Assembly: GCF_018531465.1 (NCBI RefSeq)
Contig: NZ_JAHDTF010000021.1
Span: forward strand, 124,001 to 188,000
From: Sphaerisporangium fuscum
GTDB taxonomy: Bacteria > Actinomycetota > Actinomycetes > Streptosporangiales > Streptosporangiaceae
DNA length: 64,000 bases
Direction: 5' to 3'
The first letter of the stretch is position 1; every line of letters begins with the position of its first letter. The notes beneath the pieces are model-generated. The model was not told the DNA's origin and searched no databases. It was given only the letters and a program-made list of their open reading frames with translations. The translations under genes were made by a program, and so were the position numbers. This document shows positions 1-64,000 of this stretch, in pieces.

Positions 1-215
1 TCGCGCTCGTCGCGGCCTACGGCCTGGGCATGGCGGCCACCCTGACCGCCACAGGGCTGCTGCTGGTGAAGCTGGCCGCCCGCCTCGACCGCCTGGCGGC
101 CGTCCGCAGGGGCTTCACCGCCCGCCTCGCGGGCCTCGCCCCACTGGGCACGGCCACCATGGTCGTCGTCCTCGGCGCCGGCCTCGCCGTACGCAGCCTC
201 GCCGGCGCCGTCTGA
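1..215 (+). CDS. C-terminal fragment of a membrane transporter, possibly NicO/RcnA-type nickel/cobalt permease
   Basis: The frame is open from the window edge and ends at a TGA at 213-215, so only about 70 residues are visible. They form two hydrophobic segments, AAYGLGMAATLTATGLLLVK and a second one ending in VVLGAGLAVRSLAGA, joined by an arginine-rich loop. The small-residue segment resembles the last helices of actinobacterial NicO-family metal permeases. The family call is from memory of such C-termini; only the membrane nature is directly visible. It converges on the small gene at 220-414 with a 4-base gap. Confidence 0.5.
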   Translation, partial: ALVAAYGLGMAATLTATGLLLVKLAARLDRLAAVRRGFTARLAGLAPLGTATMVVVLGAGLAVRSLAGAV

Positions 216-219
216 GCCT

Positions 220-414
220 TCACCTCAGAATGCCGTGCTCGCGGCGGATCTCGTGGGCCGTCTGCCTGATCCGGTCCTCGGTCTGGAGGAGACGGGCCTC
301 GGCCTCCTCGGTGCGGGCCTCGGCGGCCATCGCGCGGTTGCCGGTGGTCGCGCCCAGGCGCCGCTTGGCCCGGGCCTTGAGCTCGCGAAGCTTCCACTTG
401 TCGATCAGGCTCAT
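220..414 (-). CDS. CsbD-like small charged stress protein
   Basis: This encodes 64 residues, rich in Ala, Glu, Arg and Lys and with no Cys or membrane segment. The run KARAKRRLGATTGNRAM followed by an Ala/Glu-rich helix matches the general pattern of CsbD-like proteins, which are small hydrophilic helical proteins induced by stress. An ATG at 414 is preceded at good distance by AGGGAGG (about 423-429, minus strand), which fixes the start; the longer open frame to 717 only runs through the tandem repeat. The molecular role of CsbD proteins is not established. The gene is divergent from the hydrolase at 1127 across a 700-base spacer. Confidence 0.6.
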   Translation of the reverse strand: MSLIDKWKLRELKARAKRRLGATTGNRAMAAEARTEEAEARLLQTEDRIRQTAHEIRREHGILR

Positions 415-549
415 CGCGCTCGGCCTCCCTTGACATCGTCCTGTTCCCGGACCCGCCACTGCCCCGAGATCGCCGGGCCAATCGCCGTACGACGGCGCCG
501 GCATCGCCGTACCCCTTCTCGCCGCCCCGGCGCCGAACAGCGAGCGACC

Positions 550-1050
550 ACGAGAGACGGCCGCGGCGCCACGCGCGCAACCCATCACCGGAACCGCCAC
601 CGACCACGAGAAACGGTCACCACACCACCCCCGAAACCCGCCACCGGAACCGCCGCGACCACGAGAAACGGTCACCACACCACCCCCGGAACCCACCACC
701 GGAACCGCCGCGAACACGAGAAACGGTCACCACACCACCCCCGGAACCCACCACCGGAACCGCCGCGAACACGAGAAACGGTCACCACACCACCCCCGCA
801 ACCCACCACCGGAACCGCCGCGAACACGAGAAACGGTCACCACACCACCCCCGCAACCCACCACCGGAACCGCCCCGACCACGAGAAACGGTCACCACAC
901 CACCCCCGCAACCCACCACCGGAACCGCGCCGACCACGAGAAACGGTCACCACACCACCCCCGGAACCACCACCGGAACCGCCAGCAACCACGAGAAACG
1001 GTCACCACACCACCTCGAAACCCGCAAGCGACCACGAGAGGCGGTCGCCG
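550..1050. repeat. 55-bp tandem repeat array (minisatellite) in a divergent intergenic region
   Basis: The motif ACGAGAAACGGTCACC recurs at 606, 661, 716, 771, 826, 881, 936 and 991, exactly 55 bases apart. Degenerate copies flank the array at 550 and 1034. Many units also contain CCGGAACC twice. Because 55 is not a multiple of three, an open frame through the array gives three rotating low-complexity peptides, which argues against coding. It fills most of the 712-base gap between the divergent genes at 414 and 1127; I see no other gene there. Confidence 0.9.
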
Positions 1051-1114
1051 CGCCACGTGGGTACCGGGCGCCGGAGGGGGGACAGCCGTGCGGGTCGGGG
1101 CGCTGGGGCTCCTT

Positions 1115-1120
1115 TAGGAT
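1115..1120 (+). promoter_or_regulatory. -10 element of the hydrolase gene, probably leaderless
   Basis: TAGGAT ends 6 bases before the ATG at 1127. A start site about 7 bases downstream of a -10 would coincide with the ATG. No clear -35 is visible. Confidence 0.5.
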
Positions 1121-1126
1121 CGGGGG

Positions 1127-1768
1127 ATGCGGCGGGTGTTGATGTGGGTGCACGGTGGGGCGTGGATGGAGCGGCATCCCGGCGAGCGGTCCCGGGAGAT
1201 CATGGCCGCACACGGTCTGGAGGTCGTGCCGGTCACCCACCGTCTGAGCGGCGAGGCCCCCTGGCCCGCCCAGCTCGACGACATCCGTGACGAGGCACGG
1301 AAGATCCGCGCCGAGCGTCCCGGCGTGCCGCTGCTCGTCGCGGGAAGGTCCTCGGGAGCCCACCTGGCCCTTCACCTGGGCCTGCGGGGCGTCGACACCC
1401 CCGACGACATCGCGGCCGTCATCGCCTGCTCGCCCCCCGTGGACCCGCTGGCCGCCGACTGGCCCGAATGCCGGGCCGAGGACAGCCCATGGGCCCGGCT
1501 GCTCGGTCACGTCCCCGCCGCCGGCGACGAACCGACCGCCGACGCCACTCCCACCAACCATGTGGGCAACGGCGTGCCCGTGCTGCTCCTCCACGGCGCC
1601 GACGACCCGGTGGTCCCGCCGACCCAGACCCTCGACCTCGCCAACGCCCTGCTCGCCTCGGGCCACCCCGTGACGGCCTACCTCGCCCCGGGCGACCACG
1701 ACGTCGACCTGGCCAGGGACGACGTGCGCCAGGTGATCGCCTCGTTCCTCAACGGTCCCGGGGCCTGA
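1127..1768 (+). CDS. small alpha/beta-hydrolase (esterase/dienelactone-hydrolase-like)
   Basis: The 213-residue protein has the features of a compact alpha/beta hydrolase. There is a WVHGGAW oxyanion loop near the N-terminus, a GRSSGAH nucleophile elbow (catalytic Ser), HGADDPVVP containing the acid, and GDHDVD near the C-terminus containing the catalytic His. The order and spacing fit a carboxylesterase or BD-FAE-like hydrolase of minimal size with no lid domain and no signal peptide. The substrate cannot be told. The last codons (SFLNGPGA plus stop) form the first unit of the 32-bp tandem array that follows. Start chosen at the ATG placed 6 bases after a TAGGAT box. Confidence 0.8.
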   Translation: MRRVLMWVHGGAWMERHPGERSREIMAAHGLEVVPVTHRLSGEAPWPAQLDDIRDEARKIRAERPGVPLLVAGRSSGAHLALHLGLRGVDTPDDIAAVIACSPPVDPLAADWPECRAEDSPWARLLGHVPAAGDEPTADATPTNHVGNGVPVLLLHGADDPVVPPTQTLDLANALLASGHPVTAYLAPGDHDVDLARDDVRQVIASFLNGPGA

Positions 1769-1904
1769 CCACTTCGTTCCTGAACGGTCCCGGGGCCTGA
1801 CCGCTTCGTTCCTGAACGGTCCCAGGGCCTGACCGCTTCGTTCCTGAACGGTCCCAGGGCCTGACCACTTCGTTCCTGAACGGTCCCGGGGCCTGACCGC
1901 TTCG
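1745..1904. repeat. 32-bp tandem array that duplicates the hydrolase 3' end
   Basis: Units beginning TTCCTGAACGGTCCC start at 1745, 1777, 1809, 1841 and 1873, exactly 32 bases apart, with only one or two substitutions each. The first unit is the last eight codons and stop of the hydrolase gene, and each later unit carries its own copy of GGGGCCTGA or CAGGGCCTGA including the TGA. A partial sixth unit begins at 1905. Confidence 0.92.
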
Positions 1905-1942
1905 TTCGCGTCCGGCGGCGTGCCGCCGGGCCTCGGGACCGG

Positions 1943-3199
1943 TCAGGAGAAGACCCGCCGGCGCAGTGCGGGCAAGCGGCTCGCCGTACGCAGGAACGAT
2001 TTGAAGCCGGCCCTCGCCATGGCGCTGCCGCCGACGAACTGCTTGGCCGCCCGCAGGGAGTCGCGCACGGCGGCGAAGCCGTACTCTCTCATCTCGGCCT
2101 CGTAGGCGGCGATCGCCTCGACCGGATCCTTGCCGCCGGTCAGGGCCAGGCAGAGCAGGCGGGCGTCGCGCAGCGCGGTGTTGGCGCCGATGCCGCGCAT
2201 GGGCGTCATGCTGTGAATCGCGTCGCCGAGGAGCGTGACGGTGGTCGCGGCCCACGGGGCGACGGGCACCGAGGTGCGGATCGGCAGCAGCGACACGGCC
2301 TCGGGGTGGGACATCGTGACCAGCATGCGCAGGTCGGGATGCCAGTCGCCGATCAACGCCGCCACAGTGTCCCGGAGCCGCTCCCCTGACATCGTCGAGA
2401 CATCGTCCGGCATGCGCCCGTCCGCCGCCCCGTACGCCCACAGGATGTAGCTGCTGGAGTTGTCGAACAACGCTCCTCCCGTCTCCGTGGCGCCGATGCC
2501 CCCTGGCAGCACCACCGGATCCTCGCCGAGGTCGTGCGGGGCGATGAAGAAGCCCGCGCCGGGCGGGGGGATGATGCTGTTCGGCCCCTCCCACAGGCGC
2601 GGCGTGAGCGCGGACCTGGCGTGCTCGGTCAGCGGGAACTTCCCCGCCACCGTGAGGATGCCGGTGTCGACGCGCCGGGCGTGCGGAAGGTACTGCCTTC
2701 TCACCGGGGAGTTCCCACCGTCGGCTCCGACGACGATGTCCGCCGTCGCGCTGGAGCCGTCGGCGAAGTGCAGCCGGATCGGACCGTCCTCGGTACGTTC
2801 GTAGCGTTCGAAGGTCTTGCCGAAGCGCACCACCTCGTCGAGCCCGGTCAGCAGGACCTGCCTGAGCGTGATGCGGCTGACCGAGTGGTGGTTCTCGGCC
2901 GGGTCGTCCGAGTGTTCCGTCCGGAGGACGAGCAGTTCCTCCAGTTGTTCGGTGAGGAAGCCGAAATCCTGGCCGCCTGTGCCGGTAGTGGCCAGGAACG
3001 CCTTCCAGAGCTCGGAGGGCAGGCAGTCGTGCAACGCCCGCGCCCCGTGGGGATCGATGTGGACGCGGTACCCCTGGAGTCGATCTTCTGGTGTGCGGTC
3101 GCGCTCGTAGACCGTCACGTCCATGCCTGCCTTGTGGAGTCCCTGGGCGAGGCAAAGCCCTCCCACGCCACCGCCGATGACCGCTATGCGAAGGTTCAT
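1943..3199 (-). CDS. FAD-dependent aromatic-type monooxygenase
   Basis: The 418-residue protein has the three signatures of the group A flavoprotein hydroxylase fold. They are an N-terminal GGGVGGLCLAQGL dinucleotide-binding loop ending in an acidic strand (VYERD), a central GADGGNSPVRRQ motif, and GDAIHSMTPMRGIGANTALRD binding the flavin pyrophosphate, split here as GDAIHSMTP and GIGANTALRD. Such enzymes hydroxylate small aromatics or inactivate xenobiotics using NAD(P)H and oxygen. ATG 3199 is preferred over the upstream in-frame ATG at 3259, because the latter would place the operator palindrome inside the gene; a GGTGA at 3211-3215 precedes 3199. The gene is divergent from a TetR gene, which probably represses it. 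The substrate is unknown. Confidence 0.82.
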   Translation of the reverse strand: MNLRIAVIGGGVGGLCLAQGLHKAGMDVTVYERDRTPEDRLQGYRVHIDPHGARALHDCLPSELWKAFLATTGTGGQDFGFLTEQLEELLVLRTEHSDDPAENHHSVSRITLRQVLLTGLDEVVRFGKTFERYERTEDGPIRLHFADGSSATADIVVGADGGNSPVRRQYLPHARRVDTGILTVAGKFPLTEHARSALTPRLWEGPNSIIPPPGAGFFIAPHDLGEDPVVLPGGIGATETGGALFDNSSSYILWAYGAADGRMPDDVSTMSGERLRDTVAALIGDWHPDLRMLVTMSHPEAVSLLPIRTSVPVAPWAATTVTLLGDAIHSMTPMRGIGANTALRDARLLCLALTGGKDPVEAIAAYEAEMREYGFAAVRDSLRAAKQFVGGSAMARAGFKSFLRTASRLPALRRRVFS

Positions 3200-3210
3200 G
3201 ACTCGACTAT

Positions 3211-3245
3211 CACCCGTACGGTTGATTGTGTCAACCGTACGGGTG
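3211..3245. promoter_or_regulatory. perfect 15-bp inverted repeat, likely TetR operator
   Basis: CACCCGTACGGTTGA at 3211-3225 is repeated as its exact reverse complement at 3231-3245, with a 5-base spacer. It lies between the divergent monooxygenase and TetR genes and overlaps the Shine-Dalgarno region of the monooxygenase. A weaker related half site (CATCCATACGGATG) follows at 3253-3266. The next bases hold a TACCGT box 6 bases before the TetR ATG. Confidence 0.85.
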
Positions 3246-3285
3246 AAACAGTCATCCATACGGATGAAAGTGCTACCGTTGGTCC

Positions 3286-3879
3286 ATGAGACGTCCAGCC
3301 GGAGAGCGACGGCGTGATCCCGAGCGCACGAAGGAACGCATCCTGCGCGCCGCGGTCGAGGAGTTCGGCGCCAAGGGATTCGCCGGCGCCCGGGTGAGCG
3401 ACATCGCGGCCAACGCGGGAGTGAACAAGCAGCTCATCTCCTACTACTTCGGCGGAAAAGAGGGTCTCTACCGCGAGCTCACCGGTCAGTGGCAGAGCTC
3501 GGAGGGCACGTTCGCCGCCCGCTCGGCGTCGCTTCCCGAGCTCGCCGCCTCCTACGTCCGCGGCAACGCGCAAAACCGCGACTTCGCCAGGATGCTCGTC
3601 TGGGATGGGCTCACCGACGACGGCGGCGCGCTACCTGAAGGGTTCGCCGACGACATGCGGCGCAACCTCGAAGACCTGCGACGCCGGCAGGCCGAGGGCG
3701 AGTTCCCCGCCGACCTCGATCCCGCCTGCCTGCTACTGGTGTTGTTCGCCGCCGCCGGCGCGGGCGTCGCCCTTCCCCACCTCGTCCGCGCGGTCTGCGA
3801 CACCGACCCCGGCTCGGAGGAGTTCACCGAGCACTACGCCGAGCAGGTCAGGCGCCTGGTGGCGCACCTCCGGGTCTGA
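3286..3879 (+). CDS. TetR/AcrR-family repressor
   Basis: The 197-residue protein opens with a basic tail and a canonical TetR DNA-binding domain. The segment RILRAAVEEFGAKGFAG is followed by the helix-turn-helix VSDIAANAGVNKQLISYYFG and then KEGLY. The remaining all-helical part is the ligand and dimer domain. It is divergent from the flavin monooxygenase, and the spacer contains a perfect operator-like palindrome, so autoregulation and ligand-relieved repression of the monooxygenase are likely. ATG 3286 lies 6 bases after TACCGT and has no Shine-Dalgarno, so it may be leaderless. The stop codon abuts the convergent gene at 3880. Confidence 0.88.
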   Translation: MRRPAGERRRDPERTKERILRAAVEEFGAKGFAGARVSDIAANAGVNKQLISYYFGGKEGLYRELTGQWQSSEGTFAARSASLPELAASYVRGNAQNRDFARMLVWDGLTDDGGALPEGFADDMRRNLEDLRRRQAEGEFPADLDPACLLLVLFAAAGAGVALPHLVRAVCDTDPGSEEFTEHYAEQVRRLVAHLRV

Positions 3880-4677
3880 TCACTTCTTGGTGCGCTGGGG
3901 CTCGCCGCTCCAGGCGGACGGGAGGTCGTGGCGGCCGGAGACGAACTCCTGCACGGCGATCTTCACCTTGATGACCGGCCGCCGCCAGCGGGTCTCGCGG
4001 TGGACGGCCCTGGCCATCTTCGACGGGCGCGGCCTGCGGGCCCCGGGGGCGAAGAACCAGCGCGCCCACGGCGACCCGGGACGCGCCAGGCGCACGGCCC
4101 CGACGATCAGCAGGAAGGGCACGAACAGCCCCACCAGGCCGGTCCAGATCTTCCCCTTCAGCAGCGTGACGACGGCCAGCACGAGGTTGGCGACCAGGAC
4201 GAGGACCGCCGTCCACCTGCCCGCCGGGGACGGCTCGGGGGTCTCCCACCCGAGGGGGCGCAGGCCGAGCAGCAGAAGCACCGTGACGGCGATCGCGACG
4301 AAAACGGCGTCCACCGACGTGCGTCCCTCCTCCGACCAGTAAACGTCGCGCAGGTGCAGGATCAGCGCGAACTCGTCCAGCACCAGGGCGGCCCCCACCC
4401 CGAAGACGGCGGCGGTGAAGGCGTACCAGCCGGGCGAAAGGCCCGCGGTGACCAGCCCGGCGACGCCGCCGAAGAGCATGAGCACCACGCCGAAGACCAC
4501 GTGGTGCACGTGGACGTCGCCGACGCTCACGTCGCGGAACCAGCCGACCCTGGCCCTGATCAGACGGACGTTGACGCGCGTGAAGAGAAACGTGACGATC
4601 AGCGCCACGACGAAGCAGAAGAGCGGCAGCCGACCGCTGTCGATGATCCGCTCCTGGAACCAGCTCCCCACAGACAT
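3880..4677 (-). CDS. conserved multi-pass membrane protein of unknown function
   Basis: The 265-residue protein has about seven hydrophobic segments. The first follows a short N-terminus (PLFCFVVALIVTFLFTR), and the last ends near residue 205, followed by a basic cytoplasmic tail. A conspicuous histidine/acid motif, VGDVHVHHVVFG, sits just before the second helix, with a further LDEFALILHLRDVYW downstream. Such histidines inside membrane helices can bind metal or substrate, but I do not recognise a characterised family. The gene converges base-to-base with the TetR gene and is followed upstream by 187 bases with no gene. Confidence 0.6.
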   Translation of the reverse strand: MSVGSWFQERIIDSGRLPLFCFVVALIVTFLFTRVNVRLIRARVGWFRDVSVGDVHVHHVVFGVVLMLFGGVAGLVTAGLSPGWYAFTAAVFGVGAALVLDEFALILHLRDVYWSEEGRTSVDAVFVAIAVTVLLLLGLRPLGWETPEPSPAGRWTAVLVLVANLVLAVVTLLKGKIWTGLVGLFVPFLLIVGAVRLARPGSPWARWFFAPGARRPRPSKMARAVHRETRWRRPVIKVKIAVQEFVSGRHDLPSAWSGEPQRTKK

Positions 4678-4864
4678 CCCCCACTACCGATGCTACGGTC
4701 CCCGCCGACAGTGATCCCCGGTCGCGAGCCCGGCCATCCGGCCCCCGGACGACCGCCCGGCAGCGCCGGTGCAGATCAGGACATGTACGGCATGACGTCC
4801 CCGCCGCGGGAACTTCACGGATTTTGACGCGATATCTCGCCGGTCGCCGGGACTTCGGCGATTT

Positions 4865-5587
4865 TCAGGCGAGGAAGCCGCGCAGGAGCGCCGCGGTGCC
4901 CTCCAGGTGTTCCATCACGGCCCGCCTCGCGCCCTCCTGATCGCCCGCGAGGATCGCGGTGACCATGGCGGCGTGCTGGGCGGCGGCGTGCTCGATGTTC
5001 GGGCCGAGCACCGGGATGGCGTTGAGCAGGTCGGTGACCCGGAGCCGGGCGTCGGCGCCGGTGGCGGCCAGCAGCGCCGAACCGGTGAGTTCGGCGATCG
5101 ACAGGTGGAAGGCGGTGTCGAGCCGCCGGTAGTCGGCGGGCGCGGCCTCGTTGACGTCCGCCAGGCGCCGCTGGAGCGTGTCGCGCTGCTGCTCCGTCAG
5201 CTCCATCGAGGCGAGGACCTGGGCGGCGCCGCACTCGACCGCCATGCGGAAGGTCAGGGCGTCGTCGAGATCTTCGGGCCCCATCCGGTTGACCGCCCGG
5301 CGCAGGTCGCCCTGCCGGGGCCGCGGCGGCTCGTACACCACGAACGCGCCACCGTACCGGCCGCGCCGCACGTCGAGGTACCCCGACTCCTGCAGCGCGC
5401 GGATCGCCTCCCGCAGGGTCACCCTGCTGATGCCGAGCTGGGCGGCGAGGTCGCGCTCGGCGGGGAGCTTCTCGCCGGGCGCCACCACGCCCAGCTTGAT
5501 GGCCTGGAGCAGCCGTTCGACGGTCTCCTCGAAGGCGTTGCCCGCCCGCACGGGACGGAGGAACGTGACGAGCTGCGGCTCGCCCAT
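4865..5587 (-). CDS. FadR-subfamily GntR regulator of the adjacent gamma-glutamyl operon
   Basis: This encodes 240 residues. An N-terminal winged helix covers roughly residues 15-85 (LGVVAPGEKLPAERDLA, then ISRVTLREAIRALQESG). It is followed by an all-helical FCD-type sensor domain containing the conserved Arg and His positions (FRMAVECGA, DTAFHLSIA, EHAAAQHAAM) that bind metal and carboxylate ligands in this class. ATG 5587 is preceded by GGGAGGAA; an extra TTG codon immediately upstream is unlikely to be the start. It is divergent from the GlnA-like gene and probably represses that operon until an amine-derived metabolite binds. Confidence 0.85.
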   Translation of the reverse strand: MGEPQLVTFLRPVRAGNAFEETVERLLQAIKLGVVAPGEKLPAERDLAAQLGISRVTLREAIRALQESGYLDVRRGRYGGAFVVYEPPRPRQGDLRRAVNRMGPEDLDDALTFRMAVECGAAQVLASMELTEQQRDTLQRRLADVNEAAPADYRRLDTAFHLSIAELTGSALLAATGADARLRVTDLLNAIPVLGPNIEHAAAQHAAMVTAILAGDQEGARRAVMEHLEGTAALLRGFLA

Positions 5588-5697
5588 CAATTCCTCCCCA
5601 CGCCGAACGCCAATGGTACGAGATTAGCCCGTTTGGCCGCTTTCGGGGCTCGCACCGTTGACGCGGGGCGGTCGCTGGTGCTTGCATGCGTCCAATG

Positions 5698-5711
5698 GTC
5701 TGATTCCAGAC
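5698..5711. promoter_or_regulatory. putative FadR-type operator upstream of the GlnA-like operon
   Basis: GTCTG and CAGAC form a 5-bp inverted repeat with a 4-base spacer. The left half extends to TGGTCTGA, which resembles FadR-family half sites of the TGGTnnnACCA type. It lies 20 bases upstream of the GTG at 5732. Confidence 0.5.
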
Positions 5712-5731
5712 TTTTAACGGGAGGGAGCGCC

Positions 5732-7078
5732 GTGCTCACCGTCGACCAACTGCGTGAACATGTGTCCGCCGGGCGGGTGGACACCGTGATTCTGGCCATC
5801 GTCGACATGCAGGGACGCCTCCAGGGCAAGCGGCTGTCCGCCCGGTACTTCCTGGACGAGGTCGTGCACCACGCCGCCGAGGGATGCAACTACCTCCTCG
5901 CCGTGGACATCGACATGAACACCGTCGACGGTTACAGCATGTCGTCGTGGGAACGCGGATATGGCGACTTCGTCATGCGGCCCGACCTGTCCACGCTGCG
6001 CCTGGTGCCGTGGCAGGAGGGCGCCGCCATGCTGATGGCCGACCTGGTCTGGGAGGACGAGACCGACGTCGCCGCCTCCCCCCGCCAGATCCTGCGCGCG
6101 CAGACCGACAGGCTCGCCGAGCGCGGCTGGACGGCGTTCGTCGGCACCGAGCTGGAGTTCGTGGTCTACAACGACAGCTACGAGAGCGCCTGGACCAAGG
6201 CCTACCGTGACCTGACGCCCGCCAACCTCTACAACGTCGACTACTCCCTGCTCGGCGGCGCCCGGGTGGAGCCCCTGCTGCGCCGGATCCGGCTCGGCAT
6301 GGAGGGCGCCGGCATGTACGTCGAGTCGGCCAAGGGCGAGTGCAACCTCGGGCAGCACGAGATCGCGTTCCGCTTCGCCGACGCGCTCACCACCTGCGAC
6401 AACCACGCCATCTACAAGAACGGCGCCAAGGAGATCGCCGCCCAGGAGGGCATGTCGATCACCTTCATGGCCAAGCCGAACCAGCGCGAGGGCAACTCCT
6501 GCCACATCCACATCTCCCTGCGGGACGGCGCGGGCGAGCCGGTGATGGCCGGGAAGGGACGCCACGGGCTGTCGCCGGTCGGCGAGCACTTCATCGCCGG
6601 GCAGCTCGCCGCCATGCGCGAGCTCACGCTGATGTTCGCGCCGAACATCAACTCCTACAAGAGGTACGTCGCCGGGAGCTTCGCGCCGACCGCGGTGAAG
6701 TGGGGCGTGGACAACCGCACCTGTTCCCTGCGGCTGGTCGGGCACGGGCCTTCGCTGCGGGTGGAGAACCGCGTCCCGGGCGGGGACGTCAACCCCTACC
6801 TCGCCGTCTCGGCGCTGATCGCCGCCGGCCTGCACGGCATCGAGAACGAACTGCCGCTGGAGGAGGCCTACACCGGCAACGCCTACGCCGCCGGCGCGGA
6901 GACCGTGCCGGCCACACTGCGTGACGCGCTCTCCCTGTGGGAGGGCTCGCAGATCGCGAAGATCGCGTTCGGCGACCAGGTCGTCGAGCACTACGCGAAC
7001 AACGCCCGGGTCGAGCTGGCCGCCTTCGACGCGGCCGTGACCGACTGGGAGTTGTTCCGGGGATTCGAGCGGATGTGA
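5732..7078 (+). CDS. glutamine-synthetase-like gamma-glutamyl-amine ligase (PuuA/GlnA3/GlnA4 type)
   Basis: The 448-residue protein carries glutamine synthetase catalytic motifs: GTELEFVVY (metal Glu), SAKGECNLGQHEI, GNSCHIHISL (His), and the arginine-containing SLRLVGHGPSLRVENRVPGG with NPYLAVSALIAAG. It lacks the extended C-terminal region and adenylylation tail of true GlnA. Relatives attach glutamate to polyamines (PuuA, GlnA3) or ethanolamine (Streptomyces coelicolor GlnA4). The following ALDH, SDR and PuuD-like genes strongly support an amine-degradation role over ammonia assimilation. Start GTG 5732 follows GGGAGGGAG; the much longer open frame upstream overlaps the divergent regulator. 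The amine specificity is not decidable here. Confidence 0.85.
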   Translation: MLTVDQLREHVSAGRVDTVILAIVDMQGRLQGKRLSARYFLDEVVHHAAEGCNYLLAVDIDMNTVDGYSMSSWERGYGDFVMRPDLSTLRLVPWQEGAAMLMADLVWEDETDVAASPRQILRAQTDRLAERGWTAFVGTELEFVVYNDSYESAWTKAYRDLTPANLYNVDYSLLGGARVEPLLRRIRLGMEGAGMYVESAKGECNLGQHEIAFRFADALTTCDNHAIYKNGAKEIAAQEGMSITFMAKPNQREGNSCHIHISLRDGAGEPVMAGKGRHGLSPVGEHFIAGQLAAMRELTLMFAPNINSYKRYVAGSFAPTAVKWGVDNRTCSLRLVGHGPSLRVENRVPGGDVNPYLAVSALIAAGLHGIENELPLEEAYTGNAYAAGAETVPATLRDALSLWEGSQIAKIAFGDQVVEHYANNARVELAAFDAAVTDWELFRGFERM

Positions 7079-7079
7079 C

Positions 7080-8423
7080 ATGAAGATCATCAACCCTGCC
7101 ACCGAGGACGTCCTCGCGGAGGTCGAGCTCGCCGATCTGGCCGAGACCGACCGCGCCGTGGAGCGCGCGAGGAAGGCGTTCCCCGCCTGGCGCGAGGTCG
7201 CGCCGGGCGACCGTGCCCGGCTGCTGCGGCGCTTCGCCGACCTGGTCGACCGGCACGGGGAGGAGCTGGCGCGGCTGGAGCTCGACAACGCCGGGCACAC
7301 GATCGGCAACGCCCGCTGGGAGGCGGGCAACGTCCGCGACGTGCTGCACTTCTACGCCGGCGCGCCCGAGCGCAACCACGGCAAGCAGATCCCCGTGCCG
7401 GGCGGGGTCGACATCACCTTCGCCGAACCGCTCGGCGTCGTCGGGGTGATCGTGCCGTGGAACTTCCCCATGGTGATCACCATGTGGGGCGCCGCGCCGG
7501 CGCTCGCCGCCGGGAACACGGTAATCGTGAAACCGGCGGAATGGACCCCGCTGACGGCTTTGAGGCTGGCGGAGCTGGCCCTCGAAGCCGGCCTCCCCGA
7601 GGGGGTGCTCCAGGTGCTGCCTGGGGCAGGGGAGGTCGCGGGGGCCCGCCTCGTCGAGCACCCGGACGTCAACAAGATCGTCTTCACGGGTTCCACCGAG
7701 GTGGGCAAGCAGATCGCCGCCAGGGCCGCCGAGACCGTCAAGCGGCTCACGCTGGAGATGGGCGGCAAGAGCGCCAACATCGTCTTCGCCGACGCCGACC
7801 TCGAGAAGGCCGCGGCGAGCGCGCCCTCGGCCGTCTTCGACAACAGCGGCCAGGACTGCTGCGCGCGCTCGCGCATCCTGGTGGAACGCTCGGTGTACGA
7901 CGAGTTCCTCCAGCGCCTGTGCGCGGCCGTCGCGAACGTCACGGTGGGCGACCCGCTCGACCCGCGCACGACCATGGGGCCGCTGATCAGCGCCGAGCAC
8001 CGCGAGCGGGTGGCCTCGTTCGTCAGCGGCGTCCCCACCTTCCAGGGCTCCTGCCCCGCGGGCAAGGGCTTCTGGTTCCCCCCGACCGTGCTCACCCACG
8101 AGTCGCTGGACGAGAGGTCGTTCACCGAGGAGATCTTCGGGCCGGTCGTCAGCGTCGTCCCGTTCGAGGACGAGGCGGAGGCCGTCCGGATCGCCAACAA
8201 CACCCGCTACGGGCTCTCGGGGTCGATCTGGACCCGCGACGTGGGGCGCGCCCTGCGGACGGCCCGGGCGGTCGAGGCGGGGAACCTGTCGGTCAACTCC
8301 CACTCGTCGGTGAGGTACTGGACGCCGTTCGGCGGCTTCAAGGAGTCCGGCCTGGGCCGGGAGCTCGGGCCGGACGCGCTCGCCGCCTTCACCGAGACCA
8401 AGAACGTCTTCATCGCCCACTGA
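7080..8423 (+). CDS. NAD(P)-dependent aldehyde dehydrogenase
   Basis: The 447-residue protein has a complete ALDH fold: VVGVIVPWNFP (oxyanion Asn), VIVKPAEWTP and FTGSTEVGKQIA (cofactor), LEMGGKSANIVF (general base Glu), GQDCCARSR (nucleophile Cys), and EEIFGPVV. The ATG lies one base after the stop of the GlnA-like gene, so translation is probably coupled. By analogy with the Puu pathway it would oxidise the gamma-glutamylated amino-aldehyde to the acid. It is somewhat shorter than the common 475-500 residues because the N-terminus begins directly at NPATEDVLAEV. Confidence 0.88.
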   Translation: MKIINPATEDVLAEVELADLAETDRAVERARKAFPAWREVAPGDRARLLRRFADLVDRHGEELARLELDNAGHTIGNARWEAGNVRDVLHFYAGAPERNHGKQIPVPGGVDITFAEPLGVVGVIVPWNFPMVITMWGAAPALAAGNTVIVKPAEWTPLTALRLAELALEAGLPEGVLQVLPGAGEVAGARLVEHPDVNKIVFTGSTEVGKQIAARAAETVKRLTLEMGGKSANIVFADADLEKAAASAPSAVFDNSGQDCCARSRILVERSVYDEFLQRLCAAVANVTVGDPLDPRTTMGPLISAEHRERVASFVSGVPTFQGSCPAGKGFWFPPTVLTHESLDERSFTEEIFGPVVSVVPFEDEAEAVRIANNTRYGLSGSIWTRDVGRALRTARAVEAGNLSVNSHSSVRYWTPFGGFKESGLGRELGPDALAAFTETKNVFIAH

Positions 8424-8479
8424 GGTCACGCCCGCAAGGGGCGCCAGGAACCACACCGAGCACCAAGGAGTTCGTCACC

Positions 8480-9244
8480 ATGCAACGTCTGCGGGACCGC
8501 GTCGCCGTGATCACCGGAGCGGCGGGCGGCATCGGCCTCGCCACGGCCCGGCGCTTCGCCGAGGAGGGCGCCAAGGTCGTGTGCGCCGATCTCGACGAGG
8601 AGGCCGGCGCCAAGGCGGCGGACGAGGTGGGCGGCCTGTTCGTCCGGGCCGACGTGGCCAACGAGGCGGACGTCGCCGACATGTTCAAGACGGCGTTCGA
8701 CACCTACGGCAGCGTCGACATCGCCTTCAACAACGCGGGCATCTCCCCTCCCGACGACGACTCGATCCTGACCACCGGCATCGACGCCTGGCGCCGGGTC
8801 CAGGAGGTCAACCTGACCAGCGTGTACTACTGCTGCAAGCACGTCATCCCCTACATGCAGCGGCAGGGCAAGGGCTCCATCATCAACACCGCCTCGTTCG
8901 TCGCGGTGATGGGCTCGGCCACCTCGCAGATCTCCTACACCGCCTCCAAGGGGGCGGTGCTGGCCATGTCACGGGAGCTCGGCGTGCAGTTCGCCCGCGA
9001 GGGCATCCGCGTCAACGCCCTGTGCCCGGGGCCGGTCAACACCCCGCTGCTGCAGGAACTGTTCGCCAAGGACCCCGAACGGGCCCAGCGGCGCCTGGTC
9101 CACATCCCCCTGGGCCGGTTCGCCGAGGCCTCCGAGATCGCCGCCGCGGTCGCGTTCCTCGCCTCGGACGACGCCAGCTTCATCACGGGCTCGGAGTTCC
9201 TGGTCGACGGGGGCATCTCCGGCGCCTACGTGACCCCGCTGTAG
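8480..9244 (+). CDS. short-chain dehydrogenase/reductase
   Basis: The 254-residue protein is a classical SDR: TGAAGGIGLATA near the N-terminus (cofactor loop), NNAGISPP, catalytic Ser in NTASFVAVMG, YTASKG (Tyr and Lys), and a C-terminal FITGSEFLVDGGISGAY. ATG 8480 is preceded by AAGGAG at good distance. It sits inside the gamma-glutamyl operon at a place where the E. coli pathway has the flavin oxidase PuuB, so it may oxidise an alcohol-bearing intermediate such as gamma-glutamylethanolamide. That role is inference; sequence alone allows many alcohol or ketone substrates. Confidence 0.82.
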   Translation: MQRLRDRVAVITGAAGGIGLATARRFAEEGAKVVCADLDEEAGAKAADEVGGLFVRADVANEADVADMFKTAFDTYGSVDIAFNNAGISPPDDDSILTTGIDAWRRVQEVNLTSVYYCCKHVIPYMQRQGKGSIINTASFVAVMGSATSQISYTASKGAVLAMSRELGVQFAREGIRVNALCPGPVNTPLLQELFAKDPERAQRRLVHIPLGRFAEASEIAAAVAFLASDDASFITGSEFLVDGGISGAYVTPL

Positions 9245-9255
9245 GGATCGCCGTC

Positions 9256-9978
9256 ATGTCCCGACCCGTCATCGGCGTCACCTGCTACGTCGAGCCCGCG
9301 GCCTTCACCGTGTGGCGCATGCCGTCCGCGCTGCTGCCGTACGCCTACATCGAGCACATCGAGCGGGCGGGCGGCCAGCCGGTCATCCTCCCCCCGGCCG
9401 GCGAGCCGGGCCGGCTGGTCGAGCGGCTGGACGGGCTCGTCGTGGCGGGCGGCGGCGACATCGACCCCGCCCGCTACGACGCGGCACCGCACGGGGAGAC
9501 CGGTTACGTCCGGGAGTTCCGTGACGAGGCGGAGTTCGAGCTGGTCCGCGCGGCGCTGGCGGCGGACCTGCCGTTCCTCGGCATCTGCCGCGGCCTCCAG
9601 GTGCTCAACGTCGCCCTCGGCGGCACGCTCCACCAGCACCTTCCCGACGTCGTGGGCCATTCCGGCCACTCACCCGCTCCGGGAGAGTTCGGCCACCTGC
9701 CGGTGCGGGTCACGGCGGGCAGCCGCCTGGCGGAGGTGCTGCGCGCCGAGAAGATCGACGCGGCGCACTACCACCATCAGGCGGCCGACCGTCTCGGCGA
9801 GGGGCTCACCGTTTCGGCGACCGGCGACGACGGCAGCGTGGAGGCGCTGGAACTGCCCGGGCACCGCTTCACGCTCGGCGTCCAGTGGCACCCCGAGGCC
9901 GGCGAGGAGGGCCACCTGTTCGAGGCCCTGGTCGCCGCGTGCCGTGCCGACGGCGCTCGCTCCACTCGCGCGGGATGA
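9256..9978 (+). CDS. PuuD-like gamma-glutamyl hydrolase (class I glutamine amidotransferase fold)
   Basis: This encodes 240 residues. The class I amidotransferase triad is present: nucleophile Cys at about residue 111 in FLGICRGLQVLNVALGG, and the His and Glu in GVQWHPEAGEEG. The N-terminal IGVTCYVEPA and LVVAGGGDIDPARY are typical of the gamma-glutamyl-GABA hydrolase branch (peptidase C26). It would remove glutamate from the oxidised gamma-glutamyl intermediate and close the pathway begun by the GlnA-like ligase. ATG 9256 follows the SDR stop by 11 bases. Confidence 0.85.
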   Translation: MSRPVIGVTCYVEPAAFTVWRMPSALLPYAYIEHIERAGGQPVILPPAGEPGRLVERLDGLVVAGGGDIDPARYDAAPHGETGYVREFRDEAEFELVRAALAADLPFLGICRGLQVLNVALGGTLHQHLPDVVGHSGHSPAPGEFGHLPVRVTAGSRLAEVLRAEKIDAAHYHHQAADRLGEGLTVSATGDDGSVEALELPGHRFTLGVQWHPEAGEEGHLFEALVAACRADGARSTRAG

Positions 9979-9990
9979 GGGCGCCATTGG

Positions 9991-9996
9991 TATGGT
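9991..9996 (+). promoter_or_regulatory. gcvT: -10 element of the glycine-riboswitch transcript
   Basis: TATGGT lies about 20 bases upstream of the first aptamer, placing transcription start near 10003. No convincing -35 is seen. Confidence 0.45.
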
Positions 9997-10017
9997 TGGG
10001 CGGAACACCGGTGATCC

Positions 10018-10210
10018 CGTGCGGGAGAGCGTCCTGACATCCGGTCAGGACCCCTGAAGGAGCAAGTCCTCCCCGCGAACCTCACAAGGCAAAGGACCGT
10101 ACGGGCCAGGTGGTCTCTGGAAAGCAGGCCTTGTCCGCAGGGCCTCGCCGAAGGTGAAAGTCCGGCAAAACCCGGGCGAAACTCTCAGGCACCGATGACA
10201 GAGGGGGAGG
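10018..10210 (+). ncRNA. tandem glycine riboswitch
   Basis: Two consecutive aptamers are visible. The first spans about 10018-10102, with GCGGGAGAG at its 5' side, a variable hairpin (GTCCTGAC/GTCAGGAC) and CTGAAGGAGCAA, closing with CGAACCTCACAAGGCAAAGG. The second spans about 10109-10206, with TCTCTGGAAAGC, then GCCGAAGGTGAAAG and AACTCTCAGGCACCGATGAC. These are the conserved GGAGAG, GAAGGAGC and CTCAGGCAAAGGACC-type blocks of glycine riboswitches, here in the usual double arrangement joined by a short linker. Position directly before gcvT supports glycine-induced expression. A GAGGGGGAGGATG segment follows and may be part of the expression platform. Confidence 0.95.
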
Positions 10211-10244
10211 ATGCTCTCATCCAACCCTGTCTGAGGTGCGCTTC

Positions 10245-11336
10245 ATGTCCAGACCCACACCGCTCCGCGAGGTGCACGAGAGCCTCGGCGCGACGCTCAC
10301 CGACTTCGCCGGCTGGCTCATGCCGTTGCGCTACGGCAGCGAGTCCGCCGAGCACAACGCGGTGCGCACGGCCGCCGGGCTCTTCGACCTCTCCCACATG
10401 GGCGAGATCTTCGTGACCGGCCCGCAGGCGGGCGAGGCGCTCGACCACGCGCTCGTCGGCCACCTGTCGGCGCTCCAGCCGGGCCGCGCCCGGTACACCA
10501 TGATCTGCGCGCCCGACGGAGGCGTGCTCGACGACCTGATCGTCTACCGCCTCGGCGACGAGGAGTTCCTCGTCGTCGCCAACGCCTCGAACTACCCACG
10601 GGTCGCCGCCGAGCTGCGGGAGCGTTCCGGCGACTTCGACGCCGAGGTCGACGACCGCTCCGACCGCTACGCGCTCGTCGCCGTCCAGGGCCCGCGCTCG
10701 CAGGAGATCCTCGGCACGCTCACCGACGCCGACCTGCCCGGCCTGAAGTACTACGCGGGCCTGCCCGGCACCGTCGCCGGCGTCGAGGCCCTGATCGCGC
10801 GCACCGGTTACACCGGTGAGGACGGCTTCGAGCTCTTCGTCGCCGCCGACGACGCCGTCACCGTCTGGCAGGAGCTCGCCAAGGCGGGCGAGCCGTACGG
10901 CCTGCGCCCCGCCGGCCTGTCCGCCCGCGACACGCTCCGCCTGGAGGCGGGCATGCCGCTGTACGGCAACGAGTTGAACGCCGGGCTGACCCCGTTCGAC
11001 GCGGGCCTCGGCAAGGTCGTGAAATTCGACAAGCCGGGCGACTTCGTCGGCCGTGCGGCGCTCGCGCCGCTGAAGGACGTCCCGCCGCGCCGGCGCCTGA
11101 CCGGCCTGGTCGCGCGGGGGCGCCGAGTGCCGCGCCACGGCTACCCCGTGGTGCTGCTGACCGACGGCACCGTCGTTGGGGAGGTCACCAGCGGCGCGCC
11201 CTCTCAGTCCCTCGGCAAGCCGATCGCGATGGCTTACGTGGACACCAACGTGTCCGAGGGGCTCGCGGTCGACATTCGTGGTAGTCATGAGCCGGTCGAC
11301 GTCGTTGACCTGCCTTTTTATCGGAGGAGCATGTGA
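10245..11336 (+). CDS. gcvT: glycine cleavage system T protein (aminomethyltransferase)
   Basis: The 363-residue protein transfers the methylene group from the aminomethylated H protein to tetrahydrofolate and releases ammonia. Typical blocks are [43 protein letters not shown] and the C-terminal [23 protein letters not shown] 10245 is chosen because TGAGGTG lies 6-7 bases upstream; the in-frame GTG at 10236 is part of that ribosome site. The gene is preceded by a tandem glycine riboswitch and overlaps gcvH by four bases. The P protein gene is not in this window. Confidence 0.95.
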
Positions 11337-11722
11337 GCAGCATTCCCGAGGAGCTCAGCTACACCAAGGAGCACGAGTGGGTCGCCGGCATCGACGACGG
11401 CCTCACCGTGACCGTGGGGATCACGGCGTACGCCGCCGAGTCGCTGGGCGACGTGGTGTACGTCCAACTGCCTGAGGCGGGTTCGACCGTCGAGGCGGGT
11501 GACGCCGTGGGCGAGGTGGAGTCGACCAAGTCGGTCAGCGACATCTACGCGCCGGTCACCGGCGAGGTCGTCGAGATCAACCAGGTGGTGGTGGACGACC
11601 CCTCGCTCGTCAACTCCGATCCCTATGGCGAGGGCTGGCTGTTCCGCGTGCGCATCGAAGGCACTCCCGAGGACCTGCTGACCCCCGAGGAGTACGCCAC
11701 CGTGACCTCCGCGGAATCCTGA
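11333..11722 (+). CDS. gcvH: glycine cleavage system H protein
   Basis: The 129-residue lipoyl carrier shuttles the aminomethyl intermediate between P, T and L proteins. The lipoylation lysine is about residue 66 in [10 protein letters not shown], within a beta-hairpin, and the family motifs [24 protein letters not shown] and [14 protein letters not shown] are intact. GTG 11333 overlaps the gcvT stop (GTGA) and has GGAGGA at the right distance. Length is normal for the family. Confidence 0.96.
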
Positions 11723-11803
11723 CCCGGACGTCTCCCGCTCCGGCGTGCCCCAGTGCGCGCCGGAGCGTCCCCCCTGCACAACCAGTTCCGAAGGGCGAGA
11801 TCA

Positions 11804-13180
11804 ATGGCGATCAGCGTCTTCGATCTGTTCAAGATCGGCATCGGGCCCTCGAGCTCGCACACCGGCGGTCCCATGGCGGCTGCGCACAAGTTCGCCCGGG
11901 GGCTGCACGAGGACGGGCTCCTCGAGAAGACCGCCCGGGTGGAGGCCATCCTCTACGGCTCCCTCGGCCTCACCGGCAAGGGCCACGGCAGCGACAAGGC
12001 CGTCCTGCTGGGGCTGTCGGGCGAGAAGCCCGAGCTGGTCGACGTCGACACGGTCGACGAACGGCTGGCCGCCATGCGCGAGTCCGGCACCGTCAACCTG
12101 TACGGGGTCCGCGAGATCCCGTTCGTCGTCGGCCAGGACCTGGTCTTCGAACGCAAGATCTCGCTTCCGCACCACCCCAACGGCATGCGCTTCACCGCCT
12201 TCTCCCCCGAGGGCGACACGATCCGCGAGAAGATCTACTACTCGGTGGGCGGCGGGTTCGTCGTCGACGAGAACGCCACCGGCGCCGACCGCATCAAGGC
12301 GGACGACACCGCGCTGCCCTACCCCTTCACCACGGCGGGCGAACTGCTCAAACACTGCGCCGACACCGGGCTGTCGATCTCCGGCCTCATGCTGGAGAAC
12401 GAGAAGGCCTTCGGCCGCGACGAGGCGGAGATCCGCGCCGGGCTCATCAAGATCTGGCACGTCATGGCCGAGTGCGTGCGGCGCGGCACCGCCAAGGAAG
12501 GCGTGCTGCCCGGTGGCCTGAAGGTCAAGCGGAGGGCGCACCAGCTCCATCGGCGCCTGCAGAGCGAGTCCCCCGAGAAGGACCCGCTGCAGACCATGGA
12601 CTGGGTCACCCTCTACGCCCTGGCGGTGAACGAGGAGAACGCCGCGGGCGGCCGTATCGTGACCGCGCCCACCAACGGCGCCGCCGGCATCATCCCGGCC
12701 GTCCTGACGTACTACAAGAAGTTCACCCCGCAGGCCGACGACGAGGGCGTGATCCGCTTCCTGCTCACCGCGGGGGCGATCGGCGTGCTGTTCAAGGAGA
12801 ACGCCTCGATCTCGGGGGCCGAGGTCGGCTGCCAGGGAGAGGTCGGATCCGCCTGTTCCATGGCCGCCGCGGGCCTCACCGAGGTGCTCGGCGGCACGCC
12901 CGAGCAGGTCGAGAACGCCGCCGAGATCGGCATCGAGCACAACCTCGGCCTGACCTGCGACCCGATCGGCGGCCTGGTGCAGATCCCGTGCATCGAACGC
13001 AACGCCGTCGCCTCGATCAAGGCCATCACCGCCGCCCGCATCGCCCTGCGCGGCGACGGCCGCCACTTCGTCACCCTCGACAAGGCCATCAAGACCATGC
13101 GCGACACCGGCCGCGACATGCTCGACAAGTACAAGGAGACCAGCCGCGGCGGCCTGGCCGTCAACGTCATCGAGTGCTGA
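11804..13180 (+). CDS. sdaA: L-serine ammonia-lyase, single-chain iron-sulfur type
   Basis: The 458-residue enzyme deaminates serine to pyruvate with a catalytic 4Fe-4S cluster. The N-terminal beta domain starts with [16 protein letters not shown]; the catalytic domain has [12 protein letters not shown], the cysteine pair in [16 protein letters not shown], and [18 protein letters not shown] with the further cluster cysteines. The C-terminal Cys at the very end (NVIEC) is the tail residue known in E. coli-type enzymes to occupy the cluster. ATG 11804 follows an AAGGGCGAG. Its position after gcvT-gcvH gives a glycine-serine-pyruvate route, and readthrough could place it under the same riboswitch, although an 80-base gap separates it from gcvH. 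Confidence 0.93.
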
Positions 13181-13186
13181 CCCCAC

Positions 13187-13204
13187 CGGCAGAGACCCCT
13201 GCCG
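13187..13204 (+). terminator. short hairpin after sdaA, possible terminator
   Basis: CGGCAG and CTGCCG pair with a 6-base loop just after the sdaA stop. There is no T-run, so the call is weak. The remaining 180 bases up to the convergent gene show no further feature. Confidence 0.35.
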
Positions 13205-13383
13205 CCGGCCACTCCCGCCACCTGCACCACCACGACGGCAGGTGACCGCACACCGGCAGCAGGCCACCCCAACCTCTGCCGACGGTCACCTCCATCGCCG
13301 TACACCACAACGGCGGGACACCAGGCAGCGATGCCGCCCCCGCCCCTCCCAAGGCCTCCGGTGACAGGCCCTGGCAGCCGGAG

Positions 13384-14001
13384 TCAGTCGGCCGTCGGGC
13401 GGCGGGTGCGGGCGCGCTTCAGCTCGAAGAAGCCGTCGGTTCCGGCGACCAGCAGCACGCCGTCCCACAGCTTTCCGGCCGCCTCGCCGCGCGGGATCGG
13501 TGTCACCACGGGGCCGAAGAAGGCGACGAGTTCACCGTCGGCGCCGGGCACATGGATCGCCGGGGTGCCGAGATCCTCTCCGACCGGCCCGAGACCTTCC
13601 TGGTTGCTCGCCAGCAGCGCCTGGTCGTACTCGTCGTTGTCGGCCGCGTCGGCCAACTCCAGCGGCAGGCCGACCTCGGCGAGCGCCGAAAGGTACAGTT
13701 CACGGCCGATCGACGCCTTCTCGTGATGGATCCGGCCCCCCAGGGCCGTGTAGAGGCCCCGAAGCACGTCGTTGCCGCACTTCTGCTCGGCGGCGATCGC
13801 GCCCCGGGCCGGCCCCCACGCCGTGTCGAGCCACTCGCGGTACCACTCCTCCAGGCCTTCACGCCCCTCGTTCAGCACCGCCAGGCTCAGCACATGGAAG
13901 CGCACCTCGACGTCGCGGACCTGCTCCACCTCGAGCAGCCATCGGGACGCGATCCACGCCCAGGGGCACTTGGGGTCGAACCACATGTGGGCAGTCGTCA
14001 C
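13384..14001 (-). CDS. DsbA-fold mycothiol-dependent nitroreductase-like protein (Rv2466c family) with CPWA active site
   Basis: The 205-residue thioredoxin/DsbA-fold protein closely follows the plan of Mycobacterium tuberculosis Rv2466c (Mrx-2). It has [11 protein letters not shown] at residues 6-16, [52 protein letters not shown] and a C-terminal [12 protein letters not shown]. Rv2466c uses a CPWC dithiol; here the second Cys is Ala (residue 15), leaving a single active-site thiol at Cys12. A mycothiol-dependent monothiol mechanism would still be possible. It converges with sdaA and has its own upstream region of nearly 500 bases. Confidence 0.85.
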
Positions 14002-14285
14002 GGCAGTCTCTCCTCACGGGTGTCCGCTGTCTGCAGAACGAGGCGGGACACCATTGTCCGGTGGCCGGTGGCCCGACGGTAAGTGCCAGTTCATGTTCCT
14101 TTGACTGGGCCACTTTGATATCTGTGGATATCTCAGCCCCGGTGGCCGGAGTCGGCCGGCCCCTCGCGGATATCACCCTGTTCGACGGCCGAGAGGCGGG
14201 ATGTCCTGTGGATGACGGGCCACAGGACCAAGGCCGGGGCCTAGCATGGGTCGTCCAGTCGCCCTCAGAGTCCCGGTCATCCCGA
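14002..14285. other. intergenic region without a recognised gene
   Basis: This is the upstream region of the Rv2466c-like gene. It contains two GATATC sites within 20 bases (about 14117-14136) and AT-richer sequence around 14090-14140 that could hold promoters for either side. I see no credible coding frame or RNA. Confidence 0.4.
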
Positions 14286-14411
14286 AAGCCCGTCCATCTC
14301 TCCCACTCGTCCCCATCACAAGCCGTCCGTCTCTCCCACTCATCCCCCATCGCAAGCCGTCCACCTCTCGCAACCCGCCCACCCAAGCCGTCCGTCCGTC
14401 CCCAGCCGTCC
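14286..14411. repeat. degenerate 34-bp pyrimidine-rich tandem repeat
   Basis: Units beginning AAGCCGTCC (first copy AAGCCCGTCC) start at 14286, 14320, 14354 and 14385. The first two are 34 bases each and nearly identical; the later ones are shortened. The strand is strongly C+T biased. It lies just upstream of the GTG of the glycosyltransferase gene. Confidence 0.75.
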
Positions 14412-14489
14412 ACCGGCTCGTCGAGCCCGTCACTCTCGCCGAGCCGTTCGCTCGGCCTTGATCGTCCGCTCGTCCCCGAGGAGGTCTCC

Positions 14490-16082
14490 GTGCTGCCCGG
14501 CACGCCGTCGAACGCGGACCGCCCGACCGCGTCCACACGGACACCACAGCCCGGCGAAGCCGCCGACCTGTCGATTCCGCACTCGCCCGGGTCGTCACAT
14601 GCGCCCTCGCCCCCGGCCGGCACGGGTCACGTGTCCGCCCCTGGCCTCGGGACGGGGTCGTCACATGCGTCCTCGCCCGAGGACGGCGCAGGTCATGCGT
14701 CCACCCCTGCCCTCGGGACGGTCGGGAGGTTCCTGCGGGCCCATTGGGTCTTCCTGCTCGCGCTGGCCGCCGGAACGGCCCTGCGGTCGGTCGCCGTTCT
14801 CGGGTACCGGCCGGCCCTGTGGTTCTGGGCCGACTCGTTCGTCTACGTCAACGCGGCAGTCGACCCGCAACCGCTGGAGTCGCGCCCCTCGGGCTACTCA
14901 CTCTTCCTGTGGCTGCTCCAGCCGCTGCGGAGCTTCGCCGCCGTGACGGTCGTGCAGCACCTGCTGGGCCTCGCCATGGCGGTCTGCGTCTACGCCGTGC
15001 TCCGTCGCCGGGCCGCGCTGCCCGGCTGGGGCGCGGCGCTGGCGACCGTCCCGGTGCTGTTCGACTCCCACATGGTGCAACTGGAGCACCTGGTCATGGC
15101 CGACCTGCTGTTCACCTTCCTGGTGACGGTCGCCGTGACGGTGCTGCTGTGGCGTGAGCGTCCCTCCGCCTGGATGGCGGTCCTCGCCGGGCTGGCCCTG
15201 ATGGCGGCCACCCTCACCCGCACCGTGGGCCTCCCCGTGCTGATCGTCGTCCTCGTGTGCATGCTGCTCGCCAGGGCGGGCCTGCGGGCCCTGGTCGCCA
15301 CGGCCCTGGCGGCGGTCGTCGGCATCGGCGGGTACGCCGTGTGGTTCCACAGCGAGCACGGCAGCTACGGCCTCGGCCAGAGCAACGTCTGGCTGTGGGC
15401 GCGCACGATGAGCTTCGCCGACTGCGCGAAGATCAGGCCGGCCGGCGAGGAGAAGGCACTCTGCCCCGCCGACCCCGTGGGTGAGCGGCCCGCGCCTCCG
15501 GTCTACATCTGGGACGCCAAGTCGCCTCTGGCGAAGGTGCGCAAGGACGCCGACCGTGAGCGGCTCTCCGGCACGTTCGCCAAGGAAGCGATCATCGCCC
15601 AGCCGTTCGATTTCGTGCTCACCGGCATCAAGGACGCGCTGTGGAGCTTCGAGTGGACCCGCCGGGTCTACCCCACACCCGGCCCCCAGAGCGCGTACGT
15701 CTTCCCCGACACCGTCAAACCGTTCACCGACAAGATCGCCTCGTCGGGCCGCACGGCGCCGCAGCTCACCGCCGCCTATCAGGGGCGGCGCGCCGACACC
15801 GTCATGGTGGAGCCGTACGCGGGCTGGTTGCGGGCCTACCAGCAGCAGGGGTACGTCCGTGGTCCCGTCCTGGCGGTGATCCTGCTCGCCGGCCTGGTCG
15901 GCGTGGTGACCCGCTGGCGCCGGCTCGGCGCCCCCGTGCTCCTCCCGTGGGCCGTCGCCATGACGCTGCTGTTCCTCCCTCCTCTGATCGCCGCCTTCGA
16001 CCACAGGTACGTCCTGCCGGTCATCCCCCTCGCCTGCCTGGCCGCAGGTCTCACCTTCCGGAAAACATCAGGGCTAACATGA
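14490..16082 (+). CDS. GT-C fold membrane glycosyltransferase-like protein
   Basis: The protein is about 530 residues. The first 85 residues are a low-complexity Pro/Ser/Thr/His-rich tail with two SSHA-S/P repeats; then come about ten membrane helices, the first being [20 protein letters not shown]. The acidic residue in [10 protein letters not shown] after the first helix, and [15 protein letters not shown], match the first periplasmic loop of ArnT/PMT-like enzymes that use polyprenyl-linked sugars. A large extracytoplasmic domain (about residues 290-430) precedes the last helices. GTG 14490 is preceded by GAGGAGG; the longer open frame upstream crosses repeats and the neighbouring gene. Donor and acceptor are unknown. 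Confidence 0.7.
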
Positions 16083-16108
16083 ACTAGGCTCATCTAAGAG
16101 GTCCGGTC

Positions 16109-16114
16109 TAAGCT
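16109..16114 (+). promoter_or_regulatory. -10 element of a probably leaderless gene
   Basis: TAAGCT ends 6 bases before ATG 16121, and no Shine-Dalgarno lies in between. Confidence 0.45.
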
Positions 16115-16120
16115 TCCCGC

Positions 16121-17308
16121 ATGAATGACCGTCAGCGGTACGACCGGGCGACGGCGGATCTGGAGCCTCCGTTCGCGATCCTCGATCTGGAGGCCCTGCG
16201 GGCCAACGCCGCCTCCATGGTGCGCCGGGCCGCGGGGAAGCCGATCCGCGTGGCCAGCAAGTCGGTCCGCTGCCGGGCCGTTCTCCGGCAGGTGCTGGAC
16301 ATGGACGGTTTCTCGGGAGTCATGGCGTTCACGCTCCCCGAGGCGTTGTGGCTCGCCTCGGAGGGGTTCGCCGACATTTTGGTCGCCTACCCCACCGCCG
16401 ACCGCGCGGCACTGGCGACCCTCGCAGGCGACCCCGGAGCCGCCGGACAGATCACGATCATGGTCGACTCCCCGGAGCATCTGGACGTGATCGACAAGGC
16501 GGTCGAGGGCGTGGCGTCCCGCCAGGAGATCCGGGTCTGCCTGGACATCGACACCGCGTTCATCGCCCTGGCGGGCCGGTTGCGGGCGGGCGTGCTCCGC
16601 TCGCCGATCAGGGAGCCGGGCCAGGCCGAGGAGTTCGCGGCCGAGATCGCCAAACGCCCCGGGTTCCGGCTGGTGGGGCTCATGGCGTACGAGGCCCAGA
16701 TCGCCGGGGTCGGCGACCGGATGCCCGGCCCGTACGGTCGGGCCGTGCGGTGGATGCAGGGCCGGTCGCAGCGTGAGCTGATCGTGCGCAGGGGACGGGT
16801 CGTGGCGGCGGTGCGGCGGGTCGCCGACCTGGAGTTCGTCAACGGCGGCGGAACGGGATCGGTCGAGAAGACCATCCGCGAGAAGGCGATCACCGAGGTC
16901 GCCGCCGGGTCGGGGTTCTACCATCCGCGCCTGTTCGACTTCTACCGGGGCTTCTCGGGCCGCCCGGCGGCGCTGTTCGCCCTCCCGGTGGTGCGCAGGC
17001 CCGCCTCCGGCGTGGTCACCGTCCTCGGCGGTGGCTACCTCGCCTCCGGCCCGGCCGACGCCGCACGCCTGCCGCAGCCGTACCTTCCGGCCGGGCTGCG
17101 GTACGACGCCCGGGAGGGCGCGGGCGAGGTGCAGACCCCGCTGATCGGCCGAGCGGCCCACGACCTGCGCGTCGGTGACCGCGTGTGGTTCCGCCACGCG
17201 AAGGCGGGCGAGCTGTGCGAACGCTTCGACACGCTGCACCTGATCGAGGGAGACCGGGTCGTCGGGACGGTACCGACGTACCGAGGCGAGGGCCGCACCT
17301 TCTTGTAG
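16121..17308 (+). CDS. PLP-dependent amino-acid deaminase/aldolase-like protein (alanine-racemase N-domain fold)
   Basis: The 395-residue protein has the fold-type III PLP barrel of D-threonine aldolase and D-serine dehydratase relatives. PPFAILDLEALRANA is followed by PIRVASKSVRC with the Schiff-base Lys at about residue 47, then LVGLMAYEAQIAGVGD, and EFVNGGGTGSVE binding the phosphate. The C-terminal part contains an extended beta domain with a His residue in RVWFRHAKAGELCERFD, where related enzymes bind a metal. The true substrate (D-Thr, D-Ser or other beta-hydroxy amino acid) is not known. ATG 16121 follows a TAAGCT box by 6 bases. It converges on the DUF3618 gene with a 15-base gap. Confidence 0.78.
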   Translation: MNDRQRYDRATADLEPPFAILDLEALRANAASMVRRAAGKPIRVASKSVRCRAVLRQVLDMDGFSGVMAFTLPEALWLASEGFADILVAYPTADRAALATLAGDPGAAGQITIMVDSPEHLDVIDKAVEGVASRQEIRVCLDIDTAFIALAGRLRAGVLRSPIREPGQAEEFAAEIAKRPGFRLVGLMAYEAQIAGVGDRMPGPYGRAVRWMQGRSQRELIVRRGRVVAAVRRVADLEFVNGGGTGSVEKTIREKAITEVAAGSGFYHPRLFDFYRGFSGRPAALFALPVVRRPASGVVTVLGGGYLASGPADAARLPQPYLPAGLRYDAREGAGEVQTPLIGRAAHDLRVGDRVWFRHAKAGELCERFDTLHLIEGDRVVGTVPTYRGEGRTFL

Positions 17309-17323
17309 CGTGGCGGGTGGTGG

Positions 17324-17668
17324 TCAGCGGCGGCGGCGGCGCCAGAGGGCTATGGCGGCGCCGAGGACGACGACGGCGCCGACGCCGATGAGGATCGGGG
17401 CGAGGCTCGCGGCGGGGTGCTCCTCCTGCCAGGCTTCGCCTTCCCCCGGAGCGCCGGGCTCGGCGTACCTCGCCGGGTAGGCCGAGCCGCCGACCATGTC
17501 GCGTGCCGCCGTGAGCAGTTGCTCGGCGTTGGCCTTCACCTTGGCCACCCCGCGCTCCGCGACGCGCTTCGGGCTGACGCGGTCCACGATGGCGTCCACG
17601 GTGACAGCAAGCTCCGCCCGGGTGCGCTCGATCTGCTTCTCGAGCGCCTCGGGATCGGTGTCCGCCAT
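17324..17668 (-). CDS. DUF3618 small membrane-anchored protein
   Basis: The 114-residue protein begins with an acidic/helical segment, DPEALEKQIERTRAELAVTV, typical of DUF3618 domains (residues 5-50). A Gly/Ala/Glu-rich linker follows, then one C-terminal transmembrane helix (LAPILIGVGAVVVLGAAIAL) ending in WRRRRR. The topology therefore predicts an N-terminal cytoplasmic or helical region anchored by its tail. DUF3618 genes commonly lie with phage-holin-like and stress membrane proteins; no function is established. It is divergent from bcp. Confidence 0.85.
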   Translation of the reverse strand: MADTDPEALEKQIERTRAELAVTVDAIVDRVSPKRVAERGVAKVKANAEQLLTAARDMVGGSAYPARYAEPGAPGEGEAWQEEHPAASLAPILIGVGAVVVLGAAIALWRRRRR

Positions 17669-17776
17669 GTCGATACCCTTCTCTTCCTCCGGTGAGCCGC
17701 CCCGCCCGGCTCCCCGCTACGTTCCGACGATCAGTCTGTCAGGTCGCAGGTCCGACCGGCACGGTGGGCGTGCCGG

Positions 17777-17782
17777 TAGGTT
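17777..17782 (+). promoter_or_regulatory. bcp: -10 element of bcp, probably leaderless
   Basis: TAGGTT ends 6 bases before the GTG at 17789, with no ribosome site between. Confidence 0.5.
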
Positions 17783-17788
17783 GGTTCC

Positions 17789-18262
17789 GTGACGCAGACG
17801 AGACTCCAGCCGGGCGACGTTGCGCCCGACTTCACCCTGCCCGACGCCGCGGGCGAGAACACCAGTCTGAAGTCGTTCCGCGGCAAGAGGGTCATCCTCT
17901 ACTTCTATCCCGCCGCGATGACCCCTGGGTGCACCAAGCAGGCGTGTGACTTCCGTGACAGCCTGGAGTCGCTGTCGGCGGCCGGCTTCGCGGTGCTGGG
18001 AGTGTCGAAGGACACCCCGCAGAAGCTCGCCAAGTTCGCCGAGCGCGACTCGCTGACCTTCCCGCTGCTCTCCGACCCCGATCTCACGGTCCACCAGGCC
18101 TACGGCGCCTACGGTGAGAAGACGATGTACGGCAGGACCACCGTCGGTGTGCTGCGGTCGACGTTCGTCATCGACGCCGAAGGCAAGGTCGAGAAGGCCC
18201 TGTACAACGTGAAGGCGACGGGTCACGTGGCGCGCCTGCGCAAAGATCTCGGCCTGGCTTAA
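17789..18262 (+). CDS. bcp: thioredoxin-dependent peroxiredoxin (BCP/PrxQ)
   Basis: The 157-residue protein reduces hydrogen peroxide and organic peroxides in the cytosol. FYPAAMTPGCTKQACDFRD carries the peroxidatic Cys (about residue 48) and the resolving Cys five residues later (residue 53), the alpha2-type PrxQ arrangement. PDFTLPDAAG at the N-terminus and RTTVGVLRSTFVIDAEG are family-typical. GTG 17789 is the only sensible start. The gene is directly followed by a tRNA gene on the same strand. Confidence 0.93.
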   Translation: MTQTRLQPGDVAPDFTLPDAAGENTSLKSFRGKRVILYFYPAAMTPGCTKQACDFRDSLESLSAAGFAVLGVSKDTPQKLAKFAERDSLTFPLLSDPDLTVHQAYGAYGEKTMYGRTTVGVLRSTFVIDAEGKVEKALYNVKATGHVARLRKDLGLA

Positions 18263-18290
18263 TCGGTACGGCTGTCGCCCCGGGCTCAAC

Positions 18291-18296
18291 TAGGAT
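18291..18296 (+). promoter_or_regulatory. -10 element of the tRNA gene
   Basis: TAGGAT lies 24 bases upstream of the mature tRNA 5' end, implying a short 5' leader of about 18 bases. Confidence 0.45.
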
Positions 18297-18320
18297 GGCG
18301 CAAGCCGCGAAACAAGGCCC

Positions 18321-18393
18321 GGGGTCGTAGCCCAATGGCAGAGGCACAGGTTTTAGGTACCTGACAGTGTGGGTTCGAATCCCACCGGCCCCA
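18321..18393 (+). tRNA. tRNA with UAG anticodon (reads CUA, Leu) but class I variable loop
   Basis: A full cloverleaf can be drawn. The acceptor GGGGTCG pairs with CGGCCCC (18386-18392) and the discriminator is A18393. The D arm is GCCC...AGGC; the anticodon stem CAGGT/ACCTG encloses the loop TTTAGGT. The T arm GTGGG/CCCAC carries TTCGAAT. The anticodon at 18354-18356 is TAG, giving UAG in RNA, which decodes CUA leucine. The variable loop is only ACAGT (five bases), whereas bacterial tRNA-Leu normally has a long class II variable arm. No CCA is encoded. The charging identity is therefore uncertain. Confidence 0.9.
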
Positions 18394-18433
18394 CCGTTTC
18401 CGTCCGGGCCGCCACACTGCCCGGACAGTACGA

Positions 18434-18462
18434 GAGCCGCCTCCACTTGGTGGAGGCGGCTC
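18434..18462 (+). terminator. strong hairpin downstream of the tRNA gene
   Basis: GAGCCGCCTCCA and TGGAGGCGGCTC form a perfect 12-bp stem with a 5-base loop, 40 bases after the tRNA. There is no T-run, as is common in high-GC actinobacteria. Confidence 0.8.
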
Positions 18463-18754
18463 GACCGCATCGGCCCGCTGGGCATGGGGCGTCAAGCGTG
18501 GGAGGGGATGGAGGTCAGGGCCTCCGGGTCGCGTGACTTTCCCCCCTGCCACGCGACCCGTCGTCTTTGTCCCCGCGCATCTCATTCTCCCTTTACTCAC
18601 CCTCAAGGGGTGCTCCCAATAAGAACTATCCCGTACGCCCCGTAAGACCGCTGTAAGGCATTTGCGGCGAACGACGGGTCTACGACCTGGGTCGTAGGGA
18701 CAGATCCCTCTCCAGGCGGAAGGGCCGTGAACTGGCCGAACATAGGGTGGTTGC
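18463..18754. promoter_or_regulatory. two-component operon upstream region with hairpin and palindromic operator
   Basis: Within this gene-free stretch, CGGGTCGCGTG at 18525-18535 pairs perfectly with 18550-18560 (11-bp stem). CTACGACC at 18680-18687 is repeated inverted at 18690-18697 with a 2-base spacer, a likely response-regulator site. TAGGGT at 18743-18748 is a -10 ending 6 bases before the GTG at 18755. The segment 18590-18660 is relatively AT-rich. Confidence 0.6.
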
Positions 18755-19930
18755 GTGTTCGGCAGACTGCGCGCATGGGGAGCCCGCCACGGGAGGCTGG
18801 TCGACGCCGCCTGGCTGGCGCCGCTGATCCTCGTGTGCCTGCTCTCGGCCGGCGACTACGCCGGCCGTCTCGACCGCGCCTACGGCATCGGCGCGATCGG
18901 CTATCTGGCGATCTCGGCCGTGCTCGTCACACCGCTGCTGTGGCGGCGACGCCGGCCCGTTCACGTCTTCGCCGTCGTCGCGTTCCTCAGCTTCGTGCAG
19001 TGGCTGGCCGCGGTCGAGCCGCTGCCCGCCAACCTCGCCGTGCTGGTCGCGCTGTACGCGGTCGCCTCCACCTGTCCCCTCGGCTGGGCCGTCGCCGCGA
19101 CGGCGATCGCCGAGCTCGGCGGGTTCCTGGCCCTGAGCCGCTGGGGGAACCTGGTCCCCTCGCCCATCGTGGCCATCTCTCTGCTCATGCTGGTGATCTG
19201 GCTGGCCGGCGTCTACGCCAAGACGCGCCGCCGCTACCTGGAGAGCCTGGAGGAACGCGCCGAGCGCGCCGAACGCGAGCGCGACCAGCAGGCCCGCATC
19301 GCCACCGCGGCCGAGCGGGCGCGCATCGCCCGCGAGCTCCACGACGTGGTCGCGCACAACGTCAGCGTCATGATCGTCCAGGCCGACGGCGCCGCGTACG
19401 CCATCGACGGTGACCCCGAGCTGGCACGCCGCGCCGTGCAGACGATCTCTCGCACCGGGCGGCAGGCCCTGGCCGAGATGCGCCGCCTGGTCGGCATGCT
19501 CCGGCAGGACGACGCCCGCGACGACGACTACGCGCCCCAGCCGGGCGTGGACGACCTGGACGAGCTCGTGGCGCAGACCCGCCGGTCGGGCCTGCCCGTG
19601 GACTTCACGGTCAACGGCACACGCCGCGACCTGCCCGAAGGCGAGCAACTGGCGATCTATCGCATCGTCCAGGAGGCCCTCACCAACGCCCTCAAGCACG
19701 GCGGGCCCGGTGCGCGGGCGCGGGTGGAGATGGATTACGGCCCACGGGAGATCATGTTGCGGGTCACCGACGACGGGCGGGGCGCGGCCGCGCCCCGCGG
19801 CATCGACGGGCACGGGTTGATCGGCATGCGGGAGCGGGCCGCGATGTACGGCGGCAGCGTCCAGGCCTCACCCTGCCCCGGAGGAGGGTTCGAAGTGGCC
19901 GTACGACTTCCGGTGAGCAGGGCGGCGTGA
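18755..19930 (+). CDS. sensor histidine kinase, NarL-class partner (HisKA_3 type)
   Basis: The 391-residue protein has about five to six N-terminal membrane helices (residues 18-165), with no large extracytoplasmic domain. A coiled linker follows (ESLEERAERAERERDQQ), then the HisKA_3 dimerisation motif ARIARELHDVVAHNVSVM containing the phospho-His, and the HATPase (IVQEALTNALKHG N box, VTDDGRG, GHGLIGMRERAAMYGG). Intramembrane-sensing kinases of this type often control ABC exporters and react to envelope stress or peptides. GTG 18755 is probably leaderless. The stop overlaps the response regulator start by four bases. Confidence 0.88.
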   Translation: MFGRLRAWGARHGRLVDAAWLAPLILVCLLSAGDYAGRLDRAYGIGAIGYLAISAVLVTPLLWRRRRPVHVFAVVAFLSFVQWLAAVEPLPANLAVLVALYAVASTCPLGWAVAATAIAELGGFLALSRWGNLVPSPIVAISLLMLVIWLAGVYAKTRRRYLESLEERAERAERERDQQARIATAAERARIARELHDVVAHNVSVMIVQADGAAYAIDGDPELARRAVQTISRTGRQALAEMRRLVGMLRQDDARDDDYAPQPGVDDLDELVAQTRRSGLPVDFTVNGTRRDLPEGEQLAIYRIVQEALTNALKHGGPGARARVEMDYGPREIMLRVTDDGRGAAAPRGIDGHGLIGMRERAAMYGGSVQASPCPGGGFEVAVRLPVSRAA

Positions 19931-20613
19931 AGATCAGGGTGGTGCTGGTCGACGACCAGGAGCTGGTGCGGGCCGGTTTCCGCATGGTCCTGGGCGCCCA
20001 GCCCGACATCGAGGTCGTGGGCGAGGCCGCCGACGGCGCCGACGCCGTGGAACTGCTCCGCACGGTCACGGCCGACGTCGTGCTGATGGACGTCCGGATG
20101 CCGCGCCTGGACGGCGTGGAGGCGACCCGCCTCATCCAGGCCATGCCGGACCCGGCCAAGGTGCTCATCCTCACGACGTTCGACCTGGACGAGTACGCCT
20201 ACGCGGCGCTGAAGGCCGGCGCGTCGGGGTTCCTGCTGAAGGACGTCCCGCCCTCCGACCTGCTCAGCGCCATCCGCTCGGTACACGCCGGAGACGCCGT
20301 CATGGCGCCCAGCACGACCAGGAGGCTGCTGCAGCGGTTCGCCGCGCACCTGCCGGGGTCGGTGCCGGTGGCCGAGCCGGACGGCCTGCGGCACCTCACC
20401 GCGCGCGAGCGCGAGGTCCTGGTGCTGGTGGGCCGGGGCCTGTCCAACACCGAGATCGCCCAGCGGCTCGCCCTGGCCGAGGCCACGGTCAAGACCCACC
20501 TCGGCCGGGTGCTGTCCAAGCTGGGCGTCCGTGACCGCGCCCAGGCCGTCGTGTACGCCTACGAGACCGGCGTGATCACCCCTCTGGGCAGGCTGGACCC
20601 CGAACAGCGGTAG
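19927..20613 (+). CDS. NarL/LuxR-family response regulator
   Basis: The 228-residue protein has a receiver domain (VVLVDDQELVRAGF, phospho-acceptor Asp in VVLMDVRMPRLDG, Thr in LILTTFDLDEY, Lys in GFLLKDV). A LuxR-type helix-turn-helix follows (LTAREREVLVLVGRGLSN, then ATVKTHLGRVLSKLG). GTG 19927 overlaps the kinase stop as GTGA. It probably activates the ABC genes 190 bases downstream and its own operon through the TACGACC palindrome upstream of the kinase. Confidence 0.92.
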   Translation: MKIRVVLVDDQELVRAGFRMVLGAQPDIEVVGEAADGADAVELLRTVTADVVLMDVRMPRLDGVEATRLIQAMPDPAKVLILTTFDLDEYAYAALKAGASGFLLKDVPPSDLLSAIRSVHAGDAVMAPSTTRRLLQRFAAHLPGSVPVAEPDGLRHLTAREREVLVLVGRGLSNTEIAQRLALAEATVKTHLGRVLSKLGVRDRAQAVVYAYETGVITPLGRLDPEQR

Positions 20614-20746
20614 CGGCGCCGGTCGGTGGATCGGCCGAAAGGTTGAGGCACACCTACCACAGGGGTCGCACAGTGCCCGGACGCCCCGTCCGCAGTCGGA
20701 CCCGAAGTCCGTTCCCGAGGCCCATGGCCTGGGCGATCGGCGCCAA

Positions 20747-20752
20747 TAGCGT
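20747..20752 (+). promoter_or_regulatory. -10 element of the ABC exporter operon
   Basis: TAGCGT lies 53 bases before the GTG at 20806. About 45 bases further upstream a GTCCG/CGGAC inverted repeat (20688-20701) may be an activator site. Confidence 0.4.
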
Positions 20753-20805
20753 GGAGCACGCGGAGTTTCCGCATTTCACCGTGCTTATCGCTTGAGGAGT
20801 CAGAC

Positions 20806-21564
20806 GTGACCGTCACCGGAGAGGAAGCCATCCGGCGGACCGCCCCCGCCGTCGTCGCCAGGGGCGTCAGGAAGGTGTACGGCGACGGGGACGCCGCCGT
20901 CCATGCGCTCCGGGGCGTCGACGTCGGATTCGCCACCGGCGCCTTCACCGCCATCATGGGCCCGTCGGGCTCCGGGAAGTCCACGCTCATGCACTGCCTG
21001 GCCGGGCTGGACACCGTCACGGAGGGCGAGGTCCGCATCGGTGACGTCGAGATCACCCGCCTGAACGACAAGCAGCTGACCTTGCTGCGCCGCGACCGGG
21101 TCGGTTTCATCTTCCAGGCCTTCAACCTGCTGCCGACGCTGACGGCGGAGCAGAACATCCGCCTGCCGCTGGACATCGCGGGCCGCCAGGCCGACCAGGA
21201 CCTGTTCGACCGGGTGATCCACACGGTGGGTCTCGGCGAGCGGCTCCAGCACAGGCCGAGCGAGCTGTCCGGCGGCCAGCAGCAGCGTGTCGCCGTCGCA
21301 CGGGCGCTGATCAGCAAGCCGCAGGTGATCTTCGCCGATGAGCCGACCGGCAACCTGGACTCGCGCAGCGGCGCGGAGGTGCTGTCGTTCCTGCGCTCCT
21401 CGGTGCGCGAGCTCGGCCAGACCATCGTCATGGTGACACACGACCCGGTCGCCGCCTCCTACGCCGACCGCGTGGTGTTCCTGCGCGACGGCCTGCTGGT
21501 GACCGAGCTCACGCAGCCCTCCCCGCAGAGCGTGCTGGACACGCTGATGAAGCTGGAGGCCTGA
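20806..21564 (+). CDS. ABC transporter ATP-binding protein (MacB/LolD class)
   Basis: The 252-residue ATPase contains Walker [10 protein letters not shown], the Q loop in [12 protein letters not shown], signature [15 protein letters not shown], Walker [13 protein letters not shown] and the H loop THDP. The FQAFNLLP and DEPTGNLD variants are characteristic of the MacB/LolD/FtsE branch, which powers FtsX-type permeases by mechanotransmission. GTG 20806 is preceded by GAGGAG. It forms an operon with the large permease two bases downstream and probably handles an antimicrobial, lipid or peptide substrate sensed by the adjacent kinase. Confidence 0.9.
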
Positions 21565-21566
21565 CC

Positions 21567-24095
21567 GTGTTCCGCACCACCATGGCGGGACTGCGGGCCC
21601 ACAAGCTCCGGCTCCTGCTCACCTCACTGGCGATCACGCTCGGCGTGGGCTTCATCACGGGCACGTTCGTGCTCACCGACACGCTGCAGGCGGGTTTCAC
21701 CCAGCAGATCGCCGCCTCGGCCGACAAGGTGGACGTGGCGGTCCTCCCCGGCGAGCAGCAGGGTGGCAAACCCGCCTACCTGCGGGACGACGACCTGGCG
21801 AAGATCCGTGGCGCCGCCGGTGTGGCCGACGCGCAGGGCCTCGTCCAGGGCTCGGCCGCGCTGATCGGCAAGGACGGCAAGGCCGTCGGCGACATGCCGA
21901 CCACCGGCATCGCGATCGTCCGCGGCAGGCTGGACCGTACGGAGATCACCTCCGGCGCCGCGCCGGCGGCGGACGACCAGGTCGTGATCGACAAGAACAC
22001 CGCGAAGACCCGCGGGTTCGCGCCCGGCGACACGGTCTCGGTGCTCGACTCCCACGACAAGCCGCACACCTTCCAGCTGGTCGGGCTCTTCGACGTCGGC
22101 GTCGACCAGTACCTCGCCTACACCGGCGCGGTCGGCTTCACGCCGGCCACCGCCCGCGCGATGACCGGCGAGAAGGGCTTCACCGAGGTCGACGTGGCGG
22201 CGGCGCCGGGCGTCACCCCGGAGAAGCTGAAGAGCGCGGTCGCGGCCGCCCTGCCCGGCAAGGGGCACGAGGTGCTCACCGGGAAGGAGCTGGCCTCCCG
22301 GCTCGCCAAGGCCAACGGGGCCGACACCGAGGTGCTGGCCGCGGGCCTGCTGATGTTCGGCCTGGTCGCGATGTTCGTCGCGGCGCTGGTGATCTACAAC
22401 ACCTTCAACATCCTGGTCGCTCAGCGGGCCAGGGAGATGGCGCTGCTGCGCTGCATCGGAGCCACCCGTAAGCAGGTCTTCGGCTCGATCCTGCTGGAGT
22501 CGGCCGTGGTCGGCCTCATCGCCTCGGCGCTCGGCCTGCTCGCCGGGCTCGGCCTCGGGGCCGGCGCGCTACTGGTCTTCAAGGCGATGGGCCAGGCCGC
22601 CGAGGGCGCGGCCGTGTCGCTCGCACCGCGCACGATCGCCGTCGCCCTGGCCGTCGGCGTGATCGTCACCGTCGGCGCGGCCCTGATGCCCGCCCGTACG
22701 GCCACCAAGGTCGCGCCGATGGCGGCGCTGCGCACGCAGACCGACGAACAGAACTTCAGGACGGGCGTGCTGAGGAGCGTCTTCGCGGCCCTGTTCCTGC
22801 TGGCCGGCGGCGGGGTCACCACGTTCGGGATCATGAAGTCCCCGGGCCAGGAGGCGCTCTACATCGTGATGGCCGGAGGCGTGCTGACGTTCTTCGCCGT
22901 GCTGATCCTCGGGCCGGTGATCGTGCGGCCGCTGAGCGCCTTCGCGGGCTGGGCGCCCGCCAAGCTGTTCGGCGTGCCCGGACGGCTCGCCATGGACAAC
23001 TCCCGGCGCAACCCGAAGCGCTCGGCCACCACGACGGTCGCGCTGACCGTGGGCGTGACGCTCATGACGCTCATCTCGGTCGTCACGGCCACCACCCGGG
23101 CCACCTACACCCAGAAGCTCGACGAGCAGTTCCCGATCGACTACATGGTCTCCGCCCAGGCGGGCGGGTCCTCCGGCAAGCAGGACCAGGGCGTTCCGCG
23201 AAGCATCGCGGCCGAGCTGCGCGCCAGGCCGGAACTGGCGTCGGTGGTCGAGGTCAGGCGCAGTGACGCCAAGGTCGGCAAGGGAGACCGGACGTTCCCC
23301 GTCGGCACCTACAGCGGGCCGTACCAGCTCGCGCTGGGGCAGGGCTCCATGCGGGGCTTCACGGGCGCGGCGGCGGTGCTGTCGACCTCGGCCGCCAAGG
23401 ATCTCGCGGTCAGGCCCGGCGGCACGCTCGCCCTGGCCACCCCGAAGTCCGGCCGGGTGGAGGTCAAGGTCGTGGGGACCTTCGACGAGAACTCCGCGCC
23501 CCTCCCCGACATCGTGGTGCCCGACGCCTCCTTCGAGGAGTACTTCGGTCACCTGCAGGACGAGCGGCTGCTGGTCAACGCCAAGGACGGCGTGGCCGCC
23601 GACGTCTCGCGCAAGGCGGTCGAGGCGGCGGCGCACGCCTACCCGACGGTCAAGGTGCTGAGCTCCACCGAGGCGCGAGGTCAGTTCGACCAGGCGCTGG
23701 ACATGGTGCTGATGGTCATCACGGGCCTGCTCGGGCTCGCGATCCTCATCTCGCTGCTCGGCATCGCCAACACCCTCAGCCTCTCGGTGCACGAGCGGAC
23801 CCGCGAGTCGGCGCTGCTGCGGGCCCTCGGCCTCACCCGGCCGCAGTTGCGCAGGATGCTGTCGGTGGAGGCGCTGATCCTCGGGCTCATCGGGGCGATC
23901 GTCGGCGCGGTGCTGGGCGTGACGTTCGGCTGGGCGGCCACCCACACCATGCTGGCCGAGGTCCTGTTCCGGGTGCCGGTCGCCCAGGTGCTGCTGTTCG
24001 TCGCCCTGTCGGGCCTGGCCGGCGTGGTGGCGGCCCTTCTTCCGGGCCGCCGCGCCGCCCGCGCCTCCATCGTCGGCTCCCTCGCGAGCGACTGA
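21567..24095 (+). CDS. FtsX/MacB-type ABC permease with duplicated FtsX domains
   Basis: The 842-residue protein has an N-terminal helix ([20 protein letters not shown]), a long extracytoplasmic domain of about 200 residues, and an FtsX core of three helices ([16 protein letters not shown] onwards). Two further helices, a second extracytoplasmic domain, and a second FtsX core near the C-terminus ([20 protein letters not shown]) follow. [16 protein letters not shown] and [16 protein letters not shown] are the two equivalent coupling segments, showing the internal duplication. It is typical of actinobacterial exporters paired with a single MacB-like ATPase. The substrate is unknown. Confidence 0.9.
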
Positions 24096-24104
24096 GGCAC
24101 GGCG

Positions 24105-24383
24105 CTATCGGGGACGGCGGGCCCGCCAGTGGTCGGCGACGGCCTCGGGGTTGAGGAGGGGACGGATCGACACCTCGCCGGTCAGCCGGTCGATGACGAC
24201 GCAACCTCCCCCGATGAGAGAGGGAAGGGCGCCCGGGTCGTCCGGCTCGGGCGCCTTCGCCCAGGCGACGTACCCCTCCTCGAACGGGTACAGGCCCACC
24301 TCGACGGCCTCCGCGGCGGGCAGCGGGCCGTTGAAGTACTCCTCGGCCACCAGCCGGGCCTGGGCAGGGGAGATCGTGTTCAC
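24105..24383 (-). CDS. small Imm35-like (YrhB-type) putative immunity protein
   Basis: This encodes 92 residues. A short helix at the N-terminus (ISPAQARLVAEEYF) is followed by alternating strands with GYVAWAKAPEP, CVVIDRLTGEVSIRP and a basic end DHWRARRPR. The layout of an N-terminal ARxVAEEYLN-like helix followed by a V-I-D-x-x-T-G-E strand is the pattern I associate with Imm35/YrhB immunity proteins. The GTG at 24383 overlaps the stop of the toxin-like gene as GTGA, so the two are translationally coupled. Together with the upstream Tox-PL-type domain, an immunity role is likely but inferred. Confidence 0.65.
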   Translation of the reverse strand: MNTISPAQARLVAEEYFNGPLPAAEAVEVGLYPFEEGYVAWAKAPEPDDPGALPSLIGGGCVVIDRLTGEVSIRPLLNPEAVADHWRARRPR

Positions 24384-25450
24384 AGGCGCCTCCCCCGCCG
24401 GTCGATCGCGACGCAGAAGACACCGGTCACCGGGCCCTGCGGCGGTTCGAGCGAGGTGTGGCCGCGCTGGGCGTCGATCCAGACGACCTCGCCGGCGGAG
24501 TTGACCGCGTTCCACGCGTGGTTGCCCCCGGACGGCCAGCGGGTGATCAGCACGGCCGCCGCCCCGTGGCCGCCGGCCTCCAGGCGCCGGGCGACCGCGC
24601 CGTACGCCCGGCGGCCCTGCCCGACGTACGCGAAACGGTGCCCGAGCCAGCGCTCGGCACGGGTCACCCCGCCGGGCTCGCCGCTGAGCGACGGCCGGCC
24701 CACCCGGTCGTACTCCGGCCGGCGCGGCGCGGCGACGACCGGCTCGCCGTGCCAGGTCGAGATCACCGCGAGCGCGCAGTCGAGGGCGTTGGTGGCCCGG
24801 AAGGGGTCCTCCGAGGGGCCGTCGCCGTTGACGAGGCGGATCCAGACGCCGCGCGGGTCGGGGAAGCGCACCCCGTCCGGGACGGCCTGGCACAGGTCCT
24901 GCTGGAGCTGGGGGTCGGGCCAGGCGAGCCCGCCCGCGATGCCGTACGGACGGGAGGCGTCCAGGCGGGGCGGGCGGTGCGGCCCGTCCAGCCAGTCACC
25001 CCCCGGCACCCGCATCGCAAAGCCGGCCCAGTCACCCCCCGGCACCGGCTGCGGGACATCGCCCCAGTCACCTCCCGGCACCGGCTGCGGGACATCGCCC
25101 CAGTCACCTCCCGGCACCGGCTGCAGGACGTCGCCCCAGTCACCCCCCGGAACCAGCTGCGGGACGTCACCCCAGTCACCTCCCGGCACCGGCTGCAGGA
25201 CGTCGCCCCAGTCACCCCCCGGCACCGGCTGCGGGACGTCGGCCCAGTCGCCCCCCGGGGCAGGCCGGTGTGTCTCGCGTGTCTCGGGCGGGCGCCGTTC
25301 GTCGGCGGGAAGGTCCGCCGCCAGCTCGTAGTCGCGCCACCGGACGCCGTCCGGCGTGACCACGGGGTTGTAGCCCGAGTGGCCCGCCTCCGGCGGACGC
25401 CGCCCGGACACCCCCGTCCGGGACCCACCACTTCGCGGTGTTCCGGCCAA
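24380..25450 (-). CDS. papain-fold glutamine-deamidase toxin (Tox-PL type) with N-terminal 12-residue repeats
   Basis: The 356-residue protein has three parts. Residues 25-45 (GYNPVVTPDGVRWRDYE) form a short conserved lead. Residues 64-155 hold eight tandem copies of a PGGDWxDVxQxV unit. Residues 168-345 form a Tox-PL-like domain with the putative triad Cys225 (NALDCALAV), His311 (GGNHAWNAV) and Asp326 (VVWIDAQRG). Such domains deamidate glutamine side chains and occur as polymorphic or secreted toxins. No signal peptide or WXG-like trafficking domain is visible. TTG 25450 with GGGGAG upstream is the best start. Coupled to an Imm35-like gene. Confidence 0.75.
   Translation of the reverse strand: MAGTPRSGGSRTGVSGRRPPEAGHSGYNPVVTPDGVRWRDYELAADLPADERRPPETRETHRPAPGGDWADVPQPVPGGDWGDVLQPVPGGDWGDVPQLVPGGDWGDVLQPVPGGDWGDVPQPVPGGDWGDVPQPVPGGDWAGFAMRVPGGDWLDGPHRPPRLDASRPYGIAGGLAWPDPQLQQDLCQAVPDGVRFPDPRGVWIRLVNGDGPSEDPFRATNALDCALAVISTWHGEPVVAAPRRPEYDRVGRPSLSGEPGGVTRAERWLGHRFAYVGQGRRAYGAVARRLEAGGHGAAAVLITRWPSGGNHAWNAVNSAGEVVWIDAQRGHTSLEPPQGPVTGVFCVAIDRRGRRL
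24974..25261 (-). repeat. in-frame 36-bp repeat (8 copies) inside the toxin gene
   Basis: Eight units of 36 bases encode PGGDW repeated at residues 65, 77, 89, 101, 113, 125, 137 and 149. The five central units are almost identical at the DNA level; the outermost are diverged. Period and reading frame are conserved, so the array is under coding constraint and may vary in copy number. Confidence 0.92.
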
Positions 25451-25557
25451 TGTGCTCCCCCATCACTCGACCCCCCGGTCAGAGGCCGATCGTAAGGGGA
25501 GCCCGGCGGGGCGGCGGCGGTTTCCGGGATTCACCTGGGGTCACCGCCGCTCACGCA

Positions 25558-27186
25558 CTACTTCACCTGGACCGTTATGGAGTGCCAGCCCGTGGCGCCG
25601 TCCGGGGCGGGCGGGGCGCTGTCCGGGGTCTGGGTGTAGCCGGTCGCGTCGGTCGCGCGGACCTCGATGGTGTGGGCGCCGGGAGCGGCGTCCCAGTCGT
25701 ACACCCACTGCCGCCAGGTGTCGGGGCCGGGGGTCTCGGCGAGGCGGGCCTGCCGCCAGGCCCCCCTGTCGACGCGGACCTCCACCGCGTCCACGCCCCG
25801 GTGCTGCGCCCAGGCCACCCCCGCGACGGTCGTACGGCCGGCGCGCACCGTCGTGCCATCACCCGGAAGGTCGATCCTGGACTCGGTCTTGATCGGCCCC
25901 TTGGGCGCCCAGCCGCGCGGCGTCCAGTAGGCCTCGTCCTGGTCGAACCGGGTGACCTTGATGTCGGTGACCCATTTGGTGGCCGACACGTACCCGTAGA
26001 GGCCGGGGACCACCTGACGCACCGGGAAGCCGTGCGCGACCGGCAGGACCTCGCCGTTCATCGCGACGGCGAGCAGCGCGTCACGGCCGTCCATGACCAC
26101 GTCGACGGGGGTGCCGCAGGTCCAGCCGTCGGAGGAGGTGGACAGCAGCATGTCGGCCCCGGACCGGATGCCGGCCTCACGCAGGACGTCGGCGAGGCGG
26201 GCGCCGAGCCAGCGGGCGTTGCCGATGTACGGCCCGCCGACGTCGTTGGAGACGCAGGTGAGGGTGACGTCGGCCTCCGTGAGAGGCCGCTTGAGCAGGT
26301 CGGCGAAGGTCAGCTCGACGGGCCGGTCGACCATCCCATGGATCTTCAGCGTCCAGGTCCGCGGATCGACCTGGGGCAGCACCAGGGCCGTGTCCACCCG
26401 GTAGAAGTCCCGGTTCGGGGTGACGAAGGGGGAAAGCCCCCGGATGCGCAGGTCGGCGCCGGCGGGGAGGGGCCTGGCCGGCGTGGCGGGCCGGGGCAGC
26501 GCGACGCCGGCCCGCGCGGTGTCCACACTGCGGCGTCCGGCGAGCCCGCTACCGGCGAGGCCACCCGCCCCGGCGACGACGACCCCCGCCACCACCCCGG
26601 TCAGCAGGCCGCGCCGGTCGAACTCGTACGGCTCCCCGCCCGCCCGCATGACGGCCATCGGGGAGGGCCCCTGATCCGTCGCCAGGTCGCCGGACGGCTC
26701 TGCCGGAGCGGAGGGCCGGGCGCGCCGGGTCAGGGAGGGCCAGGCGCGCCGGGTCAGGAGGGTGAGCGCCCACGCACCGGCGCCCGCTCCCGCGACGGAC
26801 GGCAGCGCGTCGAGCGGCCCGGCGTCCGGGCGGGTCAGGGCAGCCAGCACGCCGACCGCTCCGAAGGCGGCCAGGCCCGCGACGGCGTACCGGGGCCGCC
26901 TGCGGGCGAGCAGGCCCAGACCCGCGCCGATCAGGGCCAGCACGACCACGATGCCCGTGATCAGCACCGGCTTGTCGCTGGAGCCGAAGGTGCTGATGGC
27001 CCATTCCTTCAGCGCGGCCGGGGTGGCGTCGACGGCGGCGTCCCCGACGACGATGACCGGTGAGGCCTCCGGGGTGAGCAGGCCGGCCGCGAGCTGGCCG
27101 ATCCCGAGGGCGACCGCTCCCGCGACCACGCCGACGAGCGCCGCCGCCCAGCGGTGGTCCCGGGGGGGCGTCTGGTGGTTGTTCAC
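25558..27186 (-). CDS. membrane-anchored sulfite-oxidase-like molybdopterin oxidoreductase
   Basis: The 542-residue protein has an N-terminal membrane part of about five helices (residues 13-210, ending with a twin-arginine-like RRGLLTGVVAG near residue 192). An Oxidored_molyb domain follows (NRDFYRVDTALVLPQVDP, then LTCVSNDVGGPYIGNARWLG with the Mo-ligating Cys) and a C-terminal Mo-co dimerisation domain with an immunoglobulin fold (VAWAQHRGVDAVEVRVD, then WRQWVYDWDA). The Mo active site would face outside. Electron acceptor and substrate are unknown. GTG 27186 lies 7 bases after a TAGCGT box and is probably leaderless. Confidence 0.87.
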   Translation of the reverse strand: MNNHQTPPRDHRWAAALVGVVAGAVALGIGQLAAGLLTPEASPVIVVGDAAVDATPAALKEWAISTFGSSDKPVLITGIVVVLALIGAGLGLLARRRPRYAVAGLAAFGAVGVLAALTRPDAGPLDALPSVAGAGAGAWALTLLTRRAWPSLTRRARPSAPAEPSGDLATDQGPSPMAVMRAGGEPYEFDRRGLLTGVVAGVVVAGAGGLAGSGLAGRRSVDTARAGVALPRPATPARPLPAGADLRIRGLSPFVTPNRDFYRVDTALVLPQVDPRTWTLKIHGMVDRPVELTFADLLKRPLTEADVTLTCVSNDVGGPYIGNARWLGARLADVLREAGIRSGADMLLSTSSDGWTCGTPVDVVMDGRDALLAVAMNGEVLPVAHGFPVRQVVPGLYGYVSATKWVTDIKVTRFDQDEAYWTPRGWAPKGPIKTESRIDLPGDGTTVRAGRTTVAGVAWAQHRGVDAVEVRVDRGAWRQARLAETPGPDTWRQWVYDWDAAPGAHTIEVRATDATGYTQTPDSAPPAPDGATGWHSITVQVK

Positions 27187-27193
27187 CCTTCGA

Positions 27194-27199
27194 ACGCTA
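27194..27199 (-). promoter_or_regulatory. -10 element of the molybdopterin oxidoreductase gene
   Basis: TAGCGT on the minus strand ends 7 bases before GTG 27186. Confidence 0.45.
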
Positions 27200-27266
27200 C
27201 GCCCGTGGCGGGTGTCCGGTTCTTACGCACTGATTACGGTGAAACGCCGCAGGCCCCGCCGGGTCG

Positions 27267-27881
27267 TCAGGACGCGAGCACCTCGCGCACCACGGGGGCG
27301 AGCGCGCGGAAGGCGCGCCCCCGATGGCTGATCGCGTCCTTCTCGCCGGGCGCCATCTCGGCGGTCGTACGGCTCTCGCCTTCGGGCACGAAGATCGGGT
27401 CGTACCCGAACCCGTTGGTGCCGCGCGGCGCGCGGATCACGGTGCCGGTCAGGGTGCCCTCGACGACGTGCTCCTCGCCGGACGGCAGCGCGAGCGCCGC
27501 CGCGCACGCGAAGTGGCCCTGCCGGCGGCCGTCGGGGACGTCGGACACCTGGGCGAGCAGCAGGCGGAGGTTCGCCTCGTCGTCGCCGTGGGAGCCCGCC
27601 CAGCGGGCCGAGAAGACCCCGGGCATGCCGTTGAGGGCGTCGACGCACAGCCCGGAGTCGTCGGCCACGGCGGGCAGCCCGCTGGCGGCGGCGACGGCGT
27701 GCGCCTTGAGCAGGGCGTTCTCGGCGAAGGTGAGGCCGGTCTCGGCGACCTCGCCGATCTGCGGGAACTCCTCGAGCCCGACGAGCTCGATCTTCTGGTC
27801 GGCCTCGGCGAGGATGCGGCGCAACTCGACGATCTTGCCCTGGTTGCGGGTGGCCAGCACGATCTTCGGCAGGGCGCTCAC
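27267..27881 (-). CDS. rdgB: RdgB/HAM1 non-canonical purine NTP pyrophosphatase
   Basis: The 204-residue protein hydrolyses dITP and XTP to monophosphates, keeping deaminated purines out of DNA. It has [16 protein letters not shown] near the N-terminus (nucleotide loop), [30 protein letters not shown] (catalytic acids) and the C-terminal [15 protein letters not shown] and [14 protein letters not shown] 27881 overlaps the rph stop (GTGA), so the two are coupled. It is the last gene of the murI-MBL-rph-rdgB cluster, a common actinobacterial order. Confidence 0.95.
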
Positions 27882-28594
27882 GCCAGGGCCTCCCGCTGGA
27901 TCCGGGTGAGCTCGGTGCAGCCCGCGCCGGCGAGGTCGAGCAGGGTGTCGAGGGTGTCGCGGTCGAACGGCACGCCCTCGGCGGTGCCCTGGACCTCGAC
28001 GAACTCGCCGGATCCGGTCATGACGACGTTCATGTCGGTCTCGGCGGCGACGTCCTCGGTGTAGCACAGGTCGAGCAGCGGCGTCGCGCCGACGATGCCG
28101 ACCGAGACGGCGGCCACGGAGTTGACCAGCGGGTCGCCCGGGCACATCTTGCGCTTGCGCATCCAGGCGATGGCGTCGGCGAGCGCGACGTACGCCCCGG
28201 TGATCGCGGCGGTGCGCGTGCCGCCGTCGGCCTGGAGGACGTCGCAGTCGAGGACGATGCTGTTCTCGCCGAGGGCCTTGTAGTCGACGCAGGCCCGCAG
28301 GGAGCGGCCGATCAGCCGGGAGATCTCGTGGGTGCGCCCGCCGATCTTGCCGCGCACCGACTCGCGGTCGCTGCGGGTGTTGGTGGAGCGGGGCAGCATG
28401 GCGTACTCGGCGGTGATCCAGCCCAGGCCGCTCCCCCTGCGCCACCTGGGCACGCTGTCCTGCACGGAGGCCGCGCACAGCACCTTGGTGCCGCCGAACT
28501 CCACGAGGACCGAACCCTCGGCGTGCGCGAGCCACCCGCGGGTGATGGTGACCGGTCGAAGCTGATCGGGACCGCGCCCGTCTTCACGTGCCAT
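27878..28594 (-). CDS. rph: ribonuclease PH
   Basis: The 238-residue phosphorolytic 3'-5' exoribonuclease trims tRNA precursors. Conserved blocks include [76 protein letters not shown] and the C-terminal [17 protein letters not shown] 28594 is preferred, with AAGGTGA 6 bases upstream; that same GTGA could be an alternative start overlapping the stop of the preceding MBL gene. Coupled on both sides in the cluster. Confidence 0.95.
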
Positions 28595-28599
28595 GAGGC

Positions 28600-29352
28600 T
28601 CACCTTAGGTCATACACGGCCCCGCTCCGCGCGAGTTCCAGACGGCCGTCGAAACCGCCCCGGCCGGCGTCCCGGTAGATGTCCGCGGGGTCGTTCCAGG
28701 GGACCAGATGGGTGAGCACGAGCGTGCCGACGCCCGCCCGGGCCGCGTGCTCGGCGGCCTGCCTGCCGGTCATGTGCAGGCCCTCGGGCAGGCCCGGCCC
28801 CTCGGCGAAGGAGGCCTCGCAGAGCAGGATGTCGGCGCCCGCCGCGAGTTTCACCAGCTCCGCGCACTCGCCGGTGTCCGCGGAGTACGCCACAGAGCGC
28901 CCGCCGTGCGAGACGCGGAAGCCGTAGGTCTCGACGGGGTGGTTCATCGGCGCGGCCGTCACCTCGAACGGCCCGACGGCGAACGTGCCCGGCGTGAGCG
29001 GGACGAAGTCGAAGGCGGTCTCCAAGGCGGGCTCGTCGTCCATGCCGTAGGCGGCGGCGAGGCGGCGGGGGGCGTCCTTCGGGGCGTGGACGGGCACGCG
29101 GGGCAGCGGGGCGCGCGGGGAGTAGGTGCGCACCACGTGGTAGGAGCACATGTCGAGGCAGTGGTCGGCGTGCAGGTGCGACAGGCAGATGGCGTCCACG
29201 TCGTACAGGCCGATGTGCCGCTGGAGGGCCCCGAGCGAGCCGTTGCCGAAGTCGAGCAGCAGGTGGAAGCCCTCGGCCTCCAGCAGGTAGCACGACGCGG
29301 GGCTGTCGGGCCCGGGGAAGCTCCCCGAGCAGCCGATGATCGTCAACTTCAC
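28600..29352 (-). CDS. MBL-fold metallo-hydrolase (RNase Z/phosphodiesterase-like)
   Basis: The 250-residue protein has the MBL metal-binding signature HLHADH ([10 protein letters not shown]), a His in the NHPVETYGF segment, an Asp in [12 protein letters not shown] and a final His in [32 protein letters not shown] at the start (shown here as [10 protein letters not shown]) is typical of tRNase Z-like and cyclic-nucleotide phosphodiesterase-like MBL proteins of actinobacteria. It lacks the exosite arm of true RNase Z. It lies between murI and rph, an order widely conserved in actinobacteria. Actual substrate unknown. Confidence 0.85.
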
Positions 29353-29361
29353 GGCGACCTC

Positions 29362-30264
29362 CTAGTTCGGCGCGGCCAGCGCCTCTTCGCCCGGAACGTC
29401 TCCCACCAGGGCCCGTTCGACGGTGCCGATCTCCGGGCCGAGGAACCGCCGTCCGAGGTCGGCGAACAGCGTGCCGTCGCCGGTGGCGCGGAAGCGGTAC
29501 CGGGGCCTGTCCCCCCGCCCGGCGAGCCCCCGGTCGTGCAGGACGCGGTAGACGTCCTTGGCCGTCTCGTCCGCGCTGGACACCAGCGTGACGCCGTTCC
29601 CCATCACGTAGGAGATCGCCCCGGTGAGCAGCGGGTAGTGGGTGCAGCCGAGGATCAGCGTGTCGCAGCCGTCGTCGATCACCGGCTGGAGGTACTCGCG
29701 GGCGACCTCGATGAGCTCTTCGCTCATCGTCTCGCCCCGCTCGACGAACTCCACGAACCGGGGGGCGGCGACGCCGGTGAGGCGGACGTCGGGGGCGGCG
29801 GCGAAGGCGTCGTGGTAGGCCATCGACTCGATGGTGGCGCGGGTGGCGATGACGCCCACCCGGCCGTTCCTCGTGGCCCGCACGGCCCGGCGCGCGGCCG
29901 GCTGGATGACCTCGACCACGGGGACGTCGTAGCGCTCCCTGGCGTCCCTGAGCACGGCGGCGCTGGCGCTGTTGCAGGCGATCACGAGCATCTTGACGTC
30001 GTGCTCGACCAGGTGGTCCATCACCTCGAGCGCGTAGGCGCGCACCTCGGCGATGCGCTTGGGCCCGTACGGCTGCCGGGCGGTGTCGGCGACGTACAGG
30101 ATGGACTCGCTCGGGAGCTGGTCGATGATCGCACGGGCGACCGTGAGCCCTCCGACGCCGCTGTCGAAGATCCCGATCGCGGGATCCTCCTGGCCGTTGC
30201 CGTCTTGTTCAGATTCGACGATGCTGACCCACGGCGCGTGGGCGACGCTCCCGATGTCCGACAT
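29362..30264 (-). CDS. murI: glutamate racemase
   Basis: The 300-residue enzyme makes D-glutamate for peptidoglycan. [30 protein letters not shown], the first catalytic Cys in [10 protein letters not shown], and the second in [11 protein letters not shown] are all present, as is the spacing between them. An N-terminal extension of about 30 acidic residues precedes the core. ATG 30264 is chosen; a TAACCT box lies 8 bases further upstream. First gene of the murI-MBL-rph-rdgB cluster. Confidence 0.95.
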
Positions 30265-30369
30265 GATTCCCAAGGTTAGGGGACCGTGGACAATCGCTCT
30301 TGGTAAGAATTCTCACATCGGAGTAATCCCTCAGAAAGGCGACGCCCCGCGCCTTCCGGACCGAGCCGG

Positions 30370-31161
30370 TCAGCCCCGGCCGAGACGGGCGAGCTGCCGC
30401 GACTGGGCGACCAGGTTGCCCGCCGAGTCCCACACCTCGACCTCCTCGTCGAACCACCCGTCCCTGATCAGCCGTCCCTGGCCGAGGAGGGTGAGCCAGC
30501 CCGGCGCGGGCAGGGCCCGCAGGTGCCAGGTCAGCTCGACGGTGGGCGCCCAGCCCCGGGCGCCGGCCGAGAACACCACGGGCGGCAGCGCGTCCACGGC
30601 CAGGGCCAGGACGAACGGGTCGGGGTCCTGGGGCTCCGACATGCGGAAGTACGCCCGCGACTCCGGCCGCCCGGTCGGCTTCCCGGCGAGCCAGCCGACG
30701 GTCGGCGGGTCGAAGCGCAGCTCCAACTGGGTGCTGAACGTCATGTTGGACTCGGGCTTGGGCTCGGGCAGCGCGAGGCACTGCTCGACGGGCGGCATCG
30801 CCACCGGCGGCTCGCCCGCCCAGTCGGTGGCGCCGTCGCCGAGCGTGGCCGTGGTGACGAGCGCCTCGATGTAGGCGGTGTCGTCCTGGATCAGGGTGGC
30901 CCGGGTCATGGCGGCGGTCCGGCCGGCCTTGAGCTGCTCCAGGCGCACGCGGGCGGGGCCCGGCGCGGGCACGCGGAGGAACTGCGCGGCGGTCGAGACC
31001 GGATGCTCGTGCGGGGAGGCGTCGACGACCGCGCGCAGCAGCGCGGCCATGAGGTAGCCGCCGTTCAGGGGGCCGCCGATGGAGTAGCCGGGGTCGAGGC
31101 ACACGTCGTAGGTGTTCTCGTCGACCCGGATCGCCTGCGTCGCCTCGTCGAACTTCGTCAT
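30370..31161 (-). CDS. TesB-like double-hotdog acyl-CoA thioesterase family protein
   Basis: The 263-residue protein begins TKFDEATQAIRVDENTYDV and has a first hotdog with GGPLNGGYLMAALLRAV (central helix). HPVSTAAQFLRVPAPGPA is followed by a second hotdog with the characteristic MTFSTQLELRFDPP and PFVLALAVDALPPVVF. This is the thioesterase-like/TesB-type architecture common in actinobacteria. A Shine-Dalgarno is weak (AGAG), so ATG 31161 is chosen on homology-like length rather than signals; an upstream extension to 31326 is low-complexity. Substrate unknown. Confidence 0.8.
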   Translation of the reverse strand: MTKFDEATQAIRVDENTYDVCLDPGYSIGGPLNGGYLMAALLRAVVDASPHEHPVSTAAQFLRVPAPGPARVRLEQLKAGRTAAMTRATLIQDDTAYIEALVTTATLGDGATDWAGEPPVAMPPVEQCLALPEPKPESNMTFSTQLELRFDPPTVGWLAGKPTGRPESRAYFRMSEPQDPDPFVLALAVDALPPVVFSAGARGWAPTVELTWHLRALPAPGWLTLLGQGRLIRDGWFDEEVEVWDSAGNLVAQSRQLARLGRG

Positions 31162-31435
31162 CTGCGCTCTCTGCCTCGCTCCGCCCGGCAATACCGAATG
31201 TTGTTCTAGCCCCCCATACCTTACCGGCGCCACCCGGTCCGGCGCGTGCGGGGGCGGGGAGATCCCGACGAACAGCCCGGGAGATGCCGGGAATATCGCG
31301 CCACGGCTCACGAAAGCCACCTGCAAGCGTCTCGCTACCAGGGCGATCTAGTCTCGCCGCACGGCGCATCCCCGAGGGTCGCCGCGAAAGGGCACCCCTC
31401 CCCACCCGTCCCTCCTAGCCGCCTGAAAGCAGAAC

Positions 31436-33037
31436 ATGTCAGGTCAACCGCTCCCCCCGTACCCGTTCAACCAGGACCCCGACCGGACGGCGCCCTACCG
31501 GCACCCCGCGTCCGGGCAGACGCCCCCGCCGTACACCCAGCCGTACGCGCCCCCGCCGGCCGGCCCGTCCCCCTGGCAGGAGGGCGAGCTCGGCCCGCCG
31601 GTCGCCCCGGCGCGGAGGAGGCGGCGGGGCTGGATCCTCGCCGTCGTCGCGGCCGTCCTGGTGGTGCTGGTGGGCGGCGGCGGCGTGTACGCGGTGAGCC
31701 TGCTCAGCGGCGGCGGCACCCAGCCCGAGGACGTCCTGCCGGGCGACACGCTCGCCTACGTACGGCTCGACCTCGACCCCGCCGCGAACCAGAAGATCGC
31801 GCTGTTCACCCTGGCCCGGAAGTTCCCCGCCGTCCGCGCGAGCTTCTCCGGCGACGACCCGCGCCGGGCGCTGTTCGAGCTGATGCGCGAGGGCGACGAC
31901 GACCTCGCGGGCGTCGACTACGCCCGCGACGTCGCCCCCTGGATCGGCGAGCGGATCGGGTTCGGGCTCCTCCCCCCGCCCGCCGGGTCGGACGACCCCG
32001 CCGTCGTGGTCGCCGTCCAGGTCACCGACCAGGCCAGGGCGCGCGCCGGGCTGGCCAGGCTGAACGGCGGCGGCGAGCTGGCGGGCCTGGCCTTCCGCGA
32101 CGACTACGCGCTGCTCGCCCCGACCCAGCAGGCCGCCGACGCCTACGCCAAGGCCGCGCCGCTGTCACACGAGGCCGACTTCGCGGGCGACCTGTCGGCC
32201 CTCGGCGAGCCCGGCGTGCTGTCGTTCTGGGCCGACCTGGGCGGGATCGCCAAGGCGGCCGGGTCCATGGCGCCGTCCGAGGCCCAGGCCCTCGGCATGT
32301 TCGGCAGGGCGCGCTTCGCGGGCGCCCTGCGCTTCGACGGCGGCTACGCCGAGCTGACCGGCATCACCCGCGGCGCCGACGTGCCGGCCCCGCCCACCGC
32401 CCAAGGGGTACGGCTGGGCGCGCTGCCCGCCTCGACCGCGGGCGCGTTCTCCGTCACGGGACTCGGCGACATCCTCGCCGAGCAGTGGCCGAAGCTCGTC
32501 AAGGCGACCGAAGGGGCGACCGGCTTCCAGGAGAAGGCCAGGTCGTACGGCCTGGACCTGCCCGCCGACCTCGTCACCCTGCTCGGCCGCGACATCACCG
32601 TGGCCGTCGACGAACAGGGTCTGGACGGCCCGGTCCCCAACGTCGGCGCCGTGCTCACCACCGACCCCGCCAAGGCGCAGGAGATCGTCGCCAAGCTGGA
32701 GCGCTTCGCCGCCGCCGAGTCGGGCGGCGCGTCGACCCCGCAGATCTTCACCGTGGCGGGCGACGGGCGGCTGGTGCTCGCGAGCTCCCAGGAGTACGCC
32801 GACCGGCTGGCCAAGGGCGGCACGCTCGGCGACGACGAGACGTTCAAGACGGCCGTACCCGGCGCGGACGGCGCGAGCGCCGCGCTCTTCGTCGACCTCG
32901 ACAAGGTCGAGAAGTACTACCTGGACGGCCTGGGGGGCGAGGAGCGGGCGAACCTCCAGGCGCTCAAGGCGGTGGGCCTCAGCGCCCGGCAGTCGGGCGA
33001 CACCGCGTCGTTCACCCTGCGCGTGCTCGTCGACTGA
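31436..33037 (+). CDS. DUF3352 membrane-anchored protein
   Basis: The 533-residue protein starts with a 60-residue Pro/Tyr-rich cytoplasmic tail, then RRRRRGWILAVVAAVLVVLV (one transmembrane helix). A large extracytoplasmic domain follows with the DUF3352 pattern VLPGDTLAYVRLDLDPAANQ and later FTLARKFP and ERIGFGLLP. Internal similarity suggests two related halves of alternating alpha/beta repeats. Such proteins are frequent in actinobacteria with no known function; the P/Y-rich cytoplasmic tail may mediate interaction or condensation. A strong terminator follows. Confidence 0.85.
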   Translation: MSGQPLPPYPFNQDPDRTAPYRHPASGQTPPPYTQPYAPPPAGPSPWQEGELGPPVAPARRRRRGWILAVVAAVLVVLVGGGGVYAVSLLSGGGTQPEDVLPGDTLAYVRLDLDPAANQKIALFTLARKFPAVRASFSGDDPRRALFELMREGDDDLAGVDYARDVAPWIGERIGFGLLPPPAGSDDPAVVVAVQVTDQARARAGLARLNGGGELAGLAFRDDYALLAPTQQAADAYAKAAPLSHEADFAGDLSALGEPGVLSFWADLGGIAKAAGSMAPSEAQALGMFGRARFAGALRFDGGYAELTGITRGADVPAPPTAQGVRLGALPASTAGAFSVTGLGDILAEQWPKLVKATEGATGFQEKARSYGLDLPADLVTLLGRDITVAVDEQGLDGPVPNVGAVLTTDPAKAQEIVAKLERFAAAESGGASTPQIFTVAGDGRLVLASSQEYADRLAKGGTLGDDETFKTAVPGADGASAALFVDLDKVEKYYLDGLGGEERANLQALKAVGLSARQSGDTASFTLRVLVD

Positions 33038-33044
33038 GACCCGC

Positions 33045-33079
33045 ACCTGCGAGGGGCCGGTACGCGGCCCCTCGCAGGT
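33045..33079. terminator. perfect 15-bp bidirectional terminator hairpin
   Basis: ACCTGCGAGGGGCCG and its exact complement are separated by a 5-base loop, between the convergent DUF3352 gene and cysM. No T-run is present. Confidence 0.88.
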
Positions 33080-33089
33080 CGAAGCGCGG

Positions 33090-34318
<1,229 letters not shown>

Positions 34319-34400
34319 CGCGGGTCAGTCTCCTAGGTCGGTTGTCGTCACGGGGCGCCCAACGGTGCGAACACGGGCACCGGGGCGGGGATTCCTATGA

Positions 34401-34517
34401 TCAGGAACAGTCGTAGACGACGGTAGAGGGAGTGTGCGCGAAGAGGTGGCTCTGCACGGGCGACGAGAACCCAGGGCGCGCCACAGCGCCCCCAACCTCC
34501 GGGTCGATCGTCAGCAT
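34401..34517 (-). CDS. 38-codon small ORF upstream of cysO, possibly a leaderless leader peptide
   Basis: An ATG at 34517 opens a 38-residue frame that starts MLTIDPEVGG and ends STVVYDCS. It is preceded by TAGAGT, which ends 7 bases before the ATG, so the transcript is probably leaderless. The only Cys codon is a rare TGT placed second from the end. After the stop there are 82 bases with a possible GGTGC/GCACC stem before cysO. A leader-peptide role in cysteine control is inference; a plain small protein is equally possible. Its first four residues equal those of Mec, and the two starts share 13 identical bases. Confidence 0.5.
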   Translation of the reverse strand: MLTIDPEVGGAVARPGFSSPVQSHLFAHTPSTVVYDCS

Positions 34518-34524
34518 GGGCCCA

Positions 34525-34530
34525 ACTCTA
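34525..34530 (-). promoter_or_regulatory. -10 element for the small ORF-cysO-cysM transcript
   Basis: TAGAGT on the minus strand, 7 bases before ATG 34517. It lies inside the 254-base gap between mec and cysO, so cysO-cysM probably has its own promoter in addition to readthrough from mec. Confidence 0.5.
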
Positions 34531-34572
34531 CAGGTTCCGACGTTTCACGCCGATGGCGGTGTTCATCCGGCT

Positions 34573-34983
34573 TCAGGAGGGGATGATCTCGACTTCTTCC
34601 TCGGTGACGACGCCGTCGAGGATCCGGTACGAACGGAACTGGACGTCGTCGGGATCGGCCGTGGAGACCAGCACGTAGTGGGCGTTCGGCTCGGAGGCGT
34701 AGCTGATGTCGGTGCGCGAGGGGTAGGCCTCGGTCGAGGTGTGGGAGTGGTAGACCACCACCGGCTCCTCGTCACGGTCGTCCATCTCACGCCACACGCG
34801 GAACTGCTCCATGGAGTCGAAGCGGTAGAACGTAGGCGAGCGCTCGGCGTTCTCCATCGGGACGAAACGCTCGGGGCGGTCGGAGCCGGCCGGACCCGCG
34901 ATCACCCCGCACGCCTCGTCGGGGTGATCGGCCCAGGCATGGGCGATGATCTTGTCGACCAGTTCCCTTGAGATCGTCAGCAT
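34573..34983 (-). CDS. mec: Mec, JAMM/MPN zinc metalloprotease releasing cysteine from CysO
   Basis: The 136-residue protein has the complete JAMM signature: Glu23 in DEACGV, His79 and His81 in YHSHTSTEAYPSRTD, with Ser89 and Asp92. In M. tuberculosis Mec cleaves the CysO-cysteine adduct to regenerate CysO and free cysteine. Context with cysO and cysM supports the same role, and it may additionally trim the two extra C-terminal residues of this CysO. It is followed upstream by DUF2017 and clpS, a conserved actinobacterial neighbourhood. Confidence 0.93.
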   Translation of the reverse strand: MLTISRELVDKIIAHAWADHPDEACGVIAGPAGSDRPERFVPMENAERSPTFYRFDSMEQFRVWREMDDRDEEPVVVYHSHTSTEAYPSRTDISYASEPNAHYVLVSTADPDDVQFRSYRILDGVVTEEEVEIIPS

Positions 34984-34992
34984 GCCTGGAAG

Positions 34993-35520
34993 TTACCAAA
35001 GCGCCCGGACCAGCGTGTCCTGCAGGTAGGTCAGCCAGTCGTAGGTGACGTAGGCGGGATACCGGGGGTCGTCCTCGGGCATGTCGGCCAGCTCGTCGTG
35101 GATCTCCTCGGTGACCTCCAGGCGGACGCCGAGGGCGAGCCGTACGTCGTTCAGCGCCCGCAGCCACGCCAGCGCCTGCTCGGCGGTGAGCTGGACGCGG
35201 CCCTGCCCGGCGGTCTCCAGCAGGGTCTCGGCGTCGGCGCGCTTGCCCTCGCGCAGCGTGGCCTCGGTGTAGCGCCGGAACTCGGCCGCCGCCTCGTCGT
35301 CGTCGGCGTACGCCGAAGGGAACAGCCGGGCCAGCACCGGGTCGGACGGCTGCTCGGCGGTGCCGATGCCGAGCGCCCGCTCGAGCGGGTCGTCCCCGGT
35401 GGCGCCCGGCTCCACCAGGTCGAGGACCTGGGAGACCAGGGAGCGCAGGATCGACGCCTCCCCGGCGTCCAGCGTGATCGTCACCCCGCCATCGCGCGAG
35501 GAGGTGAAGCCCGTGCTCAC
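34993..35520 (-). CDS. DUF2017 protein
   Basis: The 175-residue soluble, mainly helical protein is acidic overall. The segments [18 protein letters not shown], then [20 protein letters not shown] and [16 protein letters not shown] are the usual DUF2017 landmarks. It always seems to lie between clpS and mec in actinobacteria, but no function is assigned. GTG 35520 overlaps the clpS stop by four bases (GTGA), so clpS-DUF2017-mec are one coupled unit. Confidence 0.88.
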
Positions 35521-35834
35521 GCCGAGTCCCGCTGGACGGTGGCCCACAGCCCGTATGAGTGCAGGATCTGCACGTCGCGTTCCATCTCCTCACGGGTGCC
35601 ACTGGCCACGACGGCCTTGCCCTTGTGGTGCACGTCGAGCATGAGCTTCTCCGCCTTGGGCCGCGCGTAGCCGAAGACCGTCTGCAGCACGTAGGTGACG
35701 TACGACATGAGGTTCACCGGGTCGTTCCAGACGATTGCCAGCCATGGAAGGTCGGGCCGGACATCGGACGACGGACGCACGACCTCGGCTGGAGCGGTAC
35801 TACCCACATTCCCATCCTGCCCTAGACCGGCCAT
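35517..35834 (-). CDS. clpS: ClpS, N-end-rule adaptor for the Clp protease
   Basis: The 105-residue protein has a 30-residue flexible N-terminus followed by the ClpS core. [17 protein letters not shown] (loop and helix with the Asn-Asp that bind the N-terminal residue) is followed by [21 protein letters not shown] (with the conserved His) and WATVQRD. It delivers N-degron substrates to ClpA/ClpC. The gene is divergent from pncB, with start codons only 12 bases apart, so their promoters must overlap each other's 5' ends. Confidence 0.93.
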
Positions 35835-35839
35835 AGTCT
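35834..35839 (+). promoter_or_regulatory. pncB: -10 element of pncB, probably leaderless
   Basis: TAGTCT ends 7 bases before the GTG at 35847. It overlaps the first base of the divergent clpS start codon. A second TAGACC box lies at 35823-35828. Confidence 0.45.
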
Positions 35840-35846
35840 TCGACTT

Positions 35847-37139
35847 GTGAAGATGGTCATGAGCAGCGCGTTGCTTACCGATCACTACGAGCTGACGATG
35901 TTGCAGGCGGCGCTGGGAAGCGGGGCGGCGCGGCGGCGGGCCGTGTTCGAGGTCTTCGCCCGCCACCTGCCGGGAGGGCGCCGGTACGGCGTCGTGGCGG
36001 GCACCGGGCGTTTCCTCGACGCCCTCGCCGACTTCCGCTTCGGCGAGGCCGAGCTGGCGTTCCTGCGCGACAACAGGGTGGTGAACGACGAGACCCTCGA
36101 CTTCCTCGCCTCCTACCGCTTCCAGGGCGACGTGTACGGCTACCGCGAGGGCGAGTGCTACTTCCCCGGCTCCCCGATCATGGTCGTCGACGGCACCTTC
36201 GCCGAGGCCGTGCTCCTGGAGACCCTGATCCTGTCGATCCTCAACCACGACTCGGCGATCGCCTCGGCGGCGTCCCGCATGGTGCACGCCGCGGGTTCGC
36301 GGCCGATCATCGAGATGGGATCGCGGCGTACCCACGAGCTGGCGGCGGTCGCGGCGGCGCGGGCGGCCTACCTCGCGGGCTTCTCCTCCACCTCCAACCT
36401 CATGGCCGGGAGCATGTACGGCGTGCCCACGGCCGGCACCAGCGCCCACGCCTTCACGCTGCTGCACAGCTCCGAGTACGACGCCTTCCAGGCCCAGATC
36501 GACTCCCTCGGCGCCGACACCACGCTGCTGGTCGACACCTATGACGTCGCCAAGGGCGTGCGCACGGCGGTCGAGCTGGCCGGGCCCGAGCTCGGCGCGG
36601 TGCGCATCGACTCCGGCGACCTCGCCGTGGTGGCCCGGGAGGTGCGCCAGATGCTCGACTCCCTCGGCGCCACCGGCACCCGCATCGTGGTGACCAGCGA
36701 CCTCGACGAGTACGCCATCGCGGCCCTCGCCGCCGCCCCCGTCGACGGGTACGGCGTCGGCACCTCGGTGGTCACCGGCTCCGGTGTGCCGACGGCCGCC
36801 ATGGTCTACAAGCTGGTCGCCCGTGAGGACGCCGACGGCGCGCTGTGGCCGGTGGCCAAGAAGTCGGTCGGCAAGCCGAGCAGGGGCGGCCGCAAGACCG
36901 CCTTCCGCGCCCTGGAGAACGGGGTCGCCACCGCCGAGCTGGTCACCTGCTCCCCCGGCGCCGCCGCCCCCGACGGCGCCCGGCCGCTGCTCCATCAGCT
37001 GGTGCGCGGCGGCGAGATCGTCGGCCGCGAGCCCCTCGAGGCCGCCCGGGAGCGCCACCGCGCCGCGGTGGCGGAGCTCCCGGTCCTCGCCCACCAGCTC
37101 TCGCAGGGCGACGCCGTGATCCCCACCGTCTTCTCCTGA
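35847..37139 (+). CDS. pncB: nicotinate phosphoribosyltransferase
   Basis: The 430-residue enzyme converts nicotinate and PRPP to nicotinate mononucleotide for NAD salvage. [17 protein letters not shown], a segment with [47 protein letters not shown] (phosphate loop and His/Thr context), [11 protein letters not shown] and VRIDSGDLA are family blocks. GTG 35847 is favoured for a leaderless start; ATG 35853 and 35859 are alternatives. It forms a salvage operon with pncA. Confidence 0.93.
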
Positions 37140-37169
37140 CCCCTTGCCCCCGTTGAAAAAGAGAACGTG

Positions 37170-37745
37170 ATGAAGACCGCGCTTGTCATCGTCGACGTGC
37201 AGAACGACTTCTGCGAGGGCGGCAGCCTCCCGGTGGCCGGCGGCTCCGAGGTGGCCGCCGCCATCGGGCCGCAGGCCGCGACGGGCGGGTACGACCACGT
37301 GGTCGCCACCCGCGACTACCACGTCGACCCCGGATCCCACTTCGCCGACAGCCCCGACTACGTGAACAGCTGGCCCGCCCACTGCGTCGTCGGCACCGGC
37401 GGCGCCGAGTTCCACCCCGCGCTCGACGTCTCGGCCGTCGAGGAGGTGTTCAGCAAGGGCAGGACCAGCGCGGCCTACAGCGGCTTCGAGGGCGCCGCAG
37501 GCGACGGCACGGGCCTTGCCGAATGGCTCTCCTCGCGCGGCGTGGAGCGGGTGGACGTGGTCGGCATCGCCACCGACCACTGCGTGCGGGCCACGGCCCT
37601 GGACGCCGCCGCGAACGGCTTCGCGGTGCGCGTGCTGCTCGGCCTGACCGCCGGGGTGGCCCCGCAGACCACCGAGGCGGCCCTCGCCGAGCTGAAGGCC
37701 GCGGGGGTGGAGCTGGCCGGCACCCCCATCGTCAGGACGAGCTGA
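37170..37745 (+). CDS. pncA: nicotinamidase (isochorismatase-fold)
   Basis: The 191-residue protein hydrolyses nicotinamide to nicotinate, feeding PncB. The catalytic Asp is in [17 protein letters not shown], a Lys in [16 protein letters not shown], and the nucleophile Cys in [15 protein letters not shown]; the metal ligands are in [15 protein letters not shown] 37170 is preferred over the GTG three bases upstream, with a weak GAGA ribosome site. Thirty bases after pncB on the same strand. Confidence 0.93.
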
Positions 37746-37802
37746 CGCCGGGGGACGCTCACCGGCGCTCTGGGCTGGGCTTTCTCACCTACTGGTCGTT
37801 TC

Positions 37803-37832
37803 TTGATCATTTGGATCTTGATCAAGTAAGTT
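37803..37832 (+). promoter_or_regulatory. promoter of the secreted SapA-like gene, with inverted repeat
   Basis: TTGATC (37803-37808) and TAAGTT (37827-37832) are 18 bases apart and fit -35 and -10 elements. CTTGATCA (37802-37809) is repeated inverted at 37819-37826, so a regulator could bind over the promoter. This short stretch is clearly more AT-rich than its surroundings. Confidence 0.6.
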
Positions 37833-37879
37833 ACTGCGCCATTAAGCGGGTAACCGCACGACCCAAAAGGAGGAAGCGA

Positions 37880-38275
37880 ATGAAGTTCAGAGCGCTGGTG
37901 CTCGGTGGACTGGTTGCCGCCTCGACGCTGGCCGGAACGGTGACGTCACCGGCGTCGGCCGCCTCGTACAACGGCTCCTGCGGCTCGGGCTACCGGGTCA
38001 TCGACTCGGCGGCGGTGGGCAGCAACGCCACGATGTTCCTGACCTACAACAACGGGTGGAACTGCCTGGTCACCATCCGCAACACCAAGGGCACCGCGCA
38101 CCACATGGGCGCCTACCTCAAGCGGTCGTCCGTCGAAAGCTGGCAGGTCAAGAACGAGGGCAATTTCACCCACTTCGCTGGCCCGATCTACCTGCAGGCC
38201 GCCGGCAGCTGCATCGACTGGGCCGGGGCGGACGGCACGGCCTACAACGCGAAGTACCGGACCCACTGCGGCTGA
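37880..38275 (+). CDS. small secreted spore-associated-protein-A-like protein
   Basis: The 131-residue protein has a signal peptide (KFRALVLGGLVAASTLAG, likely cut after ASA near residue 27). The mature 100-residue domain resembles Streptomyces spore-associated protein A: SYNGSCGSGYRVIDS, MFLTYNNGWNCLVTIRN, a FAGPIYLQAAGSCIDWAG segment and a final THCG. Four cysteines (in GSCGS, NCLV, SCIDW, THCG) probably form two disulfides. A strong AAAAGGAGG precedes the ATG. SapA-like proteins are found on spores or secreted; function unknown. Confidence 0.85.
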   Translation: MKFRALVLGGLVAASTLAGTVTSPASAASYNGSCGSGYRVIDSAAVGSNATMFLTYNNGWNCLVTIRNTKGTAHHMGAYLKRSSVESWQVKNEGNFTHFAGPIYLQAAGSCIDWAGADGTAYNAKYRTHCG

Positions 38276-38399
38276 CCCACCGCCCCGGCCTCCACGGCGC
38301 CCACCTGAGCGGTGCGCGTGAAGGGACGAGGCTCGGGGCCACTCGGGGCGATCACGAGCGCACGCCCGCGTACGTCGTCGCCCCGGGGCACATCGTCGG

Positions 38400-40157
38400 C
38401 TAGCGGGACCTCTGGGTGGCCCACTTGCGGATCATGTCGATGCGCTGGCGGATCTGGTCGGCCGTGGCCTGCGCGATGGCGGGGCCGCCGCACGCCCGCC
38501 GCAGCTCGGCGTGGATGACGCCGTGGGGCTGGCCGGTGCGGTGGTTCCAGGCGCCCACGAGGCCGTTGAGCTCCTTGCGCAGCGCGGCGATCTCCTCGTG
38601 GGGGGACAGCGTGGGCCGCGGCGGGGCCTCGGCGGCCTTGCGCCGCCTGGCGGCCTGCTGATCGGCCTGGTGCTTGCGCAGCAGCACCGCGACCTGGTCG
38701 GGCTCCAGCAGGCCGGGCAGGCCGAGGAAATCCTCCTCCTCGGGCGAGCCGGGCTCGGCGGGCGTGCCGAACTCGCCGCCGTCGAACAGCACCCGGTCGA
38801 ACGTGGCCGACGCCTCGACGGTCTCGAACGGCAGCTCGTCGCCGAGGACGTCGGGATTGTCCTTCTTCTGGCGGGACTCGTCGACCAGGAAGTCGTCGAG
38901 CCCCTCCTCGGGCACCTTGCGGTCGAGGACGTGGTCGCGCTCGGTCTCCATCTCGGAGGCCAGGCCCATCAGCGTGGGCACCGAGGGCAGGAACACCGAC
39001 GCGGTCTCGCCCCGCCTGCGGGCACGGACGAAACGCCCCACCGCCTGGGCGAAGAACAGCGGGGTCGAGGTGCTGGTGGCGTACACCCCGACCATCAGGC
39101 GCGGGATGTCGACGCCTTCGGAGACCATGCGGACGGCGACCAGCCACCGCTCCTCCGAGGCGCTGAACTGCTTGATCTTGTCGGAGGCGCCCGGGTCGTC
39201 GGACAGCACGACGGTGGCGCCCTGGCCGGTGATCTCACGGATGTGCTTGGCGTACGCGCGCGCCGTCTCGTGGTCGCTGGCGATCACCATGGCCCCGGCG
39301 TCGTGGATGTGCCTGCGCACCTCGGTGAGCCGCTTGTCGGCGGCCCGCAGCACCTGGCGGATCCAGTCGCCCTTGGGGTCGAGAGCCGCGCGCCAGGCCT
39401 GCCCGAGCTGGTCCTTGGTGAGCGGCGTGCCGAGTGTCGCGGCGATCTCGTCGCCCGCGCGGGTGCGCCAGCGCATCTCGCCGGCGTACGCCAGGAAGAT
39501 CACGGGACGGACCACGCCGTCGGCGAGGGCCGGGCCGTAGCCGTAGGAGTAGTCGGAGACGCTGCGCCGCACGCCCTCGCCGTCCTCGGCGTAGGTGACG
39601 AACGGGATGGGGTTGACGTCGGACCGGAACGGGGTGCCGGTGAGCGCCAGGCGCCGCGTGGCGGGCTCGAAGGCCTCACGGACGCCGTCGCCCCACGACT
39701 TGGCGTCGCCCGCGTGGTGGATCTCGTCGAAGATGACCAGCGTGCGGCGGTTCTCGGTGCGGGTGCGGTGCAGCGCGGGGTGCATCGAGACCTGGGCGTA
39801 GGTGACCGCGACACCCGTGTAGTCGCGGGAGGTGGTGCCCTGGCTGTTCTTGAACTCGGGGTCGATGGCGATGCCGACCCGAGCGGCGGCGTCGGCCCAC
39901 TGCCGCTTGAGGTGCTCGGTGGGCGCGACGATCGTGATCCGCTGCACGACGCCCTGGGCGAGCAGCTCGCTGGCGATGCGCAGCGCGTAGGTGGTCTTGC
40001 CGGCGCCGGGGGTCGCCACGGTGAGGAAGTCGCGGTGCTCGCGCCGGAAGTAGAGGTCGAAGGCCTCTTGCTGCCAGGCGCGGAGCTTGGGGGCGGTGCC
40101 CCACGCGGCGCGGTTGGGGTAGGAGGGTGACAGATGGGACGCGGCAAAGGAGCTCAC
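38400..40157 (-). CDS. superfamily 2 DEAD/DEAH-box helicase
   Basis: The 585-residue protein has helicase motifs Q/I (LRAWQQEAFDLY, VATPGAGKTTYAL), Ia (IVAPTEHLKRQW), II (FDEIHHAGD), III (LTGTPFRSD), IV-VI (VVLSDDPGASDKI, MVSEGVDIPRL, FFAQAVGRFVRARR). A C-terminal region of about 170 residues is Glu/Arg-rich and coiled (KHQADQQAARRRKAAE) and may bind partners. This type, with a DEIH box and no extra nuclease, is widespread in actinobacteria but uncharacterised. GTG 40157 has GAGGAGG upstream and overlaps a small upstream ORF by four bases. Confidence 0.87.
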   Translation of the reverse strand: MSSFAASHLSPSYPNRAAWGTAPKLRAWQQEAFDLYFRREHRDFLTVATPGAGKTTYALRIASELLAQGVVQRITIVAPTEHLKRQWADAAARVGIAIDPEFKNSQGTTSRDYTGVAVTYAQVSMHPALHRTRTENRRTLVIFDEIHHAGDAKSWGDGVREAFEPATRRLALTGTPFRSDVNPIPFVTYAEDGEGVRRSVSDYSYGYGPALADGVVRPVIFLAYAGEMRWRTRAGDEIAATLGTPLTKDQLGQAWRAALDPKGDWIRQVLRAADKRLTEVRRHIHDAGAMVIASDHETARAYAKHIREITGQGATVVLSDDPGASDKIKQFSASEERWLVAVRMVSEGVDIPRLMVGVYATSTSTPLFFAQAVGRFVRARRRGETASVFLPSVPTLMGLASEMETERDHVLDRKVPEEGLDDFLVDESRQKKDNPDVLGDELPFETVEASATFDRVLFDGGEFGTPAEPGSPEEEDFLGLPGLLEPDQVAVLLRKHQADQQAARRRKAAEAPPRPTLSPHEEIAALRKELNGLVGAWNHRTGQPHGVIHAELRRACGGPAIAQATADQIRQRIDMIRKWATQRSR

Positions 40158-40246
40158 GCCGACCTCCTCGTCAGATGGTCTCTCAGGGCCGCCGTGGCGT
40201 CTCCCCCACTGATGATCTTGTCGCTGCGCTCGTGTCCGTCCCTCAC
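40154..40246 (-). CDS. 30-codon small ORF coupled to the helicase gene
   Basis: A GTG at 40246 opens a 30-residue frame, VRDGHERSDKIISGG followed by a helix-like ATAALRDHLTRRSA, whose TGA overlaps the helicase GTG as GTGA. A TATCGT box at 40256-40261 (minus strand) would start the transcript about 2 bases before it. The GTGA overlap and codon bias make translation plausible. No family is recognised, and it could simply be a coupling leader. The rest of 40247-40382 holds no other feature I can support. Confidence 0.4.
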   Translation of the reverse strand: MRDGHERSDKIISGGDATAALRDHLTRRSA

Positions 40247-40382
40247 AGTGAAGCCACGATAGCGGGGACCACCGACAGGAAGCGCCGATCCGGCGAAGGG
40301 CCGCCGCGCCGCGCCTCCCGTCACGGGGCCGTCCGGACCCCGCCGACCGGCCCGTACGGCCGCCCGGCCGGCGCGGATCCGC

Positions 40383-41063
40383 CTACTTCAGGCCGTCTAC
40401 GACGGCGTCGATCTCGGCGCGCCGCCGCGGGTCGTCGGGCTGCGCGAGCCCGACGACGACCACGCTGCGGTCGCCCTTGGTGAGAAGTGTCACGCGCAGG
40501 TACGACGGCTGGTTGACCACGTCGCTGTACTTGGCGAGAAGGGATCGTGAATGGCCGGTGTACCCGCCGACGGCGACGTAGCGGTCGTCCACCACCTCGA
40601 CGGTGTCGCCGTGCAGCAGCAGCCGCGCGTACAGGTCGGCCAGTTCGAGGGCGGCGGGACGCGGCCCGGCCGTGCCGACCGGCGCGGCGGGGCGGGCCAT
40701 CACGACCGCGGAACCGTCGAGGCTCGCCGCGGAGGTGAAGCCGGTGACGGGCGGTACGGCCCCCTGCCGCCACCCCTGCGGCAGGGGGTAGCGAACCCCG
40801 GCCGCCGCGTCCACCACCGTCAGCGCGGGCCCTGGGGCGTTCAGGCGGCCCACCGCGAAGGCCACGACCCCGGCGACCACGGCGGTCCCGGCCGCCACGG
40901 CGGCGAGGTAGGCCAGCGTGCGCCTGAGCCAGAACGGCACCCTGACGCGCGACGGCGGGGCGGGTGCGCCGTACAGCCGCGCGGATGGCGGCAGGCCTTC
41001 CTCCGCGGCCGGAGGCCACACCCGGTCGCCGTAGGGCCGCCGCTTGGTCCGATGCTCGTCCAC
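40383..41063 (-). CDS. membrane-anchored protein of unknown function
   Basis: The 226-residue protein has a basic 55-residue cytoplasmic N-terminus, then one helix (TLAYLAAVAAGTAVVAGV) and an extracytoplasmic domain of about 150 residues. Conserved-looking parts are GVRYPLPQGWRQGAVPPVTG, containing a PLPxGW start reminiscent of lipoprotein LpqN-like folds, and VEVVDDRYVAVGGYTGHS. The call of that fold is uncertain. GTG 41063 is fixed by GGAGGAGG just upstream; the longer frame to 41330 overlaps the M43 protease gene. Confidence 0.65.
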   Translation of the reverse strand: MDEHRTKRRPYGDRVWPPAAEEGLPPSARLYGAPAPPSRVRVPFWLRRTLAYLAAVAAGTAVVAGVVAFAVGRLNAPGPALTVVDAAAGVRYPLPQGWRQGAVPPVTGFTSAASLDGSAVVMARPAAPVGTAGPRPAALELADLYARLLLHGDTVEVVDDRYVAVGGYTGHSRSLLAKYSDVVNQPSYLRVTLLTKGDRSVVVVGLAQPDDPRRRAEIDAVVDGLK

Positions 41064-41173
41064 GACGCCTCCTCCCGGTGCACCGAGTATCGCCACCGGG
41101 ACCGCCCATCCGTCAACGCACTTCCGCACTCTGGGTAAGGAAACGACGGAACATCGGGCGCGCAGGGCGTGGA

Positions 41174-42070
41174 TCAGACGGCGGGCGCGCGGTAGGCGTT
41201 CCACATCTCGCGCATGCGGCCGGCCTGCCCGGCCGTGAACTCCGTCATGCAGCGGTCGTGGGAGTAGTCCATGAAGTTGTGGACGGGGTCGTCGCCGTTC
41301 TCGGGGCAGGTGTCCTTGCGCGGCGGGCACCCCTGGGTGGGCTGCGCCTCGGGCGGGGTGTCGTCGACGGAGTCACCGGGCGGGTTGCAGCCGTTCTCGA
41401 AGGTGTGCAGCAGCCCGAGCCAGTGGCCGATCTCGTGCACCCCGGTGTAGCCCTTGGAGAAGTCGCGGAGGGATCCGCCCGGCAGGCTGCGCCAGTCGAT
41501 CACGACGCCGTCGAGGGAAGGGTGGTCCTGGTACCAGTGGGGGTAGGTGGCGTAGCCGAGGACGAGCTGGCTGAACTGGGCGATGTAGAGGTTCAGCGTC
41601 TCGGGACCGCCCTTGCGCAGGCGCTCCTTCATGGCCGCCTCGTTGCCGAGCGGCTCCCGGAACCACTCGGAGTTGTCGGTGCGCGTCACGCCCTTCAGGA
41701 CGAAACGGACGCCGGTGTCGACGCCGCCGTACCGCCCCCCGTAGGCCGCGTTGAGCGTGTCGACCTGGGCGTGGACCGCGCTGTCGGGCGCGCCGAGCCG
41801 TCCGTCGGTGATCACGTGCACCCAGAGCGGCACCATGACCGACGCCGGGACGGGGGCGTGGGGCGTGGCGCGCAGCCTGCGGCGCATCTCGGCCAGCATG
41901 CGCGCCGCCTCGCCCGCACCCGGCGTGTACGGCTCCACGCCCCGCGCCGGCGTGCGCAGCGGCTGCCGCGTGAGCGCGCAGGGACGGACGGCGGACGCGC
42001 GAGCAGGAACGGGCACGCTCCCCAGCGCCGACAGGCACACCAAAGACACGGCCATCGCGCGCCGCACCAT
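41174..42070 (-). CDS. secreted zinc metalloprotease, M43 (pappalysin/cytophagalysin-like)
   Basis: The 298-residue protein has a signal peptide (residues 1-26, SLVCLSALGSVPVPARASA). A catalytic domain follows with the metzincin motif HEIGHWLGLLH at 212-222 and the Met-turn Met in HNFMDYSHDRC near residue 270. PLWVHVITDGRLG and NAAYGGRYGGVDTGVRF are typical N-terminal strands of M43B enzymes. Several cysteine pairs (NGCNPPGDS, TQGCPPRKDTCP, DRCM) predict disulfides. Secreted endopeptidase; substrate unknown. Confidence 0.88.
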   Translation of the reverse strand: MVRRAMAVSLVCLSALGSVPVPARASAVRPCALTRQPLRTPARGVEPYTPGAGEAARMLAEMRRRLRATPHAPVPASVMVPLWVHVITDGRLGAPDSAVHAQVDTLNAAYGGRYGGVDTGVRFVLKGVTRTDNSEWFREPLGNEAAMKERLRKGGPETLNLYIAQFSQLVLGYATYPHWYQDHPSLDGVVIDWRSLPGGSLRDFSKGYTGVHEIGHWLGLLHTFENGCNPPGDSVDDTPPEAQPTQGCPPRKDTCPENGDDPVHNFMDYSHDRCMTEFTAGQAGRMREMWNAYRAPAV

Positions 42071-42166
42071 GCACTCCCCCGTTTACTCAGGTCAGAGTGC
42101 TGACGCTAAACCCAACGACGCCGATCGGCCGGGAGCAACACTCGATCGGGCCCGGCGCGGCCGCCC

Positions 42167-42415
42167 TTATTCGCCGGAGTCGCCCTTCGGCAGCCCCTCG
42201 TAGATCTCCTTGCACTCGGGGCAGACCGGATACTTCTTGGGGTCGCGGCTCGGCGTCCAGACCTTGCCGCACAGAGCGCGGATCGGGACGCCGGTGATGT
42301 AGCTCTCGGTGATCTTGTTCTTGTCGGCGTAGTGCGAGAACCGCTCGTGGTCGCCGTCGTCACCGTGGGACAGGCGCGGCCGTACTTCGCTCTCGGGAAG
42401 GATCTTCGTGCTCAC
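42167..42415 (-). CDS. DUF3039 small zinc-binding protein
   Basis: The 82-residue protein is acidic and compact. HERFSHYADKNKI is followed by GVPIRALCGKVWTPSRDP and then YPVCPECKEIYEGLP; His28, Cys49, Cys65 and Cys68 would form a zinc site. This matches the actinobacterial DUF3039 family, whose function is unknown. Start GTG 42415. It lies 90 bases downstream of the MFS gene on the same strand and could be cotranscribed with it or have its own start. Confidence 0.88.
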   Translation of the reverse strand: MSTKILPESEVRPRLSHGDDGDHERFSHYADKNKITESYITGVPIRALCGKVWTPSRDPKKYPVCPECKEIYEGLPKGDSGE

Positions 42416-42506
42416 GCCATCCGAGTCTACGTGGCTCCGGGCCCGGTCACGGAAACGACGGTACGGCCCGCGCCGGGCGCGAGCCGTACCCTCGACAGGC
42501 CAGAAA

Positions 42507-44078
42507 TCAGCCGACGTGGACCGGAGCCCCCTCGGTCTTGCGGCCCGCCTTGACGAACAGCGCCAGCAGCGCCGCCGCCACCGCGACCGCGACGCTCACG
42601 CCGAAGCCGAAGTGCATGCCGTCCAGGAACGACTGGTGCGCGGCCTGCGTCAGCGCCTCGGCGACCGGCTTCGGCATCCCGGGCTGCACCGGGGCGACAC
42701 CGAGCGCCACGACGTTCTTGATCTGGTCGACCTGCTCGGCGTTGATCGGGATCTTGACGGCGGCGAAGTGCCCCGGCAGGACGTCGGCCACCTTCGCGGT
42801 GATCAGCGCGCCGAGCACGGCGGTGCCGAGCGAGCCGCCCACCTGCATGGCCGACTGCTGCATGCCGCCCGCGACGCCGCTCAGCGACTCGGGCGAGTTG
42901 CCGACGATCACCTCGGTGGCGCCGACCATGACGGGCGAGAGGCCGAAGGCCAGCAGGGCGAACGGGATCGCGGTCTGCACGTAGCCGGCCTCCAGGCCGA
43001 GCCGGGACAGCAGGAACATCGAGACGGCGGTGATCAGCATGCCGGCGGCGATGGGCAGCTTCGGCCCGAACTTGCTCAGCATGGCGGCGGCGAGCGGCGA
43101 TGCCACGATCATGCCCGCGCTCATGGGGAGCATGCGCAGGCCGGAGTCCAGCGGCGAGAGCCCGTGCACGCCCTGGAAGTAGAACGTGAGGAAGAACATC
43201 GCGCCGAACATCGCGAAGGCCATCAGGACCATGAGCACCGTGCCGATGGAGACCGACGCGTTGCGGAAGAGGCTGAGCGGCAGCAACGGCTCGGCCGCGC
43301 GGCTCTGCCAGAAGACGAACACCGCGCCCAGCACGACCGCGCCGGCGAGGAAGGCGATGGTCTTGGCGTCGCCCCAGCCGTAGGAGGGGGCCTTGATGAT
43401 CGCCCACACCAGGCAGAACATCGCTCCGGACAGCAGGACCACACCCAGGATGTCGATCTTCGACAGCGCCTCGGCCTTGCTCTCCTTGATGACCCAGAGC
43501 CCGACGATGACCGCGACGATGCCCACGGGCACGTTGATGAAGAACACCGACTGCCAGCTGACGTTCTCGACCAGCAGGCCACCCACGATGGGGCCGGCCG
43601 CGCTGGACAAGCCCATCACCGCGCCCCAGATGCCGAACGCCATGTTGAGCCGCTCGCCCGGGAACGCGGCGCGCAGCAGCGCGAGGGCGGCCGGCTGGAG
43701 CAGCGCGCCGAACAGGCCCTGGAGCACCCGGAAGGCGATCAGCATCCCGATGGACGAGGTGAGGCCGATGGCGAGCGAGGTGAGGGCGAATCCGGCGATG
43801 CCGACGATGAAGACCTTTTTGTGCCCGAACAGGTCACCGAGCTTGCCGGCGGTGATCAGGAACACGGCAAGGGCGAGCAGGTAGCCGCTCGTGATCCACT
43901 GCAGGTCGGAGATCGAGGCGTTCAGCTCCTTGCCGATCACCGGGTTGGCGATCGAGACGACGGTGCCGTCGAGCATTACCATGATCACGCCCAGCGCCAC
44001 CGCCAGCAGCGTGAGCCACGGATGACCGTGACCGCGTCGGGCCGGCGCGTCAGCGGGCGCGGCCAGCACTTGAGCCAT
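42507..44078 (-). CDS. MFS drug exporter, DHA2/EmrB-QacA family (14 helices)
   Basis: The 523-residue protein has about 14 helices. MVMLDGTVVSIANPVIG (motif D1, helix 1), LQWITSGYLLALAVFLI, GKLGDLFGHKKVFIVG (motif A), FRVLQGLFGALLQPAALAL and GPIVGGLLVENVSWQSVFFI, with PVG after it (motif C), are standard. It should extrude drugs or metabolites by proton antiport. It is divergent from a TetR gene with a direct-repeat-containing promoter between them, indicating repression relieved by a substrate. Confidence 0.9.
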   Translation of the reverse strand: MAQVLAAPADAPARRGHGHPWLTLLAVALGVIMVMLDGTVVSIANPVIGKELNASISDLQWITSGYLLALAVFLITAGKLGDLFGHKKVFIVGIAGFALTSLAIGLTSSIGMLIAFRVLQGLFGALLQPAALALLRAAFPGERLNMAFGIWGAVMGLSSAAGPIVGGLLVENVSWQSVFFINVPVGIVAVIVGLWVIKESKAEALSKIDILGVVLLSGAMFCLVWAIIKAPSYGWGDAKTIAFLAGAVVLGAVFVFWQSRAAEPLLPLSLFRNASVSIGTVLMVLMAFAMFGAMFFLTFYFQGVHGLSPLDSGLRMLPMSAGMIVASPLAAAMLSKFGPKLPIAAGMLITAVSMFLLSRLGLEAGYVQTAIPFALLAFGLSPVMVGATEVIVGNSPESLSGVAGGMQQSAMQVGGSLGTAVLGALITAKVADVLPGHFAAVKIPINAEQVDQIKNVVALGVAPVQPGMPKPVAEALTQAAHQSFLDGMHFGFGVSVAVAVAAALLALFVKAGRKTEGAPVHVG

Positions 44079-44127
44079 GGAAAGGTCCCCCTGTTTTCGT
44101 TGTTTTCCTCAGTAGTCGTTGTTGGGT

Positions 44128-44156
44128 AGATTATGACAGTCCATGACAGATGACAA
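44128..44156 (-). promoter_or_regulatory. exporter promoter with embedded TGTCAT direct repeats
   Basis: On the minus strand TTGTCA (44151-44156) and TAATCT (44128-44133) are 17 bases apart, a near-consensus promoter for the MFS gene. TGTCAT occurs three times across the -35, the spacer and the -10, which is suited to blocking by the divergent TetR protein. Confidence 0.75.
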
Positions 44157-44224
44157 ACGCTTTTATCCGACAGATGGTGACTTGTGGCACAATGTGACGT
44201 GAAGATGTCGAGGAGGTGTCCGGC

Positions 44225-44884
44225 ATGGGTCTGCGCGAACGCAAGAAGCACCAGACACGGGAGGCTCTGATCGACGCCGCCCTCGATCTGTTCCTCGCCC
44301 AGGGATACGAGGCCACCACCGTCGATCAGATCGCGGCCGCCGTCGAGATCTCGCCGCGCACGTTCTTCCGCTACTTCGGCAGCAAGGAAGACCTGGTCCT
44401 CTACTACACGACCGAGTTCGAGCGGATCGCGACCTCGGCTCTCGCCGCCCGTCCGGCGGACGAGCCGTCCCTCGCCGCCCTGATCGCGACCTTCCGCGAG
44501 GTCGTCCAGCAGATCAGGGCCGAGGCCGCCGAGGACCACGGCCGCGCGCTGAAGCAGCGCCGGGTCATGGAGGCCGACCCCATCCTCATCTCGAAGAGCA
44601 TCGCCCGCATGGGCGACATCGAGAAGAGGCTCACCGCGGAGATCGCGCGGCGGGAGGGCGTCGACCCCACCACCGACCTGCGCCCCCACCTGCTGGTGTC
44701 ACTGGTGACATCGGCCATGAGGGTGGGCTTCGAATGCCTGTCCGACGCCGAGTCCTTCGACGCCGTGCCCGACAACGTCGAACACGCCCTCGACCTCACC
44801 GAACAGGTGCTGCGCTCGGGCTGGGATCAGTTGAGCTTGGGGTCGTCGGGACAGGTCGCCACGAAGGCCAGCTCGCCCGGCTGA
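44225..44884 (+). CDS. TetR-family repressor of the MFS exporter
   Basis: The 219-residue protein has the TetR helix-turn-helix REALIDAALDLFLAQGYEAT, then TVDQIAAAVEISPRTFFRYF and GSKEDLVL. The C-terminal domain (residues 65-200) resembles the MftR/TetR_C_17-type sensor in having MRVGFECLSDAE near its end. ATG 44225 has GGAGGTG 5 bases or so upstream. Its last 58 bases overlap antisense with the AlgH gene. It is divergent from the exporter it probably controls. Confidence 0.88.
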   Translation: MGLRERKKHQTREALIDAALDLFLAQGYEATTVDQIAAAVEISPRTFFRYFGSKEDLVLYYTTEFERIATSALAARPADEPSLAALIATFREVVQQIRAEAAEDHGRALKQRRVMEADPILISKSIARMGDIEKRLTAEIARREGVDPTTDLRPHLLVSLVTSAMRVGFECLSDAESFDAVPDNVEHALDLTEQVLRSGWDQLSLGSSGQVATKASSPG

Positions 44885-45405
44885 CGGCGCAGCACCGAGC
44901 GCCACAGGTTCGACGGGCGGGAGTCGAAGGTGTCGCCCGGCTCGGCCTCCACGACGTACCACGAGCCCTCGCGGATCTCGGCCTCCAGCTGACCGCCCGT
45001 CCAGCCCGCGTACCCGGCGAAAATGCGCATCTGGGTGATCTCGCCGGCCAGGATCTCCGGGGGCGCGTCGAGGTCGACCGTGCCGAGCTTGGACACCGCC
45101 GAGGTGCCGGCGTGGAGACGCCGCCACCCCAGGGGCTCCTGCCCGCTCGGGACCGCCGCGAGGGCGAGCGCGCTGTCGGTCTGGACGGGGCCGCCCTCGA
45201 AGAGCACGGAGGGGCCGCTCACAAGGGGGTCCCAGGAGGGGAGCACCTGGGTCACACTGATCTCGCTCGGCCGGTTGAGCATGACACCGAGAGTGCCGCC
45301 GTCATCGTCGTGCTCCAGGATCAGCACGACACCGCGCCGGAAGTTCGGGTCGTCAAGCAGTGGCGTCGCCACCAGCAGCGCGCCGACGTAGATCGCCTCC
45401 GCCAT
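44827..45405 (-). CDS. AlgH/YqgE-family protein
   Basis: The 192-residue protein belongs to the conserved UPF0301/AlgH family (function unclear; named for a role in alginate and virulence regulation in Pseudomonas). Landmarks are GALLVATPLLDDPNFRRGVV, then GTLGVMLNRPSEI, VLFEGGPVQTDSALALA, FAGYAGWTGGQLEAEI and a final PSNLWRSVLRR. ATG 45405 follows a CATGAT box by 6 bases. The 3' end overlaps the convergent TetR gene by 58 bases. Confidence 0.9.
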   Translation of the reverse strand: MAEAIYVGALLVATPLLDDPNFRRGVVLILEHDDDGGTLGVMLNRPSEISVTQVLPSWDPLVSGPSVLFEGGPVQTDSALALAAVPSGQEPLGWRRLHAGTSAVSKLGTVDLDAPPEILAGEITQMRIFAGYAGWTGGQLEAEIREGSWYVVEAEPGDTFDSRPSNLWRSVLRRQPGELAFVATCPDDPKLN

Positions 45406-45588
45406 GCATCCATCATGACGCGTCACCCCCCGACCGCGCGCCCGACCCCCGTCAGACGGGTGCCCATCTGCGAATATGTTACGGAGAGCGCTCGAACGGG
45501 AACTGTCCGTGCATAGATCCGTGCCAAGGAGGACCGGTTCGCCGAGAGCATGCCGAGCAGAAGGCCGTGACGAAAGGGGAGACTTCCC

Positions 45589-46443
45589 ATGACCCCCCTC
45601 ATATTTGTGACGCTTGTGGCGGTGGGAGCGGCCATCGCCATCCCGGCGGCCCACGGCACGCGCGCCGCCGGCGACGAGGGCGGCCGCCCGCCGGTCACGT
45701 CCTCCCATCCCACAGGCGACGACGCGCATGTACGGATCTTCACCTCCCGTCCCGTCACCGACAGGGGGGAGGACACCGGGCGGACCCGTGTCCTGGCGTC
45801 CCGTCCCGTCACCGACAGGGGGGACGGCACCGGGCGCGTACGCGTCCTGACGTCCCGTCCCCTCGGCGACAGGGGTGACGACGGCGGGCGCGTGCGGATC
45901 TCGGTCTCCCGCGTCGAGTGCCCCGCAGGGCGGGCCGACGTCGTGCTCACCTCGCCCCGGGGCCACGACACCGTCGAATACTCCGTCTACCGTGACAACG
46001 GCCTCGTGCGCGACGGCGTGCTCTGGTCGGGAGTCCAGCGCAGCATCCCGGTCTACGTCGAGCACGACGGCACCGCGCGCATCGCCGTGCGGCTCGACGG
46101 GCAGGGCACCACGACATACCAGGTGCGGTCGCGGTGCGGCAGCCAGGAGGAGTCGTACGGCGAGTACCACCGGCGGGTGTACAGCGAGAGCAGCGACAGC
46201 GACAGCCACGACAGCGGCGGCGCGGTCACCCGCCGCCACAGGTACAACCCGCTGATCCGCACCGCGCCGAACCACCTGCCGTACACCGGGCCGCCCGCCG
46301 ACTTCTACGGCAAGATCGCCACAGCCGCCGGCATGATCATATTCGGCGCGATGCTGCTCTGGGTCGGCATGCTCTGGCCACGCCGCGTGCCCGAGCAGGC
46401 GCTCACCCGCCCGCGCCCGCCGTACGGCCGCCGCCGCCCGTAG
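45589..46443 (+). CDS. LPxTG-type surface protein with three 18-residue repeats
   Basis: The 284-residue protein has a signal peptide (1-22), then three tandem 18-residue units beginning SRPVTDRG/SRPLGDRG (residues 53-106). A beta-rich domain (ISVSRVECPAGRADVVL to GTTTYQVRSRCG, one likely disulfide) is followed by a Ser/Asp linker, and the end has LPYTG at 230-234 followed by a hydrophobic segment (FYGKIATAAGMIIFGAMLLW) and basic RR. This is a full sortase sorting signal. No sortase gene lies near. GGGGAGA precedes the ATG. Confidence 0.75.
   Translation: MTPLIFVTLVAVGAAIAIPAAHGTRAAGDEGGRPPVTSSHPTGDDAHVRIFTSRPVTDRGEDTGRTRVLASRPVTDRGDGTGRVRVLTSRPLGDRGDDGGRVRISVSRVECPAGRADVVLTSPRGHDTVEYSVYRDNGLVRDGVLWSGVQRSIPVYVEHDGTARIAVRLDGQGTTTYQVRSRCGSQEESYGEYHRRVYSESSDSDSHDSGGAVTRRHRYNPLIRTAPNHLPYTGPPADFYGKIATAAGMIIFGAMLLWVGMLWPRRVPEQALTRPRPPYGRRRP
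45745..45906 (+). repeat. in-frame 54-bp repeat (3 copies) in the LPxTG gene
   Basis: Three 54-base units each start TCCCGTCCC and encode SRPVTDRGEDTGRTRVLA-like peptides. Copies one and two are almost identical; the third is more diverged. Confidence 0.85.
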
Positions 46444-46479
46444 GCTCGGGCGCGGGCGGCCGGCCCGGCGGACGGCGTC

Positions 46480-47889
46480 CTACGCCTCGGTGAGGCCCCG
46501 CACCCGGCCGCCGGCCGACTCGCGCACGGCGGCCGCGACCGCTCCGGCGACGTCGGGGTGGAAGACGCTGGGGATGATGTAGTTCGGCCCGAGCTCCTCC
46601 TCGGACACTACGTTCGCCAGGGCGTTGGCCGCGGCGAGCAGCATCGACTCGGTGACCGTACGCGACTGCGCGTCGAGCAGACCGCGGAAGACGCCCGGGA
46701 AGGCCAGCACGTTGTTGATCTGGTTGGGGTAGTCGGAGCGGCCGGTGGCGACCACCGCGGCGTGCTCCCTGGCGTCGTCGGGCGAGACCTCGGGCTCGGG
46801 GTTGGCCAGCGCGAACACCACGGCCGACTCGGCCATCGTGGCGATGTCGTCGCCGGTCAGGATGCCCGGGGCCGAGACGCCGATGAAGACGTCGGCGCCC
46901 TTCACCGCGCCCCGCAGGTCGCCGCTGTAGCCCTCGGCGTTGGTGTGCTCGGCGATCCAGCGCAGCGAGTCGTCGAGGTCCTCTCGGCCCTTGTGCACCG
47001 CGCCGAGGTAGTCGCAGACGACGACGTTGCGCGCGCCGGCCGCGAGCAGCAGGCGCAGCACGGCGGTGCCCGCGGCGCCGGCGCCCGCCATCGCGATGCG
47101 CACGTCGGGCAGCGACTTGCCCACGACACGCAGGGCGTTGGTGAGCGCGGCCAGCACGCAGATGGCCGTGCCGTGCTGGTCGTCGTGGAAGACCGGGATG
47201 TCGAGAAGGTCACGCAGCCGCCGCTCGATCTCGAAGCAGCGCGGGGCCGAGATGTCCTCGAGGTTGATGCCGCCGAACCCGGGCGCGATGGCCCGGACGA
47301 TCTCGACGATCTTGTCGACGTCCTGCGTGTCGAGGCAGATCGGCCAGGCGTCGATGCCCGCGAACCGCTTGAACAGGGCCGCCTTGCCCTCCATGACCGG
47401 CAGCGCCGCCGCGGGGCCGATGTTGCCGAGGCCCAGCACCGCCGAGCCGTCGGTGACCACCGCGACGGTGTTGCGCTTGATGGTCAGGCGGCGGGCGTCC
47501 TCGGGGTTGCGGGCGATGGCGAGCGACACCCGCGCCACGCCCGGGGTGTAGGCCATGCTCAGCTCGTCACGGTTGCGCAGGGGCACCTTCGACTGCATCT
47601 CGATCTTGCCGCCGAGGTGCATGAGGAAGGTGCGGTCGCTGACCTTGTGCAGGACCACACCGTCGACGGCGTCGAGGCTGTCGACGATGGCCTGCGCGTG
47701 GTCGGTGTCCTTGGCGGCGCAGGTGACGTCGATGCGCAGCTTCTCGTGGCCGGCGGTGGTGACGTCGAGGGCGGTGACCACTCCCCCGGCGTTCTCCACG
47801 GCGTGGGTGAGCTGGCTGACGGCCTTGCCGCCCGCCGGGACCTCGAGACGGACGGTTATCGAGTACGACACGCTCGGCACGGTGGCCAC
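46480..47889 (-). CDS. NAD-dependent malic enzyme with N-terminal ACT domain
   Basis: The 469-residue protein oxidatively decarboxylates malate to pyruvate. Residues 1-80 form an ACT-like regulatory domain (SITVRLEVPAGGKAVSQL, GHEKLRIDVTCAA). The catalytic part contains SMAYTPGVARVSLAIA (catalytic Tyr), LGLGNIGPAAALPVMEGKAAL, FGGINLEDISAPRCFEIE (metal acids), PVFHDDQHGTAI, and the NAD-binding AGAGAAGTAVLRLL. GTG 47889 has GGAGCG upstream. An ACT-fused bacterial malic enzyme may be regulated by an amino acid or acyl ligand. Confidence 0.92.
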   Translation of the reverse strand: MATVPSVSYSITVRLEVPAGGKAVSQLTHAVENAGGVVTALDVTTAGHEKLRIDVTCAAKDTDHAQAIVDSLDAVDGVVLHKVSDRTFLMHLGGKIEMQSKVPLRNRDELSMAYTPGVARVSLAIARNPEDARRLTIKRNTVAVVTDGSAVLGLGNIGPAAALPVMEGKAALFKRFAGIDAWPICLDTQDVDKIVEIVRAIAPGFGGINLEDISAPRCFEIERRLRDLLDIPVFHDDQHGTAICVLAALTNALRVVGKSLPDVRIAMAGAGAAGTAVLRLLLAAGARNVVVCDYLGAVHKGREDLDDSLRWIAEHTNAEGYSGDLRGAVKGADVFIGVSAPGILTGDDIATMAESAVVFALANPEPEVSPDDAREHAAVVATGRSDYPNQINNVLAFPGVFRGLLDAQSRTVTESMLLAAANALANVVSEEELGPNYIIPSVFHPDVAGAVAAAVRESAGGRVRGLTEA

Positions 47890-48100
47890 GTCAATGCGCT
47901 CCTTTGCGGGTGCTCGTCATCGCGCGCGCGCTCGGCTGCTCGGGGTCGTGCATCCGGCTCGCCTGCTCAGTTCGTGGAATCCATCGTGCCAGACACCGCC
48001 GAGCGCTTCCGCCTCCCAGAAGGAACGATCACACTACGACCCGCGACACCCGCCGCATTCTGTGGCGATTGTGGCGGCTGCGATGAATTTTTACGCCACA
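47890..48100. other. malic enzyme upstream region, no gene seen
   Basis: This stretch is the 5' region of the malic enzyme gene. It includes an AT-richer patch near 48080-48096. No coding frame with a ribosome site or promoter consensus is convincing. Confidence 0.35.
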
Positions 48101-48130
48101 CAGCGACCGCCCCAAGCGGAGCGGTCGCTG
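48101..48130 (-). terminator. 10-bp hairpin, probable terminator
   Basis: CAGCGACCGC and GCGGTCGCTG form a perfect 10-bp stem around a 10-base loop. It lies downstream of the minus-strand thioredoxin-TPR gene, past the 18-bp repeat. Confidence 0.6.
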
Positions 48131-48245
48131 TGTTCGATGGCCTGACTGTGTTCGATGGCCTGACTGTGTTCGATGGCCTCGCTGTGTTCGATGGCCTCGC
48201 TGTGTTCGATGGCCTCGCTGTGTTCGATGGCCTCGCTGCGCTCGG
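48129..48245. repeat. 18-bp tandem repeat array (6 perfect copies)
   Basis: TGTGTTCGATGG begins at 48129, 48147, 48165, 48183, 48201 and 48219, exactly 18 bases apart, followed by a degenerate copy at 48237. The linking hexamer changes from CCTGAC to CCTCGC along the array. In one frame it would read FDGLTV/FDGLAV repeats, but no start codon with ribosome site supports a gene. Confidence 0.92.
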
Positions 48246-48247
48246 CG

Positions 48248-48338
48248 GCGAGGGGCGCCCTTGAGGCGGTGGTCTTCGTCGTCGTACGGGCTCGTACCTC
48301 ACCCTCCCTCCTCCTCAGACCACCGCCGCGCCCCTCGC
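48248..48338 (-). terminator. long two-part inverted repeat downstream of the thioredoxin-TPR gene
   Basis: GCGAGGGGCGC (48248-48258) pairs with 48328-48338 and GGCGGTGGTCT (48265-48275) pairs with 48317-48327, giving a 22-bp stem interrupted by a 6-base bulge and a loop of about 40 bases. It lies just after the stop of the minus-strand gene. Confidence 0.65.
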
Positions 48339-48351
48339 GCGGCGCCGGGGG

Positions 48352-49314
48352 TCAGTAGAGGGCGCTGGCGAGTGCGCGGCGGGCCTTGGCGACGGCCTCG
48401 TCGCCGGCGGGCAGGGCGTCGAAGAGGCCGAGCAGGTGGCGGCGCACCCTGTCGCGCTCGTCGCCCCTGGTGCGGCGCACGGCCGCGACCAGCCGGTCGA
48501 ACGCCTCCTCGACCCGGCCGCCGAGCATCTCGATGTCGGCCGCCTGCGTCTGCGCCTCGACGTCGCCGGGGTCGTCGGCGGCACGACGGAGCACCTCGCC
48601 CGGGTCGAGCCCCTGCGTGCGGCGCACGAGGCCCACCCCCGCCAGGCCGATCTTGGCGTCCGGGTCGGCGGGAGAACGGGCGAGGAGCCGCTCGTAGGCC
48701 GCCGCCGCCCCGTCGAGGTCGCCCTCCTCGACGGCCCGCTCGGCCGCCAGCAGGTCGGGGTCGGCCGGAGGCTCGGCAGGCTGCTGCCCCTGCGCGGCCT
48801 GGGGCCCCTCGGGCGCGGGCGGGAGGTACTGCGCGAGGGCCGCCATCAGCTGGTCGAGCCACTGGCGCACCTGCGCCTCCGGAAGCGCCCCCTGGAAGCC
48901 GGTCACCGCCTGCCCCTGGAAGACGGCCAGCACGGTCGGGATGCTCTGCACCTGCAGGGCACCACTGATCTGGGGGTTGGCGTCGACGTCGACCTTGGCC
49001 AGCACCCACCTGCCGCCCGCCTCGGCGGCGAGCTTCTCCAGGATCGGGCTGAGCTGCTTGCACGGCTCGCACCACGTCGCCCACAGGTCGAGGACGACCG
49101 GCGTGCGCATGGAGCGCTCGATCACGTCGGTGGCGAAGGTCTCGTCGGTCACGTCTATGACGGCCTGGGCGGCGGGAGTCGCGGGGCCGCCTCCCTCGGC
49201 GGCCTTCGCCGCCGCCGCCTCGCGACGCGCCTGGGCTTCCAGTGCCTGCTTGCGCGCACCGAGATCGATGGCCCCCTGCAACGATGCCGGTCGAGTGAAG
49301 TCCCTTGGGCTCAT
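48352..49314 (-). CDS. thioredoxin-TPR fusion (CnoX/YbbN-like co-chaperone)
   Basis: The 320-residue protein has an N-terminal helix, a thioredoxin fold with WATWCEPCKQLSP (Cys82, Cys85), KVDVDANPQISGALQVQSIPT (as VDVDANPQIS and VQSIPT) and the cis-Pro. From about residue 190 an all-helical TPR-like C-terminal half follows (AERAVEEGDLDGAAAAYERL, ADIEMLGGRVEEAFDRL). This architecture is that of CnoX, a chaperedoxin that protects clients from oxidation. Here the CEPC dithiol is intact. ATG 49314 follows CAGGAT by 6 bases. Confidence 0.87.
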   Translation of the reverse strand: MSPRDFTRPASLQGAIDLGARKQALEAQARREAAAAKAAEGGGPATPAAQAVIDVTDETFATDVIERSMRTPVVLDLWATWCEPCKQLSPILEKLAAEAGGRWVLAKVDVDANPQISGALQVQSIPTVLAVFQGQAVTGFQGALPEAQVRQWLDQLMAALAQYLPPAPEGPQAAQGQQPAEPPADPDLLAAERAVEEGDLDGAAAAYERLLARSPADPDAKIGLAGVGLVRRTQGLDPGEVLRRAADDPGDVEAQTQAADIEMLGGRVEEAFDRLVAAVRRTRGDERDRVRRHLLGLFDALPAGDEAVAKARRALASALY

Positions 49315-49482
49315 AATCCAATCCTGCCGCATCCGGCGCGTGCTCATTGTCGCGACCGTGCCTCGCCGGAGCGCGGCAGCGCTTTGTCACGCCTTTATCG
49401 CGAATTGCTACGGATCTGTCATGTAGCCGGGTCATCCCGAACGATGGGCCCGGACACGAAGCAAGCTCACATGGAGGTGAGT

Positions 49483-51210
49483 GTGAAACGCGTCATCGTC
49501 GTCTCCGCCTCGGCCGCCGTGATCGCCGCGTCGCTGGCGTTCCCGGCGCAGGCCGTCCGAACGTCGGCCGACCCCGCGCCGACCACCCAGTACGTCGTCC
49601 TCTACAAGGAAGGCGTCCCCGCCGCGGAGGCGCAGAAGGCCGTCGAGGCCGCCGGAGGCAGCGTCGTCAAGGTGAACGAGGCCGTCGGGCTCGCCACCGT
49701 CACCACCGCGAACGCCGGGTTCGTCTCGGCGCTGAAGGACAGCGGTGCGATCGAGGGAGTGGCCCGTGACCGCGTCATCGGCGCCGTCCCCAAGGCCGAC
49801 AGGCTCGCCGCCCCCGGCGCCCGTGCCCAGAACTCCCAGAACGCGGCGAAGGCCGTCGAGAAGGAAGGCCGTGAGCGGGGTGCCGTCGAGCACGGCCGCA
49901 ACGTCAAGGACGAGCCCCTGGCCGACCTCCAGTGGGACATGAAGCAGATCCACGCCGACGTGGCCCACAAGTACGAGCAGGGCGACCCGCGCGTGCTGGT
50001 CGGCGTCATGGACACGGGCATCGACGGCTCCCACCCCGACATCGCCCCCAACTTCAACCGGGCGCTCAGCCGCAACTTCACCGTCGACATCCCCTACGAC
50101 GCCAACGGCGCGGTGGTCGACGGGCCGTGTGACGCCGAGCCCGACAAGTCGTGCAACGACCCCGCGGACGTGGACGAGGACGGCCACGGCACCCACGTCG
50201 CCTCCTCGATCGCCGCGCCGATCAACAAGCTCGGCATCGCGGGCGTGGCCCCGAAGGTGTCGCTGGTGAACCTCCGCGTCGGCCAGGACTCGGGCCTGTT
50301 CTTCCTGCAGCCCACCGTCGACGCGCTGACCTACGCGGGCGACATCGGGGTCGACGTGGTCAACATGAGCTACTACATCGACCCCTGGCTGTTCAACTGT
50401 GCCGACAACCCCGCCGACTCGCCGGAGAACCGGCTGGAGCAGAGCACGATCGTCAAGGCCACCCAGCGGGCCCTGAACTACGCCCACCGGCACGGCGTGA
50501 CGCTGGTGTCGGCGGCGGGCAACCAGGCCTCCGACTACACCAAGACGTTCGTCGACACCACCAGCCCCGACTTCGCCAGTACGCCCGGTGAGGCCCCCTA
50601 CAGCCGCACCATCCCGCCGAGCTGCACCTCGATGCCGAGCGAGGGCGAGCACGTCATCTCGGTGTCCTCGACGGGCATCAGCAAGCGCAAGGCGTACTAC
50701 TCCGACTACGGCAACGGGTACGTCGACGTGGCCTCCCCCGGCGGCGACGTGTACGACACCCCGGACAACACCCGCGACATCAGCAAGGCCACGCTGTCGG
50801 CCTATCCGAAGTCGCTCGCCGTGGCCAACGGCGAGATCGACGCCGACGGGAACCCGACGGTGAACTACGTGGTCAAGGACTGCGACGGCGCGACCTGCGC
50901 GTACTACCAGTACCTCCAGGGCACCTCGATGGCCTCGCCCCGCGCGGCCGGCGTCGCCGCCCTGATCGTCAGCAGGTACGGCCACCGCGACCGCGACGGC
51001 GGCAAGACCCTCGCCCCCGACGTCGTCGAGGCGATCATGAAGGGCACCGCCACGAAGACCGCCTGCCCGAACCCGCCCGCCTACACCTACACCCGCCACC
51101 TGCCGACCGGCACCACCGTGACGGCGACCCACACCTGTGAGGGGACGCCGCTGTCGAACGGCTTCTACGGCAAGGGCATCGTCGACGCCCTCCGCGCGAT
51201 CGGCCGCTGA
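49483..51210 (+). CDS. secreted subtilisin-like serine protease (S8) with inhibitor I9 propeptide
   Basis: The 575-residue preproprotein has a signal peptide (KRVIVVSASAAVIAASLAF, cut near AQA), and an I9-type propeptide (residues 34-95, YVVLYKEGVPAAEA). A linker follows, then the S8 domain with Asp in GVMDTGIDGSHPDIA, His in DGHGTHVASS, oxyanion Asn in SAAGNQ and Ser in LQGTSMASPRAAG. An insertion with CDAEPDKSCND lies after the Asp. GTG 49483 is chosen because GGAGGTGA lies just upstream; ATG 49471 is part of that ribosome site. A terminator follows. Confidence 0.9.
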   Translation: MKRVIVVSASAAVIAASLAFPAQAVRTSADPAPTTQYVVLYKEGVPAAEAQKAVEAAGGSVVKVNEAVGLATVTTANAGFVSALKDSGAIEGVARDRVIGAVPKADRLAAPGARAQNSQNAAKAVEKEGRERGAVEHGRNVKDEPLADLQWDMKQIHADVAHKYEQGDPRVLVGVMDTGIDGSHPDIAPNFNRALSRNFTVDIPYDANGAVVDGPCDAEPDKSCNDPADVDEDGHGTHVASSIAAPINKLGIAGVAPKVSLVNLRVGQDSGLFFLQPTVDALTYAGDIGVDVVNMSYYIDPWLFNCADNPADSPENRLEQSTIVKATQRALNYAHRHGVTLVSAAGNQASDYTKTFVDTTSPDFASTPGEAPYSRTIPPSCTSMPSEGEHVISVSSTGISKRKAYYSDYGNGYVDVASPGGDVYDTPDNTRDISKATLSAYPKSLAVANGEIDADGNPTVNYVVKDCDGATCAYYQYLQGTSMASPRAAGVAALIVSRYGHRDRDGGKTLAPDVVEAIMKGTATKTACPNPPAYTYTRHLPTGTTVTATHTCEGTPLSNGFYGKGIVDALRAIGR

Positions 51211-51226
51211 GCCCCGCCTGCCGTCA

Positions 51227-51255
51227 GGGGACCCGTTCCGCCGGAACGGGTCCCC
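51227..51255 (+). terminator. 13-bp perfect terminator hairpin after the subtilisin gene
   Basis: GGGGACCCGTTCC and GGAACGGGTCCCC pair with a 3-base loop, 16 bases after the stop, ending in a short TT tract. It also serves the convergent MarR gene. Confidence 0.88.
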
Positions 51256-51283
51256 TTCCCGTGGGGCCGCCGGCCCTCGTTGG

Positions 51284-51808
51284 CTACTCGCCGGGCTTGA
51301 AGTCCCCCGCGGCCACCCTGATCGTGCGCAGCGTCTCGAACATCTCGGCGAGCTCGCCCTCGCCGTACATCGTCATGCAGAAGTCGGCCGCCATGAGGTC
51401 GGCGGTCGCCCGCTCCACCACCTCGCGCCCCTTGCCGGTGATCTCGGCGAGCACCCCGCGGCCGTCCTTGGGGTTGCGCATGCGCCGCACCAGGCCGGCG
51501 CGCTCGAGCCGGTCGACGGTGTTGGTCACGCTCGTGGGATGCACCATGAGCCGCTCGCCGATGCGCGACAGCGGCAGCGCGCCGCTCTTGCTGAAGGTCA
51601 GCAGCACGAGCGCCTCGTACCGCGCGAACGTCAAGTCGTGCGGCTTGAGCAGCGTGTCCAGTTGCCCGAGAAGGATCTGGTGCGCTCTCATGATCGATGT
51701 GACGGCTGCCATGGCTGATGACGGCCCGAAGCGGGCGCTCCACGTCTCGGCGGCGCGCTCGATGGGGTCGAACGGCAGGTTAAGCGGCTTCGGTGCACCG
51801 ATTGACAC
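51284..51808 (-). CDS. MarR-family transcriptional regulator
   Basis: The 174-residue protein has a winged helix in the middle: LTFARYEALVLLTFSKSG, then LPLSRIGERLMVHPTSVTNT and VDRLERAGLVRRMRNPKDGRG, with the basic wing. Flanking N- and C-terminal helices form the dimer interface. GTG 51808 lies 6 bases after TAGCGT and is probably leaderless. No target gene is adjacent on the upstream side; the next gene codes a membrane protein. Ligand unknown. Confidence 0.88.
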   Translation of the reverse strand: MSIGAPKPLNLPFDPIERAAETWSARFGPSSAMAAVTSIMRAHQILLGQLDTLLKPHDLTFARYEALVLLTFSKSGALPLSRIGERLMVHPTSVTNTVDRLERAGLVRRMRNPKDGRGVLAEITGKGREVVERATADLMAADFCMTMYGEGELAEMFETLRTIRVAAGDFKPGE

Positions 51809-51814
51809 AACGCT

Positions 51815-51820
51815 ACGCTA
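51815..51820 (-). promoter_or_regulatory. -10 element of the MarR gene
   Basis: TAGCGT on the minus strand, 6 bases before GTG 51808; no ribosome site in the gap. Confidence 0.5.
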
Positions 51821-52152
51821 GCGCCTGCCGCGACCACTGACGCAGGGTGACCATCTTTCATCGGTTGCCCAAGAAGCGGGACATCAAACATCACGCTCCG
51901 TTATGGTTGGCACGTCAAGAGGTGAGGCGCGGCAAAGCCCGATCCAAAGCACGGGGAAAGCCGAGACGTACGACGCGAGGCGCGGCTATGCGAGCCCGTG
52001 GACGTACGGCGTGGCGTGATCGGATCGGGCACGGGTGCCAAGGGGCCGGCACCGGTGCCGACAGCGCCGCTCATCCAGGCACGGGGGTTCCTAAATGAAG
52101 ATCACGAGTGCGGCACGGGCCGCGTGGCCGGCCATCCGGTCCACGCGGGGCC
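51821..52152. other. intergenic region with a possible 21-codon ORF
   Basis: An ATG at 52095 opens a 21-residue frame (KITSAARAAWPAIRSTRGRA) whose stop at 52158-52160 overlaps the GTG 52153 of the next gene. It may be a translational-coupling leader, or the true N-terminus of that membrane protein shifted by a frameshift. The 83-codon frame at 51847-52098 is basic and low-complexity with no good ribosome site, so I do not call it. Confidence 0.35.
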
Positions 52153-53511
52153 GTGCTTGAGCACAGGGGCGTTTCACGCGAAGAGCTGAAGCACAGCGCG
52201 CTGGTGGCGGTAGGGATACTGCTCGCGCTGGGCCTGCTCGCCGCGTGGAGCGTCCTGGTTCCTGGCATTTCCGCATGGGAGAACATCGTCGTCGCGGTCA
52301 TCGGCTCGCTCCGGCTGACCGGGCCGGTCGCCGCCGCGTTCGCGGCCTGGGTGGCCGTGCGCAAGCGGCGCGCCCTGCGCGGGCGGCTGCTCGGCGCGTG
52401 GCACGCGCTCCGGGTGCCCCTGGCGATCCTGGGTGTCGTCGTGGGGTCGTTCGGGGCGACCGTCACCGTGCTCGCGGTGAAGGCCGCCCTCACCGAGCAG
52501 GCGGGGCACCTCGCCCCGACCGGGCTCGCCGTGGGGGCCGCGGGGCTGACCCTGTACGGGGTCATCGGCTGGGTGATCGGCTGGCTGCTGCCGTGGACGG
52601 TCACGCCGCTGCTGGCGGGGGTCGGCTGCTACGCCCTGTTCACCACCCTGGCGGTGGGCCCGGCCTGGGTCGAAAGGCTCCTGCCGGCCGCGTCCGAACC
52701 GTACGACCCGTTCGAGGGCCTGAGCCCGGCGGCGTTCGCCAACCAGTCGCTGTGGCTGCTCGGCCTCACCGCGGCCCTGCTGCTCGCCTGGGCGGCGGTG
52801 GTCAGCAGGCGCCCGCTCGCGCTCGCCGTGGCGCTGCTGGCGGTCCTCGCCGCCGCCGTCGGCATGGCGAGGCTGCTCGGGGAGCCCCGCGCGGTCGCGG
52901 CCACCGACCCGATGATCTACAGCTGCCAGGAGTGGCCGATCACGGTGTGCGTCCATCCGGGGATGCGCAGCGGGCTGACCGAGCTCGGAGCGGTGTTCAC
53001 CACGATCGCCGCCCGCCTGACCGGCACGCCCGCGGCGTTCTCCCGGGTCGAGCAGCGTCCCCGGGGCGACGACGCCCCGGCTCAGGGCGTGGTGGTCGTC
53101 CACGTCGACGACCTCAGCCCCGGGTTCGCCGCGCGGGCGGCGGCGGAGTTCGTCGAACGGCTGGCGCGGCCCTGCGGCGACGTCCAGGCCGACGGCTACC
53201 GGGCCATCGTGACGGCCTGGCTGCGCGGCGAGCCGCTTCCGAGCGGCCCCCTGCCCGGTCACCAGGCGGCGGCCGCGTGGTTCTCCGCGCTGGCCGAGAG
53301 CCAGCGCCGCGACTGGCTGCGCATGTTCTACACCGACTTCGCCACCTGCCGGCTCAAGGCGTCGCACTTCGGCGGGGGCCCGGCGAACGGCGGCCTTTCG
53401 CGTCCGCTGCCCCACGGTCACGGGCGTGCCGCGGCCTTCGCCCCCGGCGAGGCCGTCGGTTCTCCCTACCCGACCATGCCGAGCCCGCGCTCCGCCACCG
53501 GCGCGGGCTGA
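52153..53511 (+). CDS. multi-pass membrane protein with C-terminal soluble domain
   Basis: The protein is about 452 residues, with six to seven helices in the first 250 (ALVAVGILLALGLLAAW, then WENIVVAVIGSLRL, LAILGVVVGSFGATVTVL, TLYGVIGWVIGWLLP). A soluble C-terminal domain carries YSCQEWPITVCVHPGM and LGAVFTTIAARLTGTPAAF. Two Cys-pair segments and an HPGM motif occur in it. It looks like an ABC-2 or DUF7224-type permease component with an attached globular domain, but no ATPase gene is nearby. The start is uncertain: GTG 52153 or 52108 in the same frame. Confidence 0.5.
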   Translation: MLEHRGVSREELKHSALVAVGILLALGLLAAWSVLVPGISAWENIVVAVIGSLRLTGPVAAAFAAWVAVRKRRALRGRLLGAWHALRVPLAILGVVVGSFGATVTVLAVKAALTEQAGHLAPTGLAVGAAGLTLYGVIGWVIGWLLPWTVTPLLAGVGCYALFTTLAVGPAWVERLLPAASEPYDPFEGLSPAAFANQSLWLLGLTAALLLAWAAVVSRRPLALAVALLAVLAAAVGMARLLGEPRAVAATDPMIYSCQEWPITVCVHPGMRSGLTELGAVFTTIAARLTGTPAAFSRVEQRPRGDDAPAQGVVVVHVDDLSPGFAARAAAEFVERLARPCGDVQADGYRAIVTAWLRGEPLPSGPLPGHQAAAAWFSALAESQRRDWLRMFYTDFATCRLKASHFGGGPANGGLSRPLPHGHGRAAAFAPGEAVGSPYPTMPSPRSATGAG

Positions 53512-53619
53512 GACCCCCTGCGGGCACGGGCTTTCCGGCATCCTTCAACGTCTCCGGGTCACACTGCCGTACCCCGGGCATGATGTGAGAAGGACGCGAT
53601 CTCGGGAAGGACAAAGGCC

Positions 53620-54309
53620 GTGAACCGCCAGACGTCGACCCCCCAGGCGGCGGCGCCCCAGGAGCCGGCCGAGCGCCGGTCCCGCCGCGGCTGGCGCTAC
53701 CTCGCGGGCTTACTCGTCCTTCTCGTGCTCCTGGTCGTGGGCGCCAAGCTGGTCTGGTCGTACCTCGACCCCTTCGGCGAGTCGACCATCGACCGCAGCC
53801 AGCCGGTCCTGCTCCAGTCGATCCAGAACATGAGCCGTTTCGAGGCGGCCAGCGGCAACTTCCAGGTGATCGTCGACCTGGAGAAGGACGCCGCTTTCCT
53901 GCCCGACGCGATCAAGGGATCGCGCACCCTGTTCGTGGGCGCCGGCAGCGTCGACGCCTACGTCGACTTCTCCGGCCTGCCCAAGGACGCGATCACCGTC
54001 TCGCCGGACCGCACCGCGGTCACCGTGCGGCTCCCCCGCGCGCAGCTGGAGAAGCCGAACCTCGACAACAAGAAGTCCTACGTCTACGCCCAGCAGCGCG
54101 GCATCCTCGACCGCGTGCAGGACATGCTGTCGAGCTCGCCGCAGAACCAGCAGGAGCTCTACGTGCTGGCCGAGCAGAAGATCGCCGAGGCGGCCCGGTC
54201 GAGCGACCTGCGCAACCGCGCCGACCAGAACACCAAGCTCATGCTGGAGGGCATGCTGAAGTCACTGGGCTTCACCAAGGTCACGGTGAAGTACGCCGAC
54301 GAGCCCTGA
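53620..54309 (+). CDS. DUF4230 membrane-anchored protein
   Basis: The 229-residue protein has a 22-residue cytoplasmic tail, then one helix (YLAGLLVLLVLLVVGAKLVW). An extracytoplasmic domain with the DUF4230 pattern follows: LLQSIQNMSRFEAASGNFQV, VDAYVDFSGLPKDAI and LPRAQLEKPNLDNKKSYVY, ending in an all-helical part with AEQKIAEAARSSDL and VTVKYADE. Family function is unknown, but members are commonly linked to the cell envelope. GTG 53620 start. It is followed at 80 bases by a two-component operon. Confidence 0.85.
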   Translation: MNRQTSTPQAAAPQEPAERRSRRGWRYLAGLLVLLVLLVVGAKLVWSYLDPFGESTIDRSQPVLLQSIQNMSRFEAASGNFQVIVDLEKDAAFLPDAIKGSRTLFVGAGSVDAYVDFSGLPKDAITVSPDRTAVTVRLPRAQLEKPNLDNKKSYVYAQQRGILDRVQDMLSSSPQNQQELYVLAEQKIAEAARSSDLRNRADQNTKLMLEGMLKSLGFTKVTVKYADEP

Positions 54310-54378
54310 CCCGGCGGCCCGCCCACGGGTCACCAAATGATGCGCTTTCGGGGCGAACCGGACCGGCGCCGGCTCTCG

Positions 54379-54384
54379 TACGAT
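54379..54384 (+). promoter_or_regulatory. -10 element of the second histidine kinase, leaderless start
   Basis: TACGAT ends 6 bases before GTG 54391, which decides this start over the ATG at 54337. Confidence 0.55.
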
Positions 54385-54390
54385 GATGCC

Positions 54391-55533
54391 GTGCCCGGCC
54401 TCCTCCGTTCCGTGTGGAACGAGCCCCGCCCCCCGCGCCCGCCGATGCGGACATGGCGTGACTGGGCGCTCGCCGGAGTGCTGGTGCCGCTCGCGCTGCT
54501 CGAAGGGGCCCTGCGGACCGATCTCCAGTGGCGGGCCCTCTCGGTGGCCGTCACGATCGCGCTGGTGCCCACGCTGCTGTGGCGCCGCACCCGGCCGCTG
54601 CAGATGCTCGCGATCACCTTCGCCGTCACGAGCCTGGCGCCCCTGCTGACCGGCGGCCACCGCGCGGAGACGAACACCATGGGGTTCGCGGTGCTGCTGG
54701 TGTACTCGCTGTACCGCTGGGGATCCGGCCGCGAGGCCGTCACCGGGCTGGCGCTCATGCTCCTCGCCATCGGCGTCTCGACGGCCTTCTACGACCTGAA
54801 TCCTCCCAACGCGGGCGGCGCGTTCGCCGTCATGTTCTCGGCCGTCACCCTGGGCACGGCGTTCCGGTACCGGGCCAAGGCACGGATGCGCGAGCTCGAC
54901 CAGGTCAAGCTGCTCGAACGCGAGCAGCTGGCCCGCGACCTGCACGACATCGTCGCCCACCACGTCTCGGCGATGGCGATCCGCGCACAGGCGGGCCTCG
55001 CCACCGCGGCGTCCCGGCCGGAGGCCGCCACCGAGGCGCTGCGGGTGATCGAGGCCGAGGCGTCACGGGCCCTGGCCGAGATGCGGGCGATGGTCCGCGT
55101 CCTGCGCCTGAGCGAGTCGGCCGAACCGGCGGCCGGCCAGCACATGATCACCGATCTCGAACAGCTCGCCGGGAGCGGCCGTTCGGGTCCGTCCGTGCAG
55201 GTGGAGCTCTCGGGCGACCTCGACGAGATCCCTCCGTCGGTCGGGGCCGCGATCTACCGCATCGCCCAGGAGTCCGTCACCAACGCCCGGCGGCACGCCC
55301 GGCACGCCACCCGCGTCGAGGTCCGCGTGACCGGCGACGACACCTCCGTACGCCTGCGGGTGAGCGACGACGGCGAGAGCGGCCTCATGCGCCCGTCGGC
55401 GTCGCCGGGATACGGGCTGATCGGCATGACCGAACGGGCGCTCCTGCTCGGCGGCACCTGCGAGGCCGGGCCGAACCCCGACGGAGGCTGGACCGTGACC
55501 GCCGTACTACCGCGAACCGGGGCCGCGACATGA
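54391..55533 (+). CDS. sensor histidine kinase (HisKA_3 type)
   Basis: The 380-residue kinase has four to five helices in its first 165 residues (WALAGVLVPLALLEGAL, LSVAVTIALVPTLLW, LALMLLAIGVSTAF, with no extracytoplasmic domain). A HisKA_3 motif follows, QLARDLHDIVAHHVSAMAIR with phospho-His. The ATPase domain has IAQESVTNARRHARHATR, VSDDGESG and GYGLIGMTERALLLGG. GTG 54391 is taken because TACGAT lies 6 bases upstream. It overlaps the response regulator by four bases (ATGA). Signal unknown. Confidence 0.85.
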   Translation: MPGLLRSVWNEPRPPRPPMRTWRDWALAGVLVPLALLEGALRTDLQWRALSVAVTIALVPTLLWRRTRPLQMLAITFAVTSLAPLLTGGHRAETNTMGFAVLLVYSLYRWGSGREAVTGLALMLLAIGVSTAFYDLNPPNAGGAFAVMFSAVTLGTAFRYRAKARMRELDQVKLLEREQLARDLHDIVAHHVSAMAIRAQAGLATAASRPEAATEALRVIEAEASRALAEMRAMVRVLRLSESAEPAAGQHMITDLEQLAGSGRSGPSVQVELSGDLDEIPPSVGAAIYRIAQESVTNARRHARHATRVEVRVTGDDTSVRLRVSDDGESGLMRPSASPGYGLIGMTERALLLGGTCEAGPNPDGGWTVTAVLPRTGAAT

Positions 55534-56186
55534 GCATCAGGGTGATCGTCGCCGACGACCAGGAGATCGCCCGCACGGGGCTGGCGATGATCCTCGACGC
55601 CCAGCCCGACATCGAGGTCGTCGGCCAGGCCGCCGACGGGCGGCGGGCCGTCGAGCTCGCGCGGCGCCTGCGGCCCGACGTGTGCCTGTTCGACATCCGC
55701 ATGCCCCTCCTCGACGGCATCGAGGCGACCCGTTCCCTTGCCGGACCGGACGTCGCCGACCCGCTCGCCGTGGTCGTCATCACCACGTTCGACCTCGACG
55801 AGTACGTCCACGCCGCGCTCAGGGCCGGCGCCCGGGGCTTCCTGCTCAAGGACGCCGGGACCGAGCTCCTCACCCAGGCCGTCCGCGCCGCCGCCAACGG
55901 CGACGCGCTCATCGCGCCCAGCGTCACCGCGCGGCTGCTCAGGACGTTCGCCGGCACCGCGCCGGCCGCCTCGCGCGCGCAGCCCATCGAACCGCTGACG
56001 GAGCGGGAGGAGGAGATCCTGCTCACCGTGGCGCGCGGGCGGACCAACGGCGAGATCGCCGACGAGCTGCACATCTCGCTCAGCACGGTCAAGAGCCACA
56101 TCGCGAGCCTGATGACCAAGCTCGGCGTCCGCAACCGCGTGGAGATCGCCATGTGGGCGTACGAGACCGACCGCGTCAGGACCTGA
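55530..56186 (+). CDS. NarL/LuxR-family response regulator
   Basis: The 218-residue protein has a receiver with VIVADDQEIARTGL, phospho-Asp in CLFDIRMPLLDGIEATR, Thr and Lys in VITTFDLDEYVHAALRAG and GFLLKDAG. The LuxR HTH is LTEREEEILLTVARGRT, then STVKSHIASLMTKLGVRN. ATG 55530 overlaps the kinase stop. It ends inside the convergent DUF2306 gene by 11 bases. A target could be the DUF2306 or oxidoreductase genes next to it. Confidence 0.9.
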   Translation: MSIRVIVADDQEIARTGLAMILDAQPDIEVVGQAADGRRAVELARRLRPDVCLFDIRMPLLDGIEATRSLAGPDVADPLAVVVITTFDLDEYVHAALRAGARGFLLKDAGTELLTQAVRAAANGDALIAPSVTARLLRTFAGTAPAASRAQPIEPLTEREEEILLTVARGRTNGEIADELHISLSTVKSHIASLMTKLGVRNRVEIAMWAYETDRVRT

Positions 56187-56883
56187 CCCGGCGGATCAGC
56201 CATTCGGCCACGGCGACGTTGATCACCCAGCCGGCGAGCATGAGCATCGCCCTGCTGAGCTCGTCGAGCGAGGCGGGCCGGCCGGTCGCGGCGAGGACCA
56301 GGTACCAGAACCCGTGGGTCAGCACCTGGGTGCCCGCGCCGAGGCCGATCGCGTAAGCGCGGATCATCCAGGCCCGGTGCCGGGCGACGTCCCGCCGCAT
56401 GATCGCGGCGAACCCGAGGACGACGGACAGCGCCATGGCCGAGCCGAACACCAGCCGGAAGGCCTCCAAGAGATCGCCGTCCAGCGCGGGGCGGGGATAG
56501 AACAGGGTCATCCACAGCCCCGAGAGCGCCGCGACGAGCCCGCACAGGACCAGGAGCCGCCCGGCGGCGCGGTGCAGGCCGAGCTTCCGGCGGCGGAGCC
56601 GGGGCGCGAACTGGAAGGCCCCGAGGACGCTGTACAGGGTGACGGCGATGATGTGCAGCACCACCGAGACGGGTGAGGCGAAGAACCGCGCGTTGTCCGC
56701 CGTGACCTGCGCGCCCCCGGCGAGCTGGGTCAGCCGGGCGGAGCCGGCGATCACGGGGACGGCGCTGAGGGCGATCAGCCCGGCCACCACGAGCCGATCC
56801 CTGCCCGCGCCCGACCTTTTCCGGACGTCCGCCGACCGGCCGTGGGGACGGGCCTTTTCCATCGTCATGCTCTCGTCGGTCAT
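56176..56883 (-). CDS. DUF2306 membrane protein
   Basis: The 235-residue protein has a 35-residue basic tail, then about six helices. PVSVVLHIIAVTLYSVLGAF with FAPRLRRRKLGLHRAAGRLL is the DUF2306 hallmark (heme- or quinone-like His in the loops is possible but unproven), followed by VARHRAWMIRAYAIGLG. It overlaps the end of the response regulator gene by 11 bases. Divergent from the oxidoreductase at 57040, with which it may form a regulon. Confidence 0.8.
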   Translation of the reverse strand: MTDESMTMEKARPHGRSADVRKRSGAGRDRLVVAGLIALSAVPVIAGSARLTQLAGGAQVTADNARFFASPVSVVLHIIAVTLYSVLGAFQFAPRLRRRKLGLHRAAGRLLVLCGLVAALSGLWMTLFYPRPALDGDLLEAFRLVFGSAMALSVVLGFAAIMRRDVARHRAWMIRAYAIGLGAGTQVLTHGFWYLVLAATGRPASLDELSRAMLMLAGWVINVAVAEWLIRRVRS

Positions 56884-57039
56884 GACCCGATCGTCGCGGC
56901 CGGGGCGCCTCCGGCTCATCGCCCCGGCGGCCCGACCTGACCTGGCCGATCAGCCGAGCAGGACGTCGTACTTCCGGCCGTGGTGCCTGCGACCGGGGCC
57001 TCGGCACACTGCTTCTGTCCGGCATGAGAGGAGACGGTG

Positions 57040-58026
57040 ATGAAGGCGTTCGCCCAGCGCTCGTACGGCCCACCCGACGTGCTCGAGCTCACCGACGTCG
57101 GCACGCCCGTGCCCCGCGCCGACGAGGTGCTGGTACGGGTGCGCGCCACCTCCGTCCAGCCGTACGACTGGCATCTCATGCGCGGCGAGCCGTACATCGC
57201 GCGCCTGATGCCCGGCGGGCCGGGGCTGTTCAGGCCGGCCATCGCCATCCTGGGCGCCGACGTCGCGGGCGTGGTCGAGGCCGTCGGCGACGACGTGACG
57301 GAGTTCCGTCCGGGCGATGAGGTGTACGCGATGCCCAAGCAGGGCGGTTTCGCCGAGTACGTGTGCGTCCGGGAGGGCGAGCTGGCGCCCAAGCCGGGGA
57401 ACCTGTCGTTCGAGCAGGCCGCGGCGGTGCCGCTGGCGGCCCTCACCGCCCTGCTGGCCGTGCGCGACCAGGGACGGATCCAGCCGGGGCAGTCCGTCCT
57501 GGTCAACGGGGCGTCAGGAGGCGTGGGGACGTTCGCCGTACAGCTCGCCAAGGCGTTCGGCGCGAAGGTCACCGGTGTCTGCGGCACCCGCAATCTCGGC
57601 CTGGTCCGGTCGCTCGGCGCGGACGAGGTCGTCGACTACACCGAAGAGGACTTCACGCGGGACGGGCGCCGGTACGACCTTCTGGTGGACATCGCCGGAG
57701 GCCACGGGGGGTCGGCCTGCCGCCGGGCGCTGACCCGCGAGGGGACCTACGTCAGCGTCGGCGGCCCGGCCGGCCGCTGGCTGCAACCCGTCGGACACGT
57801 CTTCGCGGCGCTCGCGGCGGGCCCGTTCGTGCCCCAGCGAGTGGCGATGGCCGACGTGGTCCGCTGCACGGAGAACAAGCGCAACCTGCTGACGCTGACC
57901 GAACTGATCGAAACCGGGAAGATCACTCCGGTCATCGACCGCTGCTACCCCTTCGAGGACGTCCCGGCGGCCGTCGCCTACCAGGAAGCGGGCCACGCCA
58001 CGGGCAAGGTCGTCGTCACGATGTGA
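57040..58026 (+). CDS. medium-chain NAD(P)-dependent oxidoreductase (quinone-oxidoreductase-like)
   Basis: The 328-residue protein has MKAFAQRSYGPPDVLELTDV, then GADVAGVVEAVGDDVTEFRPGDEVYA (as ADVAGVVEAVG and FRPGDEVYA). The cofactor loop is VLVNGASGGVGTFAVQLAK. No catalytic zinc Cys/His set is seen, so it is of the zinc-free quinone oxidoreductase/enoyl-reductase type. GAGGAGA precedes ATG 57040. Substrate unknown. Confidence 0.85.
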   Translation: MKAFAQRSYGPPDVLELTDVGTPVPRADEVLVRVRATSVQPYDWHLMRGEPYIARLMPGGPGLFRPAIAILGADVAGVVEAVGDDVTEFRPGDEVYAMPKQGGFAEYVCVREGELAPKPGNLSFEQAAAVPLAALTALLAVRDQGRIQPGQSVLVNGASGGVGTFAVQLAKAFGAKVTGVCGTRNLGLVRSLGADEVVDYTEEDFTRDGRRYDLLVDIAGGHGGSACRRALTREGTYVSVGGPAGRWLQPVGHVFAALAAGPFVPQRVAMADVVRCTENKRNLLTLTELIETGKITPVIDRCYPFEDVPAAVAYQEAGHATGKVVVTM

Positions 58027-58169
58027 CCTGCCTGCGCTGCCCGGCTGGTGCGCACCGGTCGAGGCACACTCATCGGATGCGGTGCTCGTCCACAGCGAGG
58101 CTGCGTCGAGGAACCCGTGACCACTGGTGCTTCACGTACCCACAGGCGGGGCCTGGCTCATCGGTTGCT

Positions 58170-58547
58170 TCACGCACCCTCGGGCGGAGGGCCGGCGAGG
58201 ACGATGCCGTTGCCGTCCGGATCGTCCAGGGTGGCGAACCGTCCCCAGGGCGCGTCCTGCGGGCCGTCCACCGCGACGCCTCGCTCCTTGAGCCGGGCGA
58301 CGTCACCGTCGATGTCGCCGGTCTGCAGGACCAGCCCCTTGGTGCTGCCCGGGGGCATGGTCGGGAACCAGGTGACCAGGGTGATCCCGGTGGGCGACCC
58401 GGCCGGCGCCACCTCCACCCAACGCTGGTCGGGCCCCATCGGATTGTCCCGCACCAGCTCCAGCCCCAGCGTGTTCACGTAGAAGTCCTTGGCCCTGTCC
58501 TGGTCGGCGACAGGAAGGGACAGCATCTGAATCTTGGTGATGTTCAC
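58170..58547 (-). CDS. VOC-superfamily (glyoxalase-like) protein
   Basis: The 125-residue protein has the two beta-alpha-beta modules of VOC proteins: MLSLPVADQDRAKDFYVNTL, then GITLVTWFP, and FATLDDPDGNGIVLAGPP at the end. The metal-ligand Glu/His positions are only partly evident, so it could be a binding protein or a dioxygenase/glyoxalase-like enzyme. GTG 58547 lies 7 bases after TATACT. The upstream longer frame (to 58685) is low-complexity. Confidence 0.75.
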   Translation of the reverse strand: MNITKIQMLSLPVADQDRAKDFYVNTLGLELVRDNPMGPDQRWVEVAPAGSPTGITLVTWFPTMPPGSTKGLVLQTGDIDGDVARLKERGVAVDGPQDAPWGRFATLDDPDGNGIVLAGPPPEGA

Positions 58548-58554
58548 CTGCCCG

Positions 58555-58577
58555 AGTATAGGTAGGAGATTTCCTAC
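58555..58577 (-). promoter_or_regulatory. VOC gene -10 with adjacent GTAGGA/TCCTAC palindrome
   Basis: TATACT at 58555-58560 (minus strand) lies 7 bases before the GTG start. The palindrome GTAGGA-4-TCCTAC at 58562-58577 sits directly upstream of it, a position for a repressor or activator. Confidence 0.6.
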
Positions 58578-58638
58578 GCGTCCAACCGGTCCGCTACTTC
58601 GGGACGGCGCCTCGGGCACCCGTCTTCGGCGTCGAACG

Positions 58639-59442
58639 TCAGGGGCGGCGGCCCCAGGCCGCGACGGTGGCCATGCCGAGTTCACGGAAGTCAGGGTCGC
58701 GGAGCCGGGCCAGGGTCTCCTCGATCATCTCCTCGGTGATGCCGTCGAGGGCGGCCAGGGCAGGGGCGAGCTGCTCGACGGTCAGCTCCCAGAAGCGGCC
58801 CATCGGATGGGTGCCGCCGACGAGGGAGTGGTCGATCTGCAGGCCGACGTCCCGCAACCGAGTGCCGGCGAGATGGTCGTACAGCCCGCGCGTCCAGCGG
58901 CAGTCGGTGCCGATGCGATCGGCCAGGACCGTGAAGACGCCCATGCCGGTCGCACGGTAGGCGCGGTGCGGGGAGGACTCGATCGGGAAGCTCGCCGGCT
59001 CCTCCAGCAGCAGCCACCCGCCCGGCGCCAGCCAGTTCACCACACGTGACAGGTCGACGTCCCGGCTGCGCAGGTGGCAGAACAGGTAGCGGGCATGGAT
59101 GAAGTCGAAGGTCCCCACCGGGAAGTCGTCGCGGGTGACGTCGTGGTGGAGCCAGGTGAGGTTCGGCTGGGCTTCGCGCCGCGCCCGCACCAGCTCGAGG
59201 TCGAGGTCCGTGGCGATCACACTGCCCTCGGGACAGAGCTCGGCGAGCATGCGGGCCACGGTGCCGGTGCCTGCGCCCAGCTCCAGGCACCGCCAGTCGG
59301 GCCGGACGGGAAGAGCCTCGATGCGCCGGAACGTCCCCGGGTCGAGCTCCGCCGCCAGCGCGAGGAGGCGTTCGTCCTCGGTCACCGTGGAGTGGTTGAA
59401 GATCTGGTCGCCGTACCGCTCAACCTTCAGCTGCCTCATCAT
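58639..59442 (-). CDS. class I SAM-dependent methyltransferase
   Basis: The 267-residue protein has motif I LELGAGTGTVARMLAELCPE, the acidic VIATDLDLELV, then DFIHARYLFCHL and WLAPGGWLLLEE, typical of class I small-molecule methyltransferases of the UbiE/MycE-like kind. The N-terminal part begins MMRQLKVERYGDQIF. ATG 59442 has GGAAGG upstream. It is divergent from the chorismatase gene by about 230 bases and could act on a chorismate-derived product, though this is inference from position only. Confidence 0.82.
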   Translation of the reverse strand: MMRQLKVERYGDQIFNHSTVTEDERLLALAAELDPGTFRRIEALPVRPDWRCLELGAGTGTVARMLAELCPEGSVIATDLDLELVRARREAQPNLTWLHHDVTRDDFPVGTFDFIHARYLFCHLRSRDVDLSRVVNWLAPGGWLLLEEPASFPIESSPHRAYRATGMGVFTVLADRIGTDCRWTRGLYDHLAGTRLRDVGLQIDHSLVGGTHPMGRFWELTVEQLAPALAALDGITEEMIEETLARLRDPDFRELGMATVAAWGRRP

Positions 59443-59672
59443 CGAGCCTTCCGGTCGGGAAGCCTGTCCGGCCAACGATTTCAGCATTCGATCCGGCCCG
59501 GCTTCTTCCAGAAAGCGTTCTCGACGACCGGCCCACATTCACGTCGGCCATTTCGTCGCGACCGAAACACCGGAGTAATGAACGCCGCCTGGGCCGCACT
59601 ATGAGAGATGAGCACCCCGTCGCCGTTCGATCATCCTTGAGCGTGGATTGTCTCCTGCGGACGGGAACAGCG

Positions 59673-60698
59673 ATGACCATCAAAACGTACCTGCCTGCCC
59701 TGGACTGCGAATTCCGGCCGGTGGGTGCCGTATACGGACACGGCGACGGCGTTCTCGGCGTGGTCGAATTCGCCGATCGGCCGGGCGGCCCGACGTTGCG
59801 GGACGGCCATCCGGCCCTGGCCGTCCCGATGTCCGGCGCGGCGGGGCCGGGGTTCACGGAAGTGTGGCGCACCGCCGCGCCCGTCGCGATCGGGGCGTAC
59901 AAGGGACTCACGTACGCACACGACGGGGAGCACCTGTTCTGCTGCGGGGCGACCGGCGAGGACGAGGACTACCTGACGTCGACCGAGGCGGCCTACCTGG
60001 CGGCACTCGAACTGATCGACCGCCTCGATTACCGGAACGTCGTCCGGGTGTGGAACATGGTCCACAGGATCAACGAGGCGGACGGCCAGGGGCACGATCT
60101 GTACATGCGATTCTGCGCCGGCCGGGCCCAGGCCTTCGAACGACGTCAGGTCTCGGCGAAACTCATGCCCGCGGCGACCTGCGTCGGCAGCCACGGCGGC
60201 GGGGTGGCGTTCTATTTTCTGGCGTGCCGTTCCGGTGGCGTCGTCAATATCGAGAACCCCAGGCAGACGCCTGCCTACGAATATCCCTCCCGATACGGAA
60301 TCAAGCCGCCCAGCTTCGCCCGTGCGACCTGTCTTTCGTCAGACGGGTCCGGCTCCCTTTTCATTTCGGGCACGGCCAGCATCATCGGTTCGGAAACCGT
60401 TCACCAGGACGACGTCGAACGGCAGTGCGTCACGACCCTGGACAATATCGCCGCTCTGGTGAGCCGGGAGAACCTGGCGAATCACGGCATCGACGCCGCC
60501 CCCACGCTGAAGGACCTCGACAACGTGAAGGTGTACGTCAAGCACGCGGCCGACATCCCCGTCGTACGGCGGATCTGCTCCACCGCCCTCGCCTCCGAGG
60601 CGGCGGTGGCCTACCTGAACGTGGACATCTGCCGCGACGACCTCCTGGTCGAGATCGAGGGCATCATCCCCCCGTCCCACCTCACCACCACGCCCTGA
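59673..60698 (+). CDS. chorismatase of the FkbO/Hyg5 family
   Basis: The protein is about 341 residues. It has the family blocks RVWNMVHRINEAD, RFCAGRAQAFERR, NIENPRQTPAYEYPSRYG, FISGTASIIGSETVH and DICRDDLLVEIEG near the C-terminus, with a catalytic-type Glu (about 327) seven residues after Cys320. Chorismatases convert chorismate to 3-hydroxybenzoate (Hyg5) or dihydroxycyclohexadiene carboxylate (FkbO). From memory the Cys matches Hyg5-type enzymes. Start ATG 59673 is a choice; an in-frame ATG at 59601 exists. The DNA is a little less GC-rich than its neighbours, with codons such as AAT, ATT and TAT. Solitary except for the divergent methyltransferase. Confidence 0.85.
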   Translation: MTIKTYLPALDCEFRPVGAVYGHGDGVLGVVEFADRPGGPTLRDGHPALAVPMSGAAGPGFTEVWRTAAPVAIGAYKGLTYAHDGEHLFCCGATGEDEDYLTSTEAAYLAALELIDRLDYRNVVRVWNMVHRINEADGQGHDLYMRFCAGRAQAFERRQVSAKLMPAATCVGSHGGGVAFYFLACRSGGVVNIENPRQTPAYEYPSRYGIKPPSFARATCLSSDGSGSLFISGTASIIGSETVHQDDVERQCVTTLDNIAALVSRENLANHGIDAAPTLKDLDNVKVYVKHAADIPVVRRICSTALASEAAVAYLNVDICRDDLLVEIEGIIPPSHLTTTP

Positions 60699-60764
60699 GG
60701 CCACAGGAACGACGCGGAAACCCCCTCTACAGCGCCTCAAGGACGCGCCCGAGGGCCTCCGACG

Positions 60765-61478
60765 TCAAGCAAGGCGCCAGCAGGCCCAGACGGTCTTGCC
60801 GGGAGTGCCGTGCAACGGGATGACGCCGCATTCGTCGGCGAGCGCTTCGATGATGGCCAGGCCACGACCATGGACGGCGTCAATGCCGAGATCGAGCCGC
60901 CGAGGTTGCGCAGGGCCGTGGTCGGTGACCTGGACCCGCAGGTCCTCGGCCGCCGACAGGTCGAGCCTGACCGGCGGCCTGCCGTACGAGATCGCGTTGG
61001 CCAGCAACTCCCCGACCACCAGGACCACATCGTCGGCGAGGGGCCGCAGCGACCAGGAGACGAGGACGTCGCTCACCATGCCGCGGGTCTTGCCGATCAC
61101 CGACAGGTCCGGCGGCAGATCCCAGCAGGCGGTCCGCAGGCCGGCCGGCACTTCGGTCATGGCGACTCCTGAAGGTGAGGGGGTTCCCGAAAACGGGCTG
61201 TGCGCGGAGCCGACGCCTTCGGCCTCGCGCATGAGATGGCGCAACTCGGCTGGCGTGCGAGCCTCGACGAGTAGAGGTTCAGGGGTCACGCGGAGAGCTA
61301 CCGCGTAGAAACGGCGCGCGCCCACGCCGTACCAGATGACCCAGCCGGGCTCGATCTGGTTCAACTGCTGGGCGGCGGCCTGCTCAGCGGGATCCCATAC
61401 GCGCGGAGCGACGTACGTTGTGGGCTCGCCACGCCGATGTCGTCCCCGCCGCGGCACTCTCGCCTCAGGATCGGTCAT
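60765..61478 (-). CDS. fusion of a small N-terminal domain with a HATPase-like regulatory domain
   Basis: The 237-residue protein has an N-terminal region (residues 1-100) containing WVIWYGVGARRFYAVALR, a module often encoded alone near GntR/HATPase pairs in Streptosporangiales, as far as I recall. A C-terminal HATPase_c_2-like domain (VGELLANAISYGRPP, VTDHGPAQPRR, GRGLAIIEALADECG) resembles anti-sigma/SpoIIAB-type ATPases without a kinase phospho-His. It overlaps the upstream gene by 14 bases. Confidence 0.7.
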   Translation of the reverse strand: MTDPEARVPRRGRHRRGEPTTYVAPRVWDPAEQAAAQQLNQIEPGWVIWYGVGARRFYAVALRVTPEPLLVEARTPAELRHLMREAEGVGSAHSPFSGTPSPSGVAMTEVPAGLRTACWDLPPDLSVIGKTRGMVSDVLVSWSLRPLADDVVLVVGELLANAISYGRPPVRLDLSAAEDLRVQVTDHGPAQPRRLDLGIDAVHGRGLAIIEALADECGVIPLHGTPGKTVWACWRLA

Positions 61479-61887
61479 GCGGGGCCCTCCTCAGCGGGAG
61501 AAGGACCCAGGCGACATGTCCCTGCCCTGCGATCTTCCTGGCGCCGAACTCGACGACCGCCCGGGACACGACGGCCCATGAGCCATCCGCCCTCCCGCCG
61601 CCGACCGGAACATCGGGATCACATGCCTCGATCACCACGCTCGTCTCGGAGGCGATGACGCGAAGGTGCACCCTCTCCGACAAGGGCGTGTGCCGCACGG
61701 CTGCCGTCATCAGTTCTCTCGTGACCCTCAGGGCAAGGTCGACCTGATCGAACTGCAGGCTGCGGAGGATCGCGCCCATCCACGTACATGCGGCCTCGAC
61801 AGCCGCCGGTTCCCCCGGAAACGCCTGCTGGAAGGGCTCGCCCATCACGGTCACCATCAGCTTCCTAGGCAGATTGAGTAGCTGCAT
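61465..61887 (-). CDS. ATP-binding HATPase-like protein
   Basis: The protein is about 140 residues. DLALRVTRELMTAAVRHTPL resembles the N box of anti-sigma-factor/SpoIIAB-like HATPase domains, followed by VVIEACDPDVP and GAVVSRAVVEFGARK-type elements (as WAVVSRAVVEFG). The G boxes look weak, so activity is uncertain. ATG 61887 is the longest start; 61857 and 61845 are alternatives. It overlaps the next gene by 14 bases and is divergent from a HutC regulator. Confidence 0.65.
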   Translation of the reverse strand: MQLLNLPRKLMVTVMGEPFQQAFPGEPAAVEAACTWMGAILRSLQFDQVDLALRVTRELMTAAVRHTPLSERVHLRVIASETSVVIEACDPDVPVGGGRADGSWAVVSRAVVEFGARKIAGQGHVAWVLLPLRRAPHDRS

Positions 61888-61890
61888 GCA

Positions 61891-61904
61891 CAGCTTGCAA
61901 GCTG
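61891..61904. promoter_or_regulatory. perfect 14-bp palindrome between the HATPase pair and the HutC gene
   Basis: CAGCTTGCAAGCTG is its own reverse complement and sits 3 bases upstream of ATG 61887 and 26 bases upstream of GTG 61931. It is the likely operator of the GntR regulator; part of the motif recurs at 61880-61890 (GCTGCATGCA). Confidence 0.7.
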
Positions 61905-61930
61905 CATAGGCAACCCGTCAAGCTATTCGG

Positions 61931-62710
61931 GTGGATCACGAAACCGATCGACCCGTGTACGTGCGGATCGCGGATGAGCTGCGGGCTCGCATCCTGTCCG
62001 GAGAGCTGACGGAAGGGGACCGGCTTCCGTCGTCGCCCGAGATCGCCAAGACGTACGGCGTGGCGCGCAACACGGCGTCGGACGCCTTGGGCCTGCTGGT
62101 CACCGAAGGTCTGGCGGTGGCACGTCCGGGATCGGGAACGTACGTGCGCACGCGACCACGGCGTCGTCGGCTGGTACGTAACTGGCACCGGAACGCGGTC
62201 GGCGGCAGTCCGTTCGCCCAGTCGATGACCGACTACGCGCAGAGCGGCACGTGGGACTACGAGAGCCGCACCGCTCACGCCTCAACTGACGTACGAGAGC
62301 GACTGGCGCTGCCGGCATCTGAGGGCGACGAGCCGGATGTGATGTTCACCAGATATGTCTTCCGCGGCGACGGAGAGCCCGTCCAGCTCAGCAGCAGCTG
62401 GGAACCGCTGGCGTTGACACGTGGCACACCTGTCGTGTTGCCGGAAGACGGTCCTCACGCGGGACGTGGAGTGGTCGAACGAATGCGGCAGATCGGTGTG
62501 GAGATCACACATGCCGCCGAGGTCGTCTCGGCTCGTCAGGCACTCGCCGAAGAGGCCACCGCGCTCGACATCTCCCCCGGAGCGATCGTGCTCACGATCG
62601 AGCGCACCTACTATGCCGACGCCCGCCCGGTGGAGACCGCCGACATCGTGATCCCTGTCGACAGGCACCAGGTGGTGTACGGCACCTCCATATGGGACAA
62701 GACGGATTGA
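61931..62710 (+). CDS. GntR-family regulator, HutC subfamily
   Basis: The 259-residue protein has an N-terminal winged helix (VYVRIADELRARILSGELT, GDRLPSSPEIAKTYG, ARNTASDALGLLVTEGLA, ending VARPGSGTYVRTRP). A UTRA-type effector domain follows, with DVMFTRYVFRGDGEPVQLSS, EVVSARQALAEEATAL and VLTIERTYYADARPVETADI (as ERTYYADARPVETADI). GTG 61931. It is divergent from the HATPase pair with a perfect palindrome between, so it probably controls them. Ligand unknown. Confidence 0.87.
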   Translation: MDHETDRPVYVRIADELRARILSGELTEGDRLPSSPEIAKTYGVARNTASDALGLLVTEGLAVARPGSGTYVRTRPRRRRLVRNWHRNAVGGSPFAQSMTDYAQSGTWDYESRTAHASTDVRERLALPASEGDEPDVMFTRYVFRGDGEPVQLSSSWEPLALTRGTPVVLPEDGPHAGRGVVERMRQIGVEITHAAEVVSARQALAEEATALDISPGAIVLTIERTYYADARPVETADIVIPVDRHQVVYGTSIWDKTD

Positions 62711-62771
62711 CCCTCGAATGATCGACCGCGCCAGGAGACCACGCCAGGCTGCGGCGCGGTGAGGTCCGGGG

Positions 62772-62848
62772 GAGGCGAGGGTCGCCTCAAATAAGGCGTG
62801 CCGAAGGCACCTTTTCCCGGCGCGTGGCGCCAAGCGTCACGCGCCGGG
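62772..62848. terminator. three consecutive hairpins between convergent genes
   Basis: GAGGCG/CGCCTC pair at 62772-62788 (loop AGGGT). AAGG-(CG)-TGCC/GGCA-CCTT pair at 62793-62813 and run into TTTT. CCCGGCGCGTG/CACGCGCCGGG pair at 62816-62848. They separate the HutC gene and the thiolase and together should terminate both strands. Confidence 0.75.
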
Positions 62849-62865
62849 GCCGTCTCAGAAGAGCG

Positions 62866-64000
62866 TCAGGCCGACGGGACGGTGATGATCAGGGCGTCGC
62901 CCTGGCCGCCGCCGCCGCACAGGCCCGCCGCGCCCGTGCCGCCGCCGCGGCGGCGGAGTTCGTGGGCGAGGGTCAGGACGATGCGGGCGCCCGAAGCGCC
63001 GATGGGGTGCCCGAGGGCGATGCCGCCGCCGTTGACGTTGACCTTGTCCTCCGGCACGCCGAGCTCCTTGGACGACTGGAGCACGACGGCGGCGAAGGCC
63101 TCGTTGATCTCGATCAGGTCGAGGTCGTCGACGGTGAGGCCCTGCTTGCCGAGGGCGTGGCGGATGGCGTTGGCCGGCTGCGACTGCAGGGAGTTGTCCG
63201 GGCCCGCGACGTTGCCGTGGGCGCCGATCTCGGCGAGCCAGCTCAGCCCGAGCTCCTCGGCCTTGGCCTTGGACATCACCACGACCGCGCAGGCCCCGTC
63301 GGAGATCTGGGACGACGACCCGGCCGTGATCGTGCCGTCCGAGGCGAACGCGGGCCGCAGCCTGGCGAGCACCTCGGCAGTGGTGTCGGGGCGGACACCC
63401 TCGTCGGCCGAGACCACGATCGGGTCGCCCTTGCGCTGCGGCAGGGTGACCGGGACGATCTCGTCGTCGAACCGGCCGTCCTTGGCCGCCGCCGCGGCGA
63501 GCTGGTGCGAGCGGGCGGCGAAGGCGTCCTGCTCCTCGCGGCCGAGGCCGAGCCGGGTGTTGTGCCGCTCGGTCGACTCGCCCATCGCGACCTGGTCGAA
63601 CGCGTCGGTGAGGCCGTCGAAGGCCATCGCGTCGACGATCTCGGCGCCGCCGTACTTCACGCCCTTGCGCAGCCCGGGCAGCAGGTGCGGGGCGTTGGTC
63701 ATGGACTCCATGCCGCCCGCGACCACGATGTCGAACTCGCCGGCGCGGATCAGCTGGTCGGCCAGGGCGATGGCGTCGAGGCCGGACAGGCAGACCTTGT
63801 TGATCGTCAACGACGGCACGGTCATGGGGATGCCGGCCTTCACGGCGGCCTGCCGCGAGGGGATCTGGCCGGCGCCTGCCTGCAGGACCTGGCCCATGAT
63901 GACGTACTGCACCTGCTCGGGCGCGACTCCCGAGCGTTCCAGGGCCGCCTTGATGGCGATCCCGCCCAGTTCGACGGCGGACAGGCCGGAAAGGGAGCCG
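62866..64000 (-). CDS. acetyl-CoA acetyltransferase (thiolase), 5' end cut by the window
   Basis: The last 378 residues of a thiolase are visible; the start lies beyond 64000. The nucleophile Cys is in [14 protein letters not shown], the His in [14 protein letters not shown], and the second Cys in [29 protein letters not shown] and [12 protein letters not shown] are usual for biosynthetic/degradative acetyl-CoA acetyltransferases. The frame opens from the window edge with [18 protein letters not shown]. Confidence 0.93.

Follow-up and report, generated by a model that had tools for sequence, protein, structure and literature searches.

In textbooks and reviews, a long variable arm counts among the fixed features of bacterial tRNA-Leu. 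The DNA analysed here (the window: a stretch of 64,000 nucleotides from Sphaerisporangium fuscum, contig NZ_JAHDTF010000021.1, positions 124,001 to 188,000) carries a tRNA gene with the leucine anticodon UAG and a short variable loop. Which amino acid such a tRNA carries, whether it serves translation and how it came by its form are the questions raised by this locus. A preliminary description had offered three options: charging by another synthetase, charging by LeuRS in an unusual way, or a non-translational role.

ARAGORN reported the gene as tRNA-Leu (tag) at 18321-18395, on the forward strand and as the sole tRNA gene of the window. Rfam model RF00005 matched 18321-18393 from end to end (59.7 bits, E 2.2e-10). 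Stems of 7, 3, 5 and 5 bp were read from the sequence; the long variable arm of at least 10 nt that marks class II is absent from this tRNA, which has 5 nt only. The good cloverleaf, 5-base variable loop and UAG anticodon described before were confirmed. A sequencing or assembly error that hides a long arm was considered and is unlikely, class I UAG genes being present in three genomes of the same genus (G219, G214 and G217). The features are listed in Table 1.

Table 1. Position and basis of the features at the tRNA-Leu(UAG) locus (window coordinates).
Feature	Coordinates	Strand	Basis
bcp/PrxQ peroxiredoxin, frequent upstream neighbour of tRNA-Leu(UAG)	17789..18262	+	NF006960; synteny
-10-like box, TAGGAT	18291..18296	+	comparison with Sphaerisporangium loci
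class I tRNA-Leu(UAG) gene, positions 1-73	18321..18393	+	ARAGORN, RF00005, models R1 and R2
D loop AAUGGCAG: A14, A15, G18G19 and A20a, identity elements of E. coli LeuRS	18334..18341	+	sequence; available text of PMC9976931
anticodon UAG (34-36), reader of CUA; G37 next	18354..18356	+	ARAGORN, sequence
variable loop ACAGU, 5 nt (44-48); U48 opposite A15	18364..18368	+	sequence
discriminator A73; CCA unencoded, ACCG next	18393..18393	+	sequence, RF00005
GC-rich hairpin, possible terminator without T-run	18434..18462	+	sequence

Three covariance models were used. R1 was built from the three class I tRNA-Leu genes of the S. fuscum genome (UAG, UAA and CAA); R2 is the class I UAG model and R3 the class II UAG model, with cut-offs derived from 28 sources, training genes included. 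R1 scored its training genes at 95-99 bits and the best other tRNA of the genome at 58.7 bits (44 sources from 56 loci and the window). The window tRNA, a training gene of both R1 and R2, scored 96.4 and 100 bits, respectively.

Stem pairing was compared over 32 distinct bcp-linked class I UAG genes, the window gene included. All 640 stem cells were paired and both sides had changed in 132, so the cloverleaf of the window tRNA is not due to chance. The same pairing argues against a tRNA-like RNA without a part in translation, or a gene in decay. The unencoded CCA could be taken as a sign of either, but other tRNAs of the genome likewise lack a terminal CCA in the ARAGORN output. The promoter scan gave no sigma-70 consensus site or pair, against which stand a -10-like box conserved as TAGGAT or TAAGAT in 4/4 loci (the window and three other Sphaerisporangium loci) and the fact that no other UAG gene was found in the genome. 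Decay or a non-translational role is thus very unlikely. The -10 box ascribed to the gene by the preliminary description stands as a conserved TAGGAT-like box, not as a sigma-70 consensus site.

The leucine identity elements were examined next to those of LeuRS substrates elsewhere. According to the available text of PMC9976931, E. coli LeuRS requires A73, A15-U48, G18G19 and A20a, the anticodon and the long arm are dispensable, and E. coli tRNA-Leu variants without both arms remain active with LeuRS. Charging by LeuRS therefore need not even be the unusual event offered as an option in the preliminary description. In the same text, human mitochondrial tRNA-Leu(UUR), which also lacks the long arm, is charged by LeuRS via A73 and A14; unlike the window tRNA it is organellar, has a partly unfolded anticodon branch and bears another anticodon. 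All of the bacterial LeuRS identity elements (A73, A14, A15-U48, G18G19 and A20a) are present in the window tRNA. Among the class I UAG genes of its relatives (n = 37, 31 distinct), A14, G18G19, A20a and A73 were each found in 37, A15 in 35 and U48 in 28. All five tRNA-Leu of the S. fuscum genome have A14, A15, U48 and A73. The combination of A15, U48 and A73 occurred in 5/5 of these and in 2/40 non-Leu tRNAs, counted over 40 of 41 sequences (one was dropped by a name clash). As those two are tRNA-Lys(UUU) and tRNA-Gln(UUG), the elements alone are no proof of leucine identity.

The tRNA complement was determined for the whole assembly (10.13 Mb, 93 contigs, completeness 100, contamination 6.95), in which 58 tRNA matches were found, with 46 distinct sequences. 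Five are tRNA-Leu: UAG (the window gene), UAA (L046) and CAA (L049) are class I with 5-nt loops, and CAG (L053) and GAG (L055) are class II with arms of 15 and 17 nt. The proposed search for a normal class II tRNA-Leu(UAG) elsewhere in the genome was carried out; neither that nor any second UAG gene was found among the 58 matches or above the R3 cut-off. With a sole UAG gene and two isoacceptors of the same shape, the window tRNA is the only CUA reader and not an extra oddity. The premise that bacterial tRNA-Leu is class II fails for three of the five tRNA-Leu of this genome, and for most sampled Actinomycetes as well (see below).

The UAA and CAA genes resemble the window gene in the 5-nt loop, the D loop (AAYGGCAG), A15-U48, the T stem (GUGGG) and A73; they differ from it in anticodon and acceptor stem, and their loci have no adjoining HNH match. 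Outside the variable arm, the identity of the UAG gene was 0.706 to the class I UAA gene and 0.706 to the class II CAG gene, an equal distance that lends no support to a common origin of the class I genes.

A single LeuRS gene was found over the cut-off in the genome (TIGR00396, 940 bits, 822 aa). This LeuRS has no leucine-specific insertion before KMSKS (profile positions 570-603 unmatched; a gap opposite T. thermophilus 579-636). The solved chain 5ah5 (822 residues), in the part of its record that was available, aligns with it in one stretch. Two types of LeuRS occur in Actinomycetes (L065:480-2948; G361, G391 and G343), one of about 822 aa without the insertion and a longer one with 51-53% local identity. 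One genome, G326, gave two LeuRS-like matches, of 77% and 41% identity. A special LeuRS as the cause of short-arm tolerance was considered and rejected. The insertion-free type, 85% identical, is present in two genomes of one genus, G163 with a class I and G167 with a class II UAG gene, and G361 and G391, both with class I tRNA-Leu, have the longer type; the type of LeuRS is, from these comparisons, independent of the class of the tRNA.

Decoding was assessed by comparing 244 kb of the S. fuscum genome with 260 kb of a genome of the same genus (135 ORF matches, 77% identity). Leucine was the commonest residue at CTA sites: in this small sample, Leu was aligned at 30 of 49 sites and Val at 12 (10 of them GTA), the background for Leu being 9.5%. 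When identical CTA pairs were removed, Leu stood at 14 of 33 sites, against the same background. An earlier and smaller test with more distant relatives had given Leu at 5/10 CTA sites.

Together with the identity elements, the tRNA complement, the stem pairing and the mutual replacement of the two classes (see below), these comparisons, which lean to leucine, make it very probable that the window gene encodes a leucine tRNA for translation, with the rare codon CUA as its target and the single LeuRS as the enzyme that loads it. Its expression, its charging by that enzyme and the amino acid itself are what we infer here; of the options in the preliminary description, charging by LeuRS is the best reading. 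The window tRNA would belong with the actinobacterial class I tRNA-Leu (UAG, UAA and CAA), which are without the long arm and retain the elements of the hinge region and the acceptor end that LeuRS reads. The one LeuRS of the cell would charge it with leucine, and it would read CUA.

Charging by another synthetase, with CUA assigned to another amino acid by an allo-tRNA or a reassigning tRNA, would suit the class I form under a Leu anticodon and the rarity of CUA (1.07 per 1000 aligned codons), and the available text of PMC7609411 records a precedent in tRNA-Thr(UAG) of yeast mitochondria. It is nevertheless highly improbable: the leucine elements are kept in the class I UAG genes of the relatives, the class I and class II UAG genes replace each other completely over 121 genomes (see below), CTA aligns mainly with Leu, and tRNA-Leu(CAA), which is built alike, reads the more frequent codon UUG, at which Leu was aligned in 113 of 141 sites of the same comparison. 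The kept elements, the mutual replacement of the classes and the leucine at CTA leave both this option and the non-translational one unsupported.

The shape of the tRNA was also compared with that of known allo-tRNAs and of serine tRNAs. The long arm and the discriminator G73 are part of serine identity. Marks of serine identity were absent from the window tRNA, which has a 5-nt loop and A73. Allo-tRNAs (Mukai et al., 2017, via the available text of PMC7609411) have an unexpected shape and sense anticodons, Leu ones included, and in both respects resemble the window tRNA. They differ from it in an acceptor branch of 8/4 or 9/3 and in being mostly of serine identity; neither branch was found in the window tRNA, which has a 7-bp acceptor stem and a 5-bp T stem (7/5) with leucine elements.

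The spread of class I tRNA-Leu was surveyed with R1 (E ≤ 1e-13). The genomes matched came to at most 343 of 345 for the order, 269 of 296 for a draw over the class Actinomycetes and 96 of 296, a third at most, for a draw over the phylum; the counts are upper bounds, as nine of the 49 loci read from the phylum draw were tRNA-Met or tRNA-Lys, with scores up to 67.6 bits. The other 40 of those 49 loci, 20 of which had been picked as weaker matches, were short-loop tRNA-Leu. The best loci were short-loop tRNA-Leu (UAA, CAA or UAG) in 30/30 cases for the order, the UAA gene of S. fuscum included, and in 29/29 for the class, one locus cut by a contig end being set aside. Members of the class Actinomycetes commonly carry class I tRNA-Leu, which is patchier elsewhere in the phylum; the window tRNA departs from the textbook form but is normal for its lineage. 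Most sampled Actinomycetes (up to 269/296) have at least one tRNA-Leu without the long arm, for UUA, UUG or CUA, which is a warning to annotators inclined to flag a short-armed tRNA-Leu as odd. One locus from a genome titled Acidobacteria bacterium MAG G2_29 (L244; genome G883) has a Bcp 68% identical to that of the window and a class I model score of 87.8 bits; it is perhaps a misassigned actinobacterial MAG.

The place of the gene after a peroxiredoxin gene had been correctly noted in the preliminary description; bcp/PrxQ (NF006960) ends 59 nt before the tRNA. Relatives were searched for orthologues next to bcp, as had been suggested there, by a Bcp scan of named genomes that gave 80 loci. 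A tRNA-Leu(UAG) gene was present at 66 of the 80, in class I form (73-76 nt) at 37 and in class II form (80-85 nt) at 29, eight of the latter on the other strand. It was absent from the fetched stretch at the remaining 14, of which one (L223) ends early at a contig edge. In substance these orthologues make up a family of ordinary tRNA-Leu. The tRNA databases presumably carry the class I genes already, named tRNA-Leu.

Both classes occur at the bcp locus within single genera (class I versus class II: Nonomuraea 2 and 8, Nocardioides 4 and 4, Thermomonospora 1 and 1). A Bcp tree of 67 rows, weakly supported with 12 of 64 inner branches starred, required at least 12 class changes, of which five are imposed by well-supported branches; shuffled labels gave 22. 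R2 and R3 were each run over 121 genomes of the order, the same ones as far as the genomes listed show; R2 was matched in 101 and R3 in 21, and all 20 genomes without R2 had R3. The R3 match of the lone genome with both (G321) proved on reading to be tRNA-Leu(CAG). Within the R2 and R3 cut-offs the genomes thus divide into 101 with class I, 20 with class II and 0 with both UAG forms (n = 121). One form per genome, swapped at one locus, is what is expected if both classes do the same job. The window tRNA stands in for the class II tRNA-Leu(UAG) found at the bcp locus of other species.

The class II tRNA-Leu(UAG) of the bcp locus, e.g. that of Nonomuraea gerenzanensis (L056), shares with the window gene its chromosomal place, its occurrence as one form per genome, the anticodon, A14, A15-U48, G18G19 and A73. 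It differs in the long arm (80-85 versus 73-76 nt) and in its acceptor and D stems. The N. gerenzanensis record (NZ_LT559118.1, 11.85 Mb) is titled plasmid I; its size fits a chromosome. The CUA reader thus exists in two interchangeable forms at one locus within one order, and such class I/II pairs are natural substrates for studying how LeuRS, SerRS and modification enzymes tell tRNAs apart.

A second gene was found at some of these loci. In Nonomuraea antri, an HNH endonuclease frame (Pfam HNH; PHROG 10822, about 1e-47) lies between bcp and the class I tRNA. HNH matches were present at 18 of the 66 named tRNA-Leu(UAG) loci, and the only further one among all loci compared, many of them short-flanked, was also at a UAG gene (L085); beside the UAA and CAA tRNA-Leu loci compared there were none. 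Whole genomes were searched with one such protein as query (E ≤ 1e-20). In the order, 24 of 121 genomes had a match, in single copy, and 24/24 lay within 26 nt of tRNA-Leu(UAG), 22 of them upstream of class I genes on the same strand and two convergent with class II genes. Over the class, 31 of 296 genomes had matches, 23 of them outside the order; loci were obtained for 22 of these (G509 was left out), and at 22/22 the HNH gene preceded tRNA-Leu(UAG) in the same orientation, no more than about 420 nt away and often in tandem copies. Loci with HNH beside tRNA-Leu(UAG) include L177, L180, L197, L199, L202, L203, L206, L314-L334 and L338-L359.

At the intact class I loci of Streptosporangiaceae the HNH frame had no in-frame stop ahead of the tRNA (23/23). 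Its first stop fell at tRNA position 8 (U8A9G10, the class I consensus) in six, deeper inside the tRNA in three and beyond it in 14. Copies with stops, frameshifts or truncations were also found (L330, L200, L205, L178 and L335); among intact copies the median dN/dS was 0.21 (157 of 190 pairs, 20 copies). An HNH tree was built from 56 copies, leaving out duplicates of named copies and those broken or cut (L178, L205, L224 and L335-L337). One supported group held all but one of the 25 copies of the order that are linked to class I (24), and the Nonomuraea copies linked to class II, which are on the opposite strand, fell in a separate group; seven class changes were counted, against 17.6 with shuffled labels. 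In Nonomuraea the class of the tRNA and the clade of the endonuclease go together, as if they moved as a unit. The class I gene of Nonomuraea solani, which has the same sequence as its N. antri counterpart, has no more than an HNH remnant next to it.

The linkage of HNH and tRNA-Leu(UAG) hints at a homing-type element behind the class switches. It is possible, though less likely than not, and put forward tentatively, that a dedicated HNH homing endonuclease resides at the tRNA-Leu(UAG) of Actinomycetes and swaps the class of the tRNA at the bcp locus. The HNH gene would then make up one unit with the class I tRNA-Leu(UAG) in Streptosporangiaceae, the HNH frame entering the tRNA, and the unit would invade the bcp locus via cutting and gene conversion. 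A class II tRNA, perhaps the cleavable allele, would be replaced by a class I tRNA, perhaps resistant to cutting, and the endonuclease would decay afterwards, leaving the class I tRNA on its own, the state of the window. If true, an essential tRNA has repeatedly been switched from one structural class to the other by a selfish element. Several results speak against such homing. The endonuclease is as frequent at class II (8/29) as at class I (10/37) named loci, no HNH match (E ≤ 1e-20) was obtained in 79 of the 101 genomes of the order draw with a class I gene, the classes are mixed among Streptomyces-like genomes on the HNH tree (eight class I, six class II), and relatives of the protein below 60% identity occur in 47 phage records. 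No HNH match was found in the window (E ≤ 1e-8), in the S. fuscum genome (G000) or in the three genomes of the same genus that were drawn (both E ≤ 1e-20), and a mobile history of the window tRNA is therefore conjecture.

Loss of the variable arm of a class II gene in place, with no mobile element, would equally give a leucine-charged class I tRNA and concerns its origin only. The shared locus and neighbours, the HNH-free window and sampled genomes of its genus, and an endonuclease found no more often at the named class I loci than at the class II ones would all fit such a loss. The class I and class II UAG genes of Streptosporangiaceae differ throughout, however, acceptor and D stems included, which looks like replacement, and the class I genes of N. 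antri and N. solani are identical and preceded by an HNH frame or remnant; loss in place is accordingly rather unlikely. With the HNH link, replacement of an essential tRNA by homing elements becomes a testable question.

Comparable systems were sought in the literature, for which the PMC articles named below were available in part. In mycobacteria, a short-loop tRNA-Leu(TAG) lies in a transferred tRNA cluster that also holds an HNH gene (PMC6582537). Like the window gene it pairs a UAG anticodon with a short variable loop; it is an extra copy beside a normal one, whereas the window gene is the sole chromosomal UAG gene. Of the protein genes in mycobacterial tRNA arrays, those for HNH proteins are the most widespread (PMC5966550, PMC9569102), and an endonuclease gene beside the tRNA genes of mycobacteria and phages has been proposed as a mover of tRNAs (PMC5966550, PMC6582537, PMC9569102); the T4 endonuclease SegB, also encoded beside tRNA genes, is cited in PMC6582537. 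These genes and the HNH gene of the relatives of the window are alike in adjoining tRNA genes; the mycobacterial and phage HNH genes lie in arrays, the HNH gene of the relatives at one chromosomal gene, tRNA-Leu(UAG). For M. tuberculosis, the long loop is named 'especially' for tRNA-Leu-2, 3 and 5 (PMC11541572), and bacterial tRNA genes are 'surprisingly uniform' in the words of a 2014 review (PMC4033280). In the literature searched, which covered few subscription papers, no statement was found of class I tRNA-Leu as the rule for some leucine codons of Actinomycetes, or of an HNH link to tRNA-Leu(UAG).

Downstream of the window tRNA, the terminator claimed before holds in so far as GC-rich hairpins follow (18402-18426 and 18434-18462). 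It does not hold as a hairpin plus T-run, none having been found in the terminator scan of the forward strand, where 18434-18462 was unscored as a terminator. A hairpin like the latter is present in L176, and none was seen in L175 or L181. The ORFs on the reverse strand at 18168-18606, antisense to the tRNA, are likely spurious, being the reverse strand of the tRNA. Elsewhere in the window, tandem glycine riboswitch aptamers (RF00504) were matched on the forward strand at 10012-10109 (56.9 bits) and 10110-10211 (46.1 bits).
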